64,000 nt of DNA from Rhodothermales bacterium (GCA_017643395.1 JAEPNP010000002.1:102290-166289), one strand, 5' to 3'. Shown: positions 1 to 64,000, counted from the stretch's first letter. Program-made: numbers and translations. Notes: generated by a model from the letters alone, not told the origin.

Positions 1-233
1 CGTGCGGGCACCTCAGACCGCCCGACGCCGACAAGCATGGTATGAGAACCCACCTGCTGACGCGCCTTCGCGACCTGATCCAGGGCATCCTGCCCATCGC
101 GAAAGAACAATACGCCGATGGGCCACCTCGCCTCCGATGCGGTTTCGGGGCCCGTAACCACGCATCCGGCATCTACCGCATCCGCGATCTCAAGGCGCTC
201 CTGATCAGTGGCGTTCAGCAGCAGAATGTGCAT
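1..233 (-). CDS. Partial receiver-like protein, N-terminus only
   Basis: An ATG at 233-231 opens a reading frame with no stop down to the window edge (77 codons). The product begins MHILLLNATD and alternates short hydrophobic strands (ILLL, IGVLFF, TMLVGVG) with helices, including a segment ALDQVAKARQQ. This pattern resembles the first half of a response-regulator receiver (flavodoxin-like) domain, but the visible part contains no definite phosphoacceptor aspartate. It diverges from the GAF-domain gene that starts about 110 bases away. The family assignment is an inference from strand pattern only. The rest of the gene lies outside the window. Confidence 0.55.
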   Translation of the reverse strand, partial: MHILLLNATDQERLEIADAVDAGCVVTGPETASEARWPIGVLFFRDGQDALDQVAKARQQVGSHTMLVGVGRSEVPA

Positions 234-340
234 GCGAGAGCGAGGAAGAGAGAAATTGGCGCAACTCCTGTAATGACCGGACGTTAACGCGCACAAAGAG
301 ATTGCGACGCACCGTTAGCATTCGCGGCGCCGCCACAATA

Positions 341-2698
341 ATGGATACAACCTTCCCATTCACGCAGAAATTGAGCCTTGGGCCGCTCATCGACTTCTGG
401 AAGTCGATGGCCGGAGAGGGCGACAAGTCTGCGGACTCCTTCATCCGCACGCTGATGAAGGAGGTCAAGGCGCACCCGGTTGTCGGGCGCAAGGAACTGA
501 CAGTGGAAGAGCTGGACGGGCCGTCCGACCTCGTTCACAAGCTCATGAGCGCCGTGTTTCCGTGGGCCACGATCGACCGGCATATCGCTGCTGCGATCGT
601 GCCGTTCGAGCTGGCGCCGTTCTACACAACGCCTGCCTGGGATGAGCTGGATCTCCTGGCGTTTTTCAGCCCTGAGACGAATCCCGCCTGCCCGATGACG
701 CAGACGGAGATGACGGAGGCACGCACGATGAAGGCGTACCACCTCATCCTGGAGCGCCTGTATGGTGCCGGATCAGACTTCAATTTGCCGTTCGTGGTGG
801 GCCGGCGACAGCCCGAAAACGGACTGGAGCGCTTCTTCCAGATCGAAATTGACCCCCGGTTTGTGCAGGTCAGCGTCAAGGGCGGCAAGCCGCGCCTCAA
901 GGAGGAGACCATCCGGGAGCTGCTGCATGATCCCACCAACCTCAAGCTCTGGCGCGAGCATCTGCCTCCGGAGCGGTTTGTGTTCTCCGGCTTTGGCCTG
1001 GTGCGCGCCATTGAGGTGACCAACCAGCAGATTCTGTCGCTGATCAAGAACGACTTGCTTGATCATCGGGATTTTACGGCCGATGCGGGGCTAGACGTGC
1101 TTCAGGGCCATATCCGCTCACTTCTCGGCAAGCCGGATCTGGAACTTGGCATCCTGGCCCTCGAGAGCCAGTGTGTTGCTGACCTCGGCAACAGCCGGGT
1201 GGTCGGCCGGAGCCTGGTGCTTTCCGAGAACGCGCTCCCGGAATGCTCCAAGACTCACGTCTCGGCCTACGCGCGAGCCATCGAGTACGGAGAGCCGGTT
1301 TTTGTGCAGGATCTCGATCACAGCGAGGCCATGACCGGCCTCGAGTGGCATGTGCAGCAGATGGGCTTCCGGAGCCTGGCTGTGTTTCCCCTGCGGGAAA
1401 GCAACCGGGTCGTCGGACTGCTGGAACTGGTCTCCCGGGAGGCGGAGAATCTCACCCCGCGCAGCGCAATGCGGCTGGCGGATGTGACACCACTGCTCGC
1501 GACTGCACTGAACCGCACGCTCGAGGAACGCGAGAACCGCATTCAGTCCTTTATCAAACGGAATTACACCGCCATTCACCCCATCGTTGAGTGGCGCTTC
1601 CGCCGGGCGGCGCTGGAGCAGATGGACGCGCGCACTCCGGTGCCCATCGGCCCCATTGTGTTTGAAGACGTGTATCCGCTGTACGGACTGTCCGACATCC
1701 GGCACTCTTCCACGCTGCGCGCCGACGCAATTCAGGACGACCTGACCGAGCAGTTGGGGCTGGCATTGGCGGTAATCATCGAGGCCTCCTCCATCAAGGC
1801 GCAGCCTGCACTGGACGAGCTCGGTTTCCGTCTAGGGCGTCAGATTGATGAGCTTCGAGGAGAGATGCTTGCGGGCGAGGAAAGTGAGCCTATGCGACTC
1901 CTTCGTGAGGAGGTGGAGCCGCTCTTCGATGCCCTGGCGCAGCTCGGACCGACCGTAGCCAAACGCGTCGAGGAGTACCGCGACAGCATCGACCCCGAAC
2001 TGGGCATGGTGTATCGCAAGCGGCGCGACTTTGAGGTGGCACTGACGCTGATCAATGACAGGCTGTCACGGTTCCTGGATGCCCGCGAGGAGGTGGCGCA
2101 GGGCCTGACCACGCACTACTTCGAGAAGTACCGCACCGACGGCATCGACTACAATATCTACGCTGGCGCTGCCCTGCGAGAGGACGGCCAGTTCGACGAT
2201 CTGGACCTGCGCAACCTTCGACTTTGGCAGCTCATGACCATGGCCGGTTGTGTGTGGGAGATGGAGCAGCTGAAGCCGGATCTACCGCTCGCACTCGAGG
2301 TCGCGCACCTGATTCTGGTGCAGTCCAACCCGCTTTCCATCCGTTTTCGCCCCGACGAGAAGAAGTTCGACGTTGACGGCGCCTACAACATTCGCTACGA
2401 GATCGTCAAAAAGCGCATCGACAAAGCGGAAATTCGGGGCACGGGCGAACGCCTGACCCAGGCGGGCAAAATTGCCATCGCATATTCGCTTGCCAGCGAG
2501 CAGCGCGAGTATCTCCGTTACCTCGAGTATCTCCAGGGTGCAGGCTACCTTGAGCCCGGCGTTGAGATGCTGGAGCTGGAGCCGCTGCAGGGCGTGCACG
2601 GCCTGCGCGCCATGCGCGTGACGGTAGCACGGACTCAGCCGTCGGACGACTTCCTGGTGGAGGTGCTGCCTGCGACTGTGGCGCTGACGCGGGACTGA
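341..2698 (+). CDS. GAF domain-containing protein (large cytosolic sensor)
   Basis: The product is a 785-residue soluble protein. A GAF-like domain lies at roughly residues 250-415: conserved small strands and the stretch MGFRSLAVFPLRESNRVVGLLELVSRE resemble the core of GAF small-ligand or regulatory modules. No kinase, cyclase or HTH output domain is visible. The C-terminal half is helical, with long charged segments (LREEVEPLFDAL, LINDRLSRFLDAREE). Multi-hundred-residue GAF proteins of this layout are common in Bacteroidota, with no established function. An upstream TTG at 302 is also in frame. I prefer the ATG at 341 because the extra 13 residues are Arg-rich and look non-coding. It is not obviously in an operon, and the downstream 816 bases are repetitive. 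Confidence 0.75.
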   Translation: MDTTFPFTQKLSLGPLIDFWKSMAGEGDKSADSFIRTLMKEVKAHPVVGRKELTVEELDGPSDLVHKLMSAVFPWATIDRHIAAAIVPFELAPFYTTPAWDELDLLAFFSPETNPACPMTQTEMTEARTMKAYHLILERLYGAGSDFNLPFVVGRRQPENGLERFFQIEIDPRFVQVSVKGGKPRLKEETIRELLHDPTNLKLWREHLPPERFVFSGFGLVRAIEVTNQQILSLIKNDLLDHRDFTADAGLDVLQGHIRSLLGKPDLELGILALESQCVADLGNSRVVGRSLVLSENALPECSKTHVSAYARAIEYGEPVFVQDLDHSEAMTGLEWHVQQMGFRSLAVFPLRESNRVVGLLELVSREAENLTPRSAMRLADVTPLLATALNRTLEERENRIQSFIKRNYTAIHPIVEWRFRRAALEQMDARTPVPIGPIVFEDVYPLYGLSDIRHSSTLRADAIQDDLTEQLGLALAVIIEASSIKAQPALDELGFRLGRQIDELRGEMLAGEESEPMRLLREEVEPLFDALAQLGPTVAKRVEEYRDSIDPELGMVYRKRRDFEVALTLINDRLSRFLDAREEVAQGLTTHYFEKYRTDGIDYNIYAGAALREDGQFDDLDLRNLRLWQLMTMAGCVWEMEQLKPDLPLALEVAHLILVQSNPLSIRFRPDEKKFDVDGAYNIRYEIVKKRIDKAEIRGTGERLTQAGKIAIAYSLASEQREYLRYLEYLQGAGYLEPGVEMLELEPLQGVHGLRAMRVTVARTQPSDDFLVEVLPATVALTRD

Positions 2699-3021
2699 GG
2701 CTGGTTGGGGCGATTCCGCCGGCGTGGTTCGGTGGCGTGGTTTCGGCGATGCGGTTCGGCGATGCTGCGGCGCGGGGCGGCGGCGAGCGGCGCGGGTTCG
2801 GCGGCGAAGTTTCGGCGGTGCGGCTCGGCGGCGCGGCGATGCGGCGCGGATTCGGCGCTGAGGTTCGGCGGCGCGGGCTCGGCGGCGCGCGGCGCGGCAG
2901 CGGGTGGCGGCGGCGCGGGTTCGGCGGCGCGGGTTCGGCGGTGGGCGGCGCGGCGGCGGGTGGCGGCGGCGCGGGTTCGGCGGCGAACTTTCGACGGCGC
3001 GGCAGGGCACGAATTGCCGCA

Positions 3022-3210
3022 AACGTGGACTTTCGGCCCCCGATTCCACGTTAGTTAGACCGCGACGGGACCCCAAGTCGAATGGGGCGCCATATTCCAC
3101 TTGGCCACTGCTTCGAAGCAGCCTTGAGTGGAATCCTCACCCCGCATTCCATGTGGCGGCCGCGCTGAGGCGCCTCAGCCCTGAGCGGAATCCTCACCCC
3201 TCATTCCACG
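3022..3210. repeat. Cluster of short imperfect palindromes
   Basis: Three palindromes have TGGAA and TTCCA arms around a C-rich centre. At 3022-3052 the arms are AACGTGGA and TCCACGTT. At 3129-3151 they are TGGAAT and ATTCCA. At 3185-3210 they are CGGAAT and ATTCCACG. The last two lie inside a 57-bp-period direct repeat (3126-3170 and 3183-3226) that ends in GGCCGCGCTGA. The same arm and centre pattern recurs at 34735-35093, so this is a repeat family and not chance. Confidence 0.7.
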
Positions 3211-3237
3211 TCGCGGCCGCGCTGACTTGCCTCCGGA

Positions 3238-3420
3238 CCACGCGCACGGGACGGCGGCGGCGGCCACGCGCACGGGACGGCGGCGGCGGCTACGCGCACG
3301 GGACGGCGGCGGCCACGCGCACGAGGCGACTCCGGCCACGCGCACGGGACGGCGGCGGCGGCCACGCGCACGAGACGGCGACTCCGGCCACGCGCACGAG
3401 ACGACTCCGGCTACACGCCC
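3238..3420. repeat. Degenerate ~24-27 bp tandem repeat
   Basis: Seven or so copies of a unit starting CACGCGCACG(A/G)GACGGC are strung together. They vary by insertion or loss of GGC triplets and by replacement with GACTCCGG. Unit length changes by multiples of three, but neither strand gives a plausible protein. Unlike a CRISPR array, there are no unique spacers. Confidence 0.75.
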
Positions 3421-3514
3421 GGCGAGCGGCGACCCCGCGCTCGGCAACCCGCGCGAACAACCCAGCAATCCGCGCCCGCGGCCAAATCCGCCAAGCGCCG
3501 CGCCGCGCCCCCCG

Positions 3515-4006
3515 TCAGTCCAGCGCCTTCGGAGGCATCAACGCCGTCAAGAGCCCGTGCCCGACGCGAACGCGGTCCCACTGCTCGGCGGCGAACTCGA
3601 TACGCGCCATGCACGCGGTCGGCATGCGGATGTCGCCCCCGCCGATAAACGCAGACACGGCCTGGGACCACCCGGGCTCGTGCCCTGCAAACATCACGGT
3701 GTCAACCGCATCGGGCAATCCACCGGCCAGATTCAGGATAGTGCCGGGACCAGCACCGTAGAGTTCGCGATGCAACCGGATTTGGACATCCCACTCCCCC
3801 GCGTCCCGCGCCAACTCTATGGTGGTCCGGGCGCGCACGGCGGTTGAACTGAGAATCAGATCGGGCACACCACCGGTCGCTGCCAGCAGCTTGCCGAGTC
3901 GCTTCGCCGCTCTGATCCCTCGCGGTGCCAGCGGTCGGTCATGGTCTTCTCCGTAGTCCGCATTCCAGTCAGACTTGGCGTGTCGAACAAGAACAATGGT
4001 TTTCAT
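3515..4006 (-). CDS. sixA: SixA-like phosphohistidine phosphatase
   Basis: The product is a 163-residue histidine-phosphatase superfamily protein. The N-terminus MKTIVLVRHAKSDWN carries the catalytic RHA/RHG motif. A second active-site histidine is in MFAGHEPGW, and the acidic residue and arginine of the family are in STAVRARTT. The size and the HAKSDW signature match SixA, which removes phosphate from phosphohistidine in His-containing phosphotransfer proteins. Its start codon overlaps the stop of the upstream membrane gene by 4 nt (TCAT on the plus strand), so the two are probably translated together. The true substrate in this lineage is not known. Confidence 0.85.
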   Translation of the reverse strand: MKTIVLVRHAKSDWNADYGEDHDRPLAPRGIRAAKRLGKLLAATGGVPDLILSSTAVRARTTIELARDAGEWDVQIRLHRELYGAGPGTILNLAGGLPDAVDTVMFAGHEPGWSQAVSAFIGGGDIRMPTACMARIEFAAEQWDRVRVGHGLLTALMPPKALD

Positions 4007-4638
4007 GTCAGTCCGGCATTCAGGGCAAACACAATCCAGATGTACACAACGATGAACATGACGATGCCCACTGAGAGGCCCACCATGAACACGGTGTAAG
4101 AGATCCGCAGCAGCTCAAACTTTCGCGTCAGCACTTTACCGAGATTGTAGATGTCCCGCATCATCTGGCTGTACAGCACGTCGGGGCGGTTCAGCAGCTC
4201 CATCATGCCCGTCAGGTAATCCTGCTGCGGCATGTGCACAAAGTGCCCAAAAAACAGAATGTTGGCGCGATTGGCGCGCACGTCCTCCAGCGACACGAGA
4301 TTCGACGTCACGCGGGGCCTCGCCGCCAGAACCGCGTACACAATCGAAATAAGGCAAGCTACCAGCAGAATCGACGTCGGAAGCAACAACCAGGGATTAC
4401 TGTCGATCTTGGGTGACAGCGAGGCGATTATGATGGAAATGATGATGCCGTTGATCGAGATCATGATGTTGGCCTTTGTATCGGCCAGCGCACTCAGATC
4501 CATGTGCACCCGGTACGAGGTGCGGAACATGGTCTCCACGCCCCGTGTCAACTTCTTCGGCAGCCGCTCCGCTTCGTCCTTCCACGCGGGACGCTCCTTT
4601 TCTTCGCTGGCCGCCGCCACGGTTTCCTGATTTGCCAT
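4003..4638 (-). CDS. Pycsar-effector-like membrane protein (PycTM/DUF5706)
   Basis: The product has 211 residues. The segment LADTKANIMISINGIIISIIIAS is characteristic of the PycTM (DUF5706) family, whose founding members are the membrane-damaging effectors of Pycsar antiphage systems. I see three membrane segments, at about residues 57-75 (the ISINGIIISIII helix), 83-107 and 181-207. A cytosolic loop between the second and third contains the ILFFGHF and MMRDIYNLGKVLTRKFELL helices. No uridylate or cytidylate cyclase lies next to it, so it is an orphan effector-like gene. Its only operon partner is sixA, which it overlaps by 4 nt. It may be a housekeeping homologue and not a defence gene. Confidence 0.75.
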   Translation of the reverse strand: MANQETVAAASEEKERPAWKDEAERLPKKLTRGVETMFRTSYRVHMDLSALADTKANIMISINGIIISIIIASLSPKIDSNPWLLLPTSILLVACLISIVYAVLAARPRVTSNLVSLEDVRANRANILFFGHFVHMPQQDYLTGMMELLNRPDVLYSQMMRDIYNLGKVLTRKFELLRISYTVFMVGLSVGIVMFIVVYIWIVFALNAGLT

Positions 4639-4669
4639 TCGCCGGGATTCAGAATTGCATCACAAGGTA

Positions 4670-5527
4670 GTGCGCCGCGCCCTCTCGCCCACCCTGTTCG
4701 GGGCCTTTCTTCTGCCGGTCCTGCTTGCGCCGGCATGCCAGCTGCCGCAACCAGCACCGACTCCCGAATACCTGCAGCCCGCACGCACGATCACGCTTCC
4801 CCGCATCCTCAACGAGGTATCGGGGCTGGCCGTTGCGGGCCCGGATCTGCTCCTGGCGGTTCAGGATGAGGAGGGTGACCTCTTCGGCGTGAACCCGGAA
4901 GACGGTGAGGTGCTGTTCCGGGCCGAGTTTGCGGGCGATGGGGACTTCGAAGGCCTGGACGTCTCGGGCGACAGCGTCTACGTGCTGCGATCCGACCCCC
5001 GGGTTTGGGTTACCGCCATTCCGAACGCCGACGGCGACATCGATGCGCGTCGGCAACGGATCGACCTGCATGGTTCTTGTGACGCCGAGGGACTGGCGGT
5101 ACATCCCGCCACGGGAGAGCTGTGGTTGTCGTGCAAGGAGTCTCCCGGCCGCGGCGTCGGCAGGGTGCGCGCCATTTGGGCCTCCCCGTTCTATGCCGCC
5201 GACGAGGCAGAACCTCGGCTCGCACTGAGAATGCCTCCGCCGACCGTTTTCGGCTCGGATGAACCGATGCGGCGCGGTTTATTCAAACCTTCGGGACTGC
5301 TGTTTAACGCAGCCGGTGACCATCTGCTGGTATTGTCGGCTTCGTCACGAACACTACACGCGTACGCCTTGCCAGAAATCGAGCCGATTGCGTCATGGGC
5401 ACTTGACCCGGATGTATTTCCGCAGCCTGAGGCTCTGGCGCAGGCGGCAGACGGCACGCTCTACGTAGCCACAGAGGCTCGCGGAGGACGCGCCGTCATT
5501 GGAGTATTTCCGGACTTTCCGTTTTGA
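4670..5527 (+). CDS. SdiA-regulated/YjiK-like lipoprotein
   Basis: The product is a predicted lipoprotein with a beta-propeller-type fold. From the GTG at 4670 the protein begins with Arg-Arg, then a hydrophobic stretch ending LLAPAC, a lipobox-like site. An in-frame TTG at 4655 is the alternative start. The body has the hallmarks of the SdiA-regulated (YjiK) family: NEVSGLAV near the start, DFEGLDVSGDSVYVL, CDAEGLAVHPATGELWL, a KPSGLLF motif and a closing FPQPEALAQAADGTLYVATE. Each repeat reads like a propeller blade with a GL(A/D)V strand. It ends with a 4-nt TTGA overlap onto the metallophosphoesterase-barrel gene, so they are likely translationally coupled. The substrate is unknown. Confidence 0.75.
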   Translation: MRRALSPTLFGAFLLPVLLAPACQLPQPAPTPEYLQPARTITLPRILNEVSGLAVAGPDLLLAVQDEEGDLFGVNPEDGEVLFRAEFAGDGDFEGLDVSGDSVYVLRSDPRVWVTAIPNADGDIDARRQRIDLHGSCDAEGLAVHPATGELWLSCKESPGRGVGRVRAIWASPFYAADEAEPRLALRMPPPTVFGSDEPMRRGLFKPSGLLFNAAGDHLLVLSASSRTLHAYALPEIEPIASWALDPDVFPQPEALAQAADGTLYVATEARGGRAVIGVFPDFPF

Positions 5528-8500
5528 CTTTTTCTGCCCGTCTGCTAATTCTCTTTTTCGCGATGGTGCCGCTTCTGCAGGCATCCGCACAGCAGGCGTC
5601 CATCGTCCAGCGAGTCTTCCTGATTGGGGACAGCGGCGGGTTCGACCCCGACCTTGATGAGCCGCTGTTGACCATGCTGCGGGAAAAGCTGCTTGACGCG
5701 GACTCACTCGGCACGGTCGTTTTCCTTGGCGACAACATCTACCAGCGGGGCTTGCCGGACTCAGCGGACGCGGGATTTCAGCTCGCCGAGGCCCGACTTC
5801 GTCAGCAGCTCGATGCAGTCAAAGGAACGGGTGGACGCGTAGTCCTGGTGCCGGGCAACCACGACTGGGATCATTCCGGGCCGAACGGGCTGGCCAATGT
5901 GCTGAACCAGGAGCGCTACACCGAGGCGTATCTGGACCAGGGAAACACGTTTTTGCCCGATGGCGGTCTGCCCGGTCCTTCCCTGGTTGAGCTGGCCGAA
6001 GGCCTTGATTTGATCGCCATCGACACGGAGTGGTGGCTGCGCACGGGCCAGAAGGCCTTCGGCGAGGGCGAGCACTATGAGACGCGGGAGGAAGGGGACT
6101 TCCTCGCCAATCTCTCGGACCTGCTGCGGCGGCGCGACGACAACCGGCTGATCATCGTTGGACACCACCCGATGCGCAGCAACGGCCCGCACGGGGGCCG
6201 CTTTCCGCTGACAAAGCACATCTTCCCCCTCACCGACCTGTGGGAAAACGCCTGGGTGCCGTTGCCTCTCATCGGCAGTGCGTATCCCCTGGCAGTCTCC
6301 ATATCGGGTGGCAAACAGGACCTCTCGCATCCGCGCTACCGATCCTACCGGCAGGCTCTGATGCGCATTTTCGAGCGCCATGAGGAGCACCTTGTCTACG
6401 CATCCGGCCACGACCACTCCCTGCAGCACTTCCCGGTCGGCACCATTGACTACATCGTATCCGGGTCTTCCACCCGCCCGAAGTATGTCGGCAAAGGCCG
6501 AGGAGCCGAGTTCACCAGCTCCATCCCCGGCTTCTTCGAGCTGGTCTACTACAACGACGGCTCCTCCAGGCTGATTGCGCACACGGTCGAGGACACCATC
6601 TACGACGCTGTAATCCATCCGCCCCGGCCAACGGACACAGCGCTTCCGCGCACTGAAGAAGAGCCGGTCTCACCGTTTGAAACATCCTACTCCGGCGCTG
6701 CGGCCCCGGAACTGGAAGCAGGGCCACTGCGCAAGGCATTCCTCGGCCAGGCCCACCGAGACGCATGGACCACGCCCGTGACCGTGCCCGTACTCAACGT
6801 GCGCGAACTGGGCCTCCGGCCGACCCAACGAGGGGGCGGGCAGCAAACGCTGTCCATCCGATTGGAGGACGCATCGGGCAACGAGTATGCGCTTCGATCG
6901 CTGGCCAAGGATCCCACCAAGACCCTGCCGCTTGAGTTGCAGGACACCGTGGCCCGCGACATCGTGCTGGATCAGGTGGCGATTCTACACCCCTACGGAG
7001 CACTCCTGGTGCCTCCCCTCGCCGAAGCCACGGGAGTCTACCACGCCAAGCCCCGGGTCTATTTCGTGCCCGACGATCCGGCGCTGGCGCCCTACACCGA
7101 GGTGGTTGGCGGCCGCATGATGATGCTGGAGGAACGCCCGGACGACGACATGTCCCATGCGCCCCACTTCGGAGCTCCGGAAGAGGTGGTCGGCGCCGCT
7201 AAGATGTACAGCGAACTGCTCGAGGACAATGACCACCGGGTCGATGCGCGGTTCTTCGCCCGCACCCGGGTATTGGACATGTTCATGGCCGATTGGGACC
7301 GCCATGAGGACCAGTTCAGGTGGGCCGAATTCGATCCGCCGGACGACAACGGCAAGTGGTTTCGACCCATACCGCGGGACAGAGACTGGGCGTTCAACCG
7401 CATGAACGGCCTGTTTCCGAATCTGGTGCAAACCCGATGGATAGAGCCCAAATTCCAGGAATTCGCCCCCAGGTACGGGTTTATGGCGGGCCTGAATCGG
7501 CAGGGCCTTCCCCAGGATCGTCGACTGACCTCTGAGCTCACGCCGGAGGATTGGACCGCAATCGCAGACTCTGTCACCGCGGCGTTGACGGACTCCGTGT
7601 TTGACGCCGCCATTGCGCAGTGGCCGGAGAGTATTCAGACGCTGCACGGCGAGGAGTTCCATCGCATCATGCGCGAACGGCGCGCCCGACTCACCAGAGC
7701 GGTTCGCACCTACACGGGATTCCTGGACCGCACCGTCGACGTGGTGATGTCCGACAAGCACGAAGAGTTCGTCCTGGCGCCGACCGAAAACGGCGGGACC
7801 GAGCTGACGGTGTACAAAACCACGAAAGAAGGCACCAGGCGAAAGGTGCTCTATCAGCGCACGTTCGACCCCGGACGAACCCAGGAAGTGCGGCTGTACG
7901 GCATGGGAGGCAACGACCGCTTCCAGGCCCACGATGTCGGCCGCGGCATTCGATTCCACCTCATCGGAGGGACCGGAGATGACGAATTCCGCGGCTCCCC
8001 GAATACCCCATACAGCGTCTACATCTACGATACGATCGGGGGCATGGTCATCGAGGAGCCGGGCATGAGCAGGAACCGGCTCAGCACCAACCCGACCGTC
8101 AACCGATACGATCGCACAGATTTCCGCTTCAATTCCGTCCTCGCGGTGGCCATGATCGGCGCCAATGAGGACGATGGGCTCTTTGTCGGAGGCGGACCAC
8201 TCATCATGCGGCACCGATTCCGCAAGGAACCCTTTGCGGCCCGCCACCGGATCCGCGCCGCCTCAGCCGCACGTTTTGAGGCATTCCAGATTCTGTACGA
8301 CGCGGAGATGCTGAAGCTCTGGGGTGCCTGGGATCTGACGATGGACGTTGAGATCCACTCACCCGGAAGCTTCCGCAACTTCTTCGGGTTGGGCAACGAA
8401 ACGGTCAACAATCGCCCCAACCGCGAATTCTATCAGGCCCGCATCACAGAGGGGCGCATCCAGCCTGGATTGCGCAGAGCCCTCTCACCGACGTCCTACC

Positions 8501-9162
8501 TCTGGATCAGGCCGTTCGCACAGAACCTGCGCGTCAGCTCCGACCCGGGACGATTTATTTCACAAGCCGGGATTTCGCCTTCCAGCTTCCGCGACCAACT
8601 ACACGCGGGCCTTGAGGCGCAGATCGTGTTCGACTCCCGGGACAGCCGTGTACTCCCCCGCCGCGGGCTGCACTGGCGCACCTCGGCGACCTGGCACGAG
8701 GGACTGAGCAACGAGTCTCGCAGCTACGGGCGGCTTTGGACCCAGGCCTCGACCTATTTCTCCCGCTCAGACGACACCCCGTTCACCTTCGCGACGCGCG
8801 CGGGGGCCGAGCATGTCACCGGAACGTTCCCCTTCTGGGACGCAGCAACCCTGGGCGGTGAGGACAATCTGCGGGGATTCTCAAGCACTCGCTTTGCGGG
8901 TCGCACCTCCCTGTACCACAATCTGGAGGCCCGGGCGCGGGTGAAGCGCTTTGCCGGATACCTCGCGAACGGACAGTGGGGGGTGCTGGGATTCGTGGAT
9001 CACGGACGGGTCTGGACCGACGGCGAATCTTCCAGGGTGTGGCACCGGGCTGCCGGCCTGGGTGCCTGGATGTCGCTGTTCGACGCGCTGACGTTCCGAG
9101 CCCGGGTCGGATTCTCCGAAGAGCAGCGCCACGTGGTGATCGGATCGGGCTTCGCCTTCTGA
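5524..9162 (+). CDS. Metallophosphoesterase / kinase-like / outer-membrane beta-barrel fusion
   Basis: This 1212-residue secreted protein has a signal peptide ending ASAQ. Residues ~25-330 carry calcineurin-like phosphoesterase motifs in order: GDSGG, LGDNIY, GNHDW, GHHPM, GHDHS. Residues ~455-640 contain LRSLAKDPTK, then FMADWDRHEDQFRW and PIPRDRDWAF. These recall the catalytic D-x-D-R-H...N/Q and metal-binding aspartate of atypical (HipA/Fam20/PI4K-like) kinases; this reading is an inference. From ~870 to the end, strands with alternating Gly and aromatic residues (GGEDNLRGFSSTRFAG, final aromatic Phe) fit a BamA/TamA-type surface-antigen barrel. The start is a TTG overlapping the stop of the preceding lipoprotein gene. 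The product is probably an outer-membrane enzyme facing the periplasm or the surface. Confidence 0.8.
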   Translation: MTFSARLLILFFAMVPLLQASAQQASIVQRVFLIGDSGGFDPDLDEPLLTMLREKLLDADSLGTVVFLGDNIYQRGLPDSADAGFQLAEARLRQQLDAVKGTGGRVVLVPGNHDWDHSGPNGLANVLNQERYTEAYLDQGNTFLPDGGLPGPSLVELAEGLDLIAIDTEWWLRTGQKAFGEGEHYETREEGDFLANLSDLLRRRDDNRLIIVGHHPMRSNGPHGGRFPLTKHIFPLTDLWENAWVPLPLIGSAYPLAVSISGGKQDLSHPRYRSYRQALMRIFERHEEHLVYASGHDHSLQHFPVGTIDYIVSGSSTRPKYVGKGRGAEFTSSIPGFFELVYYNDGSSRLIAHTVEDTIYDAVIHPPRPTDTALPRTEEEPVSPFETSYSGAAAPELEAGPLRKAFLGQAHRDAWTTPVTVPVLNVRELGLRPTQRGGGQQTLSIRLEDASGNEYALRSLAKDPTKTLPLELQDTVARDIVLDQVAILHPYGALLVPPLAEATGVYHAKPRVYFVPDDPALAPYTEVVGGRMMMLEERPDDDMSHAPHFGAPEEVVGAAKMYSELLEDNDHRVDARFFARTRVLDMFMADWDRHEDQFRWAEFDPPDDNGKWFRPIPRDRDWAFNRMNGLFPNLVQTRWIEPKFQEFAPRYGFMAGLNRQGLPQDRRLTSELTPEDWTAIADSVTAALTDSVFDAAIAQWPESIQTLHGEEFHRIMRERRARLTRAVRTYTGFLDRTVDVVMSDKHEEFVLAPTENGGTELTVYKTTKEGTRRKVLYQRTFDPGRTQEVRLYGMGGNDRFQAHDVGRGIRFHLIGGTGDDEFRGSPNTPYSVYIYDTIGGMVIEEPGMSRNRLSTNPTVNRYDRTDFRFNSVLAVAMIGANEDDGLFVGGGPLIMRHRFRKEPFAARHRIRAASAARFEAFQILYDAEMLKLWGAWDLTMDVEIHSPGSFRNFFGLGNETVNNRPNREFYQARITEGRIQPGLRRALSPTSYLWIRPFAQNLRVSSDPGRFISQAGISPSSFRDQLHAGLEAQIVFDSRDSRVLPRRGLHWRTSATWHEGLSNESRSYGRLWTQASTYFSRSDDTPFTFATRAGAEHVTGTFPFWDAATLGGEDNLRGFSSTRFAGRTSLYHNLEARARVKRFAGYLANGQWGVLGFVDHGRVWTDGESSRVWHRAAGLGAWMSLFDALTFRARVGFSEEQRHVVIGSGFAF

Positions 9163-9225
9163 CCGGACCCGCGTCGGCCGTTCGGTTGCGGGCACGGACC
9201 CCATCGCCCGGAAAATCCTGAGACA

Positions 9226-9260
9226 GAAAAAGGCGTCCCCCTGCAGAGAGACGCCTTTTC
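9226..9260. terminator. Bidirectional intrinsic terminator
   Basis: The hairpin has arms AAAAAGGCGTC and GACGCCTTTT around CCCCTGCAGAGA. It lies between the convergent barrel-fusion gene and the HDOD gene. The A-run and T-run on either side let it work for both strands. Confidence 0.85.
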
Positions 9261-9279
9261 CGGATGGTCCGAGACCGAT

Positions 9280-10182
9280 CTAGAGGTGCGACATGGCCTC
9301 TGGCGGAAGGGCCTGAACTTCTTCCACCATGCGGGTCACGAAGGTGTCGTCGACGCCCAGGAACGCAAGAATGCGGTCTCCGAACGCCTCCCACTCCTTG
9401 CTCACCGGCAGGCCGTCGATTGCGCGGCAGACGTGGAGCGTGGTGTGCAGGACTGCCTGCAGCTGCACGGCCGGCTCCGCGTCGAATCCGGCGCCATGAA
9501 ACTGGTCGACCGGGTCGTGGTGCTGGAGGATGCCCTGAGCCAGAACATCTGGCAGCATCCAGCCATGGGCCATCATGTAGCCGACTACGGCGTGATTGGT
9601 ACCGAGCTCTTCTTCCTCGTACTCGGTCCAGGTGAACTCGTCCACGATCTGAGCCTGGGCGTACAGTTCGCTGTAGTTGGCGAAGCGGCGACGCAGCACG
9701 GGCACGCCACAATCGGCGAACAGGCCGGCGGCGTAGGAATCTTCGGCAGTCGAAACGCGCGTTTCGCGGGCGATCATCGTTGCGACGACACCGTGGCGCG
9801 CGGAATGCTTCCAGAAGGTGTCCATGAACGGACCGCGCTGATCAGCAAATGCCGCTTTCAGCATCAGTCCGGACGCAATGTTGACCACGTTGCCGATGCC
9901 GAGCAGGCGAACGGCGTGGTGGATGGATCCAATCTTGCGGCGCAGGCCGAAGAAGGGTGAGTTCACAACCTTCAGCATGGAGGCGGCCAGGGCCACGTCG
10001 GCGGAAATAATGTCGCCGATGCGCTCCAGGTCAGGATCGGGCTTGGAACGCTCGTTCAATACGTTGACGAGGATGGTCGGCTGCGGCGGGATCATGACTC
10101 CCTTGAGCAGCTCCTCGGCCCTCTTGACGCTTAGCTCCAGGCCAGGGCGTACGTCTTTGGCAGTGTTTTCTGATTCGGTCAT
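9280..10182 (-). CDS. HDOD domain protein
   Basis: A 300-residue cytosolic protein consisting of one HDOD domain at about residues 25-230. Diagnostic segments are IPPQPTILVNVL, IGDIISADVALAASMLKVVNSPFFGL, IGSIHHAVRLLGIGNVVNI and the central HSARHGVVATMIARE. HDOD proteins are HD-superfamily relatives that usually lack the metal-binding HD pair. They act as adaptors in signalling, motility or cell-cycle control. A tail of about 70 residues (PAVQLQAVLHTTLHVCRAIDG...) resembles the usual C-terminal helical extension. It is transcribed alone towards the terminator at 9226-9260. The partner is unknown. Confidence 0.85.
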   Translation of the reverse strand: MTESENTAKDVRPGLELSVKRAEELLKGVMIPPQPTILVNVLNERSKPDPDLERIGDIISADVALAASMLKVVNSPFFGLRRKIGSIHHAVRLLGIGNVVNIASGLMLKAAFADQRGPFMDTFWKHSARHGVVATMIARETRVSTAEDSYAAGLFADCGVPVLRRRFANYSELYAQAQIVDEFTWTEYEEEELGTNHAVVGYMMAHGWMLPDVLAQGILQHHDPVDQFHGAGFDAEPAVQLQAVLHTTLHVCRAIDGLPVSKEWEAFGDRILAFLGVDDTFVTRMVEEVQALPPEAMSHL

Positions 10183-10252
10183 CGGATTTTCGGCAGTAGA
10201 ATTGGGGGGACTGCCCCGAGTTCAGGGGACCCGGTCAGTCGCGGTGCCCTCT

Positions 10253-10627
10253 CTATATCGGCCGAGAATCACATCGGTAAACCGCTTCCGCGCAATCGCA
10301 CGGTCCGCCGACCGGCGGGTTCGCTTTCCTGACCGTCACTTCGACGGCCGAGAGCAGCGCCGAGTCTGCCATCACCTGATGCGCAATCAGATACGCGAGG
10401 CGTTCGATGAGATAAAACTTGTTTTCCGTAACCACCTGTCGCACAACCGAATACACCAACTCGTAGTCAACGGTTTTGTCGAGCGCGTCGGTCTCTGCGG
10501 CTTCCGAGAAGTCGAGCTCCATGGCCACATCCACCTCGTAGCGGCCACCCACGCGATGCTCTTCCTGCATCACCCCGTGATGGGCGTAGAAGACGGCATT
10601 TTTTAGTCGGACGACGCCCTTGGACAT
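10253..10627 (-). CDS. folB: Dihydroneopterin aldolase
   Basis: A 124-residue enzyme of folate synthesis that converts dihydroneopterin to 6-hydroxymethyl-dihydropterin and glycolaldehyde. The N-terminal signature NAVFYAHHGVMQEEHRVGG contains the conserved Glu and the HG pair. The middle has the TVDYELVYSVV segment, and the C-terminal VTVRKANPPVGG holds the catalytic Lys. The length is standard for the family. No other folate gene is in the window. It sits 32 bases from the stop of the next minus-strand gene. Confidence 0.92.
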   Translation of the reverse strand: MSKGVVRLKNAVFYAHHGVMQEEHRVGGRYEVDVAMELDFSEAAETDALDKTVDYELVYSVVRQVVTENKFYLIERLAYLIAHQVMADSALLSAVEVTVRKANPPVGGPCDCAEAVYRCDSRPI

Positions 10628-10659
10628 GGGATCAGAGATAACTGGGGAGGACAGCGAAT

Positions 10660-11565
10660 TTACGACCCCGGCAGAGCCTGAACGAACGTGCGGTCGAGCG
10701 AATCGGCAGGTGCCAGCGTGCCAGACTTCAGCGCTGAGAGGTAAAGCGTGCCGTAGAGTCCAAGCAGACCGTCATCCCGACGGGCGTGCTCGTTCAGCAG
10801 CGTGGTGACGTCTGCCCGCCGCAGCTCCGGACCGACATGCACGGCCCGCGGTCCATACGGCCCGGGTCTCGCCTCTGCCGGGAAGCTGCGCTCGGGCTCG
10901 TACGGGCGCGTGCCGTAGTGGCAGCCGAAGCAGTCTGCGGGCACGTGAAGCGGGTCCGGATCGCCCTCGATCGAACGCGTGAGGTTGCCGTCCGCATCGT
11001 AGGCGACGAACGTCCAGAAGCCGTCGTCGCGCCGAATCATGGCGGTAGTCTCCGGGATCTGCCCCTCATCCAGGTGCTCTCCGATGACCACCGTGCCGGG
11101 TGAATATGTCATCGGCTGCCCGTCCACGAGTCTTCGTTCGAGGGCTTCCCGAACCGCGTTACGGGCGATGTGCATGCGGCGCCGAAACCGTGTCATGGAG
11201 CCCGAGACCTCGTGCTGCAGAGACGATGTGGTGTCAAGCAAGGCCAGCAGGTCTGCACGGGTCTCGGGCACGCCCGCCGCTCGGTAGTAGTCGGCAGTGA
11301 CCGCATCGACCAGTTCCTGGCGCGTGATCACGCCGTCTTCAGCCGACGCAGCCAGCAGCGCCGACGGGCGCGTGCCGAGCGCCTCCAGATTCAGGGTCTC
11401 CCCCTCCACTGCGCTCCTCAGGGAGTCTGAATTGCCGAGCGGCCCCATCAGGAACACCAGCATCTCAGCCGGATCGGTGGTTTCCAGATCCAGCCGCACG
11501 GTGCCGGCCTCAGACGAGCACCCGGACGCTGCCACAAGCAACACGATGATTAACAGACGCGGCAA
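10660..11565 (-). CDS. Lipoprotein with a single CxxCH haem motif
   Basis: A 301-residue predicted lipoprotein. From the TTG at 11565 the N-terminus reads MPRLLIIVLLVAASGC, a compact signal peptide with an AASGC lipobox. The frame stays open far upstream (to 12609), but that part is antisense to a Pro-rich gene, so I reject it. One CFGCH motif (around residue 226, in VPADCFGCHYGTRPY) would bind a covalent c-type haem. The central segments DGFWTFVAYDADG and PGTVVIGEHLDE resemble cytochrome P460-type or DUF3365-like haem lipoproteins, but I cannot assign a family. The neighbouring divergent gene starts only 36 bases away. Confidence 0.65.
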   Translation of the reverse strand: MPRLLIIVLLVAASGCSSEAGTVRLDLETTDPAEMLVFLMGPLGNSDSLRSAVEGETLNLEALGTRPSALLAASAEDGVITRQELVDAVTADYYRAAGVPETRADLLALLDTTSSLQHEVSGSMTRFRRRMHIARNAVREALERRLVDGQPMTYSPGTVVIGEHLDEGQIPETTAMIRRDDGFWTFVAYDADGNLTRSIEGDPDPLHVPADCFGCHYGTRPYEPERSFPAEARPGPYGPRAVHVGPELRRADVTTLLNEHARRDDGLLGLYGTLYLSALKSGTLAPADSLDRTFVQALPGS

Positions 11566-11601
11566 CTCAAGATTTCCGGTTTTCTGCCGAGACAGGAGAA
11601 A

Positions 11602-12633
11602 ATGCCGGGTCCGAACGGTACCTCCCTGAGGCCGTTCCCGCCCTGGCGACCAATCAAGAACCCCGACGCTATGGACACCGGGATGGTCATCATGGTCATC
11701 GCTCTGGTCGTCGTGACCCTTCTGGGTCCCGTCGCCGGCTACTTCTATGCCGTGCGCCGCGCCCGTCGTCGGGGTGTCGACGGTGAAGCCCGCATCCGTC
11801 AGCTCCAGGATGAGTTGAGGCAGGCGCGTTCGGGCGCAGGTCACGCTCCCATGCCTCAGCCCCGGCCTGCTTTTGGACAGCCGCCGGCCTATGTGCCGCG
11901 GGCGGCACCCGAGGTCGCTGCCCAGCAGCCCGCCGCAGCGCCGCTCGGCCACCAATCCGCTTCGGGCCCGCCGACCCAGGCAACACCACCTGCTCCCCAG
12001 CAGATGCCGGTGCAGCGCCACATGTCGCCCGACGAACGATTTGCCTCGGAGCCCCCGCTTTTCGGTGATTCCGGGTCGCCGTCTCAGCCGCCGCCTCAGC
12101 CGGCGGTGCCTGCGCAGCAGCCGGTGGCTCCGCAGTCGCAGCCCGCGACTCCGCAGTCGCAATCGTTGGCTCCCCAGCAGCAACACGTGGTCACGCCGTC
12201 GCAGCCGGTGGCTCCACAGCCGCAGCCCGCGGCTCCGCAGTCCGAGCAGCCGGTGGCAATGCCCCAACCCGCTGGCCCCCCGCCCCAGGAGACGACTGCG
12301 CCATCCCCGCAGGCTCAACCGGCAGCCCAGGCCGGCGAACACCCGCCCGGCGATCCCGCCCGCGCAGCAACCCCATCGACCGCCGGATTCACACCGGTTT
12401 CCGACATCATCGATGCCTCCGAGGCCCGCAAGATGGACTGGTTGTCCGAATTGTCGATGGGCCGCAGAGTCCGTCTGCAGCGTCTGGGCTACGATGCTCC
12501 GGAGAAGCTGGCCAATCTGCGCCGGTCCGAGGTCCGCCGTCTGGCTCGGGAGCTCGACGTCTCTGAGGAGGTCATCAAGGAGCGCTGGATGCCCGCCGCC
12601 GCGGCGCAATTGCGCGCGCGGGACCAGGAGTAG
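11602..12633 (+). CDS. Pro/Gln-rich single-pass membrane protein with helical C-terminal domain
   Basis: A 343-residue protein in three parts. A membrane helix MVIMVIALVVVTLLGPVAGYF is at about residues 28-48, followed by a short basic coiled segment (RRARRRGVDGEARIRQLQDELRQ). A long Pro/Gln/Ala spacer (roughly 75-260) has repeats of the PVAPQ(S/P)QPA type. A compact C-terminal domain (about 270-343) contains ARKMDWLSELSMGRRVRLQRLGYDAPEKLANL. The last part resembles a helix-hairpin-helix or DUF4332-like fold, which often serves as a DNA- or protein-binding module. AGGAG sits 4 nt before the ATG at 11602. A second ATG at 11671, just before the membrane helix, is the alternative start. Function unknown. 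Confidence 0.65.
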   Translation: MPGPNGTSLRPFPPWRPIKNPDAMDTGMVIMVIALVVVTLLGPVAGYFYAVRRARRRGVDGEARIRQLQDELRQARSGAGHAPMPQPRPAFGQPPAYVPRAAPEVAAQQPAAAPLGHQSASGPPTQATPPAPQQMPVQRHMSPDERFASEPPLFGDSGSPSQPPPQPAVPAQQPVAPQSQPATPQSQSLAPQQQHVVTPSQPVAPQPQPAAPQSEQPVAMPQPAGPPPQETTAPSPQAQPAAQAGEHPPGDPARAATPSTAGFTPVSDIIDASEARKMDWLSELSMGRRVRLQRLGYDAPEKLANLRRSEVRRLARELDVSEEVIKERWMPAAAAQLRARDQE

Positions 12634-12650
12634 TCACCCGATCCGCAGAC

Positions 12651-13634
12651 TCAGCTGGCGGCCGTCGCCGTCACCCGCTCCCGCAGACGATCCAGGCCCG
12701 GCTCGTGTCCGAAGTTGCTTTCGTAGCGTTCGGAAAACTGGTCCATGTCGAACCGGTGATTCGCCGTTCCCAACTGCTCCAGCACGTAGGTGCTGCATAG
12801 CGCGCCCACTCTGCCGGCAATCTCGTGAGGCAGGTCGGCGCTCAGCGCCGCGAGGAAACCGCCGCGATAGGCATCGCCCGCTCCGGTCGGTTCGACGATT
12901 GTGTCCGGCCTTGCCGTTGGAATGCGCGTTTCACCCACTCGCGAGTGGATCGTGCTCCCCTTTTCGCCCTCGGTAACCACCAGATGCTCCACGGCGTCGC
13001 GCAGGCGATCCACGGTCCAGCCGGTCTTCTTGAGAATGACCGCCAATTCGTACTCGTTGACAAAGAGATATGCCGCACCCGGAATACTCTTTTTCAGATC
13101 CTCCCCGGAGAGGCGCGCGGTCTGCTGGCTGGGATCGTACAAAAACGGGATTCCCGTATCGCGGGCCTCCGACGCCAGGTTCATCATCGCCTCCGGATCG
13201 GAAGGGCTGACCACCACCATGTCGGCATCCGTCAGCCCACGATCCTTCAGCGCAAACCGCTTCGAGTGCGCCATGGCACCCGTGTAGAAGTTGGCAATCT
13301 GGTTCTGTGCCTGATCGGTCGAGACGAAGAAACTGGCTGTAAAGTCGTCCTCGATCTCGATGATGTGCTCGGTCGAGATCCCGTGCTTCTCCAGCCAGGC
13401 CCGATAGTCGCCGAAGTCCTGGCCGACGGTCCCGAAAATGATCGGATTGCCCCCGAGCAGCCGCAGCGTGTACGCAATGTTCGGTGCCACGCCACCGCGC
13501 TGACGCACCATGCTGTCTACCAGAAAGCTGAGACTGACCGTCTCCAGCTTGTCGGGAATCAGGTGGTCGGTAAAGCGGCCTGGAAACCGCATGAGGTAGT
13601 CGTAGGCAATCGAGCCGGCGACAACAATGCGCAT
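12651..13634 (-). CDS. PfkB-family sugar/nucleoside kinase
   Basis: A 327-residue ribokinase-superfamily enzyme. It begins MRIVVAGSIAYDYLM, and the RQRGGVAPNIAYTLRLLGG motif is the PfkB signature 1 area. The catalytic signature 2 is DTIVEPTGAGDAYRGGF, with the conserved GAGD anion hole and Asp base. The substrate lid strands (TVSLSFLVDSMVRQRGG) and the length fit bacterial adenosine-kinase-like or carbohydrate kinases of this family. The precise substrate cannot be read from sequence. A 41-codon membrane-protein gene lies 18 bases upstream on the same strand and probably shares its transcript. Confidence 0.85.
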   Translation of the reverse strand: MRIVVAGSIAYDYLMRFPGRFTDHLIPDKLETVSLSFLVDSMVRQRGGVAPNIAYTLRLLGGNPIIFGTVGQDFGDYRAWLEKHGISTEHIIEIEDDFTASFFVSTDQAQNQIANFYTGAMAHSKRFALKDRGLTDADMVVVSPSDPEAMMNLASEARDTGIPFLYDPSQQTARLSGEDLKKSIPGAAYLFVNEYELAVILKKTGWTVDRLRDAVEHLVVTEGEKGSTIHSRVGETRIPTARPDTIVEPTGAGDAYRGGFLAALSADLPHEIAGRVGALCSTYVLEQLGTANHRFDMDQFSERYESNFGHEPGLDRLRERVTATAAS

Positions 13635-13652
13635 GGTGACGGGCTTGGAATT

Positions 13653-13778
13653 CTAGTCGCGAATAATCACACCCAGGAACACCCCGAAGGCGAATCCTGC
13701 AATGAGCGGCCACTTGCTGTCGGATTTCAGCCAGCGAACGAGGCCGGCCTTGACGGACTGAACATCGGGTGATTCCAT
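13653..13778 (-). CDS. Small single-pass membrane protein (41 aa)
   Basis: A short ORF from the ATG at 13778-13776. The first 22 residues are polar (MESPDVQSVKAGLVRWLKSD), followed by one membrane helix WPLIAGFAFGVFLGVIIRD with a GxxxG-like GFAFG pattern, ending on a charged pair. The composition is that of genuine small membrane proteins common next to Bacteroidota metabolic genes. It is 18 bases upstream of the PfkB kinase on the same strand. No function can be proposed. Confidence 0.6.
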   Translation of the reverse strand: MESPDVQSVKAGLVRWLKSDSKWPLIAGFAFGVFLGVIIRD

Positions 13779-13930
13779 GGGCAATACCTGGGTGGGTCTG
13801 AGCGTCGATACAACACCGCCGCACCTGAGAAGTGCCGCGGCAAATTTTCCACGGCCGGCACGCCGCCGGAAACGTCCGATCCCGGCCTCCGTACAGGGGC
13901 CGCAACCGCCCGAACCGACACTTTTTGCCT

Positions 13931-16927
13931 GTGCGCCCACTGCTTCTGGCCACCCTGTTGGCCCTGACTTCGGCTCCGCTCGCGGCTCAGCCCGCTGCGC
14001 CGAATGAAAACGAGGCATTCGCGCAGGCCCTGCGGGCGTTTGAGGAGGCGCGCTTCATTTCGGCGGCCGACCGGTTCGCCCGATTTGATGACCGCTATTC
14101 CGGCAGCGATCTCCTTCCGGATGCCCTGTACTATCGCGGCGCGGCGCTGCTTGCCGGAGGGCAGGAAGGTCAGGCCATCGAGGTGCTCTCCGACTTCGAA
14201 CGCCGCTACCCCGCCCACCCCCGAGCCTATGAGGCCAGGCTGGCACTCGGGCGCCATTATTTCGAGAATGGGCAGGCCCGGGAGGCTATCGCGACGCTGT
14301 CGGCCGTGCTCGATGCCGAACCCCCGGAGGAACTGGCCGCCCGCGCGCTCTACTGGATGGGCGATGCGGCCCGGCAGCTACGCGACACGGACGCCGCGCT
14401 CAACTACTACCTGCGCGCTTCGGACTACCGGCAGACGGAGACCGCGCCGGCCGCGCTGTATGCGCGAGGGTACCTGTTCATTGAGCAGGAGCGCTACGAA
14501 GAGGGCGCCGAAGCGTTCGAGCTACTTGCTGCACGCCACCCTGACTCCGAATTCTCGCTTTCGGTGGGACTTGCGTTGGCCGAGGTCTACTACGAGCTGG
14601 GCGACTACCTGCGCACCGTGGAGGAGATTCGCGCACGTCTGCCCCGACTGGAGGAGGACTTCCGCGACCGCGCACATTTCCTGCTGGCCGAGTCCTACAA
14701 CCAGCTCCGGGACTCCGAAAACGCCATCGTCTATTACCAGCGGTTCACTGAAGAGAATCCCGACAGCCCGTTCTACCGGCGCGCGCGGTTCGGCCTCGGC
14801 TGGAATTACCACTATCAGGAGGCCTATCAGTGGGCCTCCGAGGAATTCGCGGCCGTGCAGGACGGCTCCGGCGACGAGCTGGACCGGGACGCGTTGTACT
14901 ACGAAGCGGTAAACCTCAAACTCTCCGCTCAGCCGCGCGAGGCTGTGGACCGGTTTGCCGCCTATGCCCGCCGCTACCCGGGCGGTGAACTCGCGGATCA
15001 TGCACGGTTTGAGCAGGCGCTGACGCTGTACGCCCTGAGAGACTGGACCGGAGCCCGGGACGCGTTTCGGCAACTGATCCGCGATCATGGCGATTCGCAA
15101 CTGCTCGGCCAGGGCTTCATGCATCTTGGCAACACGCTGATCGCCACGGGCCACTTTGACGGAGCGCTGAGCGCGTTCAACGAGGCCATCGACCGGAATG
15201 CAGCGTCCCAGGAGGTGCGCGACGAGGTGGTCTTTCAGAAGGCCTGGCTGCTCTATCGCAACGGCCGATACGAGCAGGCCACAGGCGCATTTTCGCAGTT
15301 GCTGGATGAGTCGCCGTCTGGCGCCCGAGCCGCCGAATCGCTGTTCTGGATGGCCGAGAGCAATTTTCAGCTCGGCAACTTCTCACGCTCGGCGGAGCTC
15401 TTTCGACGCTACCTCAGGGAGCATCCGGGCGGCGTGCATGTGGAGGCGGCTCACTACGCGCTTGGCTGGAGCTACTTCCGGCAGGCCCGCTATCAGGACG
15501 CCATTCCACAGTTCGAAGCGTTCCTGCGACAGCATCAGGGCGGCTCGGAGACCATTCCCTACGCCGCAGACGCTCGGCTGCGCCTGGCGGACTCCCATTT
15601 TGCACTGAAGCAGTACCCGCAGGCCATCCGGGTGTACGGGCGACTCGCATCAGACGGGGACGACTACTCGCTGTACCAGATCGGGCAGGCCTACGCCAAC
15701 GCAGGTGACCCACTTGAGGCCATTTCGACCTTTCGGCAGCTGCTGCAAAGCTTCCCGAACAGCGAATGGCGGGAGGAGTCGCGCTATCAGCTTGGCTACC
15801 TGTACTTCCTGAACCAGGAGTATGACCAGGCCATCGCCACGTTTGAGGAGCTTATCCGGGCGCACGGGCTCGACCCGCTGGCGGCCAAAGCCCAGTACGG
15901 TATTGGCGATGCGCATTTCAACGCCGGGCGCCTCGATGCTTCTGTGGCCGCCTACCTGACGGTGCTCGAGCGGTACGCAAGCAGTCCGTTTGCAACCGAT
16001 GCGGCCCGCGGAATCCAGTTCGCTCTGGTTGCATCGGGGGACGATGAGCGCTCATCGGCCATTATCGACTCGTTTGCGGTGGCCAACCCACAGTCTCCAC
16101 TTCTGGACGAATTGCGATTCCGGCAGGCAGAAGTCCGCTACCAGAGCGGCCAGCCGGACGCGGCCCTCAATGACCTGCTGGCATTCATCCGCTCCGCCCA
16201 GGACACCCGGCTGTTGTCGGAGGCCTACTACTACCTCGGCAGCATCTATTCCGAACAGGGACAGGGCACCGAGGCCGAGACCTATCTTCGGGAAATCATG
16301 ACCCGCTATCCGGATTCGCCGCGGCGGGTAGATGCCGCGCTGCAACTGGGGCGGATTTACCTCGAACGCGGATCGCATGGCCGCGCGGAGCAGGCCTTCT
16401 CCCAGGCCGCCGCAGCCACCGGGCAGGGCGAACGACGCGCCGAAGCCGTCTACGGACGCTCCATGGCGCTCCTGGCCCAGGGCCAGGTTTCGGAGGCGGA
16501 AGCCCTGCTTCAGGAGATTGTCGATGCGGCCCCGGATGATGCAGGCTCGATGCCTGCCTACCTGGGCCTGGGCAGGATCTACCAACAGCGCGGATTTTCG
16601 GACCGCGCGACCACCTACTACCGTCGTGCCGCGTCCGGATCGCGCGGCGAAGCCGGTGCAGAGGCCCTGTTCCGATTGGGTTCAATGCTGCGCACGGCCG
16701 GCAACGCACGGGGCGCCATCGAGGAACTGGCACGCATGCCGACCCTGTTCGCCGGGTACTCAGAGTGGATGGCTCGCGGCTACCTGGAGCAGGCCCGCGC
16801 GTTTGAGGCCATCGGCGATCGAGGCGAAGCCGTGCTCATGTACGAAAACGTCATCGACTTCTATCCGGAGCGCCCTGAAGCAGAAACCGCCCGCACTGAA
16901 CGGGCTCAACTCACCGGAGACCAGTGA
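13931..16927 (+). CDS. Periplasmic tetratricopeptide-repeat protein (998 aa)
   Basis: A secreted TPR solenoid. The GTG at 13931 gives a normal signal peptide (VRPLLLATLLALTSAPLAAQ). The longer frame from 13832 adds a basic, non-coding-looking leader. The mature part is built almost wholly of TPR/Sel1-like repeats of about 34-37 residues (for example ALYYRGAALLAGGQEGQAIEVLSDFERRYP and HARFEQALTLYALRDWTGARDAFRQLIRDH). There are about 25 of them, in the YbgF/BamD style with aromatic-rich helix pairs. Its gene overlaps the outer-membrane barrel gene by 1 nt and heads an operon ending in exbB-exbD. It is probably a periplasmic scaffold for an ExbBD-energised envelope machine. Confidence 0.8.
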   Translation: MRPLLLATLLALTSAPLAAQPAAPNENEAFAQALRAFEEARFISAADRFARFDDRYSGSDLLPDALYYRGAALLAGGQEGQAIEVLSDFERRYPAHPRAYEARLALGRHYFENGQAREAIATLSAVLDAEPPEELAARALYWMGDAARQLRDTDAALNYYLRASDYRQTETAPAALYARGYLFIEQERYEEGAEAFELLAARHPDSEFSLSVGLALAEVYYELGDYLRTVEEIRARLPRLEEDFRDRAHFLLAESYNQLRDSENAIVYYQRFTEENPDSPFYRRARFGLGWNYHYQEAYQWASEEFAAVQDGSGDELDRDALYYEAVNLKLSAQPREAVDRFAAYARRYPGGELADHARFEQALTLYALRDWTGARDAFRQLIRDHGDSQLLGQGFMHLGNTLIATGHFDGALSAFNEAIDRNAASQEVRDEVVFQKAWLLYRNGRYEQATGAFSQLLDESPSGARAAESLFWMAESNFQLGNFSRSAELFRRYLREHPGGVHVEAAHYALGWSYFRQARYQDAIPQFEAFLRQHQGGSETIPYAADARLRLADSHFALKQYPQAIRVYGRLASDGDDYSLYQIGQAYANAGDPLEAISTFRQLLQSFPNSEWREESRYQLGYLYFLNQEYDQAIATFEELIRAHGLDPLAAKAQYGIGDAHFNAGRLDASVAAYLTVLERYASSPFATDAARGIQFALVASGDDERSSAIIDSFAVANPQSPLLDELRFRQAEVRYQSGQPDAALNDLLAFIRSAQDTRLLSEAYYYLGSIYSEQGQGTEAETYLREIMTRYPDSPRRVDAALQLGRIYLERGSHGRAEQAFSQAAAATGQGERRAEAVYGRSMALLAQGQVSEAEALLQEIVDAAPDDAGSMPAYLGLGRIYQQRGFSDRATTYYRRAASGSRGEAGAEALFRLGSMLRTAGNARGAIEELARMPTLFAGYSEWMARGYLEQARAFEAIGDRGEAVLMYENVIDFYPERPEAETARTERAQLTGDQ

Positions 16928-18609
16928 TGCGCAGCGTTTTTCTGATTCTCGCTCTGGTGTTGCTTCTTCCCGCTACAGCGGAAGCCCAGGCCCTGCCGGA
17001 TCTCGCCCCTCGCGAGGTCGAAATTCAGGGTGAACTGACCATCGCATTCCCCTCACTCCGCCGCCAGCCACTGGTAGGCTTCAACCCGCCTCCGCGCGTT
17101 CCGGAGATTGATCTGCGACGCATGCCGTTTGTAGAGGCGTACAAGCAGGACGGGGCGGACCTGCCTCAGAATCCCCTCGCCAATCCCACGACGCCGCGTG
17201 CCTTGCCGCGCGCCGAGGGAGACGGCTTCACGGGCACGTTTGAGACCGGGTTCGGGCGCTACTCGGCCCGCTACGCCCTGCTGGAAGCGTCCCTGTACGC
17301 CAGTTCGACGGCGCGCTGGACGGTCGATGGGTCCTACGACGGCCAGACCAGCTACGCACCGTTCGGGATGGACGCAGGGGCAGACGGCATTCGGGGAGGC
17401 ACCGCCTACACCACGTCCGGAGAAGGCCTGTCCTTCGGCATTGAAGGTCGGGGGGCGTCGGAATCCTACAATATGTATGGTGCGGATACCGCTGGTGGAA
17501 GCTCGTTGGCCAATCCCGAGCGCACTCGGTCGGATCTCTCCGGTTCACTGTGGGTCGGGTCTGGAAGCGCGTCCCGGATGGGCTATCGGCTTGAAGCGGA
17601 GGCCTTTTCAGGCCAGACCGAAACCGCAGCCTTTGTCGATCGCACCGACGACAGCGCCAAGCGCACGGATTCCGGATTCGCCGGCAGCGCCAGCCTGAGC
17701 GCCGGCTCGTTCCGGCTGGACGCCAACGGCGGCACCCTGCGTCTGGATGGCGAGGATGGCGTGCAGCACTTTGACGCCGGTGCCGGATTGCGTCTTCGCA
17801 TTGGGTCCGGAGCCATGCTCTTCATCGGGGGCCGGGCGCTTGGATTTGAGGCCCAGGCCGTGGCCAACGGCAGTCACCGGAGGGCGCTCACGTACGCCAG
17901 CCCGTTGGCCGTGCTGGAGGCCGAACTGGCTCCCAACATTCGACTGGAAGTCACGCAGCGCCCATCGCTTTCCGATGTGCGTCCGGGCCGTGTGCTTGCT
18001 GAAGCACCGTTTCTCCTGGACGAGTTTCACGTCGAGCCGGTGGTATTTCCGGTTGACGTAAAGGCCCGGGTTCGCGGGTTCTTCGGGGACCTGCAGCTTT
18101 CGGGCGTAGCCACGTATCGGGAATCACCGAACTGGCGCGTGTACGAGCACGCGCCGAGCAACTACGCCGGCTACGCACGCGGCCTGACGCGGGTGCGCCA
18201 CACAGCGGCACGTACGCTCAGTGTAGGCGCCGAGGCCCGGTTGTCGCCATCGCCGGGTGTGGAAACTCGCCTGGGTGCCCGTGTGCAGGATGGCCGCATG
18301 ACGGATCTGGAGCAGGATCTGCCGTATTTCGCCAGCTGGACCGTGGACGGCATGGTCTCTGTCGCCTTCTCGCAGAGGAAGGGGTTGCTGCAGGCTACCA
18401 CGGAGGTCTTCGGACCTCGCTCTGGCGATGCGGCCGGCACCCTGGACGTTCCCACCTACGCGGATCTGGACCTCAGGCTGTCATACTCCGTGCGCGGCAA
18501 CGCGCTCATCGCCCTTGAACTCCGTAATCTGCTCGGAGAGACGCCCGTCTGGTACAACTATCCGGAGCCTCCGGCCACCGTGCTTTTCGGAGTCGGATGG
18601 CGCTGGTAG
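16927..18609 (+). CDS. Outer-membrane beta-barrel, TonB-receptor-like without plug
   Basis: A 560-residue secreted protein. The ATG at 16927 gives MRSVFLILALVLLLPATAEA, and it overlaps the upstream TPR gene by 1 nt. A GTG at 16924 is also in frame. After a Pro-rich linker (residues 25-90) come about 20 amphipathic strands with Gly/aromatic alternation. The C-terminus (DLDLRLSYSVRGNALIALELRNLLGETPVWYNYPEPPATVLFGVGWRW) matches the last strands of TonB-dependent receptors, including the final aromatic residue. The plug domain is absent, and at 560 residues it is shorter than usual receptors. It could be the outer-membrane partner of the ExbBD system downstream. The ligand is unknown. Confidence 0.75.
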   Translation: MRSVFLILALVLLLPATAEAQALPDLAPREVEIQGELTIAFPSLRRQPLVGFNPPPRVPEIDLRRMPFVEAYKQDGADLPQNPLANPTTPRALPRAEGDGFTGTFETGFGRYSARYALLEASLYASSTARWTVDGSYDGQTSYAPFGMDAGADGIRGGTAYTTSGEGLSFGIEGRGASESYNMYGADTAGGSSLANPERTRSDLSGSLWVGSGSASRMGYRLEAEAFSGQTETAAFVDRTDDSAKRTDSGFAGSASLSAGSFRLDANGGTLRLDGEDGVQHFDAGAGLRLRIGSGAMLFIGGRALGFEAQAVANGSHRRALTYASPLAVLEAELAPNIRLEVTQRPSLSDVRPGRVLAEAPFLLDEFHVEPVVFPVDVKARVRGFFGDLQLSGVATYRESPNWRVYEHAPSNYAGYARGLTRVRHTAARTLSVGAEARLSPSPGVETRLGARVQDGRMTDLEQDLPYFASWTVDGMVSVAFSQRKGLLQATTEVFGPRSGDAAGTLDVPTYADLDLRLSYSVRGNALIALELRNLLGETPVWYNYPEPPATVLFGVGWRW

Positions 18610-18645
18610 CCGTCCCCTATCTTCCGCCTGTCAACACCCAGCCGC

Positions 18646-18828
18646 ATGCTCAAGACGAACCCTGCATTTATCGACGTTCTGGTCGAGTCGGTGATCGATC
18701 TCCTGCAGCGCGGGCGCACGGTGGACATTCCCGGCGTGGGTACACTCAGTGTGCGCCACGAACCTGCCGGTCCCGGGCCGGACGCATCCCCTCATGATCG
18801 TGTGGTATTCAACCCATCGAAGTCATGA
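18646..18828 (+). CDS. HU-like DNA-binding-fold protein, 60 aa
   Basis: A short protein beginning MLKTNPAFIDVLVESVIDLL, followed by a beta hairpin (GRTVDIPGVGTLSVRHEPAG) and a basic end in RVVFNPSKS. This matches the second half of an HU/IHF subunit: helix, GxGTF-like strand, arm, RxxxFxPSK. It is only about two-thirds of HU length. The next gene starts inside its stop codon (ATGA overlap) and carries another HU-like N-terminus. The pair therefore resembles the two HU modules of Bacteroidota HU-CCDC81/SPOR proteins, split over two ORFs. Confidence 0.65.
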   Translation: MLKTNPAFIDVLVESVIDLLQRGRTVDIPGVGTLSVRHEPAGPGPDASPHDRVVFNPSKS

Positions 18829-19985
18829 AGAATGACCTGATCCGGGAAATGGCGGAGCGGCTCGGCCGCACCGGTCCCGATGTCGAGAAGGCGCTGGCCG
18901 CCTTTGCCGCTGCTGTTGCCGACCGACTGGAGTCCGAAGGAGAGGCCAACCTGGCCGGCCTCGGTACCCTGCGCAAAATCGGGGATTCCTATTCATTCGA
19001 GGCGAGCGATGCGCTCTCGCAGGCGGTCGACTACCGGTGGATGGGCTCGAACGCTCCGGTTGCCGCGGGGTCGGACGGCGGTGGTGGTCTGGATCCCGAG
19101 CTGGTTGCTCCCGCGGCTGACGAACTCTCGATCCGCAAAGCGAGTTGGGCGCCCATTGATCTGGATCCGACCGCGGTGGAGGCGCCGGCTGGTCGGGCGA
19201 CCAAGCCGTCGGCGCCACAGCCACCACCGTCGGTGCCGCATCCCGCTGCACACCGTCCCGCTCCGGCCGCGCACGCTACCGCTCCTGACACCCAGGTGCC
19301 GCCGACTCCTGCCCCGCCGCCGGTCCCGTCCGTGCCCGAGCCACCGCCGGCGGACTCCTTTGCGCCCCCAAACACGGAGGACGTCTCGCCGCTGGTGGAC
19401 GACCTCACCTACGAGACGCTACACCAGAGTTCCGTCCCCCCAAGTGCTCCGCCCCCTTCCCGGAAGCCGAGGCAGCGCGCTGCTGCTGCCCCGAACCGCA
19501 CACCCCTCCTGGTAGGAATTGTGGTCGTGGTGCTGCTTGCCGCAGCGGGGCTCGCCTGGTGGCAGAATCAGGACTCCGATTTCGACCCGGACGACCCGGA
19601 CCTGGTGCAGAATGTTGAGCCGGAGGCGACTGCGGCGGAGGACTCGAGCGCGGCCGTGCCCGCCGGCGCGGTGGATGGCGGAGAGTCACCACCTGCAGAG
19701 GACCCCGGGTCGACCCCGGCCGCTCCCGCCAGCATCCAGCCAAATTCCGCGGGCTACACACTGATTGTCGGCTCCTCCCTCAGTCAGGCCGCGGCCCAGC
19801 GCCAGGCGGATGGATTCCGCTCGCTGGGCCTTCCGGTAGGCGTGTTGTCCTACGCCGACGGGGATGGTCAGACCCGGCACCGAATTGCCGTCGGTGAGTT
19901 TGCGTCCGCCGCCGAAGCCGACAACGCCCGGCGATCCATGTCCGGCCTGCCCGATGGCACCTGGGTACGCCGAATCCGCCCCTAG
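18825..19985 (+). CDS. HU-like / transmembrane / SPOR-domain protein
   Basis: A 386-residue protein. Residues 1-70 are HU-like (MKNDLIREMAERLGRTGPDVEKALAAFAAAVADRL, then a GLGTLRKIGDSYSF hairpin). Residues ~75-225 are a Pro/Ala linker. A single membrane helix LLVGIVVVVLLAAAGLAWW is at about 228-248, followed by an acidic periplasmic stalk. Residues ~308-386 form a SPOR domain (YTLIVGSSLSQAAAQRQADGFRSLG...HRIAVGEFASAAEADNARR). SPOR domains bind denuded peptidoglycan glycan strands, usually at division sites. The topology would put the HU-like part in the cytosol and SPOR in the periplasm. It is translationally coupled to the short HU-like gene and followed 26 nt later by exbB. Confidence 0.82.
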   Translation: MKNDLIREMAERLGRTGPDVEKALAAFAAAVADRLESEGEANLAGLGTLRKIGDSYSFEASDALSQAVDYRWMGSNAPVAAGSDGGGGLDPELVAPAADELSIRKASWAPIDLDPTAVEAPAGRATKPSAPQPPPSVPHPAAHRPAPAAHATAPDTQVPPTPAPPPVPSVPEPPPADSFAPPNTEDVSPLVDDLTYETLHQSSVPPSAPPPSRKPRQRAAAAPNRTPLLVGIVVVVLLAAAGLAWWQNQDSDFDPDDPDLVQNVEPEATAAEDSSAAVPAGAVDGGESPPAEDPGSTPAAPASIQPNSAGYTLIVGSSLSQAAAQRQADGFRSLGLPVGVLSYADGDGQTRHRIAVGEFASAAEADNARRSMSGLPDGTWVRRIRP

Positions 19986-20011
19986 CGGACTATCCATCTT
20001 GATCTGAATTC

Positions 20012-20713
20012 ATGATCCTGACGTTTCTTCAGCAGGTCGCCGATTCCGCGGCCGTTGACTCCACCGGCGCCCTGACCGGCCCGGAAACCGCCTCCCGACT
20101 CGACGTCATTCTGCAGGGCGGATGGGTGCTGATCCCGATCGTCGTCCTGTCCGTGGTGACGATCATCATCTTCGTGGAGCGGCTCATCAAGCTGCGTCGA
20201 GCCTCAGGCGATCCCATCACCGTGATGGACCGCATCAAGGACTACGTGCGCACCGGCAACATCGAGGGCGCCAAGGCCTACTGCGAGGCGCAGGACACGC
20301 CGATCACACGCATCCTGAAGCACGGCCTCGAGCGCCTTGGGCGGCCGATCGTCGAGATCCAGGATGCCGTGAACGCCTCCGGAAAGCATGAAGCGTTTGA
20401 ACTGGAGCGACGGACGGACCTCCTGGCGTCCATCGCCGGAATTGCGCCCATGCTGGGCTTCCTTGGCACCGTGACCGGAATGATCGAGGCCTTCCAGCAG
20501 ATCCAGAACCTGCAGGGCAACGTGAATCCCAGTGTGCTGGCCGGCGGCATCTGGGAGGCACTTATCTCGACCGCGGCCGGCCTGGTGGTCGGCATCCTGG
20601 CGTTCTTTTTCTACAACCTGCTGCTGGGCCGCATCCGCCGTCAGGTGAACGACATGGAGCGCACCGCGACGGACTTCATCGACCTGCTCCAGGCACCCGC
20701 GCCGAGGCGATAG
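20012..20713 (+). CDS. exbB: MotA/TolQ/ExbB proton-channel family protein
   Basis: A 233-residue inner-membrane protein with three membrane segments: about 35-57 (GWVLIPIVVLSVVTIIIFVERLI), 140-165 (LLASIAGIAPMLGFLGTVTGMIEAF) and 185-210 (LISTAAGLVVGILAFFFYNLL). The GFLGTVTGM segment is the family signature. With the ExbD-like partner encoded 1 nt downstream it forms a proton-driven motor that energises outer-membrane proteins or envelope constriction (Ton or Tol function). Given the TPR and SPOR neighbours, a Tol-type role is as likely as a Ton-type one; the symbol follows the family. Confidence 0.88.
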   Translation: MILTFLQQVADSAAVDSTGALTGPETASRLDVILQGGWVLIPIVVLSVVTIIIFVERLIKLRRASGDPITVMDRIKDYVRTGNIEGAKAYCEAQDTPITRILKHGLERLGRPIVEIQDAVNASGKHEAFELERRTDLLASIAGIAPMLGFLGTVTGMIEAFQQIQNLQGNVNPSVLAGGIWEALISTAAGLVVGILAFFFYNLLLGRIRRQVNDMERTATDFIDLLQAPAPRR

Positions 20714-20714
20714 C

Positions 20715-21125
20715 ATGGCAGGCATCGACTTTTCGACTGATCGCAAGCCGCTGATGAGCTTTGCGCAGGCCGGTCTCGCCGACATCGTGCTGCTGCTGCT
20801 CATCTTCTTCCTGCTTACTTCCAGTTTCATCCCGCAGTTCGGGATCCGGGTGAATCTTCCGGAGACCAGCGCGCAGGCCCCGAGTGACCCGGTCTACGTG
20901 AGCGTGGCCATCACGGCCGATGGGGCTTTCTACGTGGAGCAGAACCGTGTGCCGCGGGAGGGCCTCCTGGACGCCGTGCAGAACGCCGTGGGAGACCGGT
21001 CCGCCATGCTGATCCGCGCAGATCGCGATGCGACAGTGGATCAGTTCGCGACCGTGGCGAGCATTGCCCAGGCGTTGAACCTGAGGGTGCAGATGGCGAG
21101 CGAGCGGGCCGGGCGAAGGCGGTAG
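20715..21125 (+). CDS. exbD: ExbD/TolR biopolymer transport protein
   Basis: A 136-residue single-pass protein. The membrane helix LADIVLLLLIFFLLTSSFI (residues ~18-36) includes the essential membrane Asp. The periplasmic domain has the ExbD/TolR fold (VYVSVAITADGAFYVEQNRVPREGLLDAV ... IRADRDATVDQFATVASIAQAL). It starts 1 nt after exbB. Its last codons (MASERAGRRR) are echoed by a 20-nt exact copy inside the downstream island, at 24488-24507. It faces comM convergently across that island. Confidence 0.9.
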   Translation: MAGIDFSTDRKPLMSFAQAGLADIVLLLLIFFLLTSSFIPQFGIRVNLPETSAQAPSDPVYVSVAITADGAFYVEQNRVPREGLLDAVQNAVGDRSAMLIRADRDATVDQFATVASIAQALNLRVQMASERAGRRR

Positions 21126-21178
21126 TGCGCTGGGGGCTCCGAGTGTCCTCCTTTTCCGACCAAGCGGGTGAGCCTGCT

Positions 21179-21727
21179 CTAGTTGGGCTCATCATGACCG
21201 CCCTCTCGCTGTCCGCGGATAAAGCCCGAGGCGGCTTCTAGACCCTTCCGAAGACTGGGCAGGTACGCATCGATGATGACGTGCTCCGAACTCACCTTCA
21301 AGATGACTGGAGTCTGGACAAAAGAGAGAGCCTCTTTGATCACATCCAGGCTATCGACAGCGTATGGCCCGGGGTAATTGGTGCCTGCAGCATAAATGTG
21401 GGCGAGATTCGTGTCGGTTGCCACAGTCAAGAAGGACGCTGGCAAGTCCGATCCATCGTCCACCGCCGCCATCGCGACGAGTATTTCGAATGCTCGGACG
21501 ACGCAGGAACTGCAGTCGGCCGCGCTTGTCACGAGAAGCACACTGCCACCGGGTACGTCAAAATCATCGAGGACGTCGACTTTCCTACCCAAAATGCTCT
21601 CGAGCATTAAGGCCTCTCGTCGACTCTCCGTACCGGTTGCCGGCGATCCGGAATTCGCCTCACAGCCGCTCAGGTAAACTATGGACGCGAGAAGCAGAAC
21701 AGAGCGCACCGACCGGGAGCCTCTCAT
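21179..21727 (-). CDS. Thioredoxin-like lipoprotein with CSSC motif
   Basis: A 182-residue predicted lipoprotein (signal ending YLSGC). The mature protein has VLLVTSAADCSSCVVRAFEILVAM, a strand followed by CxxC at a helix start as in thioredoxin-fold proteins. Further on, LTVATDTNLAHIYAAG and TPVILKVSSEHVIIDAY resemble the cis-Pro strand (here FVQTPVIL). The family cannot be named securely. It may be a thiol-disulfide or electron-carrying protein anchored in the periplasm. Its start overlaps the propeller gene by 4 nt, and it ends the operon that begins with the REC-AraC regulator and two Cys-rich peptides. Those peptides are obvious candidates for its substrates (inference). Confidence 0.65.
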   Translation of the reverse strand: MRGSRSVRSVLLLASIVYLSGCEANSGSPATGTESRREALMLESILGRKVDVLDDFDVPGGSVLLVTSAADCSSCVVRAFEILVAMAAVDDGSDLPASFLTVATDTNLAHIYAAGTNYPGPYAVDSLDVIKEALSFVQTPVILKVSSEHVIIDAYLPSLRKGLEAASGFIRGQREGGHDEPN

Positions 21728-22740
21728 TCCCCAGCTTCCAGTTCATACAGGTTGAGTGACCCCTCAACCGCGTCAAAGGCAAGAATATTGCCTGAGTCAA
21801 CCGCGAAGGCAGAAATGTATGCGTCAGTTCCTGCCCGGGTCTTTAGCCTGATCAACCTTTCGATAGTTAGTGACCCTCGATCGATTTCCAGGATACTCTC
21901 TGGTCGTCCATTCTCCCCATAAAACAACAGATACGCACGGTCTCCCTCGATACCCCCTGCGCGAAAAAACATCCCCGCTCGGGTGCGATCATAGTTGTCT
22001 CGATATTCCGTCGTAATTGTTTCGACACGCTTTTTGAAGAGCTCATGCTCCGAGAGGTCGAGTGTCGCGCGATGTCTGCCTTCCTCATCAAACGATTCGA
22101 CAATCGGTTGATAGCCGTAGGCCAGAATTATCGAGCCGTCAGAAGCCAATAGGGGGAGGCGGTCGTTCATTCTTCTACGCCGAGACTCCGTTGGGGCATC
22201 GTAACCTCCATTGGTCTCGGCGAAGGTGAACAGCAATTGGCCTCCAAGGTCGTAGAAGGAAGCTGCACCCTCTTCCTTTCGGGTGGACAGAAGCACACCG
22301 CGGGCGTCAGCTGCAAAACCAAAGGCGGTCACCGCTTCCGGAGCAGCGAACTCGGTCTCATACTCTCCCTGCCGACTGAAGACGTGGAAACGTCTTCCCC
22401 GCGAATCGTACGCAAGGACCCTATCGCCCGCGACAGCAACGCAGCCGGCCCCGTACACCTCGCCCGGGCCGGCTCCGGACCTACCGAAGGTTCGACTCAC
22501 CTCCAGTCCATCTGCTTCCAGAATCAGAAATCGATGGTTGCTGTAGTCAGAGGCGTAAAATTGCCCTCCTGCCGCCGTCAGGCACGTTACGCTGGCGAGA
22601 TAGGTGCCGTCCGACAGTTGATCTACTGTCGAAACCGGGGCTAAGCGGACGACTTCCGCTTCTTGTTCACCGCAGGCGCTGACACAAAGCACGACGGCGA
22701 CAAGTCCCCACCAAGGTCCCCATTGAGCCCTTTTTACCAC
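21724..22740 (-). CDS. 6-bladed beta-propeller lipoprotein
   Basis: A 338-residue protein with a lipoprotein signal (VAVVLCVSAC). Blade repeats read as in the Bacteroidota 6-bladed propeller/NHL-like family: GGQFYASDYSNHRFLILEADG, FGRSGAGPGEVYGAGCVAVAGDRVLAYDSRGRRFHVFSRQG, and later EIDRGSLTIERLIRL. The conserved R(S/T)GxGPGE loop follows blade one. Proteins of this class are surface or periplasmic and often sit next to small leader-type peptides. That is the case here, with two Cys-rich peptides 15 and 290 bases upstream. It overlaps the thioredoxin-like lipoprotein gene by 4 nt. The ligand is unknown. Confidence 0.78.
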   Translation of the reverse strand: MVKRAQWGPWWGLVAVVLCVSACGEQEAEVVRLAPVSTVDQLSDGTYLASVTCLTAAGGQFYASDYSNHRFLILEADGLEVSRTFGRSGAGPGEVYGAGCVAVAGDRVLAYDSRGRRFHVFSRQGEYETEFAAPEAVTAFGFAADARGVLLSTRKEEGAASFYDLGGQLLFTFAETNGGYDAPTESRRRRMNDRLPLLASDGSIILAYGYQPIVESFDEEGRHRATLDLSEHELFKKRVETITTEYRDNYDRTRAGMFFRAGGIEGDRAYLLFYGENGRPESILEIDRGSLTIERLIRLKTRAGTDAYISAFAVDSGNILAFDAVEGSLNLYELEAGE

Positions 22741-22755
22741 CTAAGCAACCGTCTT

Positions 22756-23007
22756 CTATTCGGGGTCAGCCTCGGGACACTGAACGACAAAGCCATCGCA
22801 CATTACGAAGTCCGCAATCGCAAGGCATTCGTCGTCTCCATAACACCCGACTCCCGCGACGCCGGGGTCGCAGTCGGGGCAGCCGATGCAGCTAGCATAC
22901 GCCTGACATGGCGCAGCCGCATTCGCCGGGGCGCCCGGCACGCCGAAAAAGCAAAGTGCAACCGCAAACCCGAGGGTCTTTATTGTTCTTGGAATTAGAT
23001 AAGTCAT
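22756..23007 (-). CDS. Small secreted Cys-rich peptide A (83 aa)
   Basis: The ATG at 23007 gives a clear signal peptide (TLGFAVALCFFGVPGAPANA) and a mature part of about 50 residues with eight cysteines. Their pattern ends in MCDGFVVQCPEADPE. A longer frame reaches 23154 but overlaps the neighbouring peptide gene. No named family is recognised. The arrangement (short secreted peptide, Cys-rich tail, next to a 6-bladed propeller) resembles NVEALA-type peptides of Bacteroidetes, but the NVEALA motif itself is missing. It lies 23 nt after peptide B and 15 nt before the propeller gene on the same strand. Its tail is similar to that of peptide B. Confidence 0.7.
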   Translation of the reverse strand: MTYLIPRTIKTLGFAVALCFFGVPGAPANAAAPCQAYASCIGCPDCDPGVAGVGCYGDDECLAIADFVMCDGFVVQCPEADPE

Positions 23008-23030
23008 TCGAGTTTCCCATTGGTTGTTCG

Positions 23031-23246
23031 CTAGACACATTCGGAATCGCATTCGAGCACGTAGTCGTCGCAGAGAATGCTCTCGTTTTGGGTTTGGCAC
23101 ATGTACAAGGCGATGCACGAGATCGGGATGCCGCATGCGCAGGACAATCCACACTGAACTTCAGCCGCATCTAGTGCGCGTGGCTGAGCAAATGCCATCG
23201 CGATCGCAACTACAAGTGTGCAGATCGCAGCTTTGACGTATCGCAT
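23031..23246 (-). CDS. Small secreted Cys-rich peptide B (71 aa)
   Basis: The ATG at 23246 is preceded by a near-perfect Shine-Dalgarno sequence, AGGAGGT (23257-23251), which fixes the start. An upstream extension to 23408 is therefore rejected. The signal peptide AAICTLVVAIAMAFAQPRALDA is followed by a mature part of about 42 residues with eight cysteines. It ends ILCDDYVLECDSECV. The C-D-[G/D]-[F/Y]-V-x-x-C tail is shared with peptide A, so the two are probably paralogues. Disulfide-rich mature peptides in the envelope would fit the thioredoxin-like lipoprotein of the same operon. Function unknown. Confidence 0.72.
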   Translation of the reverse strand: MRYVKAAICTLVVAIAMAFAQPRALDAAEVQCGLSCACGIPISCIALYMCQTQNESILCDDYVLECDSECV

Positions 23247-23250
23247 TATT

Positions 23251-23257
23251 ACCTCCT
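23251..23257 (-). promoter_or_regulatory. Strong Shine-Dalgarno of peptide B
   Basis: AGGAGGT on the minus strand lies 4 nt before the ATG at 23246. Few genes in this window have so complete a site, suggesting high translation of this peptide. Confidence 0.8.
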
Positions 23258-23367
23258 GTCCAAGCGATGGTTGGTTTGCATCAGGCCATGCGGCCCGATG
23301 TCCCTCCAAATCTAGATTTGGTGCAAAAGCGGAGACTGCCATTCCTGCAGGATTTGTCTGCGGATAA

Positions 23368-24246
23368 TCACACGGACGTTTTTGCGCTAGTCTGCGGTGC
23401 CTCCCCATCCGGGGAATCCGGACGAAAAAGGGACACCCATGCGGAAGTCAGGAGCGATTCCACGCCTTCCGAAGCGCAGAAACACTTTCGAAAGCCCGTC
23501 CATGCTGCCGCTTCGGAGAGCGGCATGCCTGTCTCCTCAACCAGCAGGCGCGCGCCTCGAACGCGATGGTAGCTGAGGTACCTGCGAGGTGTCATCCCCG
23601 CGTATCGCTTGAATCGACTCGGCAAACTTCGGCCATCTGCTCTGAACCCCGAGATCAATCCCCCGATGGTGAGGTCCTCATCCCAGACTCTCGTGTTTAT
23701 CGCAGTCAGTAGTTCCCTGACATCACCGGGCCAAGTGTCCTGAGACATCAAGAGCTTGGTTTGTGCGTATGCGGAAAGGACCTCGGCTGCTGCCGGACTC
23801 CGAGTCCCCCCGGCCGGTTCGCCAACATACTCCCGCAAGGCACTGCCGACCGATGGATAACACCGGCCCATGAACCAGCACTCTTCCCGTTGAACGGCGT
23901 CAATCGCTATCAATAGGTTGCCGAGGGGTTCGTCTTTGAGCATATACCCGGCAGCTCCGCTTTCTAAAGCCCCCCGAACCAGGGCTCTCTCTTTGAATCC
24001 GCTGTATGGAAGGACCTTGACTCGTTGTTCTAGTCCAGACAGTTGTTGGATCAGTTCGATGCCACATGGTTCGGGCATCGACATGTCGAGAATGATCAAC
24101 TTCGGCCTAAGAGCTTGCGCCAATCGCATTGTCTCAAGACCATCCTTGGCTTCACCCACCACGGTAATGCCTTGCGCAGCCCCCAGAACGCCGCGAAGTG
24201 CTTGCCGCATGAGAGGGTGGTCATCAGCGACTAGAATCTCAATCAT
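23368..24246 (-). CDS. Orphan response regulator: REC + AraC-type HTH
   Basis: A 292-residue protein from the ATG at 24246 (MIEILVADDHPLMRQ). The receiver domain (1-120) has the acidic pair ADDHP, phosphoacceptor Asp in IILDMSMPEP and the conserved Lys in GYMLKDEP. A linker of about 90 residues follows. The C-terminus has AraC-family features: FKRYAGMTPRRYLSYHRVRGARLLVEETGMPLSEAAAWTGF. After that Gly-Phe the reading frame degenerates. A +2 frame gives FLRFGRRGIAPDFRMG, which is what an AraC second helix-turn-helix should look like, so a frameshift near 23475-23490 is likely. No histidine kinase is nearby. It heads the peptide/propeller operon and has the 23-bp motif 114 bases upstream. Confidence 0.75.
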   Translation of the reverse strand: MIEILVADDHPLMRQALRGVLGAAQGITVVGEAKDGLETMRLAQALRPKLIILDMSMPEPCGIELIQQLSGLEQRVKVLPYSGFKERALVRGALESGAAGYMLKDEPLGNLLIAIDAVQREECWFMGRCYPSVGSALREYVGEPAGGTRSPAAAEVLSAYAQTKLLMSQDTWPGDVRELLTAINTRVWDEDLTIGGLISGFRADGRSLPSRFKRYAGMTPRRYLSYHRVRGARLLVEETGMPLSEAAAWTGFRKCFCASEGVESLLTSAWVSLFRPDSPDGEAPQTSAKTSV

Positions 24247-24359
24247 TTTGGCACATGGACCGGGAGGGTCGAGAACTTGCACCCGGTGGCGGGGTGCCAC
24301 TACATGAGTACCCGACTGTTGGGTACCCGCCTGGAAGCTTGGCTCTTCCAGGGGCAAGC

Positions 24360-24382
24360 GCAATAAGGTGAAACGACTATTC
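24360..24382. repeat. 23-bp island repeat, copy 1
   Basis: GCAATAAGGTGAAACGACTA followed by TTC. It differs at one position from copy 3 (29281-29303) and at several from copy 2 (25817-25839). It lies 114 bases upstream of the regulator gene and 30 bases before the comM-tail remnant. Confidence 0.8.
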
Positions 24383-24411
24383 TGGATCTGCCGCCAGGAG
24401 GCTTCCTGCTC

Positions 24412-24455
24412 CGGGAAACTGCAACCCTCACCCCAAGATGCCCTCGCCGCAGCCA
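24412..24455 (-). pseudogene. Remnant resembling the last codons of comM
   Basis: This stretch aligns in the same orientation with the 3' end of comM at 29449-29491. It shares GAAACTGCAAC and CCCCAAGATGC exactly and CGCAGC further on, with one single-base indel. Read on the minus strand it gives G-I-L-G then GLQFPG, against HLGEALQFRG in ComM. It is too short to encode anything and looks like a recombination scar. Confidence 0.6.
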
Positions 24456-24474
24456 CAGCCTTCCGGGCAGTGTC

Positions 24475-24507
24475 GCATGCAAGGCCAGCGAGCGGGCCGG
24501 GCGAAGA
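24475..24507 (+). pseudogene. Remnant resembling the last codons of exbD
   Basis: AGCGAGCGGGCCGGGCGAAG (24488-24507) is an exact 20-nt match to the 3' end of exbD (21099-21118). Weaker similarity lies just before it. It follows the comM-tail remnant by about 20 bases. Together they form a comM-tail/exbD-tail junction inside the island between the real exbD and comM. Confidence 0.6.
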
Positions 24508-24565
24508 GTTTCCGATGCGGGCCTGCGGTGGCTGAGCCGCCTACCTTCGACCAGTCCGGCCCAAC

Positions 24566-25699
24566 TCACTCGACGACGCGCACCACACGCACCTTGGGAT
24601 GCTCGGATTCGTCAATCAGATAGAACCTCCCGTTGTGGTAGCCTCGCGCCTCGATGGGAGCCTGAATCCCGGCGTAGTCGGGAAACTCCTCATGCGGAAA
24701 GACCAGCGTCTTCGCGACCACTTTGGCAATGGGGTCGAATACCTCTGCGACGATCCTTCGCGACTCGCCGATCCTGAGGAGGGAGAAGCTCCAGACAAGT
24801 CCGTCATCAGCCACGTGGAGGCCAATACTTTGGCTGTGAATGACCCCGGCCGAGTCTCCGAATCGAGACCGGAACATTACGGCCGAGTTTGGTGATGTCC
24901 TAGGGGCGACTAGTTCGAACGGCTCGCCTCGCTCCGCGCCCAATATGAGCTCTGGGGTTGCCCACCCGCCTGAAGGGTTTCGGACAAACATGTGGAGGCG
25001 TTCTGGAGAAAAGAACGGAGCGAAGAAGAGCGTGTCCGGCCCGGCCATGTCGAATGAGCCCGCATTTGCGGACTGCATGGTCCTGGTGAACAGATCTGAC
25101 GAGATCCCAAGCGAGTCCGCGTTACCGAAGGAGCCGACGAAATTGAGGTCCTCGTCGAACTCCCGAAAAAGGTCCTGATCAGTTTCGTTATAGGGCTCGG
25201 GACCAGTCAGAAACAGGTATCCCTTTCCGGGCACATGAGCAACCTGTTTTGGGGTTTCCAGCTGCGTCCGGTTCATCCTCGCGGTCAGCGGGTCGCCAGA
25301 ACTCAGCCTTGTGAACCTGCCGAAGACCTTGTCCGCGACAAGAACCTCCGTCCTCGACAGGGCAACCATACTGGTAATGTGACTGAACTCACCGGGAGCC
25401 GAGCCGCGACTGCCCAACGTGCGAAGGTGTTCTCCGTCTGACGAAAAAGACCGGATCTCGGAGCTAAGGTGGTCCGCTACAAATAACGTCCCGTCTCCCG
25501 CGACGGAAATCGTTCGGATGTCGCTGAACAGGTCTGCGTCGAGCGACGAGTCGTGCTTCCCTACGACTACTTCGGTAGCAAACCTCGCCTCGGTCTGGGA
25601 CCAGACCACTCCCGGTGCGCCGCTGCGCAAAACAGCGAGGATGGCCAATGCCCAGAGGCTCGCGGGCACATCTCCTCGACCGAGCGTCGCACTAGCCAC
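24566..25699 (-). CDS. Secreted 6-bladed beta-propeller protein
   Basis: A 377-residue exported protein with an N-terminal hydrophobic segment (SLWALAILAVLRSGAPGVVWSQ) and no obvious lipobox. The propeller signature is strong: DIRTISVAGDGTLFVADHLSSEIRSFSSDGEHLRTLGSRGSAPGEFSHITSMVALSRTEVLVADKVFGRFTRLS, with the G-R/S-x-G-x-x-P-G-E-F loop. It is the same family as the 21724-22740 product but only distantly similar. It is a single gene in its own block, with a copy of the 23-bp repeat 118 bases upstream. Likely a periplasmic or surface binding protein of unknown ligand. Confidence 0.75.
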   Translation of the reverse strand: MASATLGRGDVPASLWALAILAVLRSGAPGVVWSQTEARFATEVVVGKHDSSLDADLFSDIRTISVAGDGTLFVADHLSSEIRSFSSDGEHLRTLGSRGSAPGEFSHITSMVALSRTEVLVADKVFGRFTRLSSGDPLTARMNRTQLETPKQVAHVPGKGYLFLTGPEPYNETDQDLFREFDEDLNFVGSFGNADSLGISSDLFTRTMQSANAGSFDMAGPDTLFFAPFFSPERLHMFVRNPSGGWATPELILGAERGEPFELVAPRTSPNSAVMFRSRFGDSAGVIHSQSIGLHVADDGLVWSFSLLRIGESRRIVAEVFDPIAKVVAKTLVFPHEEFPDYAGIQAPIEARGYHNGRFYLIDESEHPKVRVVRVVE

Positions 25700-25816
25700 T
25701 TCTGAAGCGGTGGGTTGGGAACGTCGAGAGTGCGATGACCGTGATTCGGGGCCTCATACTTGGGCGGGAGATGGTGGAAGCGCAACGATCGCAAACTCCT
25801 GCATCTAGCGCGGCGG

Positions 25817-25839
25817 GGCAATGAGGTAGAATGACTATT
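25817..25839. repeat. 23-bp island repeat, copy 2
   Basis: GCAATGAGGTAGAATGACTA followed by TTC. This is the most divergent of the three copies. It lies 118 bases upstream of the propeller gene 24566-25699. Confidence 0.7.
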
Positions 25840-25877
25840 CGAGCCGAGAGCCAACGCCACACAGCGCAGAGGACGGC

Positions 25878-26918
25878 CTAGTTCTCGATAGCAGTCCAAT
25901 CAAAGTCTGAGATTCCGCTGGCGCCCGCGAGGTCGCGCGGCTCAAGAAGCTGAGCTAGGCTCCCCGTGTCCACGTCGTAGATCATGAGCACGGCCTCCTC
26001 GGCATCGTAGTCGGAGAGGCGGGAGCGATCGAACACCAGGGCACCGTTTGGGCCCCAGCGCGGTCTCCGGTCGAGGACCTCGTCGCCGGAGCGCGACACG
26101 AAATAAGCGTTCCCGTCGAGGTCGCTAACTCCGATTCTGACATTCGTTCCGGGCGCCTCCCATACCTCGAACGCGAGAAGTCGCCTGCCTGGGTTCCAGG
26201 CCGGGTAGAAAAGGCCACCCGCGCTGCCCGACAGACTGTCTGTCAGCGATCCCGTCGGGATGATTCCCATGATGTCTCCGCTCGCGTCGAGCAGGTGAAG
26301 GCGACTGAAGGTGGCGTCGTCCTCGTAGTTGCCTGCCACGAGGGTATCGACCCCGATGGCTGCAGTAACAATGATCGCCGCATCTCCGATTACGGCCACG
26401 GAGCTATCGGCCAGCGAGTAGAATTTCTGCACGGGCCGCCCACTCACGCCCACCCGCTGCATGAAATAGAACCCGTCTTCTTTATCAGTCCAGACGACGG
26501 TCTCCATCTCCGGCAGCAGCGGCCCGAGATCTCTTGTTCTAATCGGAGAAACCGACCCGGCCGCCAGGTCGGCCAGCATCGCCTGGCCTGCGTAGTCGAC
26601 ACCGTCCATTCCAGCGAAAACCACCATTCTCCCGGAAGGAGAAACTTTGCTCCCTCGGAAGGAGCCATTGGCGGGCGATATGGCTCTTGCGGTCGTGAGC
26701 GAATCAAATGGTGCGACGCGAATCGACAAGCGGCCCGAAGTGTCGCGAACACTATAGGTTGCCATGCCCGGGCCTTCCGGGGTGGGTGCAATGCTTTCCT
26801 CCAGTTGCCTGTCGCCGCTGTTGGCGTCGCATCCGGTCGAAAGTGGGAGCAGGAAGAGAAGTGCAAGGCGCCAGGCTGCCCCAAGTGCACCTCGGTAGAC
26901 AGCCTTATTCGACCACAT
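25878..26918 (-). CDS. TolB/WD40-like propeller lipoprotein
   Basis: A 346-residue lipoprotein. The ATG at 26918 gives a signal ending LLPLSTGC. The open frame continues to 27095 but that extension has no signal sequence and is rejected. The blades carry PD40/TolB-like features: SPSGRMVVFAGMDGVDYAGQAMLADLAAG, YPAWNPGRRLLAFEVWEAPGTNVRIGVSDLDG, RRPRWGPNGALVFDRSR. Such propellers are often periplasmic interaction modules. It is the third propeller gene in the island. The product is not a peptidase, since no catalytic domain follows. Confidence 0.7.
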   Translation of the reverse strand: MWSNKAVYRGALGAAWRLALLFLLPLSTGCDANSGDRQLEESIAPTPEGPGMATYSVRDTSGRLSIRVAPFDSLTTARAISPANGSFRGSKVSPSGRMVVFAGMDGVDYAGQAMLADLAAGSVSPIRTRDLGPLLPEMETVVWTDKEDGFYFMQRVGVSGRPVQKFYSLADSSVAVIGDAAIIVTAAIGVDTLVAGNYEDDATFSRLHLLDASGDIMGIIPTGSLTDSLSGSAGGLFYPAWNPGRRLLAFEVWEAPGTNVRIGVSDLDGNAYFVSRSGDEVLDRRPRWGPNGALVFDRSRLSDYDAEEAVLMIYDVDTGSLAQLLEPRDLAGASGISDFDWTAIEN

Positions 26919-27164
26919 GCCGCGACCGGGCAGGAAGTCGCGAGAGTCCGCCCCTTCTCCGACAACCGGAGGTCGGCCGATCAAGGCGACCCTCGAGCTC
27001 CTGAGTTCTTGCGTCGTAGGCTTCGTGTGCTCCGCGATTCCTAGGCACACGTCACCTCGCATATGTTTTGGTTGGGACGACCCGCTATCGGACAACTGTT
27101 ACTAGCCTAGGGACATGTCTCCCGCCTACAACAGGGCGCACCTTTAGGTCCCGGGTGCGGAGCC

Positions 27165-27338
27165 TCAGGCGTCCCAGTTGAGAGAGTGTACACCGTCGGT
27201 CAGGGTCCCGGATGCGAGCGTCATCACCTCGCGTCCCAGCATGTCGAATACGGTCACGGAGACCCTTTCGGCCCTAGATAGCTCGAATTCAATTGCGGTC
27301 GAACTCCGGAAGGGGGTGGAGAAAGCAATCGGCCTGGA
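27165..27338 (-). pseudogene. Fragment of a T9SS type-A C-terminal sorting domain
   Basis: Directly downstream of, and in frame with, the stop of the T9SS cargo gene are 57 codons. They read FSTPFRSSTAIEFELSRAER ... VSVTVFDMLGREVMTL ... GVHSLNWDA and then a stop. This is the classical first two-thirds of a type-A sorting domain (P-F-x-S-S-T-x-I-x-F-x-L and V-x-V-F-D-M-L-G-R-E-V). The final strand motif (SGVYFYRL type) is missing. It has no start codon context of its own, so it is a relic or an unread second sorting domain. Confidence 0.7.
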
Positions 27339-29195
27339 TCAACGCTGGACTACCAGCCCGACCGCGCATTGGTAAACTGACTGATGGCTCAGTCGAACAA
27401 AGTAGAGTCCGGCTGCGAGCGAATAGGCGTCGAGAACCAGAATGTGCTCGAGGTCTCCACCGAGGCGATTTAGGCCCATATCGTGTTTGCGTCCAAGCAC
27501 GTCCCAGACCTCGAGCTCTCCGCCAGCGGCTGGCGCCGCGAGATGCACAGTAATGGAGGTGTGTCCATCGGTGGGGTTGGGGGCCGGCGGCTGGATCTTG
27601 CATGCCGACCGAGGCCCGCTCGGCAGCCCATCCGAAGCAAGTGGGCCATGGTATTCGTAGGCACCCAAGTCAACTCCCGCCCCCTTGATTCGCTCTACGC
27701 CCGCGAGGTCGAAAGGCAGTTGCTCGTCGACCAGTTCGTCGTTGTCGAGGTCAGTGATGTCAGTGCCGATGAGTGCTGTGTTGCCCGCATCAACTCCGGG
27801 AGAATCGGCCGCGAGACGTAGCCCAAACTGGTCGGGCTCAGCCGAGGGCGCGAAGCGCGGGGACTGATCGAGGATGTTCGAACCCGTCGCGCCAGCCGGG
27901 AGGCCTCCTTGAACCAAGCTACTTTGCACGACAAGACTAGATGCGTCTCGAACGACCACTCCGTTGCTGGGCCCCTCGTGCCCCCAGATAATGCTGTTGG
28001 CAATCCGAACATTGGAGGTAGATACCATTAGGGCGTGAGCGTTGACGCCTATGTTGTCGACAACCGTTGCTTGCGTCAGGTCCAGCCCTGCCTGCTCGAT
28101 CACGCCGATAGCTCCAGGTCTCTCGCGGTTTGGCACGACGATTTCGTTGTCCTTGAACAAGCTGTTGTGAACCGCGGCTGACGTCATTTCAACAAGGAGA
28201 CCCGCCGAGCCCTCGCTCCCGGATTCGTTGCCAACAAATCTGGCGTTGACCATCGCGATTGCATGAAAAGCGTGCCAGTCACCGCCCCCGGTCAAACATG
28301 CACCGCCCCCTGTGTCCTCGGAGGCGTTTCCGCGGAAGAACACATCGGTGAGCTGAGCCATGAATGGGAAAGCAAGTCCAGGCTGGCTCGGAACTTGTAG
28401 CCAAAGACCACCACCGCACCCTCCGGTCCTGTTGTCTGCGACGGTGACCCGGCGAAACTCTACGGGGTTGGGGGGGGCGGGAGCTTCGAGCGCATTGAAG
28501 CTCACTGCGATGCCGCCGCCCACTCCCCGACGCCCGACCCCGGATCTGTTCTCCCGTACAGTTGAATCCCTCAAATCGAGCGTGCCAAAGGCAGCGATAC
28601 CCCCTCCCCAGCCCCCCGCGTAGTTGCGTTCTACGGTGACCCGCACCAGCGAGGCGTGGGCTCCGGATTCGATCCTTATACCGCCCCCGTCACCCGGCTG
28701 CGCCACGGCCCTTCCGCCAGTGACTGTAACACCATCCAAGGTAGGTGCCTCCGTCCGGAACGAGCTCGACACCACGACCACGTTGTTCGAGTTGTCCTCA
28801 GTGAACGTATCCCCTACAGTTAGGGTGTCAGGGTCGTTTCCGGCCAGGTCCCCTGAGAGTATGGTCGGGTGGGCTTGCCAGTCACGTTCCTCTCGCGACG
28901 ATTCGCTCCCACTGAAACCTCCATAGACGGCGATCGGCACAGCCAGGTCGAATGAAGCCGATCTGTCACCTACCGTGACAAGTGCCCCGACATCGGGCGT
29001 ATACACCCCCTCGGCAACCCAAACTTCGGTTCCAGCTCGCCCCACCAGGAGAGCGTCCCGCAACGAGACATAAGCATCCGCCCACGAGGAACCGTCATTT
29101 GTTCCGTTGGCGTCGGCATCCACAAAAATCACGGTCTGCCCCTGACTCGGGCTGGCCGCAACGACCAGCAGCAGCACCACGATCCGAATGTACAT
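27339..29195 (-). CDS. Secreted right-handed beta-helix protein with T9SS sorting domain
   Basis: A 618-residue protein. The ATG at 29195 is preceded by GAGGAGGGAGAGT, a strong ribosome site, and gives the signal peptide MYIRIVVLLLVVAASPSQGQ. The N-terminal VDADANGTNDGSSWADAYVSLRDAL is the start seen in choice-of-anchor/DUF1565 parallel beta-helix proteins. Repeated LDGVTVTGG, GGGIRIESGAHASLVRVTVERN and GGGIAAFGTLDLRDSTVREN units form the helix. A SPGVDAGN motif marks its end. The last 80 residues are a type-A T9SS sorting domain (APNPTDGHTSITVHL, LEVWDVLGR, LAAGLYFVRLS). Probably a cell-surface carbohydrate-binding or adhesin-like protein with no visible catalytic site. Confidence 0.85.
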   Translation of the reverse strand: MYIRIVVLLLVVAASPSQGQTVIFVDADANGTNDGSSWADAYVSLRDALLVGRAGTEVWVAEGVYTPDVGALVTVGDRSASFDLAVPIAVYGGFSGSESSREERDWQAHPTILSGDLAGNDPDTLTVGDTFTEDNSNNVVVVSSSFRTEAPTLDGVTVTGGRAVAQPGDGGGIRIESGAHASLVRVTVERNYAGGWGGGIAAFGTLDLRDSTVRENRSGVGRRGVGGGIAVSFNALEAPAPPNPVEFRRVTVADNRTGGCGGGLWLQVPSQPGLAFPFMAQLTDVFFRGNASEDTGGGACLTGGGDWHAFHAIAMVNARFVGNESGSEGSAGLLVEMTSAAVHNSLFKDNEIVVPNRERPGAIGVIEQAGLDLTQATVVDNIGVNAHALMVSTSNVRIANSIIWGHEGPSNGVVVRDASSLVVQSSLVQGGLPAGATGSNILDQSPRFAPSAEPDQFGLRLAADSPGVDAGNTALIGTDITDLDNDELVDEQLPFDLAGVERIKGAGVDLGAYEYHGPLASDGLPSGPRSACKIQPPAPNPTDGHTSITVHLAAPAAGGELEVWDVLGRKHDMGLNRLGGDLEHILVLDAYSLAAGLYFVRLSHQSVYQCAVGLVVQR

Positions 29196-29280
29196 ACTCT
29201 CCCTCCTCGGACGTACTGGCGAATGATTTCGAGGAAGCCGTTCTATCGGCTCCAACAAGGTGAGACTCTCCACGCTGAGT

Positions 29281-29303
29281 GCAATAAGGCGAAACGACTA
29301 TTC
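29281..29303. repeat. 23-bp island repeat, copy 3
   Basis: GCAATAAGGCGAAACGACTA followed by TTC. It lies 86 bases upstream of the T9SS cargo gene and about 145 bases before the comM 3' end. Confidence 0.8.
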
Positions 29304-29444
29304 GACTCGCACCTAGACGCCAATCGGGCGGCAGCTCAGTGCCCTCCCGTAAAGCGCTGGAAGTAGGGCCACGGCTCTACACTTCATGAGACCATTCTAG
29401 CTCGGACGTCCAGCGGAGGCAACGAGATGACTGGAAAGCCCCCC

Positions 29445-30890
29445 TCACCCGCGAAACTGCAACGCCTCCCCAAGATGCTCGCGTCGCAGCTCCCGGCTCC
29501 ACGCCAGATCCGCGATGGACCGCGCCACACGGAGCACTCGCGTCAACCCGCGTGCCGATAGCCCGCCCTTGGTCACCGCCGCCTCCAACATTTCCGCACA
29601 TGGCCCGGACAGCTCCGCCAGAGCCGGAATTTTTGCGCCGTACGTCCCCTTGAACGCCCGCGCCTCCAGCACCCGCTCGCGCACCTGAGCACTGCTGTCC
29701 CCGCTGGGCCCACCGAAATCGCCAAACCGGACGGCCGGCACCTCCACAATCAGGTCCATGCGGTCCAGCAGCGGTCCGCTGACCCTCTGGCGATAACGCG
29801 ATACCACCAGCGGATCACAGAGGCAGCGTTCGGGGTCCCCTGCATGCCCGCAGGGACAGGGATTCATGCTTGCGACCAGCATGAACGTGGCTGGAAAAGT
29901 CACCGAGTACCGCACGCGACGGATATGCACGTACCCCTCCTCCAACGGCTGACGCAGGCTTTCGATGGCGTCCCGGCGAAATTCGGGAAACTCGTCCAGG
30001 AACAGCACCCCGCGGCTGGCCAGGGACACTTCGCCGGGCTGAGGAGGATTCCCGCCCCCGATCAGGCCGGCCCGCGAAATGGAATGATGCGGTGCCCGGA
30101 AGGGGCGCTGCTCTCCCGGCGCCGGCAAACCGGCTACGGAGTGCACCCGCAGCACCTCCAGACGCTCCTCAGGATCGCATGGCGGAAGCAGCCCCGGAAG
30201 CCTGCGTGCGAGCATGGTCTTGCCGGACCCTGGCGGCCCCGTCAGCAGAATGTGATGTCCTCCCACGGCAGCGATCTCCAGAGCCCGCTTGCACATGACC
30301 TGGCCCCGTACGTCGTGCAGATCCGCACGGGACTCATCGGCATCGGCCGCACCCACGGCTGCCTCTGCGCCCCCCGTGCGCTCCAGCACCACACCCAGCG
30401 CCTCGGCCAGCCCACGCGCACCAAAAGCACGCACGCGCGCCACCTGTCGGGCTTCTGCAAGGTTCTCCACTGCCACAACGATGCGTTGCTCGCGATCAGC
30501 CGCCATTTCTGCGATGGGCAGAATGCCCCGGACCGGCCGCAGCCGCCCGTCCAGCGCCAACTCACCGGCCAACACACACCCTGCAAGCGCGTGCCTAAGC
30601 TCTTCAGCCTCCTCATCAGCCGCCATCAACCCGAGTGCCAGCGGTAGATCAAAAGACGCACCCTCCTTGCGGAGGTCCGCCGGGGCCATGGAGACGGTGA
30701 TGGTACCGCGCGGCACCTTGAACCCCGAGGACCGCATCGCACTCAACACCCGCTCACGGCTCTCGCGCACGGTCGCCTGCGGCAGTCCGACCACGGCATA
30801 GCCCGGCAGCCCGCTGCGGATGTGCGTTTCAATTTCCACCGGCACGGCGTCCACTCCGACCACCGCCCCACTCCAGACAGAGGAGAGCAT
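29445..30890 (-). CDS. comM: ComM/YifB Mg-chelatase-like AAA+ ATPase
   Basis: A 481-residue AAA+ helicase-like protein. ComM promotes branch migration during natural transformation. Domain order is: N-terminal Lon-like region (SSVWSGAVVGVDAVPVEIE ... GLPGYAVVGLPQATVRESRERV), Walker A GPPGSGKTMLARRLPGLLP at about residues 216-234, the FRAPHHSISRAGLIGGG motif, Walker B GVLFLDEFPEF, the Zn-like CPCGHAGDPERCLCDP cluster, and the C-terminal sensor region ending ALQFRG. It is a little shorter than typical 500-residue homologues, mainly at the tip. It lies 45 bases after the 4Fe-4S gene on the same strand. Confidence 0.92.
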   Translation of the reverse strand: MLSSVWSGAVVGVDAVPVEIETHIRSGLPGYAVVGLPQATVRESRERVLSAMRSSGFKVPRGTITVSMAPADLRKEGASFDLPLALGLMAADEEAEELRHALAGCVLAGELALDGRLRPVRGILPIAEMAADREQRIVVAVENLAEARQVARVRAFGARGLAEALGVVLERTGGAEAAVGAADADESRADLHDVRGQVMCKRALEIAAVGGHHILLTGPPGSGKTMLARRLPGLLPPCDPEERLEVLRVHSVAGLPAPGEQRPFRAPHHSISRAGLIGGGNPPQPGEVSLASRGVLFLDEFPEFRRDAIESLRQPLEEGYVHIRRVRYSVTFPATFMLVASMNPCPCGHAGDPERCLCDPLVVSRYRQRVSGPLLDRMDLIVEVPAVRFGDFGGPSGDSSAQVRERVLEARAFKGTYGAKIPALAELSGPCAEMLEAAVTKGGLSARGLTRVLRVARSIADLAWSRELRREHLGEALQFRG

Positions 30891-30935
30891 CGCCTTTTGG
30901 GAGTAGAGGCACGAAGCCTCACATCCGCAACGCGC

Positions 30936-32489
30936 CTACTTCCAGCTCACGCTCGCCGCCCAGTCTTCCTCCAGCACATCCACTTCGTCCGAGGTGATCA
31001 GTACCGGCCCGTTGTAACGCCCATCGCGCGAGGAATTCTCCAGTTTCAGCACGCCGCGGGGGCATACGCTTGCGCACATGCCGCAGCCCACGCAGGAGGC
31101 CCGGATGATGTTCTGACCACGCTGCGCGTACCAGCGCACGTCGATGCCCATCTCGCAATAGGTCGTGCAGTTGCCGCAGGAGATGCACTGTCCGCCGTTC
31201 GTGGTGATGCGAAAGCGGGAGTAGAAGCGCTGGAGAATGCCCAGAATCGCAGCCTGGGGACAGCCGTACCTGCACCAAACACGCGCGCCCATGAGCGGGT
31301 AGAAGCCGACGCCGATCACGCCCGCCCACACCGACCCGAACAGGAAACCGTACACCCGGGCATAGGAGCCCGAGAAGGAACCCAGAAGCCCTCCTTCCAT
31401 CGCCGAGTTCGCCCACAGAAGCACGGTCCCCACGGTCACGATCACGAGCACACCGTGGATCATCCACCGCTCGATCTGCCAGGAGCGCACGCTGGAATCC
31501 GCCAGATGCCGGTACGGATCACCGGCGGTCTCAGCCAAACAGCCACAGCCGCATACCCAGGAGCAGTACCAGCGCTTGCCGAAGAAATAGGTGAGCACCG
31601 GCACACCGACAATGGCCACAACCGCACCCCAAATCACCATGAACCGACCCAGCCTGCCGGGATGGTTCCAGATCCAGCCGTTCCCGAAGTCGCCGGGCCA
31701 CAGGTATTCAGGCTTCAGCGGCCAGAAATACGAGAAGTAGAACTCTGGCTCATTAAAGAGCACCAGCATCTGCGGGATGATGTACGCCAGCACACCCTGC
31801 GCCAGAATCACGCTCACCGTACGCCACTTCTGATAGCGGTCGTGCCGGTAGCGATACAGCGCGCGAATGCCCATCACCAGTACGGCCAGGCTGTACAGCG
31901 TGCCGTACATGAACCACTGATCGGCCGCCTGCCCACGCATGACGTAGCTGAGCGGGTCCATGGTGCGGATCAGACCTTCCAGCGTACCCGGAAACCAGTA
32001 CAGCAGCACGTAGAACCCGGTCAGCACCACGGCGGCGACCCACGCCACTGCCCCACGGGACAGCATCGGAGTAAAGAAGGTGTCGTGATTGCGGATGCCT
32101 GCCGGCCCATGACCATAGCGGGCACGGGCGATGAGCACCGTGCCGACACACACCGCTCCGGTGGTTAGCCAGAATAGAATCTCGGCTGGAATGGCCTGAT
32201 TGAGGCCAATCAGCGTCAAGACGCCGAGCGCCAGACCGCCAAACACCAGTCCCTTGCCCCAGCGCGACCCGGATAGCGGGTCACCCGTAGGGCGGTCGGC
32301 TATTGCCGCTGCGGCGCCCAAAAGGCAGATCGCCGCGACCAGCGTCGAGCCCCCGTTGAACGGCCAGACGCCGAACACGAACACTAGAATCAGCAGCACC
32401 GCGAACGCCGTCAGCACGGCCGGCACGCGCCAGCGTGCCTCCGGGGGGCCCGAGGCCATGGCGAACGTGGGGTCCAGACGATCACTCAT
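30936..32489 (-). CDS. NapH/CcoG-like membrane 4Fe-4S protein
   Basis: A 517-residue integral membrane protein with about ten hydrophobic segments. Redox motifs are a membrane-proximal CSWVCGCGCLAET, a CRYGCPQAA, and a C-terminal ferredoxin-like module CISCGNCTTYCEMGID plus CVGCGMCASVCPRG, each of the latter two fitting one 4Fe-4S cluster. The layout follows the NosR/NapH/CcoG group, which passes electrons from quinol or to cofactors. The start overlaps the FAD oxidoreductase gene by 4 nt, so the pair probably forms one electron-transfer complex. The exact donor and acceptor cannot be deduced. Confidence 0.82.
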   Translation of the reverse strand: MSDRLDPTFAMASGPPEARWRVPAVLTAFAVLLILVFVFGVWPFNGGSTLVAAICLLGAAAAIADRPTGDPLSGSRWGKGLVFGGLALGVLTLIGLNQAIPAEILFWLTTGAVCVGTVLIARARYGHGPAGIRNHDTFFTPMLSRGAVAWVAAVVLTGFYVLLYWFPGTLEGLIRTMDPLSYVMRGQAADQWFMYGTLYSLAVLVMGIRALYRYRHDRYQKWRTVSVILAQGVLAYIIPQMLVLFNEPEFYFSYFWPLKPEYLWPGDFGNGWIWNHPGRLGRFMVIWGAVVAIVGVPVLTYFFGKRWYCSWVCGCGCLAETAGDPYRHLADSSVRSWQIERWMIHGVLVIVTVGTVLLWANSAMEGGLLGSFSGSYARVYGFLFGSVWAGVIGVGFYPLMGARVWCRYGCPQAAILGILQRFYSRFRITTNGGQCISCGNCTTYCEMGIDVRWYAQRGQNIIRASCVGCGMCASVCPRGVLKLENSSRDGRYNGPVLITSDEVDVLEEDWAASVSWK

Positions 32490-33715
32490 GCCGTCACCTT
32501 CAGCGCCTGAGAGAATTCAGGATCGAACAGGCATCGATCGAAGTCTGCGAGCACCTCATCGAGGCGCGCCCTGGTGCGTAACCAGTGGCTCCAGACGTTT
32601 TGTCGCAGGCGTACGCCCAGACCGTTTACGCCTTTCACCACCCCTCTCGAGCTGGCGATGCGCACCAGCCGATGGCCGTCTGAAATGATGTGCTGCTCCG
32701 GTTCGTCGGGGCCGATCACCCCGTAGGTCTGGTATTCCAGGTCGAAGAATTTGGCCGAGTTGAAAAAGAGCGGCGGTCGGTACGCCGCAGGTTCACCAAG
32801 CAGTCCTGCGGCCACCTGCCGCCCGTGACTGCGGCCGGTGTACCACAACTGTTCCACGGCCTTTCGCCCCGGAAGTGGGTCCCGAAACTCGGCGCAATCC
32901 CCTGCCGCAAACACATGGGGCGCAGACGTTTGGAACGATCTATCAACGAAGATTCCACGCCCTGTCTCGAGCCCCGAGGCCTCCGCGAGGTCGGTGCGCG
33001 GAGACACGCCCACTGCGAGGCCCACAAATCCAGCCGGCAGTGTGCGACCGTCCTTCATGCGCACGGATTCGGCACGGTGCCCATCGCCCGTGTGGATGGA
33101 TTCCAACTCGGCACCGAGCTCCAGATCCACGTCATGCGCGCGGATGGCCTGCTCCACCACCTCGGACTCCTGCGGGCAGAAGATGTAGTCCATGTAGCGC
33201 TGCTCCCGGACCAGGAAGGTGGTGTGGATGCCCCGGGAGGCCAGCATCTCAGCCATCTCAACGCCGATCAGCCCGCCGCCCACCACCGCGGCGTGCTCCA
33301 CGTCCACGGTCGAGGCGGCCATGCGGGTCAGATCGTCGAGCGAATAGAGCCCCTGCACCCCAGCGGCGTGCTCTCCCGGCCAGCCAAATCGGTTGGGCTT
33401 GGAGCCTGTCGCCAGGAGCAGCCGGTCGTACCGGATGCGCTCCCCCGAGGCCAGATGCAGTTCCTGTGCTTCGGCATCGACTCGTGTCGCGTGGTCGCGC
33501 ACCAACTGGATCCGGTTGCGGGACCAGAAATCGTCCGGGTATGGCTTGGTGTCTTCGTACCGCAGATCGCCCATGTAGATGTACATGAGCGCTGTGCGCG
33601 CGTAGTGGTAATCGGACTCGCCGGAGACGATGGTGATGGCATGGTCCGACCGCTTGCGCACCATGCGAGCGGCCGTTACACCGGTGATCCCGTTTCCGAC
33701 AATGACGATGTGCAT
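32486..33715 (-). CDS. NAD(P)/FAD-dependent oxidoreductase
   Basis: A 409-residue pyridine nucleotide-disulfide oxidoreductase-type flavoprotein. The FAD fold begins HIVIVGNGITGVTAARMV. The NAD(P) Rossmann motif is AAVVGGGLIGVEMAEML, and FAD is further held by the ATG motif (LLLATGSKPN) and by HVFAAGDCAEF. The redox CxxC of disulfide reductases is not apparent, which suggests ferredoxin/rubredoxin or NADH-oxidase-like chemistry. Its stop overlaps the start of the 4Fe-4S membrane gene by 4 nt. Divergent from nadK, with a 97-nt intergenic region. Confidence 0.85.
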   Translation of the reverse strand: MHIVIVGNGITGVTAARMVRKRSDHAITIVSGESDYHYARTALMYIYMGDLRYEDTKPYPDDFWSRNRIQLVRDHATRVDAEAQELHLASGERIRYDRLLLATGSKPNRFGWPGEHAAGVQGLYSLDDLTRMAASTVDVEHAAVVGGGLIGVEMAEMLASRGIHTTFLVREQRYMDYIFCPQESEVVEQAIRAHDVDLELGAELESIHTGDGHRAESVRMKDGRTLPAGFVGLAVGVSPRTDLAEASGLETGRGIFVDRSFQTSAPHVFAAGDCAEFRDPLPGRKAVEQLWYTGRSHGRQVAAGLLGEPAAYRPPLFFNSAKFFDLEYQTYGVIGPDEPEQHIISDGHRLVRIASSRGVVKGVNGLGVRLRQNVWSHWLRTRARLDEVLADFDRCLFDPEFSQALKVTA

Positions 33716-33812
33716 GCAGGCAGTCTAACCCTCCCCGTTCCGGCCGACAACCGGTCCGTGCGATTCGCCCGCGGGGTGTTACCGGGGTAGGCAATATCCG
33801 TATGTTTCGGCC

Positions 33813-34685
33813 ATGGTATTCGGGATCACGGGAAACACGTCCAAGGGGCTCATCTGGGAGCCCATCGCCCGCCTCGTCCGCTATCTGAAAGAGACCGACA
33901 GGTACTATCGCATCCACGACGACATCGCCCGTGGATTGGTGGAGCGGGATCTGATCGAGGTCGATGACGCAAATGTTGCTGGGGCCGCACCCCTGGCGTC
34001 CGCCTGCACGGTAGTCTTGTCCTTTGGAGGTGACGGGACGCTGCTAAACACCGCGCACGAAATCGGAAACCGCGAAACGCCCGTGCTGGGGGTGAATCTG
34101 GGCCGCCTGGGTTTTCTCGCCAGTCTCGAGGAAGGCGACCTGGAGCCGGCCATCCACAACCTGGAGGCCGGCAATTACAAGGTGGAGAAGCGCATGGTGC
34201 TCGAGGCGCACTGCGACGGCCTTGAACTCCCCTTTCAATGGGCGCTGAACGAGTTCGTGATCCAGCGTCCGGGGGATCGATCACTGCTGGCCATCGACGT
34301 CAAGGTCGATGACACCCGACTGAACACCTACTGGTCCGATGGGCTGATCATGGCCACGCCAACCGGATCGACGGCATACAACCTGGCGGCGGGCGGCCCC
34401 ATTGTCGTGCCGACCAGCCAGACCATCATCATGACGCCTCTCGCTGCACACACACTGACGGTCCGTCCGGTGGTGTTGCCCGGCGGAGTGACCATCGAGG
34501 CGAGCGTGCTGGACGGCGAGCCGTTTGTCTTCATGAGCGATGGGCGGAGTACCATGATCGAGGATGGACGGGTGCATCTGAGCATTCGAAGGGCAAAGCA
34601 CACCGTGAACCTTATCCAGATGCCCGAGCATCACTTCTTTCGCACGCTGAGGACGAAGCTGATGTGGGGGGCGCGTAAAGGGTAG
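33813..34685 (+). CDS. nadK: NAD kinase
   Basis: A 290-residue enzyme that phosphorylates NAD to NADP. Family motifs seen are GGDGTLL (in VVLSFGGDGTLLNTAHE), the LGVNLGRLGFL segment, the NE motif in ALNEFVIQR, the TPTGSTAYNLAAGGPIVVP loop and an HTLTVRPVVLP region. The start is an ATG at 33813. Downstream is a repeat-rich gap of 676 bases before tRNA-Phe. Confidence 0.93.
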   Translation: MVFGITGNTSKGLIWEPIARLVRYLKETDRYYRIHDDIARGLVERDLIEVDDANVAGAAPLASACTVVLSFGGDGTLLNTAHEIGNRETPVLGVNLGRLGFLASLEEGDLEPAIHNLEAGNYKVEKRMVLEAHCDGLELPFQWALNEFVIQRPGDRSLLAIDVKVDDTRLNTYWSDGLIMATPTGSTAYNLAAGGPIVVPTSQTIIMTPLAAHTLTVRPVVLPGGVTIEASVLDGEPFVFMSDGRSTMIEDGRVHLSIRRAKHTVNLIQMPEHHFFRTLRTKLMWGARKG

Positions 34686-34718
34686 GAGGCGTTTGAGGTG
34701 TGCGGCGGCGCGGGCGGG

Positions 34719-35100
34719 CTCGACGACGGCAAACATGGAAACACGGCCCTGTTTTACACCCGGGCGTCATCGCAAACCCGCCCATTGTGGAAACGGGCCC
34801 CGGTTTTCCACTCAGCTCCCATCGTTAGCGTCCCATACGTGGAATCAGGCCCCGATTTTCCGATCGGGCTGGACGGGCTCCGGGTCCGAGCGCGGCCGCG
34901 AGCCGACGCGGGGCGGCCGGGGGCGGCCGGGCACTTCACCGCGGCCCGGGCTCGACGACGGCAAACATGGAATCACCCCCCTGTTTTACACCCGGGCGTC
35001 ATCGCAAACCCGCGCATTGTGGAAACGGGCCCCGGTTTTCCACTCAGTTGCCGTCGCTAACGCCCCAAACGTGGAATTCGGCCTCGATTTTCCGATCCCG
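34719..35100. repeat. Two ~150-bp direct repeats (232-bp period) of palindromes
   Basis: Units start at 34719 and 34951 with CTCGACGACGGCAAACATGG and remain nearly identical for about 150 bases. Each contains three palindromes: 34735-34758, 34787-34811 and 34838-34862 in unit one, and 34965-34990, 35018-35043 and 35069-35093 in unit two. The clearest has arms GTGGAAA and TTTTCCAC around CGGGCCCCGG. The same palindrome type occurs at 3022-3210. No gene is credible here. Confidence 0.82.
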
Positions 35101-35290
35101 GCCGGAGAGCGGCCTGCGGCCGGGGCCCATACGCGTGGCGGGCCGACTTTGGAAGGCGCGCCAGGCCCGCACACGCCAGGCCGCCCGCACACGCCGGGCC
35201 GCACGGACGCGCCAGGGCCCGGACGCGCCAGACAGCACGCGCACGCCGCCCCGCCCAACGGCCACGCCTGGCACCCCCCACCCCCCGCCA
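35101..35290. repeat. C-rich low-complexity stretch
   Basis: Irregular repeats of CGCACACGCCAGGCCGCC and GGACGCGCCAG type fill the space between the palindromic repeats and the tRNA-Phe promoter. Frames through it are accidental. Confidence 0.7.
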
Positions 35291-35321
35291 TTCGATTTAG
35301 GCGTGAAGGACCGGCCGGCGC

Positions 35322-35352
35322 TTTGGCAACCCGGAACACCTCTGTATATTCG
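35322..35352 (+). promoter_or_regulatory. Bacteroidota-type promoter of tRNA-Phe
   Basis: TTTG at 35322-35325, a 19-nt spacer, then TATATTCG at 35345-35352. This fits the TTTG-N19-TANNTTTG consensus of Bacteroidota sigma-A promoters with one mismatch. It ends 9 nt before the mature tRNA 5' end. Confidence 0.7.
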
Positions 35353-35361
35353 CGGCCCTGC

Positions 35362-35434
35362 GGTCAGGTAGCTCAGTTGGTAGAGCACTGGACTGAAAAT
35401 CCAGGTGTCGGCGGTTCAAATCCGTCCCTGACCA
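35362..35434 (+). tRNA. tRNA-Phe (GAA)
   Basis: A complete cloverleaf. The acceptor stem pairs GGTCAGG with CCTGACC and the D arm is GCTCAGTTGGTAGAGC. The anticodon stem is CTGGA/TCCAG with loop CTGAAAA, anticodon GAA at 35395-35397. The T arm is GGCGG-TTCAAAT-CCGTC and the discriminator is A. CCA is not encoded. Confidence 0.96.
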
Positions 35435-35546
35435 CTACGCATTTTCGGAAATCGGCCATTTTGACCCCTTAGAGGCCGATTTTAGAGCGCCCCCCGAAAT
35501 ACTGCCCATAAAACAGCCCATAAACTGGCTGGATCCTCGCCTCGGA

Positions 35547-35566
35547 GCCCCCGCTTCGGGGCGTTT
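35547..35566 (+). terminator. Possible weak terminator after tRNA-Phe
   Basis: GCCCC-CGCTTC-GGGGC followed by GTTTCTGT. The stem is only five pairs and the T-run is interrupted, so this is tentative. Confidence 0.35.
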
Positions 35567-35574
35567 CTGTCTGA

Positions 35575-36393
35575 GGCAGTCGGGGCATCAGAAAGTTATC
35601 CTCAGAGAGAATTTTTTAGCCGCTAATGACGTGCCATTGAGTGCGCATTAGATTCAGTACTTGTCCCCTTCAGTCCACACGAATCCTGTCCCGTCGAAGT
35701 TGTCGACTACACGTCCGCGTGCAAGGGTCGGTATGGATAGACCGTCGAGTCCGAAGCGGGCTTCAGGCGATCAGGTCTTCAGCCCAGCGGCCTCAAGAAA
35801 GTGGCCGACGGAAGCGAGCTGAATGCCCCCCGCGAGCACTCTCGGGGAGCGGCACCGCGGCCTCTCCTCGGCGCCTGTGTTGGCGCTGATGGAGGCCACT
35901 GTCGACCAGCGTATGTGCGACAGGTTCGACTTGGTGGCGAGCTGCTCACCGGGCGGCATTCTGGTGCCGGGAATCGGGGCCGGGTTCTCCTCCAACTGGA
36001 TGGTCGACCGCTGCGTCAAGGAGGCGAGTGCGGCAGCCAGAACGATGGAGTTCGCCCCGACAAGCGCTCGATCTCTTCGGCAAGTTCGGTTTGCTCGTCG
36101 GTCAGCTCACGTGCGACTTTGGGAGTTGAGTAGACGGACCGAATCGACGGCCTCTTTCGTGGAGGCGAAGTCGGCCCGAAGGCTCAACGCCTCGCCTTCG
36201 AGCTGGCAGATAGCTGACCGAGTTCAATGTTGGCTAGCATTCCGATTTCCCGGGCCCTCGTTTGGCCACCGCGGGGGAGATTCAGCTCGGAAATGCGCTC
36301 ATAAGAGGTGTGCATCGCCGGAGAGGCTGAATTGGTTTCGACCGCGCAACTAGCGTAGTCACAGGAGTCACGAAAACCTGAAGTAGTCCCCAA
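35575..36393. other. Gene-poor stretch with decayed coding sequence
   Basis: No intact gene is seen. On the minus strand, pieces of protein-like sequence appear in different frames. One is a coiled-coil-like fragment ICQLEGEALSLRADFASTKEAVDSV near 36110-36210. Another is ELTDEQTELAEEIERLSG near 36055-36115, and SIVLAAALASLTQRSTIQLEE follows near 35980-36045 (in frame down to 35771). Together they suggest one frameshifted, dead gene read from right to left. No family is recognised. Confidence 0.4.
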
Positions 36394-36849
36394 ATGTCAA
36401 GTACAAAGTCACAAACTGGATCGCCCAAGACGCGCCACCTGGACGACGTCATAAACCAGAAGACCACGCTTGGAGGAAGGCTCCGGCACGCGCGGGAGTC
36501 TCAGGGCATCATTCAGCAGGACATGGCCGACGAGCTTGGCATGTCGAAGCGTCACTACATACGCCACGAGAAGGATCAGGTCGTTCCGTCTCGCACTACC
36601 GTGGAGAAGATCGCCAATATGACCAAGGTTGGCGTTGAGTGGCTCCTCCATGGCGTGGGCAGCATGTCGGAAGTGGCTTCGCCGGAGATTTCCGACTTGG
36701 TGACATCGGTGTCACTTACATACCGGGCAGGCGGCAAGCGGATGGATGTCGCGCCGGGCGAGAAGGGCCTCTACGTGAGCAGCAAGAACCGAATCATCGT
36801 GGAGAACGCGTCTGGTATGACCATTTTGCGATTCGATCCCTCGGAATAG
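36394..36849 (+). CDS. XRE-family HTH regulator
   Basis: A 151-residue DNA-binding protein. The HTH lies at about residues 25-85: LGGRLRHARESQGIIQQDMADELGMSKRHYIRHEKDQVVPSRTTVEKIANM, with the classic Q-x-x-x-A-x-x-L-G-x-S recognition pair, then VEWLLHG typical of these regulators. The C-terminal 60 residues form a small beta-rich domain of unknown role. It is the only clear regulator in the island between the two tRNA genes and could be a remnant of phage or mobile-element control. A decayed copy of its HTH lies at 37030-37163. Confidence 0.8.
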   Translation: MSSTKSQTGSPKTRHLDDVINQKTTLGGRLRHARESQGIIQQDMADELGMSKRHYIRHEKDQVVPSRTTVEKIANMTKVGVEWLLHGVGSMSEVASPEISDLVTSVSLTYRAGGKRMDVAPGEKGLYVSSKNRIIVENASGMTILRFDPSE

Positions 36850-37489
36850 GAGTCCGGGCGAAAGCTACTCAACACTATGTGGGACCAACGGTCGAGGTTG
36901 ACATGTGATGCCAGAGCCCGGTTCTTGGGTGATCATGGACGCGATGAGTGGCTTCCGTTTGGCGACCTGCAGGCCTCCCTCTATCCCAACTGCTGCCTTC
37001 CAAACACTCCTCAAACTCCGTGGCTACGGATGAAGCACCGGGGCCGGACCCAGCAGGAAGCGGCCGCTTCCCCGGGCATCTCCAAGCGGCACTACATCCG
37101 GTACTAAAGGATCAGCTGCTACCGTCGGTCGGATCCGTCGAGCGCCTTTGCGCCTATCTGTAAACGTCCATCGACTAGGTCCTTGACGGCACAGGCGACA
37201 CAACGACCATGGCAGTTCAGCGGACTGGCTGCGGCCACGGTGTGACTACACCATGTCCGCACGAATAGTGGTTTCGTGTAGAAACTCGTCCGGGCCGATG
37301 CTCGGAACGGCCGCACCTGACAGCTCTTGGAGATCGTCAACATCGGTGGGAATTGCCTATTGACTGGCCGGGAGTAGTTCGCTAGTGTCGGCTTCGAGAA
37401 TGCCCATGACCGCGCAAGGCAGCAATTGCTAATCTCGCCTCGGCGATTGGATCAGGTTGCCGCTGTAGCACCATTCCCGCAACTGTCTA
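36850..37489. other. Gap holding an XRE relic and nothing else recognised
   Basis: Apart from the HTH relic at 37030-37163, I see no coding pattern, tRNA or strong hairpin in these 640 bases. Confidence 0.5.
37030..37163 (+). pseudogene. Decayed second copy of the XRE HTH
   Basis: Reading GRTQQEAAASPGISKRHYIRY, a stop, and then in a shifted frame KDQLLPSVGSVERLCAYL, this parallels QQDMADELGMSKRHYIRHEKDQVVPSRTTVEKIANM of the intact regulator 600 bases upstream. The nucleotide match around AAGCGNCACTACAT supports common descent. The stop and frameshift make it a pseudogene. Confidence 0.65.
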
Positions 37490-37993
37490 ATGCCAATTGG
37501 CGTTCAGATTGCCCTGTTTTCTTGGTTTGTTGAGCCCTGGTTCCGGGCCACAGTTGCGATGGCGGGGCTGCTGGTTGCTATCTACGGTGCTTACCAAGCC
37601 TATCAAGCTAGGTCCACAGCCGGAGAGGCCCGCGATTCTGTGAGGCGAGCAATCACCGTGAAGGATTTGCGTCAAACTGTAGATGGCATTGGTAGAATCA
37701 AGGACCTCTATTACGAGCAGTCTCTCTCGCTGCTTCAGGGAGAACTGCGGGACATCAGGTTCGCCATTATCGACATTAGAGAAAAACACCTCTCTCTCTC
37801 GCCGGAGTCCCGAAAGACGCTCGGGAGGGCCATCCTCACATTCCGAAAGCTCCAGAACCATGTGGAGGCGGCGAGATTGGCAGACGATAAAACCGTTCTG
37901 GTTGAGGAATCGGTGGACTTCTTGAATGAGCAAGCGGAGACGCTGATTGGCTTGGCAGCAAAACTCGAGGCCGCCAATTCCCCAAATACCTAG
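37490..37993 (+). CDS. Membrane-anchored coiled-coil protein, unknown
   Basis: A 167-residue protein. One membrane helix is near the N-terminus (WFRATVAMAGLLVAIYGAYQAYQA, about 17-40), followed by a long helical cytosolic or periplasmic part rich in heptad-like leucines (VKDLRQTVDGIGRIKDLYYEQSLSLLQGELRDIRFAIIDIREK). No family is recognised. It is followed 11 nt later by a second small gene on the same strand. The pair is the only intact non-regulatory content of the inter-tRNA island. The composition suggests a real, probably horizontally acquired gene. Confidence 0.6.
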   Translation: MPIGVQIALFSWFVEPWFRATVAMAGLLVAIYGAYQAYQARSTAGEARDSVRRAITVKDLRQTVDGIGRIKDLYYEQSLSLLQGELRDIRFAIIDIREKHLSLSPESRKTLGRAILTFRKLQNHVEAARLADDKTVLVEESVDFLNEQAETLIGLAAKLEAANSPNT

Positions 37994-38004
37994 TCCTGGA
38001 GAAA

Positions 38005-38319
38005 ATGTCGGATCGACTTATCACGTTGTTGTCCCGCCTGAATCTGGCGACCGAGCAGGGCGACCTCAACTGGGAGGAGCTACCCGGAGAGGAATTCTCC
38101 GCAACGTTTTCTGGCTACGCGGTCGGAATTGAGCAGGGTGCCCTCGGCTACGTACTTACGATCTATGATGACGATGGGAATATCGTAGAGTCTGTCGCTG
38201 GGAAAGACAGTATCTTCCGAGACTTGTTTAGGGCTGCACGCCGAGTGGCTCGGGGAATCGACGAAGCGCTGAACAGCATCCTGTCACAACTGCCAAATGA
38301 TGACGAGCTTCCGTTTTGA
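38005..38319 (+). CDS. Small conserved-type protein, unknown (104 aa)
   Basis: The protein begins MSDRLITLLSRLNLATEQGDLNWEEL, then a beta-rich part (FSATFSGYAVGIEQGALGYVLTIYDDDGNIVESV) and an amphipathic C-terminal helix (FRDLFRAARRVARGIDEALNSILSQL). The layout of helix, four strands with YDDDGN turn, and helix resembles small hypothetical proteins often found in phage and defence regions. I know no function for them. It is soluble and acidic. The start ATG at 38005 lies 11 nt after the membrane-anchored coiled-coil gene, so co-expression is likely. Confidence 0.62.
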   Translation: MSDRLITLLSRLNLATEQGDLNWEELPGEEFSATFSGYAVGIEQGALGYVLTIYDDDGNIVESVAGKDSIFRDLFRAARRVARGIDEALNSILSQLPNDDELPF

Positions 38320-38340
38320 ACTTACGGGCGCCGGCTCACG

Positions 38341-38650
38341 CTACGCGGCAAGACTGGCGATGTAGACTAAGCCGTTTCCGGGATCTCCCACTGGCTCACG
38401 CTTTGAGACTTGCGGATGGCTCAGCGGCTTGATTGTTTGCTGCTGCACCAGCGGGGAGCTGTTTCCATCATTGATCTTAGCCCGATACACGGTGTGTACA
38501 CGTGGCTGACGCGGACACGACGCGGGTAGAACTGGAAGTCTCCGCGAACCGCAGCACCGGTGTATTTCCATCGAAGAGGTCTCGTAGTCGTCTTAGGGCC
38601 GTTTGCTTGCCGGGACCCCGAGTAGGCTCCATCATTTCTCCAAGTTTGAG
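38341..38650 (-). other. Possible decayed gene before tRNA-Asp
   Basis: Between 38320 and 38703 no intact gene is visible. Minus-strand frames give KLGEMMEPTRGPGKQTALRRLRDLFDG and, in another phase, VYRAKINDGNSSPLVQQQTIKPLSH. These could be two parts of one frameshifted gene. No homologue is recognised. Confidence 0.3.
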
Positions 38651-38652
38651 AA

Positions 38653-38684
38653 TTGAACTGCGTAGCCGATCCGAGGTATACTTG
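38653..38684 (+). promoter_or_regulatory. Possible promoter of tRNA-Asp
   Basis: TATACTTG at 38677-38684 is a good Bacteroidota -7 element. The best -33 candidate (TTG at 38653) is 21 nt away, where 19 is usual. It is 19 nt from the tRNA. Confidence 0.45.
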
Positions 38685-38703
38685 GCGCTCTTGACCGATT
38701 TCC

Positions 38704-38778
38704 GGTCCGGTAGTTCAGTTTGGTTAGAACGCTGGCCTGTCACGCCAGAGGTCGCGGGTTCGAGTCCCGTCCGGACCG
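38704..38778 (+). tRNA. tRNA-Asp (GTC)
   Basis: The acceptor stem pairs GGTCCGG with CCGGACC. The D arm is GTTCAGTTTGGTTAGAAC. The anticodon stem CTGGC/GCCAG has loop CTGTCAC, anticodon GTC. The T arm is GCGGG-TTCGAGT-CCCGT. The discriminator is G, as expected for Asp. CCA is not encoded. Confidence 0.96.
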
Positions 38779-38783
38779 CAAGA

Positions 38784-38816
38784 AAGCCTCTCAGATTCGT
38801 CTGGGGGGCTTTTTTC
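38784..38816. terminator. Strong terminator after tRNA-Asp
   Basis: A twelve-pair stem AAGCCTCTCAGA / TCTGGGGGGCTT with loop TTCG is followed by a T-run. It also faces the 3' end of the convergent glycosylasparaginase gene. Confidence 0.88.
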
Positions 38817-38818
38817 GT

Positions 38819-39796
38819 TTACCCCAGCGCGCTGCCCGAGTCCATCAGCACATTGTCGTGCGATGGGCTCTGCACGGCAAAATTGAATCCAGGTGCTATG
38901 CAGTACGCGCCGTAATCGCCGGCGGTGTTCAGCGCCAGGAAACCGACCTGGATCTCCCGCCAGTCCGGGTTCTTCTCGATGACCCGCTCAACGGCCAGCT
39001 CGCAGGCCCGCTGCGGCGAATGTCCCTGTCGCATGAGCTCGACCACCAGAAAACACCCTACCGAGCGGATGACGGCCTCTCCCCATCCGGTTGAGGTCGC
39101 CCCACCTACGGCGCCGTCCACGTAGAGACCTGCGCCGATAATGGGCGAGTCCCCCACACGGCCGTGATACTTGTACGCCGCTCCGCTGGTGGTACAGGCA
39201 CCGGCGAGTCGCCCCTGACGATCCAGGGTCAGCATGCCGATGGTATCGTGGTTCTCCACGTTGATCGGCGGCCGCTCCGGGCCCTGCTCCGCCTGCCACT
39301 CCCGCCACGCCACCTCAGACTCCGGAGTGAGCAGGTTCTCCCGCTCGAATCCGTTGGCGACGGCAAACTCCTGCGCGCCGGCCCCGACCAGCATGACGTG
39401 CGGCGTGCGCTCCATGACCTGTCGAGCCACCGAAATGGGGTGCTTGATCTCCTGAAGGAATGCCACCGAACCGCATCGCCCGTCATGATCCATGATGCAG
39501 GCGTCCAGCGTAACGTTGCCGTCCCGGTCAGGTGCACCTCCGTAACCCACGGTGGTGACGGTCGGATCGGCTTCGGGGACGCGCACGCCCGCCTCCACAG
39601 CATCCAGTGCAGACGCACCGTCCATGAGCATTGGCCACGCTGCCGCATTGGCATCCTGGCCGTGGTTCCACGTGGCAATCGCCACCGGGCCTTCGGAGGC
39701 CGCCTGCACGCAGGCAGGCACGACTGCCGTCGCCGCGCCCCCCACCGCCGCGGTTTTCAGAAACTCTCGGCGGGAACGGGGACGCAAAGCTGCCAT
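38819..39796 (-). CDS. N4-(beta-N-acetylglucosaminyl)-L-asparaginase (glycosylasparaginase)
   Basis: A 325-residue Ntn-hydrolase that cleaves the GlcNAc-Asn bond of N-glycopeptides. The N-terminus SRREFLKTAAVGGAATAVVPAC looks like a Tat signal (RREFLK) with a possible lipobox. Family features are WNHGQDANAAAWPMLMDGASALDAVEAG, VGYGGAPDRDGNVTLDACIMD, and the autocleavage site NHDTIGMLTLD, in which Thr185 would become the N-terminal nucleophile. The binding segment GRVGDSPIIGAGLYVD follows. It overlaps the upstream HAD phosphatase gene by 1 nt. It fits a periplasmic role in glycoprotein scavenging. Confidence 0.9.
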   Translation of the reverse strand: MAALRPRSRREFLKTAAVGGAATAVVPACVQAASEGPVAIATWNHGQDANAAAWPMLMDGASALDAVEAGVRVPEADPTVTTVGYGGAPDRDGNVTLDACIMDHDGRCGSVAFLQEIKHPISVARQVMERTPHVMLVGAGAQEFAVANGFERENLLTPESEVAWREWQAEQGPERPPINVENHDTIGMLTLDRQGRLAGACTTSGAAYKYHGRVGDSPIIGAGLYVDGAVGGATSTGWGEAVIRSVGCFLVVELMRQGHSPQRACELAVERVIEKNPDWREIQVGFLALNTAGDYGAYCIAPGFNFAVQSPSHDNVLMDSGSALG

Positions 39797-40524
39797 CAGG
39801 CGGGTTCTTCTTGGGTTTCCGGAACGGCGGACTCCGATTCGAGAGGATCATCCTCCGGGCAGAGCACGCCGAGCAAGTCTGACGTGGTCTTGAGAATCAG
39901 GCCTGCGCCACGGCGACGCAACTCATCTTCCTTACCGAAGCCGCACAACACGCCGACCGACTGCGCCCCTGCGGCGACCGCGGTGCGCATATCGACCGTA
40001 GTATCTCCGATCATCAGGCACTGCTCGGGCGACACGCCCATGGCCTTGGCCGCGTGAAATAGCGGATCCGGAAACGGCTTCATCCTGGGTGTGGTCTGCG
40101 CCGTTACCACGCACGTAAAGTGATCACGCACCTGGTAGTGCTCAAGAAAGGCCTCTACCCGAGGTCCACTGCCCGTGGAAATCGTGCTCATGGGATACCG
40201 CTTCACGAGGATATCCAGCATTTCCTTCACGTCGGGCACCATGGCGTGCGGCTCGTGGTCATCCGGAAGGGGCTCGTTGGTGCCCTTGATCGAAGCCAGC
40301 GTGCCGTCCAGCCCCATGCGATCGAGCCACCCGTAGGCCGCGTTCACCGGCGACTCGGCGCCCATCACTATCTGTCGCGCCACCCGGGCGGCGCGACGCG
40401 CACTCATAAGCGGAACCCTCTGAAGAATGTTGGCAACGCGCGCGACGGCGTAGTCGTCGGTATCGGCAAGGGTACCGTCTACGTCAAAGCACAGCGCTTT
40501 GACGCGGGACAAATCAATAGACAT
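39796..40524 (-). CDS. HAD-superfamily hydrolase, phosphoglycolate-phosphatase-like
   Basis: A 242-residue soluble phosphatase. Motif I is CFDVDGTLADTDD with the nucleophilic Asp. A helical cap domain (15-110) follows. Motif II is the Thr/Ser in MSTISTGSGP, motif III the Lys in TPRMKPFPDPLF and motif IV IGDTTVDMRTA. The class I cap fits phosphoglycolate- or pyrophosphatase-like substrates, but I cannot name one. It overlaps the glycosylasparaginase by 1 nt (TGATG) and is divergent from the Gfo/Idh oxidoreductase. Confidence 0.85.
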   Translation of the reverse strand: MSIDLSRVKALCFDVDGTLADTDDYAVARVANILQRVPLMSARRAARVARQIVMGAESPVNAAYGWLDRMGLDGTLASIKGTNEPLPDDHEPHAMVPDVKEMLDILVKRYPMSTISTGSGPRVEAFLEHYQVRDHFTCVVTAQTTPRMKPFPDPLFHAAKAMGVSPEQCLMIGDTTVDMRTAVAAGAQSVGVLCGFGKEDELRRRGAGLILKTTSDLLGVLCPEDDPLESESAVPETQEEPA

Positions 40525-40589
40525 AAATCCTGCAAAACAATGAAATAGTGCCCTTTATTAAGGATATCGCCGCCATTCGTTCCGGAATC

Positions 40590-41909
40590 ATGCCCCTTAC
40601 CCGCCGCCGTTTTGCCGCGCTCGCAGCTGCATCGCCCGTTTTCTTCACCTTCCCGGAAGGCCTGACAGCCCGAGGGAAACGCTCCCGCGGTCCATCCGAC
40701 ACGCTCAACTTTGGAGCGATCGGCATTCGGGGCATGGGCAATACCAATACGCGGTCCCTGCTCCGACACGACGGGGTGCGCTGCCTGGCGCTTTGCGACG
40801 TGGATCGCGGCGTGCTGGAATCGCGCGGCCGCGAAGTCGAAGAAGCCACGGGGCATCGGCCGGCCCTCTATGACGATTATCGCAGCCTGCTGGAGCACCC
40901 GGATCTGGACTTTGTGGTAATCGGCACGCCCGATCACTGGCATCCGATCATGACACTGGATGCGGTCGATGCCGGTCTGCACGCCTACGTGGAAAAGCCG
41001 CTCGCCAACTCCATTGGCGAGGCCGACGTCACGCACGCGGGAGTACGTCGGTCCGGGAAACTGGTGCAGGTCGGTCAGTGGCAGCGCAGCAGTCCGCACT
41101 GGCAGGACGCGATGGCCTTTGTGCATTCGGGCGCGCTTGGCAACATCCGCACCGTCAAGACATGGGCCTACCAGGGCTGGATGAAGCCGGTGCCGGTGGT
41201 GCAGGACTCCGCCGTGCCGATGGGCGTGAACTACGATGCCTGGCTGGGGCCGGCAGCGGAGCGCCCCTTCAACGCAAACCGCTTCCACTTCAATTTCCGC
41301 TGGTTCTGGGACTACGCGGGAGGACTCATGACGGACTGGGGGGTGCACATCCTGGACTTTGCCCTGCTCGGCATGAACGCGGGATTCCCCCGCTCCGTCA
41401 TGGCTTCCGGCGGCAAGTTTGCCTATCCGGACGATGCGTCCGAAACCCCCGATACCCTGCAGGCAGTCTTCGAGTTTGACGGTTTCACGATGCTATGGGA
41501 GCACGCCACGGGCATCGACCTCGGGCCGTATCGCCGCACCCACGGCGTGGCCTTCATCGGCAACAATGGCACGCTGGTGGTTGACCGGGGCGGCTGGGAG
41601 GTCATCCCTGAAGAGGAGGACGATGCGCCACTGGTCCAGGTGCCCGCCATCGCCGAATACGAAGGCAGCGACATCGACCGGCACACGGGCAACTTTCTGT
41701 CGGCCATTCGCGAGTCCACACCGCTGGCCGCGGACATCGGTGTCGGCCACCATGTGGCGGTTGTCGCCCACATGGGCAACGTGGCCTTCAAGACCGGGCG
41801 AAAGGTCCACTGGGATCGGGACGCCTGGCAGTTCCGAAATGACGAAGAAGCCAATCGACTGAAAGCCGGTATCCCGTATCGCGACGGCTACGTGCTGCCT
41901 AGTTTCTGA
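40590..41909 (+). CDS. Gfo/Idh/MocA-family oxidoreductase with Tat signal
   Basis: A 439-residue exported NAD(P)-dependent sugar oxidoreductase. I start at the ATG at 40590 because it gives MPLTRRRFAALAAASPVFF, a twin-arginine signal. The GTG at 40548 adds an unneeded 14 residues. The Rossmann core is LNFGAIGIRGMGNTNTRSLLRH, with CDVD after strand two. The family motif VEKPLANSIGEA carries the conserved EKP. The C-terminal substrate domain contains WDYAGGLMTDWGVHILDFALL. It is followed 2 nt later by a DUF1080 protein, a common pairing in polysaccharide degradation by Bacteroidota and Planctomycetes. Confidence 0.88.
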   Translation: MPLTRRRFAALAAASPVFFTFPEGLTARGKRSRGPSDTLNFGAIGIRGMGNTNTRSLLRHDGVRCLALCDVDRGVLESRGREVEEATGHRPALYDDYRSLLEHPDLDFVVIGTPDHWHPIMTLDAVDAGLHAYVEKPLANSIGEADVTHAGVRRSGKLVQVGQWQRSSPHWQDAMAFVHSGALGNIRTVKTWAYQGWMKPVPVVQDSAVPMGVNYDAWLGPAAERPFNANRFHFNFRWFWDYAGGLMTDWGVHILDFALLGMNAGFPRSVMASGGKFAYPDDASETPDTLQAVFEFDGFTMLWEHATGIDLGPYRRTHGVAFIGNNGTLVVDRGGWEVIPEEEDDAPLVQVPAIAEYEGSDIDRHTGNFLSAIRESTPLAADIGVGHHVAVVAHMGNVAFKTGRKVHWDRDAWQFRNDEEANRLKAGIPYRDGYVLPSF

Positions 41910-41911
41910 CT

Positions 41912-42640
41912 ATGAAGTACCTCTTGCCGATCCTCTTCCTCACACTGATTCCCATGAGCGCTTGTGCGCAGTCCAATTGGCCGCCCGAACTGACCGAAAC
42001 CTGGGAGCCGGAACCCGCCGTGGTTACACCTGGCGCGGGCACGGCGGCTCCCTCGGACGCCATCGTGCTCCTTGGTGACCATGCGGACGCCTGGCAATCC
42101 CTGAACGGCGATCCGGTCGGCTGGAGCATGGAAAACGGCGTGCTGACGGTGGTGGCCGGCACCGGCGACATCCGCACCAGGCAGACATTCGGCTCGATCC
42201 AGCTCCACATGGAGTGGCGCTCACCCACCGAAATCCAGGGCGATGGCCAGGGACGCGGCAACAGCGGCGTGTTCTTCCAGGAGCGGTATGAGGTGCAGAT
42301 CCTGGATTCGTTCGAGAACCGCACGTACTCCAACGGCCAGGCGGGCTCGGTGTACAAACAGTACCTCCCCCTGGTCAACGCCATGCGCCCGCCAGGCGAG
42401 TGGCAGACCTACGACATCTTCTTCACCGCGCCGGTCTTCTCTGACGATGGCGCTGTGGTGCGCCCGGCGTTCCTGACGGTGATCCACAACGGAGTCCTGA
42501 TCCAGAACCACGTGGAGCTGCGCGGGCCGACCGTCTACCGCGGACTGCCCGAGTACGAGGCACACGGCGACGGATCGGTCCGCCTTCAGGATCACGGCAA
42601 TCCGGTTTCATTCCGCAATATCTGGGTACGCGAGCTATGA
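41912..42640 (+). CDS. DUF1080 (3-keto-disaccharide hydrolase-like) secreted protein
   Basis: A 242-residue exported protein with a lipoprotein-like signal (LTLIPMSAC). DUF1080/LamG-like features are VGWSMENGVLTVVAGTGDIRTRQTFGSIQLHMEWRSP, the highly typical GRGNSGVFFQERYEVQILDSFEN, WQTYDIFFTAPVF, LTVIHNGVLIQNHVEL, and the end VSFRNIWVREL. Members cleave 3-keto-glycosides or bind sugars with a jelly-roll fold. The preceding Gfo/Idh oxidoreductase could supply the keto-sugar. Overlaps the next gene by 4 nt. Confidence 0.88.
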   Translation: MKYLLPILFLTLIPMSACAQSNWPPELTETWEPEPAVVTPGAGTAAPSDAIVLLGDHADAWQSLNGDPVGWSMENGVLTVVAGTGDIRTRQTFGSIQLHMEWRSPTEIQGDGQGRGNSGVFFQERYEVQILDSFENRTYSNGQAGSVYKQYLPLVNAMRPPGEWQTYDIFFTAPVFSDDGAVVRPAFLTVIHNGVLIQNHVELRGPTVYRGLPEYEAHGDGSVRLQDHGNPVSFRNIWVREL

Positions 42641-43143
42641 CCCGATCCCTCCTGCTCCTTCTCATGCTGGCGCTTGCCGCACCCGTGGCCGCCCAGAACG
42701 TGGTCCTGCTCCGGCACGCGGAAAAAGCGGACGATGGGACCTCAGACCCGCCACTGACGGCCTTCGGTGAGGCTCGGGCACACGCCCTGATAGGCGTGCT
42801 CAAGGCTTCCGGCCTGACTGCCACGGTCACGTCCGGCTTCCAGCGCACCGTGCAGACCGCCGGCCCGGCCGCGGCCTACTTCGGAGCTACCGAAGTAGTG
42901 GTCGGTGTCTCGGAAGGCATGCAGGCGCACCTGGAGGCCACGGCAGACACCGTGCGCAGCTTTGGTCCCGATGCGGTGGTGCTGGTGTCCGGCCACTCCA
43001 ACACCATCCCGCGCATCATTCATGCGTTGGGCGGACCCGAGCTGCCGGACCTCAACGAGGCGGAATACGACCTGCTCTACTTCATGGACCTGAACGCAGA
43101 CGAGCCCGAACTGCGGCGCATTTACTGGCGGCCGGTGGAGTAG
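42637..43143 (+). CDS. Secreted histidine-phosphatase superfamily protein
   Basis: A 168-residue protein with a signal peptide (LLLLLMLALAAPVAAQ). The catalytic motif is VVLLRHAEKADDGTSDPPLTAFGEARA, the second His is in VLVSGHSNTIPRII, and the Arg of the phosphate pocket is in SGFQRTVQTA. It is like a periplasmic phosphoglycerate-mutase-fold phosphatase. The target is unknown. Its last 22 bases overlap the 3' end of the convergent sialidase-like gene. Translationally coupled to the DUF1080 gene by a 4-nt overlap. Confidence 0.85.
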   Translation: MTRSLLLLLMLALAAPVAAQNVVLLRHAEKADDGTSDPPLTAFGEARAHALIGVLKASGLTATVTSGFQRTVQTAGPAAAYFGATEVVVGVSEGMQAHLEATADTVRSFGPDAVVLVSGHSNTIPRIIHALGGPELPDLNEAEYDLLYFMDLNADEPELRRIYWRPVE

Positions 43144-44261
43144 CCGGCCAGTTCCTCCGCCGTGAGCCGGATGGATACGATGTAGGGCGGCAAGCCCTCG
43201 CCCCAGTGTCCGTAGGTCGTGGTGACCACGTCTCCGTTCGGCAGCACCTCCACGCCCGGGTAGGTCGAGTCCCAGGGGTTGGTATTGTCCATGAGCCGGA
43301 GGCGCGTCCCCGCGGGCTCCTGCGCATGCAGGTCCTCGTAAGAACCTATCCAGGAGAGCCAGTCTCCGCGCGTGGTTTCGTCCGTGCCCATGTCTCGGAA
43401 CACCACCAGCAGGGATCCGTCGGTCAGGTAGCGCAGGGTGTGCCGATCTCCGGTCAGCGCCTCCGGCAGGAGCTGCGGCTCGGACCACGTTTGGCCCTCG
43501 TCCTGAGAGAAGCTGACGAAGCTGCGGCCGGACGCACGGCTGTTTTCCCGGAGCAGCATCGCCAGTTCGTCGCCGTCCGGGCTGCGCACCACGCCGGGCT
43601 CGCACAGGTCCAGGTCCGGATGCGTGAGGATCTCCCTCGGCGCGGACCATGTCAGGCCGCCATCGTCCGAGGCGGTCGTGTACACCCTGAACTGCCCGGC
43701 CTCGCCTCCTTCCGCAAAGAATCGGCCGTCGTCATGGAAGAAGGCCATATACGAGCCGTCTTTGAGCCGCTCCACCGATGACATGGCCACGATGCCGCCG
43801 AAGTCGCCGATCGGCTCCAGAGCCGACCAGTACCCGCCATCGTCCTCCGAAACCGCCATGCGGATCGGGTAAAGGCCCGAAAACATGATGACACGGCGCA
43901 CGCCGTTCGGATCGACGACCCTATAGAGCGTGGGCACCTCCTGGGAGGTGCTCCAGTTGTCCGGCACCGGCAGCCGATCCGACCACGTGCGGCCGGCGTC
44001 ATGCGAGCGGCGATAGACCACCGCGCCGCGGCCGTGGCCCTCCGGATACGCCAGAAGCATGGTGCGGCCGTCCTCCAGCAGCACCGTCGAGGGATGCCCC
44101 AGGTACTGCGCCGTGTCCTGGTCCACGACCGAGCGGCGGTCCGTGTCCGCCGTGAGGTCGATTTCAGGCACGCCGTAGCGGGTAGGCAGCTCGGGCGGCC
44201 CAGCGCAGGCGGCGAGCAGGACGAGGGCCGGCAGCCACCCCATCGCCCGCCTAGTCGTCAT
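43122..44261 (-). CDS. Sialidase-superfamily exo-glycosidase-like lipoprotein
   Basis: A 379-residue protein with a lipobox (ALVLLAAC). Four Asp-box type turns are visible: SHDAGRTWS, SEDDGGYWS, SDDGGLTWS and SQDEGQTWS. These are typical of six-bladed sialidase/neuraminidase propellers. An Arg-rich active-site cluster is suggested by LLREN and YPEGHGRGAVVYRRS. The substrate need not be sialic acid, since many Bacteroidota members act on other sugars or are lectin-like. It overlaps the peptidase gene by 11 bases at its 5' end and the histidine phosphatase by 22 bases at its 3' end. Confidence 0.78.
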   Translation of the reverse strand: MTTRRAMGWLPALVLLAACAGPPELPTRYGVPEIDLTADTDRRSVVDQDTAQYLGHPSTVLLEDGRTMLLAYPEGHGRGAVVYRRSHDAGRTWSDRLPVPDNWSTSQEVPTLYRVVDPNGVRRVIMFSGLYPIRMAVSEDDGGYWSALEPIGDFGGIVAMSSVERLKDGSYMAFFHDDGRFFAEGGEAGQFRVYTTASDDGGLTWSAPREILTHPDLDLCEPGVVRSPDGDELAMLLRENSRASGRSFVSFSQDEGQTWSEPQLLPEALTGDRHTLRYLTDGSLLVVFRDMGTDETTRGDWLSWIGSYEDLHAQEPAGTRLRLMDNTNPWDSTYPGVEVLPNGDVVTTTYGHWGEGLPPYIVSIRLTAEELAGYSTGRQ

Positions 44262-46593
44262 CCGCCGGCAGGTTGAAGTTGACGTTGTTGCGATAGTCCC
44301 CCAGCAGGTGCTCGGCGAAGTAGTACCACGTCATGCGGGTGAAGTAAGGCGTCATGCTGCCGAAACCATGGCGCTGACCAGGCAGCAGCATGAAATCGAA
44401 CCGTTTGCCGGCCTTCACAAGCTCGTTCACCAGGCGCATGGTATTGGCCGGGTGCACGTTGCTGTCGATGTCCCCGTGCACCAGAAGCAGATGCCCTTCC
44501 AGGTTGCCCGCGAGCGCCTGATTGGTCTCTACCGGACCCTCGAAATACTCCTCCTCGACCTCGATTTCTTCCTCCTCACCGTCCTCGTTCGTGATGGTTT
44601 CCTTCTTCTTGCGGGTCTTTGATTCGACGCCGTTGTGCACCTCACCCCACCAGATGTTGTACACGTTGTTGTCGTGGTTGCCGGCTGAAGACACCGCCGC
44701 GGTGTAGAAGTCGGGGTAGGTCAGCAGCGCCGCCGTCGACATGAACCCGCCTCCGGAGTGGCCGAAAATGCCCACCTTGCCGAGGTCGATCCAGTCGTGA
44801 CGTGCTCCCAGCTGCTCGAGGCCGTACTTGTTGTCGGCCAGCGCATAGTCCCGCAGATCGCCGTAGCCGTAGTTGTGGTAGTGTTTGCTCCTGCGTGGAC
44901 TGCCCCCACGGTTTCCAAACGCGACCACCACGAAGCCCACCTGCGCCAGCGGCATCTGGCGGCCGGAGAACGAGAAACCGATGGGCCACGGCTCGGTCTG
45001 GGGCCCGGGATAGACGTACGAGATGATGGGGTACTTCTCGGCCGGATCGAAATCGAACGGCTTCCACATCACGCCATAGAGATCCGTGTGGCCGTCAGCC
45101 GCCTTGACGGAGAAGTACTCAGGGGCCTGCCAGCCGGCCTCCTCGGCCTGGCTCAAGTCGGTCTCTTCCAGCTCCAGCACCACGGCGCCTCGACGGTCGC
45201 GCAGCACACTGCGGGGCGCCGCATCCACCCGCGAGATGGTGTCCACCCAGAAGTCGTGGTTGTCGCTCATCGAGAACGAGTGGTTGGCGTCCTCCGGGCT
45301 GATGCGCTGCATGCCCGAGCCGTCAAAATTGACCCGGTATTTCTGTGAGAAGTAGGGGTTCACACCCTCCTCCCTGCCGAAACCCTCGAAATAGATGACC
45401 TGCGCCGTGGTGTCGACGCGGTGCACGCCGCCGACCACGAAGTAGCCGTCTGTGACCCGGTTCATCAGGTTGCCCTCGCCATCGTACCGGTACAGCTGAT
45501 TCCACCCCGTGCGCTCCGAGGTCCAGATGAACTCCTCGCCCTCGTTGACGACCACGAGGTCCATGTAGCGCGTGTTGTGGTATGGCTCGCTCGTTTCTGA
45601 CCACAGGACCTCCACCTCACCCGTGGTGGTGTTGGCTTTGCACACGTCCACGTGCGCCCAGGTGCGGTCCCTGCGCAGGAAGTAGAGGTAGTCGGAGGTT
45701 TCGGTCTCGAAGAAGCCACCGCGGTTGAAGTACGCGCCCCCAAGCGACTGGTCCTTCCACTTGTCGGTGTCCAGCTTCAGGCCCTCCTTGCTCTCGACAT
45801 CGAACACCCACACCTCGTCCTGAGGCACATTCTCCTCGCCGGGCATCGGATACTTGTAGCTCTCCAGCGTTGGGCGCTTGCCGAGCGAGTTGATCACCCA
45901 CAGGTCGCCGACCTCCCGGCGGTCCTGACGACGCACGTACAGCTTCTCCTCGTCCTCGAACCAGTTCGCCCGGCTGCGCAGGCGTTTGGTCGATGTGGTG
46001 TCCGAGTCACTGGCCTGGTACGAGTACCACTTCTCGCCGTCCTCCGTGAGCTGATACTCGGTCGAGTCCGGATCGCCGCTCCGCATCAGATACAGGTTGT
46101 GATTGCGCGCGAACGCAATCCACGTGGAGTCCGGACTGTAGGTGGCCCATCCCAGGCGCTCCTCCGCATCGATCGAATCCCCAGCCACCAGATCGCGGGT
46201 TTCAAACCGGTATTCGAAGCCTATCGAGTCGACGTGGAAGGTGAAGAGCCCCTTGTCCACGTCATACTCGAAGTCATCAAGATCCAGGTCCAGCGCGTTG
46301 AATGGACGCTCGAAGTGCTCCGTCAGCTCGGCTGCGAGGGCATCCCGATCGAAGAGCTCCCGCTTCTGCCTGCGGGGCGCATCGACCATATACCAGTTCG
46401 TGCCTTCCGGCGTCTCGTACTGGTACCAGAAGCGGCTTTCGTCCTCGATCCAGCGGGGAAAGACAGACGTGGATCCGACCATCTTGTCCATGCGCTCCTG
46501 CGTGAAGCGCTCGGCGAGGTCGAAGTTGGCCTGCGCCTGGGCGACAGTGGCAAAAACCAGGGGCAGTATCAGGAGGGGAAGGGCTCGCTTCAT
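44251..46593 (-). CDS. Dipeptidyl peptidase IV-like S9 peptidase
   Basis: A 780-residue secreted serine peptidase. The ATG at 46593 gives the signal MKRALPLLILPLVFATVAQAQA. Residues ~60-500 are the DPPIV-type beta-propeller (WYMVDAPRRQKRELFDRD; DLWVINSLGKR; EEFIWTSERTGWNQLYRYDGEG). The alpha/beta-hydrolase domain has the nucleophile in IFGHSGGGFMS (about Ser613), Asp in GDIDSNVHP (about 710) and His in GQRHGFG (about 741). An unusual insertion of about 26 charged residues (SKTRKKKETITNEDGEEEEI, then acidic) sits between the Ser and Asp elements. It removes X-Pro or X-Ala dipeptides in the periplasm. The start overlaps nothing; the divergent sulfatase is 83 bases away. Confidence 0.9.
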   Translation of the reverse strand: MKRALPLLILPLVFATVAQAQANFDLAERFTQERMDKMVGSTSVFPRWIEDESRFWYQYETPEGTNWYMVDAPRRQKRELFDRDALAAELTEHFERPFNALDLDLDDFEYDVDKGLFTFHVDSIGFEYRFETRDLVAGDSIDAEERLGWATYSPDSTWIAFARNHNLYLMRSGDPDSTEYQLTEDGEKWYSYQASDSDTTSTKRLRSRANWFEDEEKLYVRRQDRREVGDLWVINSLGKRPTLESYKYPMPGEENVPQDEVWVFDVESKEGLKLDTDKWKDQSLGGAYFNRGGFFETETSDYLYFLRRDRTWAHVDVCKANTTTGEVEVLWSETSEPYHNTRYMDLVVVNEGEEFIWTSERTGWNQLYRYDGEGNLMNRVTDGYFVVGGVHRVDTTAQVIYFEGFGREEGVNPYFSQKYRVNFDGSGMQRISPEDANHSFSMSDNHDFWVDTISRVDAAPRSVLRDRRGAVVLELEETDLSQAEEAGWQAPEYFSVKAADGHTDLYGVMWKPFDFDPAEKYPIISYVYPGPQTEPWPIGFSFSGRQMPLAQVGFVVVAFGNRGGSPRRSKHYHNYGYGDLRDYALADNKYGLEQLGARHDWIDLGKVGIFGHSGGGFMSTAALLTYPDFYTAAVSSAGNHDNNVYNIWWGEVHNGVESKTRKKKETITNEDGEEEEIEVEEEYFEGPVETNQALAGNLEGHLLLVHGDIDSNVHPANTMRLVNELVKAGKRFDFMLLPGQRHGFGSMTPYFTRMTWYYFAEHLLGDYRNNVNFNLPADDD

Positions 46594-46676
46594 GACTCTA
46601 TCTTGGCGGTGACGCCCCGGCACCTTCCGGGACTGAACCCGGAGCATACACCCCCCACACCCCCCGAGGCAAAGCC

Positions 46677-48149
46677 ATGCGGCGCTCCCTCCTGCTGGTC
46701 CTTCTCCTCACCGCCTGCGCGCAGCCGGAGCCGCCGCCGAATGTGATCTACATCCTGGCCGACGACCTGGGATACGGCGAACTCGGTGCCTACGGACAGG
46801 AGTTGATTCGCACTCCCAACCTGGACCGCCTGGCCGCCGAAGGCATGCGGTTCACGCAGCATTATTCCGGCAGTCCGGTGTGCGCGCCCTCCCGCGGCTC
46901 GCTGCTGACGGGGAAGCACACGGGCACGGCCTTCGTGCGTGACAACTTCGAGGTCGGCGGCTGGGGCCCCGACGAACCGGAGGGGCAGCTTCCGCTGGCG
47001 GACTCCGAAACCACCATCGCCGAGCTCCTGCAGCCGATGGGCTATCGCACGGGCTTCGTCGGCAAGTGGGGCCTGGGCGGTCCCGACTCCGAGGGTCACC
47101 CCAACAATCAGGGTTTTGACCGCTTTTACGGCTATCTCTGCCAGCGCGTGGCCCACAACTACTACCCGACGCATCTCTGGAGCGATGGCCTCGCGGACTC
47201 CCTGGAAGGCAACACACCCTGGTTCAGCGCGCACCAGCGCATCGATGCGCCCCTGGACTCGGAGATGGAGTATTACGCGCGATACCAGCGGCAGACGTAC
47301 GCGCCGGAACGCATGATCGAGGAGGCGCTGGCCTTCCTGGACTCGGCCCAAGAAGATCCCTTCTTCCTGGTCTACGCCACCCCCATCCCGCACCTCGCCC
47401 TGCAGGTCCCGGTGGAAGAACTCGACGCCTACGCCGGCGCGTTCGATGAAGAGCCGTTCTTCGGGCGTCCCTACCTGCCGCATCCGCGTCCGCTGTCCGC
47501 CTACGCCGCCATGATCACCTACATGGACCGCAACATCGGCCGGCTGCTGGACCGCCTCGAGGAACTCGGCGTGGCCGACAATACAATCGTCATGTTCTCT
47601 TCGGACAACGGCACCACCTACACAGGCGGCGTCGAGGCGGAGACGTTTAACTCCACGGACGGCCTGCGTGGGCTGAAGGGGTCGGTATTCGAAGGCGGCA
47701 TTCGCGTGCCGATGATCGCGCGGTGGCCACAGCGCATCGCGCCGGGCACGACGACTGATCATGTTTCGGCGTTCTGGGATGTGCTGCCCACTTTGGCAGA
47801 CCTCACCGGAGCAGCGGCTCCTCGGGGCATAGACGGAGAGTCTTTCTCCCACGTGCTTCTGGGCGATGAGCCCATCGCCCGTGAGAGACCGCTCTACTGG
47901 GAATACCACGCCTTCGGCGCCATGCAGGCCGTACGATGGGATCAGTGGAAAGCCGTGCGTCTCAACGCGCGTGAGGACCCGCACGGACCGATCCAGCTGT
48001 TTGATCTGGAGGCGGACCGTAGCGAGACCACCGACGTCGCCGCAGACCATCCGGATGTAGTGGCGCGCATGGATTCGGTGATGCAGAGCCGGCGGCCCAG
48101 TCATCTGGCGCGGTGGAATTTCGGCGAGTCCTACTCGGCAGACGGATGA
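46677..48149 (+). CDS. Type I sulfatase (arylsulfatase family) lipoprotein
   Basis: A 490-residue secreted sulfatase. A lipobox is present (LLLTAC). The metal site is NVIYILADDLGYGELGAYGQ. The catalytic signature is C69-A-P-S-R, followed by GSLLTGKHTG; the Cys is converted to formylglycine. Further metal and sulfate ligands lie in FVGKWGLGG and MFSSDNGTTYTG. The family resembles N-acetylgalactosamine-6-sulfatase-like or arylsulfatase A-like enzymes. The polymer substrate is not known. The stop overlaps the start of an FGE gene, so the activating enzyme is translated with it. Confidence 0.92.
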   Translation: MRRSLLLVLLLTACAQPEPPPNVIYILADDLGYGELGAYGQELIRTPNLDRLAAEGMRFTQHYSGSPVCAPSRGSLLTGKHTGTAFVRDNFEVGGWGPDEPEGQLPLADSETTIAELLQPMGYRTGFVGKWGLGGPDSEGHPNNQGFDRFYGYLCQRVAHNYYPTHLWSDGLADSLEGNTPWFSAHQRIDAPLDSEMEYYARYQRQTYAPERMIEEALAFLDSAQEDPFFLVYATPIPHLALQVPVEELDAYAGAFDEEPFFGRPYLPHPRPLSAYAAMITYMDRNIGRLLDRLEELGVADNTIVMFSSDNGTTYTGGVEAETFNSTDGLRGLKGSVFEGGIRVPMIARWPQRIAPGTTTDHVSAFWDVLPTLADLTGAAAPRGIDGESFSHVLLGDEPIARERPLYWEYHAFGAMQAVRWDQWKAVRLNAREDPHGPIQLFDLEADRSETTDVAADHPDVVARMDSVMQSRRPSHLARWNFGESYSADG

Positions 48150-49048
48150 GGCTGCTATTGATTGTGGCCCTGGTGCTCATCGGTTGTGGCGAGCCCGCGG
48201 CGCCGCCGGAAGGCATGGTGGCCATCCCCGGCGGCACTTTTCTGATGGGGTCCGACACGGGACGGCCGGATGAACTGCCGCCCCACGAAGTGACCGTCTC
48301 CGACTTCTGGATGGACTCAACCGAGGTCACGAATGCCCGTTTTGCCCGGTTCGTGGAAGAAACGGGCTATGTGACCGAAGCCGAAAAGCCGGTGCCCGGT
48401 TTTGCCGATCTGGATCCGGGATCGCTCCTGTTCGAGGCTCCCGACGGCCCGGTGGATCTGTCCCGCCACACGCAGTGGTGGGCCTGGGTACCGGGGGCCT
48501 CCTGGCGTTCGCCGGAGGGTCCGGGCAGTGGCCTGGAAGGGCGCATGGACCACCCGGTGGTGCATGTTTCGTGGAACGACGCCGTGGCGTTCGCCGAGTG
48601 GCACGGCGCCCGACTGCCGACCGAGGCTGAGTGGGAGTACGCCGCCCGAGCGGGTTCCTCCGACCGGTTCCAATGGGGGAACCGGGATCCCGAACCGACC
48701 GACGCCAACGTCTGGCAAGGCCCGTTCCCGGAGCACAACGAGGTCCTGGACGGATTTTCCGCGACCGCTCCCGTCGGGCAGTTTCCGGCGAACGGTTTCG
48801 GGCTCTACGACATGGCCGGAAACGTCTGGGAGTGGACTGCCGACTGGTACCATCCGCGATACTACGCGACATCCCCGGCCTCAAATCCTGCAGGTCCCTC
48901 CACCGGTACATCCCGTGTTCTGCGGGGTGGCTCATTCCTGTGTCACAAGGCCTATTGCGAGTCCTACAGGCCGACGGCCCGCATGCACAATACGCCCGAT
49001 TCGGGCACCCATCACCAGGGCTTCCGACTGGTCTGGAGCCGGCCCTAG
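48146..49048 (+). CDS. Formylglycine-generating enzyme (SUMF1 family) lipoprotein
   Basis: A 300-residue exported protein; I start at the ATG at 48146 (signal LLLIVALVLIGCG). Family motifs are MVAIPGGTFLMGSD, DSTEVTNARFARFVEETGY, HPVVHVSWNDAVAFAEWHGARLPTEAEWEYAARAG, GLYDMAGNVWEWT and GGSFLCHKAYCESYRPTARMHNTPDSGTHHQGFRL. The CHKAYC pair (about Cys266 and Cys271) matches the two copper-binding catalytic cysteines of true FGE, so it should be active, unlike many SUMF1-like paralogues. The ATGA overlap with the sulfatase implies it oxidises that enzyme's Cys69. Its lipoprotein signal suggests the reaction happens outside the cytosol. Confidence 0.9.
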   Translation: MRLLLIVALVLIGCGEPAAPPEGMVAIPGGTFLMGSDTGRPDELPPHEVTVSDFWMDSTEVTNARFARFVEETGYVTEAEKPVPGFADLDPGSLLFEAPDGPVDLSRHTQWWAWVPGASWRSPEGPGSGLEGRMDHPVVHVSWNDAVAFAEWHGARLPTEAEWEYAARAGSSDRFQWGNRDPEPTDANVWQGPFPEHNEVLDGFSATAPVGQFPANGFGLYDMAGNVWEWTADWYHPRYYATSPASNPAGPSTGTSRVLRGGSFLCHKAYCESYRPTARMHNTPDSGTHHQGFRLVWSRP

Positions 49049-49134
49049 CGACAGGCGGGCTCACGAACGGGACAGCGCCCCGACACGTGCGACGAACGGC
49101 TGAACGGTGCTCGAAACACGCGGTTTGAAGAATT

Positions 49135-49926
49135 ATGGCACGCAGATCCATCCAACTCCTCACTGCCGCGGTCCTGTTCTCGCTGGCCGGCACATTCGCC
49201 CTCCTGGTGTTTCCGCCACTGTGGGAGGTATTCGGGCCGTGGTACGAAACCCTTGTCAAGGCTCCCACATGGACCTACATGGCGGTTCTTCCGATTGCCG
49301 TGGCGCTGGTCTATCTGCCCCAACTTGGAGCAAGCCTGCTGACCAAGGTTTTCCTGTGGGGTACGGTCATCGGAGCCGCCGCTGAACTCATCGGAACTAT
49401 CACTGGACTGCCCTTCGGCACGTACGTGTACACGGGTTGGTTGGGCCCCAAGATCATGGGGCATGTGCCGTGGTTCATCCCGCTTTCCTGGTTCGCGATG
49501 GGCCTCGTAGCCTTCGATCTGGCGGGCCGCCTGGTCCGGCCCGGAACGCTGAGGGTGATCGTGGGAGCCGCGTTCCTGACGCTCTGGGACGTCTCTCTCG
49601 ACCCCGCCATGTCCAAGGCATTTCCCTTCTGGGTCTATCCGGACGGCGGCTTTTTCTATGGGATGCCGCTCTCAAATTGGGGTGGCTGGCTGCTGGTCTC
49701 GTTCATCATCATGGCCGGATTCGAGTTTCTTCTGGGTGATCGCAAGCCACGGGCCGCGGAAGCTCGCTACCTGTACCTCATCAATTGCCTGTTTCCGCTC
49801 GGGTTATCGGCCCTCTATGGCCTCTGGGGAGCGGTGTTGGCCGGGGCTGTCGCGACCGCCGTGGTGATGGTCTCTACTCGCGAGGGGGCCGCGCTCGCCC
49901 GTTTGAAGCTGGTGCTTAATCCATGA
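49135..49926 (+). CDS. cruF: Carotenoid 1',2'-hydratase-like membrane protein
   Basis: A 263-residue protein with about seven membrane segments. It matches the CruF/DUF422 family: GLPFGTYVYTGWLGPKIMGHVPWFIPLSWFAMG, TLWDVSLDPAMSKAFPFWVYPDGGFFYGMPLSNWGGWLL, and YLINCLFPLG. CruF hydrates the psi-end of gamma-carotene or bisanhydrobacterioruberin-type carotenoids at C-1', which prepares the site for glycosylation. The next two genes, an acyltransferase and a GT2, overlap it in series. It is the only part of carotenoid synthesis in the window. Confidence 0.88.
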   Translation: MARRSIQLLTAAVLFSLAGTFALLVFPPLWEVFGPWYETLVKAPTWTYMAVLPIAVALVYLPQLGASLLTKVFLWGTVIGAAAELIGTITGLPFGTYVYTGWLGPKIMGHVPWFIPLSWFAMGLVAFDLAGRLVRPGTLRVIVGAAFLTLWDVSLDPAMSKAFPFWVYPDGGFFYGMPLSNWGGWLLVSFIIMAGFEFLLGDRKPRAAEARYLYLINCLFPLGLSALYGLWGAVLAGAVATAVVMVSTREGAALARLKLVLNP

Positions 49927-50555
49927 TGCGCGCCGTGCTCGCTACGCTAATGAAACGCGCATTGCGTGCGTCGTTTCGGGAGGTGCGAATGTCCGGATCC
50001 GTGCCGGACGGTCCGGTCGTGCTGTTTGCGAATCACCACAACTATTACGACGGGTACCTGGCGTGGCTCGTCGCGCGCACGGTGGGTCGCAGCCCGCTTG
50101 TCTGGATGGAAGAGTGGGATCGGTTTCCCTTCTTTCGGGCGATGGGCGCTTTGCCGTTTCCAGCCGATGACCCGATCCGCAGGGCCGCTACCGTGCGCCA
50201 CACAGCTCGTGCACTTGGAGAGCCCGACGCGGCCCTCGTCTACTTCCCGGAAGGCAGATTGCACGCCCCGGACGAGGGACTTGATGCCTTCGAGCCAGGG
50301 CCGCTGGAACGGCTCCACCATGTGCTGGGTCGCCCATCCTGGGTTCCCATGGCCATCCGGGTCCGGTGGGGGCGCACGGCCACGCCGGTCGCAGAGGTGC
50401 GTCTCGGCGATTCGGGTGGGCCGGAGAATGCACGCCAACGACTTCTAGACACCATGGAATCAAGCAGCGAGGCCTCGACCGTCATCCTGACCGGTCGGCG
50501 AGGCCCGGACGAACGCTGGTCGTTCGGATTCCTGAGAACACTGTTCAACCGATGA
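49923..50555 (+). CDS. Lysophospholipid-acyltransferase-fold acyltransferase
   Basis: A 210-residue acyltransferase with the HX4D motif in FANHHNYYDGYLAWLV and the second motif in YFPEGRLHAPDE. The PlsC/LPLAT fold transfers acyl groups to lipid or sugar hydroxyls. It sits between cruF and the GT2, with 4-nt overlaps on both sides. A role in acylating the carotenoid sugar (as in salinixanthin-type acyl glucosides) is the natural inference, but membrane lipid synthesis cannot be excluded. An ATG at 49926 is an alternative start, one codon downstream. Confidence 0.78.
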   Translation: MMRAVLATLMKRALRASFREVRMSGSVPDGPVVLFANHHNYYDGYLAWLVARTVGRSPLVWMEEWDRFPFFRAMGALPFPADDPIRRAATVRHTARALGEPDAALVYFPEGRLHAPDEGLDAFEPGPLERLHHVLGRPSWVPMAIRVRWGRTATPVAEVRLGDSGGPENARQRLLDTMESSSEASTVILTGRRGPDERWSFGFLRTLFNR

Positions 50556-51682
50556 GGTGGTTCATAGCACTTGCCGCCGTGGTGCACGCCATGCAGTGGA
50601 TCACGCTCCTGATGAACCTCGGATATCTGCGCAGGTGGCGCCCCGAGGCGCACACCTCCGGTCTTCCGAGCGGCAAACTGAGTGTGCTGATCCCCGCCTA
50701 CAACGAGGCGCACAATCTTCGCACCCTGATCCCGAGTCTGCTGAAGCAGGATCACGCGCATGTCGAGTTCATCCTGGTGGACGATGGCTCGACCGACGAA
50801 ACGCAGGAGGTGCTCGCGGGCTTCGACGATCACCGCCTCACCGTGCTCCGCACGCAGGGACCACCGGAGGGATGGGTCGGAAAGGTGCACGCCCTCTATC
50901 AGGCTACAAGAAAGGCGACAGGGACGCACTATCTCTTTCTGGACGCCGACCTGACATTGCTTCGTGAGGATACCCTCTCCCGCATAGACCGTGTGTTTGC
51001 GGAGACCCCCGCCCGCGTCCTCACGGGCCTGCCGAATCTGAAGGGAGGCGGGTTGCTGCTCGTGAGTCTCGTGGCCTCCGCGGTGTTGAATGGGCTGCCC
51101 TGGCCCATCGCCCGTATGACACGCCGACGTTCGCTCGGGGCCCTCAACGGGCAGTGCTGGATGGTTGATGCCGAGACGTATCACAAGCACGAACTGCACG
51201 CTAGCCATCGGTCTGAGATCCTGGAGGACGTACGCATCGGGCGCTTCCTGATAGGCTCTGGACGGCCGCCGACCCTGGTTGATCTTCGGCGGGATCTGTC
51301 CGTGACCATGTACAGAACACTACCTGAAGCGTGGGTCGGCTTCCGGAAGAACGCCTACCTGATCGTCGGAGGTACTCCGCTGGCGTTTGCGGCCCTGTTC
51401 GGTGTCTTCGGCTTCGCGTTCAGCGTCGCTCCGTTTCTGTCCGGCGGTCTCTTGCTCTCACTGTATGCGCTCAAGGCCACGACAGACCGGTTCATGGGCA
51501 TGCCACTCTGGGTCACTGCTCTGGCGCCCGTTTCGTACCTGATGTCGAGCGCCATGCAGCTCGACTCCGCCTGGCATCACCTTACCGGCAAGGTGCGCTG
51601 GAAAGGTCGGCTTGTCAGTCCACAAATAGCGGCACGAAGTCAAACCGTGCCACATCGAACAGCCCCCGATCTCCAAGTTTGA
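50552..51682 (+). CDS. Family 2 glycosyltransferase (CruG-like)
   Basis: A 376-residue membrane-associated GT2. The ATG at 50552 overlaps the acyltransferase stop by 4 nt. A hydrophobic N-terminal segment precedes LSVLIPAYNEAHNLRTLIPSLLKQ. The nucleotide-sugar motif is FILVDDGSTDET, the DxD is in YLFLDADLTLL, and QCWMVDAETY plus EILEDVRIGRFL give the acceptor/catalytic region. Membrane helices near the C-terminus (AFAALFGVFGFAFSVAPFLSGGLLLSLYA) are like CruG. Together with CruF and the acyltransferase it probably makes a 2'- or 1'-O-glycosylated acylated carotenoid. The 3' end overlaps the convergent adenine deaminase by 68 bases. Confidence 0.8.
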   Translation: MRWFIALAAVVHAMQWITLLMNLGYLRRWRPEAHTSGLPSGKLSVLIPAYNEAHNLRTLIPSLLKQDHAHVEFILVDDGSTDETQEVLAGFDDHRLTVLRTQGPPEGWVGKVHALYQATRKATGTHYLFLDADLTLLREDTLSRIDRVFAETPARVLTGLPNLKGGGLLLVSLVASAVLNGLPWPIARMTRRRSLGALNGQCWMVDAETYHKHELHASHRSEILEDVRIGRFLIGSGRPPTLVDLRRDLSVTMYRTLPEAWVGFRKNAYLIVGGTPLAFAALFGVFGFAFSVAPFLSGGLLLSLYALKATTDRFMGMPLWVTALAPVSYLMSSAMQLDSAWHHLTGKVRWKGRLVSPQIAARSQTVPHRTAPDLQV

Positions 51683-53243
51683 GCGCCGGAATCACCAACA
51701 GCGCCATGAAGGAGAGGGTCATGAACGGTGCGGACAGCGTGGACCCCAGTGACTTCGCGAACGCGTCGATGCGTTCGTAGGCCTGTCCGACCTCTTCCCC
51801 GTCGTCGGTGGACATCAGCCCGGCTACCGGAAGTGCGAGCAGGCGCTCCTGATTTCCGGAGACTGCTGCGATCCCCCCTCCTACCCTGGAAACCGCCTTT
51901 ACGGCAGCAACCAGAGACGCGTCATCCACTCCAACGGCGATAATGTTGTGGGAGTCGTGCGCCACCGTAGAGGCAATCGCCCCGCGCTGAAGACCGAACC
52001 CCTCGATAAACCCGATGGCAGGCGGAGCCGGGGCATAGCGGTTGACGACGGCCACCTTGAGCAGGTCCCGTCTCGGATCGCTGACGACCAGACCGTCCTC
52101 GATGCGGGCCTCCCGCACGGATGACCCGCTCACGATGGCACCGTCGATCGCCTCAATGACGCGGATCCGCTTGCTTTCAGCCCGCAACGCGAAATCGCCA
52201 ACGGACACCGAGGGCTGAACGAACCGGTTAATGGGATCCGGCCGGGCGACCTCGAACTGCTCCCGCCCGGATCGCGCCACGCATGTGCCGCCGATCCACG
52301 TTTCCAGAGCACGAAAGTCTTTCAGGTCCTCCACGCGGATGAAGTCCGCGCGATCCCCTGCCTGCATCAACCCTACGTCGAGGTTGTAGTGGCGGACCGG
52401 TGTCACGCAGGCGGCCTCTAGCGCATTCCATCTGTCCACACCCGCAGCTACAGCGCGGGCCACCAGCTCGTTGATGTGACCGGTCAGCAACTCGTCCGGG
52501 TGCTTGTCATCCGAACACAACATCACCTGCCCGGGGTGGTCCGCCATTATGCCCACCAGGGCATCAAAATTCCGCGCGGCGCTGCCCTCCCGGATGGCCA
52601 CCTTCATCCCCAATGACAGCTTTTCACGCGCTTCTTCCTCGCTGACACATTCGTGATCGGTGGAGATGCCGGCCGATACGTACGTCCTGAGATCGGCGCC
52701 GCGTAGCATGGGGGCATGCCCGTCGACGGGCTTTCCGGCAGCATGCGCCGCCTGGATTTTTGCCATGACGTCCGGCACGCCGGCGACCACCCCGGGGTAG
52801 TTCATCATCTCGGAGAGATAGCCGATGCGCGGGTCGGCGAGCAATGCGGCGACCTCCTGAGGGCCGAGCACCGCTCCTGCATGCTCAAATGGAGTGGCTG
52901 GCACGCATGAGGGCGCGCCAAAGGCGACGATGAGCGGCACGCGAGCGGCATCGTCCAGCATCCATTGCACACCGGGCACACCGACGACGTTCGCGATCTC
53001 GTGTGGATCGCTCACGGTGGCTACCGTGCCGTGCCGCACCGCAAGGCGGGCGAACTGGGACGGTGAGAGCATGGAGCTTTCGATGTGCACATGGGCATCG
53101 ACAAACCCGGGAAGCAGAAAACCGGGCGCCGCCGTAGCCTCCTCCTGAATGGACTCAATCCGGCCGTCCCGGATCAGGATGCGCCCGGGAAACAGGCGGC
53201 GGTTGACGGGATCAACAATCGTCCCGGAGAGCGTTTCTGTCAT
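51615..53243 (-). CDS. ade: Adenine deaminase
   Basis: A 542-residue amidohydrolase that converts adenine to hypoxanthine and ammonia. The metal site is LLPGFVDAHVHIESSML. Other family motifs are HGTVATVSDPHEIANVVG, VDGHAPMLRGADLRTYVSAGISTDHEC, MLCSDDKHPDELL, and the C-terminal HDSHNIIAVGVDDASL. Full length for the family. It overlaps the preceding WbqC gene by 4 nt (TCAT) on the same strand and the convergent GT2 by 68 bases at its 3' end. Confidence 0.93.
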   Translation of the reverse strand: MTETLSGTIVDPVNRRLFPGRILIRDGRIESIQEEATAAPGFLLPGFVDAHVHIESSMLSPSQFARLAVRHGTVATVSDPHEIANVVGVPGVQWMLDDAARVPLIVAFGAPSCVPATPFEHAGAVLGPQEVAALLADPRIGYLSEMMNYPGVVAGVPDVMAKIQAAHAAGKPVDGHAPMLRGADLRTYVSAGISTDHECVSEEEAREKLSLGMKVAIREGSAARNFDALVGIMADHPGQVMLCSDDKHPDELLTGHINELVARAVAAGVDRWNALEAACVTPVRHYNLDVGLMQAGDRADFIRVEDLKDFRALETWIGGTCVARSGREQFEVARPDPINRFVQPSVSVGDFALRAESKRIRVIEAIDGAIVSGSSVREARIEDGLVVSDPRRDLLKVAVVNRYAPAPPAIGFIEGFGLQRGAIASTVAHDSHNIIAVGVDDASLVAAVKAVSRVGGGIAAVSGNQERLLALPVAGLMSTDDGEEVGQAYERIDAFAKSLGSTLSAPFMTLSFMALLVIPALKLGDRGLFDVARFDFVPLFVD

Positions 53244-53884
53244 GGACTTGAGGAATCGTGTTGGGCGGCCAGCGACTCGGGCATCGGCCGCAGGTGCGCA
53301 GCATCATGCAGCAGGTCAAGCGCCCGAGGGCCGAGGTTGAAGAGCAGGTCGAGGATGCAGAGATCGGGTTCAAAGCCTTCGAACACCTGCCGGTACCTGA
53401 TCGGCGACACGTCCACCCCAAACCGCGCCCCGTGACGCTCAATCACGGGAATGCGCGACCGCGGCCGCGATGTGCCCGGAGCGATGTCGATCCTCAGGTT
53501 CAACAGGTCCGCCACTGCCCTGATGAGCCCGGCCGACAGATCCCCGAGTGTCGTGACCTCCGGATTGAACCTTGGTGTTAGCGCGTCGATGAAGTGCTCG
53601 TAGTAGGGCGCCGCGCCATAGTTGTATCGCAGCGCCTTCGGGTGCTGCCGCCACCAGGCCCCTTCCTGGCTGATGCGGATTGCGCAGAGGCGGATGTCGT
53701 CCTGCCCCCGCTCAACGGGCACGGTCAGCCACTGCGTGCCCTGCGGCGTTCGGATTCGCGCACGATTGTGCCGGGTTTGTCGCACGTAGGGGGCGTCCAT
53801 CAGCAACTCCACCCGATCGGCATGGCTGGCCGCGGCCCAGAAGACTGCCGAAGGAAAGTAGTCCGGTGCACAGGTGAGCGTCAT
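53240..53884 (-). CDS. WbqC-family protein
   Basis: A 214-residue protein with the WbqC signature: an N-terminal strand CAPDYFPSAVFWAAASHADRVELL, then the QTRHNRARIRTPQGTQWLTVPV segment and a tail FNLGPRALDLL. WbqC proteins are linked to polysaccharide or O-antigen loci but their reaction is not settled. I prefer the ATG at 53884 over 53899. Coupled to the adenine deaminase gene by a 4-nt overlap; the two functions are unrelated as far as I know. Confidence 0.8.
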   Translation of the reverse strand: MTLTCAPDYFPSAVFWAAASHADRVELLMDAPYVRQTRHNRARIRTPQGTQWLTVPVERGQDDIRLCAIRISQEGAWWRQHPKALRYNYGAAPYYEHFIDALTPRFNPEVTTLGDLSAGLIRAVADLLNLRIDIAPGTSRPRSRIPVIERHGARFGVDVSPIRYRQVFEGFEPDLCILDLLFNLGPRALDLLHDAAHLRPMPESLAAQHDSSSP

Positions 53885-53917
53885 GTGGCAAGGTAGCATG
53901 GCGGACTATCTTCCGTC

Positions 53918-54841
53918 ATGACGCGCTCCGCCAATCTCCGTCGCATCGGGCTGCTTGCCCCGGCCGGTCCCCCGCTGGACGCAGAGCGCCTGGAACGAGG
54001 GCTCCGGCATCTGGAGGACCGCGGCGTAGAGCTGGTCCGGCCACGTTCATCGTACCCGGTGACCGGTTTTCTGGCGGGCTCCGATGACGCCCGGTTGGCG
54101 GAGTTTCACGCCCTTTGCCGGGAGCCGGACATCGATACCATCTTCTGCGTGCGCGGAGGCTATGGGACGCTGAGGCTGCTCGACCAGATCGACTATGACC
54201 TTGCGGCAGCGCGACCTCGTGTGCTGGTAGGCTACTCGGACATCACCGCGCTGCAGCTGGCGCTCTTCACTCGCAGCGGGTGGCGGGGGGTATCCGGTCC
54301 GATGGTGGGCGTCGAGTGGCCGGAGCCCGAAGCCGACTGGGAATCCCAGTTATGGCAGCTGCTAGAGGGTGAGTCAGCGGTGTCGTTTGCGTCCCTGGAC
54401 GGCTCCAGGCCCTCGACGCTGCGCGCTGGCACGGCCGAGGGACCGCTCCTGGGGGGAAACCTGGCGACGCTGGTCCGGCTGGTGGGCACGCCGTACCTGC
54501 CCGATCTCCGTGGCTGCCTGCTCTTCCTGGAAGATGTGGGGGAGGTGCCGTACCGACTGGATGCGTTGTTTGCCCAGTTGAAACTGGCCGGCCACCTCGA
54601 GGGTCTGGCAGGCGTGATCCTGGGCGCCTTCACCGACTCGGACCCGCCGCACAACCGCCCGTCATTTTCGGTCGATGAGGTCTTGCAGCACTATTTTGGT
54701 GGCGCGTCCTACCCGGTGGTCTCGGACTGGAATTACGGGCATTTCCCTCGCAAGATGAGCCTGCCCATCGGACCCCGGGCGCGCCTGGTGGCGGACCCTG
54801 CCGCGGCGACGCTGCAATTGCTGGAGCCGCTCAGGATCTAG
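53918..54841 (+). CDS. ldcA: LD-carboxypeptidase (S66 family)
   Basis: A 307-residue S66 peptidase that removes the terminal D-Ala from muropeptide tetrapeptides during peptidoglycan recycling. It starts LRRIGLLAPAGP. The nucleophile Ser is in VLVGYSDITALQLAL, the FCVRGGYGTLRLLDQIDY region is conserved, and the acidic and His residues of the Ser-Glu-His triad lie in LFLEDVGEVPYRLD and WNYGHFPRKMSLPIG. No signal peptide, so cytosolic. Divergent from the WbqC gene, with only 33 bases between the start codons. Confidence 0.88.
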   Translation: MTRSANLRRIGLLAPAGPPLDAERLERGLRHLEDRGVELVRPRSSYPVTGFLAGSDDARLAEFHALCREPDIDTIFCVRGGYGTLRLLDQIDYDLAAARPRVLVGYSDITALQLALFTRSGWRGVSGPMVGVEWPEPEADWESQLWQLLEGESAVSFASLDGSRPSTLRAGTAEGPLLGGNLATLVRLVGTPYLPDLRGCLLFLEDVGEVPYRLDALFAQLKLAGHLEGLAGVILGAFTDSDPPHNRPSFSVDEVLQHYFGGASYPVVSDWNYGHFPRKMSLPIGPRARLVADPAAATLQLLEPLRI

Positions 54842-54866
54842 GCCCGCGCAATCTCCGGAGCGGGCC
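54841..54866 (+). terminator. Possible GC-rich terminator hairpin after ldcA
   Basis: GGCCCGC and GCGGGCC pair around AATCTCCG. There is no T-run, so termination is uncertain. Confidence 0.35.
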
Positions 54867-54940
54867 CAGGGGCGGCCTATTCATTCGGTCTTGATCGCCA
54901 CTTCGGTCCTTCCGGCGCCCCCCCAACCGTAACATGCAGG

Positions 54941-55570
54941 ATGCGCGTCGCGGTGTTTGCGTCAGGCAGCGGCTCCAACTTTCAAGCCCTGATTGACGCG
55001 TCGATTTCGGGTAGTCTCCAGGCCACGATGGCCCTTTGTGTCAGCAACCGCTCGACGGCCGGTGCTCTGACGCGCGCGGAAACTGCCGGAATTGCGACCT
55101 GCGTGCTCGACCCGAGCGACTTCGACGAAGCAACCTACGCTCAACACCTGCTCGGCAGCCTTGAGCAGGAGCGCATCGACTTCATTGCGTTGGCCGGTTA
55201 CCTGCGCAAGATTCCTCAGGCGGTAGTGGATCGGTTTCGCGGACGCATGGTGAACATCCATCCGGCCCTGCTTCCTGCACACGGTGGCCCCGGTATGTAC
55301 GGGAAGCACGTCCACCGGGCCGTGCTGGAAGCAGGAGACGAGTTCTCGGGGGCCACCGTGCACTTTGTGGATGAGGACTACGACACCGGCGCCATCATTC
55401 TGCAGGACACGGTGCCGGTTCTCCCAGACGACAATCCCGAGTCCCTTGCCGCCCGCGTGCTCGAAATCGAGCATCGTCTCTATCCCGAGGCCCTGCGCCT
55501 CATCGCCCAGGGACGCGTACGAGTTCGCCAAGGACGCGTCACCATCACTTTTCCACTCCAGTACGCATGA
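54941..55570 (+). CDS. purN: Phosphoribosylglycinamide formyltransferase
   Basis: A 209-residue enzyme of purine synthesis that formylates GAR using 10-formyl-THF. It starts MRVAVFASGSGSNFQALIDA. The catalytic Asn and His are in MVNIHPALLPAHGGPGMYGKHVHRAV, and the Asp is in VHFVDEDYDTGAII, as in family members. Normal length. It overlaps purH by 4 nt, a consistent purine operon. Confidence 0.93.
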   Translation: MRVAVFASGSGSNFQALIDASISGSLQATMALCVSNRSTAGALTRAETAGIATCVLDPSDFDEATYAQHLLGSLEQERIDFIALAGYLRKIPQAVVDRFRGRMVNIHPALLPAHGGPGMYGKHVHRAVLEAGDEFSGATVHFVDEDYDTGAIILQDTVPVLPDDNPESLAARVLEIEHRLYPEALRLIAQGRVRVRQGRVTITFPLQYA

Positions 55571-57147
55571 TTCAGTCCAAGGACCTCCCCCCTCCGGACG
55601 ACCACTACACCATTCGCCGCGCGCTGCTTTCGGTGTTTGACAAGACGGGCCTCGTCGAACTCGGACAGGGGCTCAGCCGCCAGGGCGTGGAACTGCTTTC
55701 CACCGGCGGCAGTGCGCGCACCCTGCGCGAGGCGGGTATCCAGGTGACCGACGTTTCCGAGGTAACGGGATTCCCGGAAATCCTGGACGGCCGCGTAAAA
55801 ACCCTGCATCCGCTGATCCACGGCGGACTGCTCGCGCGGCGCAACGACCCGGAAGATCAGCAGACACTCGGCGCACACGGCATTCCCCCCATCGATCTCG
55901 TCGTCGTCAACCTCTACCCGTTCAGCAAGGCGACCGCCGACCCGGAAACGACGGACGCCATCGCAATCGAGAACATCGACATCGGTGGCCCCACCATGAT
56001 CCGCGCCGCCGCCAAGAACTTCTTCTACCGGTGTGTGGTCACGGACCCAGGAGACTATCACGGGCTCCTTGAGGAAATGGAGGCAAACGGCGGAGCGGTC
56101 GGCATGGCGACCCGGCGACGTCTGGCCCACAAGGCCTTCTCCCACACGGCCGGCTATGACGCAGCCATCGACGCCTATTTCTCGCGTGCCGGCGATACCG
56201 CACCGGCCTTCCGGGTCACTGAGCCGCTTTCGGCAAGTCTGCGCTACGGTGAGAATCCGCACCAGGCAGCCGCCCTTTACGGAGACCCGGGGCGCTATTT
56301 CACCAAGCACCACGGCAAGGACCTGTCGTTCAACAACATCCTGGACCTGAGCGCCGCGCTGCGGCTGATCCGGGAGTTCGCCGAGGCACCGCCTACCTGT
56401 GCCATCCTGAAGCACACGAATCCGTGTGGAGTCGGCACGGCCGATGGGCTCATGAGGGCCTACGAACGGGCATTTGCCACGGATCGGCAGAGTCCCTTTG
56501 GAGGCATCGTCGTGGTTAATCGCGCGCTCGATCTGCAGACAGCAGAGGCCATCAACAAGGTGTTCACGGAAATCATCATCGCTCCGGATTACGAGGAGGA
56601 TGCGATGGAATTCCTTCGACGCAAGAAGAACCGCAGGCTCATCACGTTCGACCCGGATGCCGGCGAAGACGCGCGGGATGTCCGTTCTGTCGTAGGCGGC
56701 TTCCTGATCCAGGACCTGGACCCAACCCTTCCAGATGCAGGCGCCATGAGGGAACGCGTACAGGTGGTCACCGAGCGGCAGCCGACCCCTCAGGAGTGGC
56801 AGGACCTGGATTTCGCCTGGCGGGTGGCAAAACACGTCAAGAGCAACGCCATTGTCTACGCACGAAACGGCGCGACAGTGGGGATTGGAGCAGGCCAGAT
56901 GTCACGCATCGATGCCTCTGAGATCGCGGTCTCGAAGGGAGCAAAATCCGAACTCGATTTCGCTGGCTCCGTTGTAGCTTCCGATGCATTCTTCCCATTC
57001 GCAGACGGACTCGTAGAGGCGGCGCAGGCTGGTGCCCGGGCCGCCATTCAACCAGGCGGCTCCGTTCGCGATGAGGAGGTCATTGCCGCAGCCAACGAGC
57101 GGGGCATTGCCATGGTTTTCACCGGACAGCGCCACTTCCGCCATTGA
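55567..57147 (+). CDS. purH: Bifunctional AICAR transformylase / IMP cyclohydrolase
   Basis: A 526-residue enzyme carrying out the last two steps of IMP synthesis. The N-terminal MGS-like cyclohydrolase domain ([20 protein letters not shown] ... [31 protein letters not shown]) occupies 1-200. The transformylase domain (about 200-526) has [31 protein letters not shown] and [17 protein letters not shown]. The end is [24 protein letters not shown], the standard terminus. mreC follows 27 nt later. Confidence 0.95.
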
Positions 57148-57174
57148 GTCCGGGCCAGCCCGCATTCTGACACC

Positions 57175-58005
57175 ATGATTCGTTTCTGGGAGCGATTTGC
57201 TGATTGGATTCTGCTCTTCGCCCTGGTTCTGGTGTCCTTGATGGTCATGCTGACCGTCAATCAGCCCATGATTCAGGGGCTGCGTGCACGGGCCCTGGAA
57301 GTCTCCGCCTCCGTTGAGCACCGGCTGGCCACTGCAGGCCGGTACATGAATGCCCTGGATGAGAACCAGCGGCTTCGTGACGAGAACATTCGCCTCTCCA
57401 GCCGGCTCGCGCTCGCCCGGGAAGCCGAGATGGAGAATGAGCGGTTGCGCGGCTTGCTGGCCCTGCCGGACTCGGCCACGGGTCCCCGAGTAGCAGCTCG
57501 CGTGGTCGGCAAGGACATTACCCGACAGCGCAACGTGCTGGTGCTCGACGTCGGCAGTCGGCACGGCATCCAGCGCGGCATGGCGGTGATCGAACCGCGC
57601 GGGCTGGTCGGAGTGGTGGAACTGGTGAGCCCGAATTACTCCCGGGTGCGCTCCTACCTCAACCCCGACTTCAAGACCTCGGTCAAGATCTACCCCTCCC
57701 TGAGTGACGGCCTGCTCGAGCGAAGCCCCGACCGACCAGATCGCCTGCGCGTGCTGCACGTGTCCACCGACGATGACATTCGGGTGGGCCACCGTGTGGT
57801 GACCAGCGGCTACTCCCAGTACTTTCGGCCGGGCATCGAGGTGGGCACCATTGACCTCCTGACCACCGACGAGAGCGAGCTGTTCTGGAGCATTCAGGTC
57901 GCGCCGTCGGTGCCGCTGTCCAGCGTACAGCATGTTTTTGTCGTCACCCAATTCCCCGACTTCGAGCGCATCGAACTCGAAGAACAGACTGAACCGGACG
58001 CATGA
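57175..58005 (+). CDS. mreC: Rod shape-determining protein MreC
   Basis: A 276-residue bitopic protein. The N-terminal membrane helix is [18 protein letters not shown] (about 11-29). A coiled coil with E/R/L heptads ([37 protein letters not shown]) follows. The C-terminal double beta-barrel has [41 protein letters not shown]. MreC couples MreB filaments to PBP2/RodA in the elongasome. mreB and mreD are not adjacent. Here mreC sits between purH and dacB, overlapping dacB by 4 nt. Confidence 0.92.
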
Positions 58006-59495
58006 GACTGCTCGTGGCCCTGCTGCTTTGTGCAGCAATCACCCTGCCGGCGATCGGTCAGGATTCACCCCGCAACGAGCGGCAGCTTCGCAGAGCGCTT
58101 GATCGGCTGGTCGCAGACACCTCGCTCGTCAACGCCACCATCGGCGTCTCGGTGGTGGACCTGGCGACCGGGCGCACGCTGTACGCGCACAATGCGAACA
58201 AGACGCTGATGCCGGCCTCGAATACCAAGCTGTACACCACCGCGGCAGCGCTGGATCAACTTGGCGCAGACTTCCGATGGAGCACTCCGGTGTATGCAGA
58301 CGGGATTGTCGAGCATGGCGTGCTGAAGGGAAACCTGGTGGTTGTCGGATCCGGCGACCCCTCCATCGGCCGTCAGTTCCAGGACTGCGACATAGTGGAG
58401 GTTTTTCGCGGCTGGGCAGACGCGGTGAAAGCCGCCGGAATCCGAACGGTAGACGGCCATCTGATTGGTGATGACAACGCGTTTGACGATCTCCAGCTGG
58501 GATACGGATGGTCCTGGGACGATGAGCCCTGGTACTATTCCGCAGAGATCAGCGCACTGTCGTTCAACGACAATACCGTGGACATAACGGTCGAGCCCAC
58601 CGTGCCGGGCGGCCCCGGCACCGTCACATGGGAGCCGTCCATGACCGACTACATGGACGTCTGGAATGCCACGGTGACCGTGCCCGATTCCATGCGCCTC
58701 CGGGAAGGCTACGAACGGGACCGACAGGGAAACCGACTCGTCATCTCAACGCGCGTGCCGGTGGGCTATACCGAAGAAGAAGCGATCTCGGTGCACAACC
58801 CCACCCGCTACTTCCTGCATGTCCTGCGCGAAACGCTGATTGCAGAGGGCATCGCCGTCACAGGTGGCATCCATGACATCGACGACATCCCCTCGCTGCC
58901 GGCCGTTTCCGGCACGCAGCCCATCGCTCGTCACACGTCGGTGCCCCTGTCGGATGTGGTCGAGGTGATCAACAAGGACAGCAACAATCTGTACGCCGAG
59001 CTGGTGCTGAAGACGCTTGGCGCGCAGCTGCCGGACTCAACCAGCGATGCAGATCCAGGCTCGGCGGCCATGGGTTGGGCAGCCGGTATGCGCACGCTGG
59101 CGGCGGCGCGTGTCGACACGGCGCGTATCCGTCTGGCTGACGGCTCAGGCCTGTCCCGGATGAACTTCGTCAGTCCGGAGATGAGTACGGCGCTGCTGCA
59201 ATACATGGCTTCCCATCCGGACAGCACCGTTCGCAGTGTCTGGTATGATTCGCTTCCGATCGCAGGGGTCGACGGCACGCTGGAATACCGTATGCGCGGC
59301 ACGTCCGCCGAGGGCAACGTGAGGGCCAAAACGGGCACGCTGACCGGTGCTTCTGCACTGAGCGGGTACGTGACTACCTCCCGGGGAACACCCTTGGCCT
59401 TCAGCCTGATGATGAACCTGTATCACGGGTCCTCACGGGACGCGCGGCGCATACAGGATTTAATTAGTGAAACGTTGGCGCGGTACCGTCGTTAG
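58002..59495 (+). CDS. dacB: D-alanyl-D-alanine carboxypeptidase/endopeptidase (PBP4, S13)
   Basis: A 497-residue periplasmic penicillin-binding protein (signal LLVALLLCAAITLPAIGQ). Active-site motifs are SNTK (in MPASNTKLYTTAAALDQLG), SNN (in KDSNNLYAEL) and KTG (in VRAKTGTLTGASALSGYV), in S13 order with the large inserted domain between the first two. It trims or cleaves D-Ala-containing peptide crosslinks of peptidoglycan. Genetic coupling to mreC fits a cell-wall elongation module. Ends LISETLARYRR. Confidence 0.93.
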   Translation: MRLLVALLLCAAITLPAIGQDSPRNERQLRRALDRLVADTSLVNATIGVSVVDLATGRTLYAHNANKTLMPASNTKLYTTAAALDQLGADFRWSTPVYADGIVEHGVLKGNLVVVGSGDPSIGRQFQDCDIVEVFRGWADAVKAAGIRTVDGHLIGDDNAFDDLQLGYGWSWDDEPWYYSAEISALSFNDNTVDITVEPTVPGGPGTVTWEPSMTDYMDVWNATVTVPDSMRLREGYERDRQGNRLVISTRVPVGYTEEEAISVHNPTRYFLHVLRETLIAEGIAVTGGIHDIDDIPSLPAVSGTQPIARHTSVPLSDVVEVINKDSNNLYAELVLKTLGAQLPDSTSDADPGSAAMGWAAGMRTLAAARVDTARIRLADGSGLSRMNFVSPEMSTALLQYMASHPDSTVRSVWYDSLPIAGVDGTLEYRMRGTSAEGNVRAKTGTLTGASALSGYVTTSRGTPLAFSLMMNLYHGSSRDARRIQDLISETLARYRR

Positions 59496-59623
59496 GCTCT
59501 ATTGTTTAGGCGGAAGTCCAGATAGGGCAACGACTTCCGCATACTACGTATTTGTTCGCATTCAGGTATCCGTCCGGGAGCCGTTATTCCCTCAACGGCT
59601 CTCGATCAAGCAATAGTATTTCA

Positions 59624-60211
59624 GTGTCTCCTGCCGGTAAACTCCCCAGCGCCGGCGCCACCATCCGAAGCACTACCGTTGTAGGGGTGCGCCGTGGCGG
59701 CCGTGTCGCGCTTGGCTCTGATGGCCAGGCAACGTTGGGCAATACAGTCATGAAGCATCGCGCTCAAAAAGTGCGCGCGCTGTACAACGGAAAGATCCTA
59801 GCCGGATTCGCTGGCGCCACCGCGGACGCCTTTACGCTGTTCGAGCGGTTTGAGGAAAAACTCCAGCAATACGGCGGTCAGGTGACCCGCGCAGCAGTAG
59901 AGCTGGCCAAGGACTGGAGAACCGACCGATACCTGCGTCGCCTGGAAGCGCTTCTGGCCGTCGCTTCGGAAGACAAACTTCTCCTGATCAGCGGAAACGG
60001 AGACGTGATCGAGCCGGACGACGATGTGCTTGCAATCGGCTCAGGAGGACCCTTCGCTCTCGCCGCGGCGAGGGCGCTGGTCGAACACGCAGAGGGACTC
60101 TCGGCGCGGCAAATTGTCGCTCAGTCTCTGACCATCGCCGCGGATATCTGCATCTACACCAACCACAACCAGACGATTCTGGAGCTGCCGGCCCCGGATA
60201 GCGCTGACTGA
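59624..60211 (+). CDS. hslV: ATP-dependent protease peptidase subunit HslV
   Basis: The proteolytic ring of HslVU (ClpQY). The core [65 protein letters not shown] is canonical, as is the end [18 protein letters not shown]. The first Thr of the TTVVG motif should be the N-terminal nucleophile. No ATG lies just before it; the nearest in-frame starts are GTG at 59624 (16 residues before that Thr) and TTG at 59552 (40 residues before it). The subunit must therefore be processed, or use a different start. NYN-domain and hslU genes follow. Confidence 0.9.
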
Positions 60212-60215
60212 CGAC

Positions 60216-61196
60216 ATGGGACGGCTACGAGGGCACGGCACTTCCGACCATGGTGAGAATCTGGCCTTGATTCTCATCGACTTCGACAACCTGTCGCAAG
60301 CATTTGCCAATACCGCGACCGAGAAGGGACACCGCATCATCATGAGCATGGTGTCCGAGCTACGGCGTTACCTCGCTGAGGAGCTGCGCATCAAGCCGGT
60401 CCGCGCCGTGGCGTACGGCGATTTCGGTGGACACGGGGAGGATGCCTCGTCGGTCATGAGCGCCCTCGCCTCGGCCGGCGTCGAGACCCGGCATGTGCCG
60501 TCGGGCATCCAGGGCACCAACACCTGCATGACCCTGACCATTGACGGCACGGAGTTGCTGCACGCGCGCCCCGATCTCTCTGCGTTCGTGGTCCTCTCCG
60601 GCAATAACTGGTACGTGCCTTTCATCCAGCACCTGCAGCGCTTCGGCAAGTTCGTGCTGGTGGCGGCCCTTGACCTGCCGCCGTCCATCTCGCAGCTATG
60701 GAGTGAAGTATCTGATGCATTCCTGAACGGGCGCTTCCTGCTGGACTCATCCGATCGGGACTCGATCGCCCTCAGACGCCGTGGCACGCAAACCGGCGAG
60801 CAGCCGGTTGACGATCCTCAGGAGCGGGCTCCCAAGGAAACTCATCGCGTGGAGGACGCCGGTGCCTTCCGCACACTCGAACTCATAGACGAGTTCTTCG
60901 GGCAGTACGAGGAAGTCTATCTGACGCCTCTCCTCCGCAAGATGAGCGAAATGCTCGACGAGGATGACGGGGAGCCCAAGGATCTGGTGAATCTCCTGCA
61001 GGACGCGGGCGTTGTGTGGCTCGAGAAACGTCGCGGATTCCCGTACGACTACACCGTTCTCATGGTGAACGAGAAGCATCCGGACGTCGTGGATGTACGA
61101 GCGGCTTCAGCCGACTACGACATGGACGACTACCCGGCGGAGTACGACGACGACGACGACGTCGAAGATCACGAATACGAGAACAGTGAGGCCTGA
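60216..61196 (+). CDS. NYN-domain protein with winged-helix-like C-terminus
   Basis: A 326-residue protein encoded between hslV and hslU (4 and 28 nt gaps). The NYN (PIN-like nuclease, LabA/DUF88) domain covers about 15-190: ALILIDFDNLSQAF, VAYGDFGGHGEDASSV, VSGIQGTNTCMTLTIDG-like segments and FVVLSGNNWYVPFIQHL. The usual Asp residues of SGD-x-D-F are replaced by Asn-Asn. A later domain (235-300, YLTPLLRKMSEMLDEDD ... VWLEKRRGFPYDYTVLMVN) looks like a LOTUS/winged-helix module that may bind RNA. The C-terminus is strongly acidic (DDYPAEYDDDDDVED). Nuclease activity is doubtful. Confidence 0.75.
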   Translation: MGRLRGHGTSDHGENLALILIDFDNLSQAFANTATEKGHRIIMSMVSELRRYLAEELRIKPVRAVAYGDFGGHGEDASSVMSALASAGVETRHVPSGIQGTNTCMTLTIDGTELLHARPDLSAFVVLSGNNWYVPFIQHLQRFGKFVLVAALDLPPSISQLWSEVSDAFLNGRFLLDSSDRDSIALRRRGTQTGEQPVDDPQERAPKETHRVEDAGAFRTLELIDEFFGQYEEVYLTPLLRKMSEMLDEDDGEPKDLVNLLQDAGVVWLEKRRGFPYDYTVLMVNEKHPDVVDVRAASADYDMDDYPAEYDDDDDVEDHEYENSEA

Positions 61197-61224
61197 CCCG
61201 GTCAGGAGCCTCCGGACATAGTGG

Positions 61225-62628
61225 ATGAGTGAGTTGACCCCGCGGCAGATCGTCGCGGAACTGGATACGTACATCGTCGGGCAAACTGAGGCCAAGAAAA
61301 GTGTGGCCATCGCCCTGCGCAACCGGTGGAGACGGCTGAACGCTGCTCCGGAGATGCGCGAGGAGATCATGCCCAACAACATCATCTTGATCGGCCCGAC
61401 GGGGGTCGGCAAGACGGAAATCGCACGGCGCCTTGCGCGTCTGGCCGCCGCTCCCTTCCTGAAGGTGGAGGCTACGAAGTTCACCGAGGTGGGCTACGTG
61501 GGCCGGGACGTGGAGAGCATGATCCGCGACCTCATGGAGTTCGCGATCAACATGGTGCGCGAGGAGCATACCGAGGGCGTTCAGGAGCGGGCTCGAGAAC
61601 TGGCTGACGAGCGCATTCTGGACATCCTGATTCCCGCCGCTCCGGCACCCCAAAAGCCCGCCGTGACCGGCCCAGGCTTTACCATGGCCCAGCCGCAACA
61701 GGTTGAGCAGCCTGCCTCCAATGACGAGTTGCGCACCCGCACCAGGGAGAAATTCCGCAAGATGCTCGCCGAGGGCGAGTTGGACGAGCGCGAGGTTGAG
61801 GTTGAAGTCTCCTCGGAGGGATCAAACCCCATGCTTCAGGTCTTCGGGCCGATGGGCATTGAGGAAATGGGGGTCAACCTTCAGGACCTGTTCGGGGGGC
61901 TGGGCGGCAAGAAGCGCAAGAAGCGCCGAATGCCCATCGAGGAGGCCCGTCGTGTCCTTACCCAGGAGGAAGCCGGCAAGCTGATCGACATGGACCGCGT
62001 CACGCGCGAGGCTGTGAAGCGTGTGGAGCAGTCCGGTATCGTCTTCATCGACGAAATCGACAAGGTCGCAGCACGCAGCGGCCGCTCCGGCGGCAGCGGA
62101 CCGGACGTTTCGCGCGAAGGCGTTCAGCGCGATCTGCTGCCCATCGTGGAAGGCTCCGGCGTCATGACCAAATACGGATTGGTCAAGACGGACCACATCC
62201 TCTTTATCGCGAGCGGAGCGTTCCATGTCTCGAAACCCAGCGATCTGATCCCGGAACTGCAGGGGCGCTTCCCCATCCGGGTCGAACTCGAGAGCCTCTC
62301 AGAGGAGGATTTCCTCAAGATCCTGACACTGCCCAGGAACGCCCTGCTAAAGCAGTACCAGGCCCTGCTGGCTTCCGAAGGTGTTCGGGTAACCTTTACC
62401 GATGACGCGGTCACAGAGATGGCCTCCATCGCCGCCCGCGTCAACGCTGAGGTGGAGAACATCGGCGCCCGTCGCCTGCACACCATCCTGACGACCCTGC
62501 TCGAGGACATCCTCTTCAACGTGCCCGATGAGATCTCGGATGCGGACATTGTGATCGATGCGGCGCGGGTTCGTGAGAAGCTTTCCGATATTGTCGAGAA
62601 TCGCGACCTGAGCCAGTACATCCTTTGA
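61225..62628 (+). CDS. hslU: ATP-dependent protease ATPase subunit HslU
   Basis: A 467-residue AAA+ unfoldase that feeds substrates into HslV. Walker A is [18 protein letters not shown]. The family box [20 protein letters not shown] follows. The I-domain (about 110-250) is acidic and Met/Gly-rich. Walker B is [12 protein letters not shown], then [20 protein letters not shown]. The C-terminus [10 protein letters not shown] inserts into HslV pockets in homologues. Normal size. Its stop overlaps the start of the GNAT/FemAB-like gene (TTGA). Confidence 0.95.
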
Positions 62629-63521
62629 GCCCCGCGCCACCCGCATCGGACACCCCCTTCCGGACGGTGTTTTCGGATCCGCGTTATGTGCGGGCGATGT
62701 GCAAGGTGGGCTCGCTCCAGGTGTATGAGCATGAGGAGGTAGGAACGCTCGCGTGGCGAAAGCGGGGCCCGGTTCGGGAGGTGGTGCTGCCGCCGTTTAC
62801 ACCCTTCTCCGGGCTCACTATCCCGGCCCTGGCCGAGACAGACGTGCACGGCTCCCGGGACCCCCTGAACCGCGTTGCGCGGCACCTGGACCAGGAATTT
62901 GATCGGGTGCGACTGCATCTCCCGCCTGAGGCGACCGATGCGCGTGCCCTGCAGTGGGCCGGCTGGCAGGTCTCCCCCCTGTATACCTACCTGATCTCAG
63001 TGGCCGCCGGCCAGGCTGCCTGGTCCTCCGGCTCCCGCCGAGCGGTGCGCAAGGAAGCCTCCACTTTCCAGGTCGTTGAGGACGCAGGTCGTGCCCAGGA
63101 GGTGGTCCGCCTCGTTCTGGATGGCTATGAGCGCAACGGACGTGCGCTGGCGTTCTCCTCTCACAGTGTAACAGAGGCGGCGTCGGGGCTCCTGGAGGCC
63201 GGATTGGGGCGCTGCCTGGTCGCCCTTCGAGACGGACAGGCGGAGGCGGGCGTAGTGTTTCTGGTCGATGGGCCCCGTGCCTGGTACTGGCTTGCCGGAA
63301 GCAAACCCGGCCCGGCGATGACGGTGCTCATGGCATCCGCGCTTGAGAAGCTGGGCGCCCTTGGAGTCACCGACATCGACATGGTCGGCGCAAATACCGC
63401 GACGATCGCGGAGTTCAAGCGGCGGCTGGGCGGCCGCCTGGTGCCCTATTGGGCGGCGACGCGGTCAACGGGGCTTGTGGCACGCGGTGTAGCCGCGCTT
63501 GCTGCACTTCGGGGCCGGTGA
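62625..63521 (+). CDS. GNAT/FemAB-like acyltransferase
   Basis: A 298-residue soluble protein. It has the two-half GNAT pattern of the FemAB/BioF2-like group: strands [17 protein letters not shown], then [62 protein letters not shown] and [28 protein letters not shown]. The last strand-helix (A-x-x-FKRRFGG) is a typical end for Acetyltransf_6. The donor and acceptor are unknown. Starts at a TTG inside the hslU stop; no better start is near. Coupled on its 3' side to a membrane-protein gene. Confidence 0.75.
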
Positions 63522-64000
63522 GCCGCCAGGCCCGCCTGCTGCTTCCGGTGCTGGTAACGGCGCTCGTCGCTCCGCTCCTGGCGGTGTTTCGGTTTGGATA
63601 CGCCTTTGGCATCAGCGATCAGGATGAGTTTCTCCCGCTGCTGCGCGCGCGCATTGAGCCACCCCTGCTGGAGCATGACTGGTTTGTGACCTCACAGCTC
63701 GACTCCTTTCACATCAGGTCGGGCTTTGTCTCGATACTTGAGATTCCGGCGCGTCTCCTGGGTGTCGAACTCGCCACAGGACTGCTGTGGGTGGCGGCTG
63801 CCCTTTCCCTGGCCGTGAGCATCCACCTGATTGCCCGAAAGCTGGGTGCCGCTCCGTTTGGAGCGTTCGTCGCCGCCGTGCTGGCGCTGGCACTTCTACC
63901 CCGCTGGACCCTGGGCGGGAACGCAGCCTGGTCCTCCATGCTGGTACCCTCCATGTTGGCCTGGGCGCTGTGTCTTCCGGCCGTGCTGCTGATCCTGCAC
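63518..64000 (+). CDS. Multi-pass membrane protein, 5' part
   Basis: A GTG at 63518, overlapping the preceding stop by 4 nt, opens a frame of 161 codons to the window end. After the N-terminal helix (ARLLLPVLVTALVAPLLAVF) the segment SDQDEFLPLLRARIEPPLLEHDWFVTSQ looks periplasmic. At least three more membrane segments follow (TGLLWVAAALSLAVSIHLIA, FVAAVLALALLPRWTL, WALCLPAVLLIL). The layout recalls integral-membrane glycosyltransferases of the DUF2029/GT-C type, but no motif proves this. Confidence 0.6.
   Translation, partial: MSRQARLLLPVLVTALVAPLLAVFRFGYAFGISDQDEFLPLLRARIEPPLLEHDWFVTSQLDSFHIRSGFVSILEIPARLLGVELATGLLWVAAALSLAVSIHLIARKLGAAPFGAFVAAVLALALLPRWTLGGNAAWSSMLVPSMLAWALCLPAVLLILH

Follow-up and report, generated by a model that had tools for sequence, protein, structure and literature searches.

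Five adjacent genes in a 64,000-nucleotide stretch of DNA from a Rhodothermales bacterium (the whole stretch is hereafter the window) form, as judged by gene order across genomes, a real and recurring peptide system, in which two small Cys-rich peptides are encoded together with a regulator, a propeller lipoprotein, and a thioredoxin (Trx)-like lipoprotein. We propose, at roughly even odds, that this cassette was acquired horizontally and works as a regulated module, in which small disulfide-rich peptides are exported, a thiol oxidoreductase is dedicated to them, and a propeller carries or receives them. Bacteroidota genomes often encode 6-bladed propeller lipoproteins and short peptides for export, and we know of no function for either. 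Because the compact, mobile cassette groups both with a thiol oxidoreductase and a regulatory gene, their function becomes testable. The literature searched mentions neither NVEALA nor DUF5128 and has nothing on the present gene set.

All five genes lie on the minus strand with the regulator first, separated by 121, 23, and 15 nt and then a 4-nt overlap; the coordinates agree with the preliminary description on each of these points. A REC-AraC regulator (23368–24246; ATG start) precedes pepA (23031–23246), which has an AGGAGG ribosome site and encodes a 71-residue exported peptide, and pepB (22756–23007), which encodes an exported peptide of 83 residues. These are followed by the propeller lipoprotein (21724–22740; GTG start, lipobox VSAC) and the Trx-like lipoprotein (21179–21727; lipobox LSGC, with DCSSC and QTP motifs). 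A scan of the five genes found no terminator-like site inside the predicted operon. Neither Pfam (no significant match) nor NCBIfam (curated cut-offs) assigns pepA, pepB, the propeller, or the Trx-like lipoprotein to a family.

Both peptides carry a Sec-type signal and have eight Cys in the mature part. Their sequences, which end alike in CDG/CDD..C, can be aligned, and peptides from other genomes fit the same alignment (A1). A profile made from this alignment recovers pepA at 4.6e-16, plus relatives in eight other genomes, and has matches in 9 of the 114 Rhodothermales genomes; against the PDB it gives a chance match only (E 3.8). Of 31 peptides, 28 have an even number of Cys beyond the signal (nominal binomial 2e-6, for peptides that are related and not independent). 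The sequences give good support for export, through the signal peptides, and for disulfide bonding, through the even Cys counts. PepA is acidic, as are all the peptides compared (31/31, net charge −2 to −12), and it might be thought that peptides so rich in Cys and Asp/Glu capture metal ions in the envelope for the propeller to collect. We regard metal handling as improbable: in an oxidising compartment, Cys counts that are nearly always even favour disulfides, and the island that carries the cassette encodes no metal transporter.

The structure of the propeller was predicted confidently by AlphaFold from nine sequences (pLDDT 80.7), and the best Foldseek matches to the model are NHL domains (E ~1e-14), so that the fold is closest to 6-bladed NHL domains. 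At curated cut-offs the NHL profile does not recognise the protein (13.1 bits vs 20 required); one relative scores slightly below the PF17170 cut-off. The Trx-like lipoprotein has the CxxC active site and the cis-Pro motif of thioredoxin-fold oxidoreductases, and the DCxxC and the TP at the cis-Pro place are invariant in five divergent homologues (alignment A4). A PDB sequence search with its profile returned a sole match (E 0.014), to a thioredoxin oxidoreductase in which both motifs line up. The order of strands and helices fits a thioredoxin fold; the AlphaFold model, made from two sequences, is of low confidence (pLDDT 36). The second active-site Cys has been lost in the Trx-like proteins of family f13 and of the sister species G001; therefore, a simple CxxC oxidase role is not general. 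Homologues that keep the first Cys only, at L061, L062, L065, L124, L127, and L195, adjoin peptides with four to six Cys.

A Cys-rich small subunit, a propeller, and a MauD-type thioredoxin helper are also encoded in the mau and qhp operons. Three matching kinds of parts in one operon could indicate an enzyme of the envelope whose small subunit is cross-linked, resembling methylamine or quinohemoprotein amine dehydrogenase. Against this, neither pepA nor pepB contains Trp, and thus the conserved residues of a TTQ or CTQ cofactor are missing; the propeller is closest to 6-bladed NHL domains; the island encodes neither a haem subunit nor a modifying enzyme; and the length and Cys number of the peptides vary. 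We consider such an enzyme very unlikely.

Is the regulator a functional part of the cassette? Pfam recognises its Response_reg (3e-21) and HTH_18 (3.5e-8) domains, and the receiver is complete, with residues D8, D9, the phospho-acceptor D54, S82, and K104 all found in place by reading. The C-terminal ~30 residues (window 23368–23470) are probably off-frame by 1 nt, affecting the second HTH: after AAAWTGF, an alternative frame reads ESVSALRKAWNRS followed by a stop, which resembles the ends of a paralogue and of other AraC proteins. This probable frameshift may mean that regulation is altered in the strain, or it may be an assembly error. A search with the C-terminal half of the regulator led to the paralogue, which sits in another cassette of this genome (contig G000:C1; locus L194, 5332–7488) with the order REC-AraC, peptide (6 Cys), propeller.

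Upstream of the regulator, at a distance of about 114 nt, the preliminary description had placed a repeated 23-bp element, and the element, GAATAGTCGTTTCACCTTATTGC, is found there at 24360–24382 on the minus strand. The genome holds seven copies with at most three mismatches, vs none of the reversed control pattern; two further copies in the window lie at 25818–25840 and 29281–29303. The majority are upstream of genes in the same orientation, mainly ones for exported proteins, and the element contains an imperfect dyad, AATAG..CTTATT. Among the genes so preceded are an operon with a Reg_prop histidine kinase (contig C3) and other propellers, including a propeller operon (C7). Conservation of the element does not extend to the family, and no copy stands before the paralogous cassette; it is therefore ruled out as a fixed element of the cassette. 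A perfect 16-bp palindrome, CCAAATCTAGATTTGG, at 23306–23321, 60–75 nt before pepA, is a possible operator; it was not seen ahead of the peptides at other loci.

In the sister species G002, and likewise in G010, a comM-like gene directly follows tolR, whereas in the window 8.3 kb intervene (21126–29444). This island consists of two modules: A, from 21126 to about 24410, which is the cassette with its five genes and upstream element, and B (24507–29444). The 3′ end of tolR, on the plus strand at 21095–21118, forms the left module boundary and is repeated at 24483–24506 with 23/24 identity (chance expectation 0.01). At the right boundary, a remnant junction on the plus strand (24411–24506) comprises the 3′ end of comM (about 24411–24453) and then that of tolR (24483–24506), with local scores of 50 and 43 vs a null maximum of 29 in 754 comparisons. 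Copies of both gene ends between the modules indicate two tandem inserts at one junction, suggesting that the tolR–comM junction is a recurrent site of recombination. An integrase-type attachment site was also considered for the tolR-end repeat. We prefer recombination at the junction, since the ends of both genes are contained in the middle copy and the island showed no integrase gene. The cassette has a GC content of 56.6%, with 64.3% in the left flank and 63.3% in the right, and its GC3 is also lower. This evidence shows that the five genes were gained together, as a unit, by what we take to be horizontal acquisition. The eight island proteins gave no match to PADLOC defence models, no Rfam element was found across the island, and the propeller and peptide were both absent from plasmid records.

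Other exported proteins are also encoded in the island, which could suggest that the five genes are chance neighbours, independent lipoprotein genes that came together in a variable region. This is very hard to reconcile with the recurrence of the same order in distant genomes, and we give it the least credence of the alternatives. A conserved neighbourhood in relatives, the check set beforehand, was found in several Rhodothermales families, and each of four queries (peptide, propeller, Trx-like protein, and AraC C-terminus) recovered such neighbourhoods separately; searches with pepA only and with the propeller only gave adjacent matches at two places in G100. The order peptide(s), propeller, Trx is found in four genomes (G033, G040, G090, and G100), and decayed versions are found in three more (G050, G071, and G084). 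Decayed cassettes at L053, L057, L058, L059, and L126 have truncated or frameshifted Trx genes and stop codons in the peptides. In one family (G089, G101, G075, G069, and G097), the order is Trx, peptide, propeller, and the Trx-like protein keeps its first Cys only. Trx-like profile matches occur in 17 of the 114 genomes, almost all of them adjoining such propellers. Going by isolate names, several of the carriers appear to be sponge-associated.

The regulator, too, is by its distribution part of the recurring set. In the sister species G001, a Trx-like, peptide, and propeller set faces a REC-AraC gene, and two members of another family, G047 and G036, combine a regulator, peptide, propeller, and thioredoxin-fold protein. 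G047 has both AraC-peptide-peptide-propeller and AraC-peptide-propeller-Trx, while G036 has AraC-peptide-propeller, then a DsbA-like protein (Thioredoxin_4, 1.4e-22), a further propeller, and a redoxin. The kind of thioredoxin-fold gene thus varies by locus, yet such a gene stays associated with the set, an indication that thiol chemistry is needed.

When propeller loci were chosen blind to peptides, a signal-bearing ORF of 45–110 residues with at least four Cys lay directly upstream of 16 of 51 propellers vs 1 of 120 other genes (Fisher p = 8e-9, a value that overstates independence, as the loci share ancestry, though the peptides are widely different in sequence). This enrichment also argues against chance neighbours. 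The downstream control window gave 3 of 51 and 2 of 120, respectively. Counting against the proposed module, 35 of the 51 propellers are without a detected peptide.

How might the parts work together? In the scheme that we propose, the REC-AraC protein would switch the operon on, and the peptides would traverse the inner membrane via Sec. The Trx-like lipoprotein would then oxidise or isomerise them in the periplasm, and the propeller lipoprotein would bind the folded peptides and carry, display, or sense them at the cell envelope. Of the overall reading in the preliminary description, the gene set is borne out as a recurring unit, regulator included, and both the export of the peptides and their disulfide bonding have good support in the sequence; linkage makes it plausible that the CxxC lipoprotein works on the peptides and that they are bound by the propeller. 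If the oxidoreductase does act on the peptides and the propeller does bind them, many orphan propellers would gain a role in carrying or receiving peptides.

A pair of cassette copies in G100, one with a truncated Trx gene, bears on what the peptides may do. Between the copies, the mature part of the first peptide has a dN/dS of 1.08 (dN 0.175), its signal 0.41 (dN 0.055), and the propeller 0.56 (dN 0.042); in this one pair, then, protein-level change is about four times faster in the mature peptide than in the propeller. Because the mature peptides change fast and the cassette is mobile, we think that the cassette more likely serves to interact with other cells, by signalling or competition, than to do housekeeping. 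Fast change in the mature part, together with mobility, patchy spread (9/114 genomes), and paired peptides, would also suit bacteriocins against which the propeller or the Trx-like lipoprotein protects the producer. Such antagonism with immunity seems to us unlikely, though more credible than metal handling, since each of the 31 peptides has a net negative charge, as most membrane-active bacteriocins do not, a dedicated exporter is lacking, and known families are unmatched. We retain exported peptides served by a thiol oxidoreductase and a propeller carrier or receiver as the preferred reading.

With which known systems, then, should the cassette be compared? Methylamine and quinohemoprotein amine dehydrogenase operons likewise encode a Cys-rich small exported polypeptide, a propeller, and a thioredoxin-like helper, but the window peptides are devoid of Trp, the propeller is NHL-type, and there is no redox cofactor machinery. 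The window regulator resembles REC-AraC response regulators in its receiver and AraC HTH, but is without a linked kinase, and in its G047 and G036 relatives the AraC part is present but no receiver domain is recognised. With TlpA/DsbA-type periplasmic thiol oxidoreductases, the Trx-like protein shares the CxxC, the cis-Pro-like TP, and a membrane or lipid anchor, which in the window protein is lipid. It differs from them in lacking a Pfam or NCBIfam family match; a clear DsbA-like member occupies the same kind of gene set in G036.

The closest parallel is with the Bacteroidaceae clusters in which small exported Cys peptides of the NVEALA type (PF14055) adjoin 6-bladed propeller lipoproteins (PF15869 and PF17170). 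The preliminary description had pointed to this neighbourhood, rightly, and the likeness extends further, as a CxxC lipoprotein of ~180 residues is present at four of the five NVEALA loci examined. There are also differences. The PF14055 profile matches neither pepA, pepB, and their relatives nor anything in their own genome, and the window peptides have no NVEALA motif; the Bacteroidaceae loci, in the stretch read, are without a linked AraC regulator, and some of them carry signal peptidase I, unlike the window cassette. The signal peptidase I genes lie at L129 (13835–14725) and L178 (15436–16278). Comparison of the window and NVEALA CxxC families by hhalign gave a probability of 10% (P 0.003), with homology unproven. 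The window cassette nevertheless has the architecture of the NVEALA-type clusters, an exported Cys peptide with a 6-bladed propeller and a CxxC lipoprotein, and is, as judged by that architecture, a Rhodothermales variant of a wider Bacteroidota theme and not a member. It is tempting to go further, and we think it somewhat short of an even bet that the NVEALA and REC-AraC types are branches of one undescribed, Bacteroidota-wide system of disulfide-rich peptides, each with a 6-bladed propeller as receptor or carrier and a thioredoxin-fold helper.
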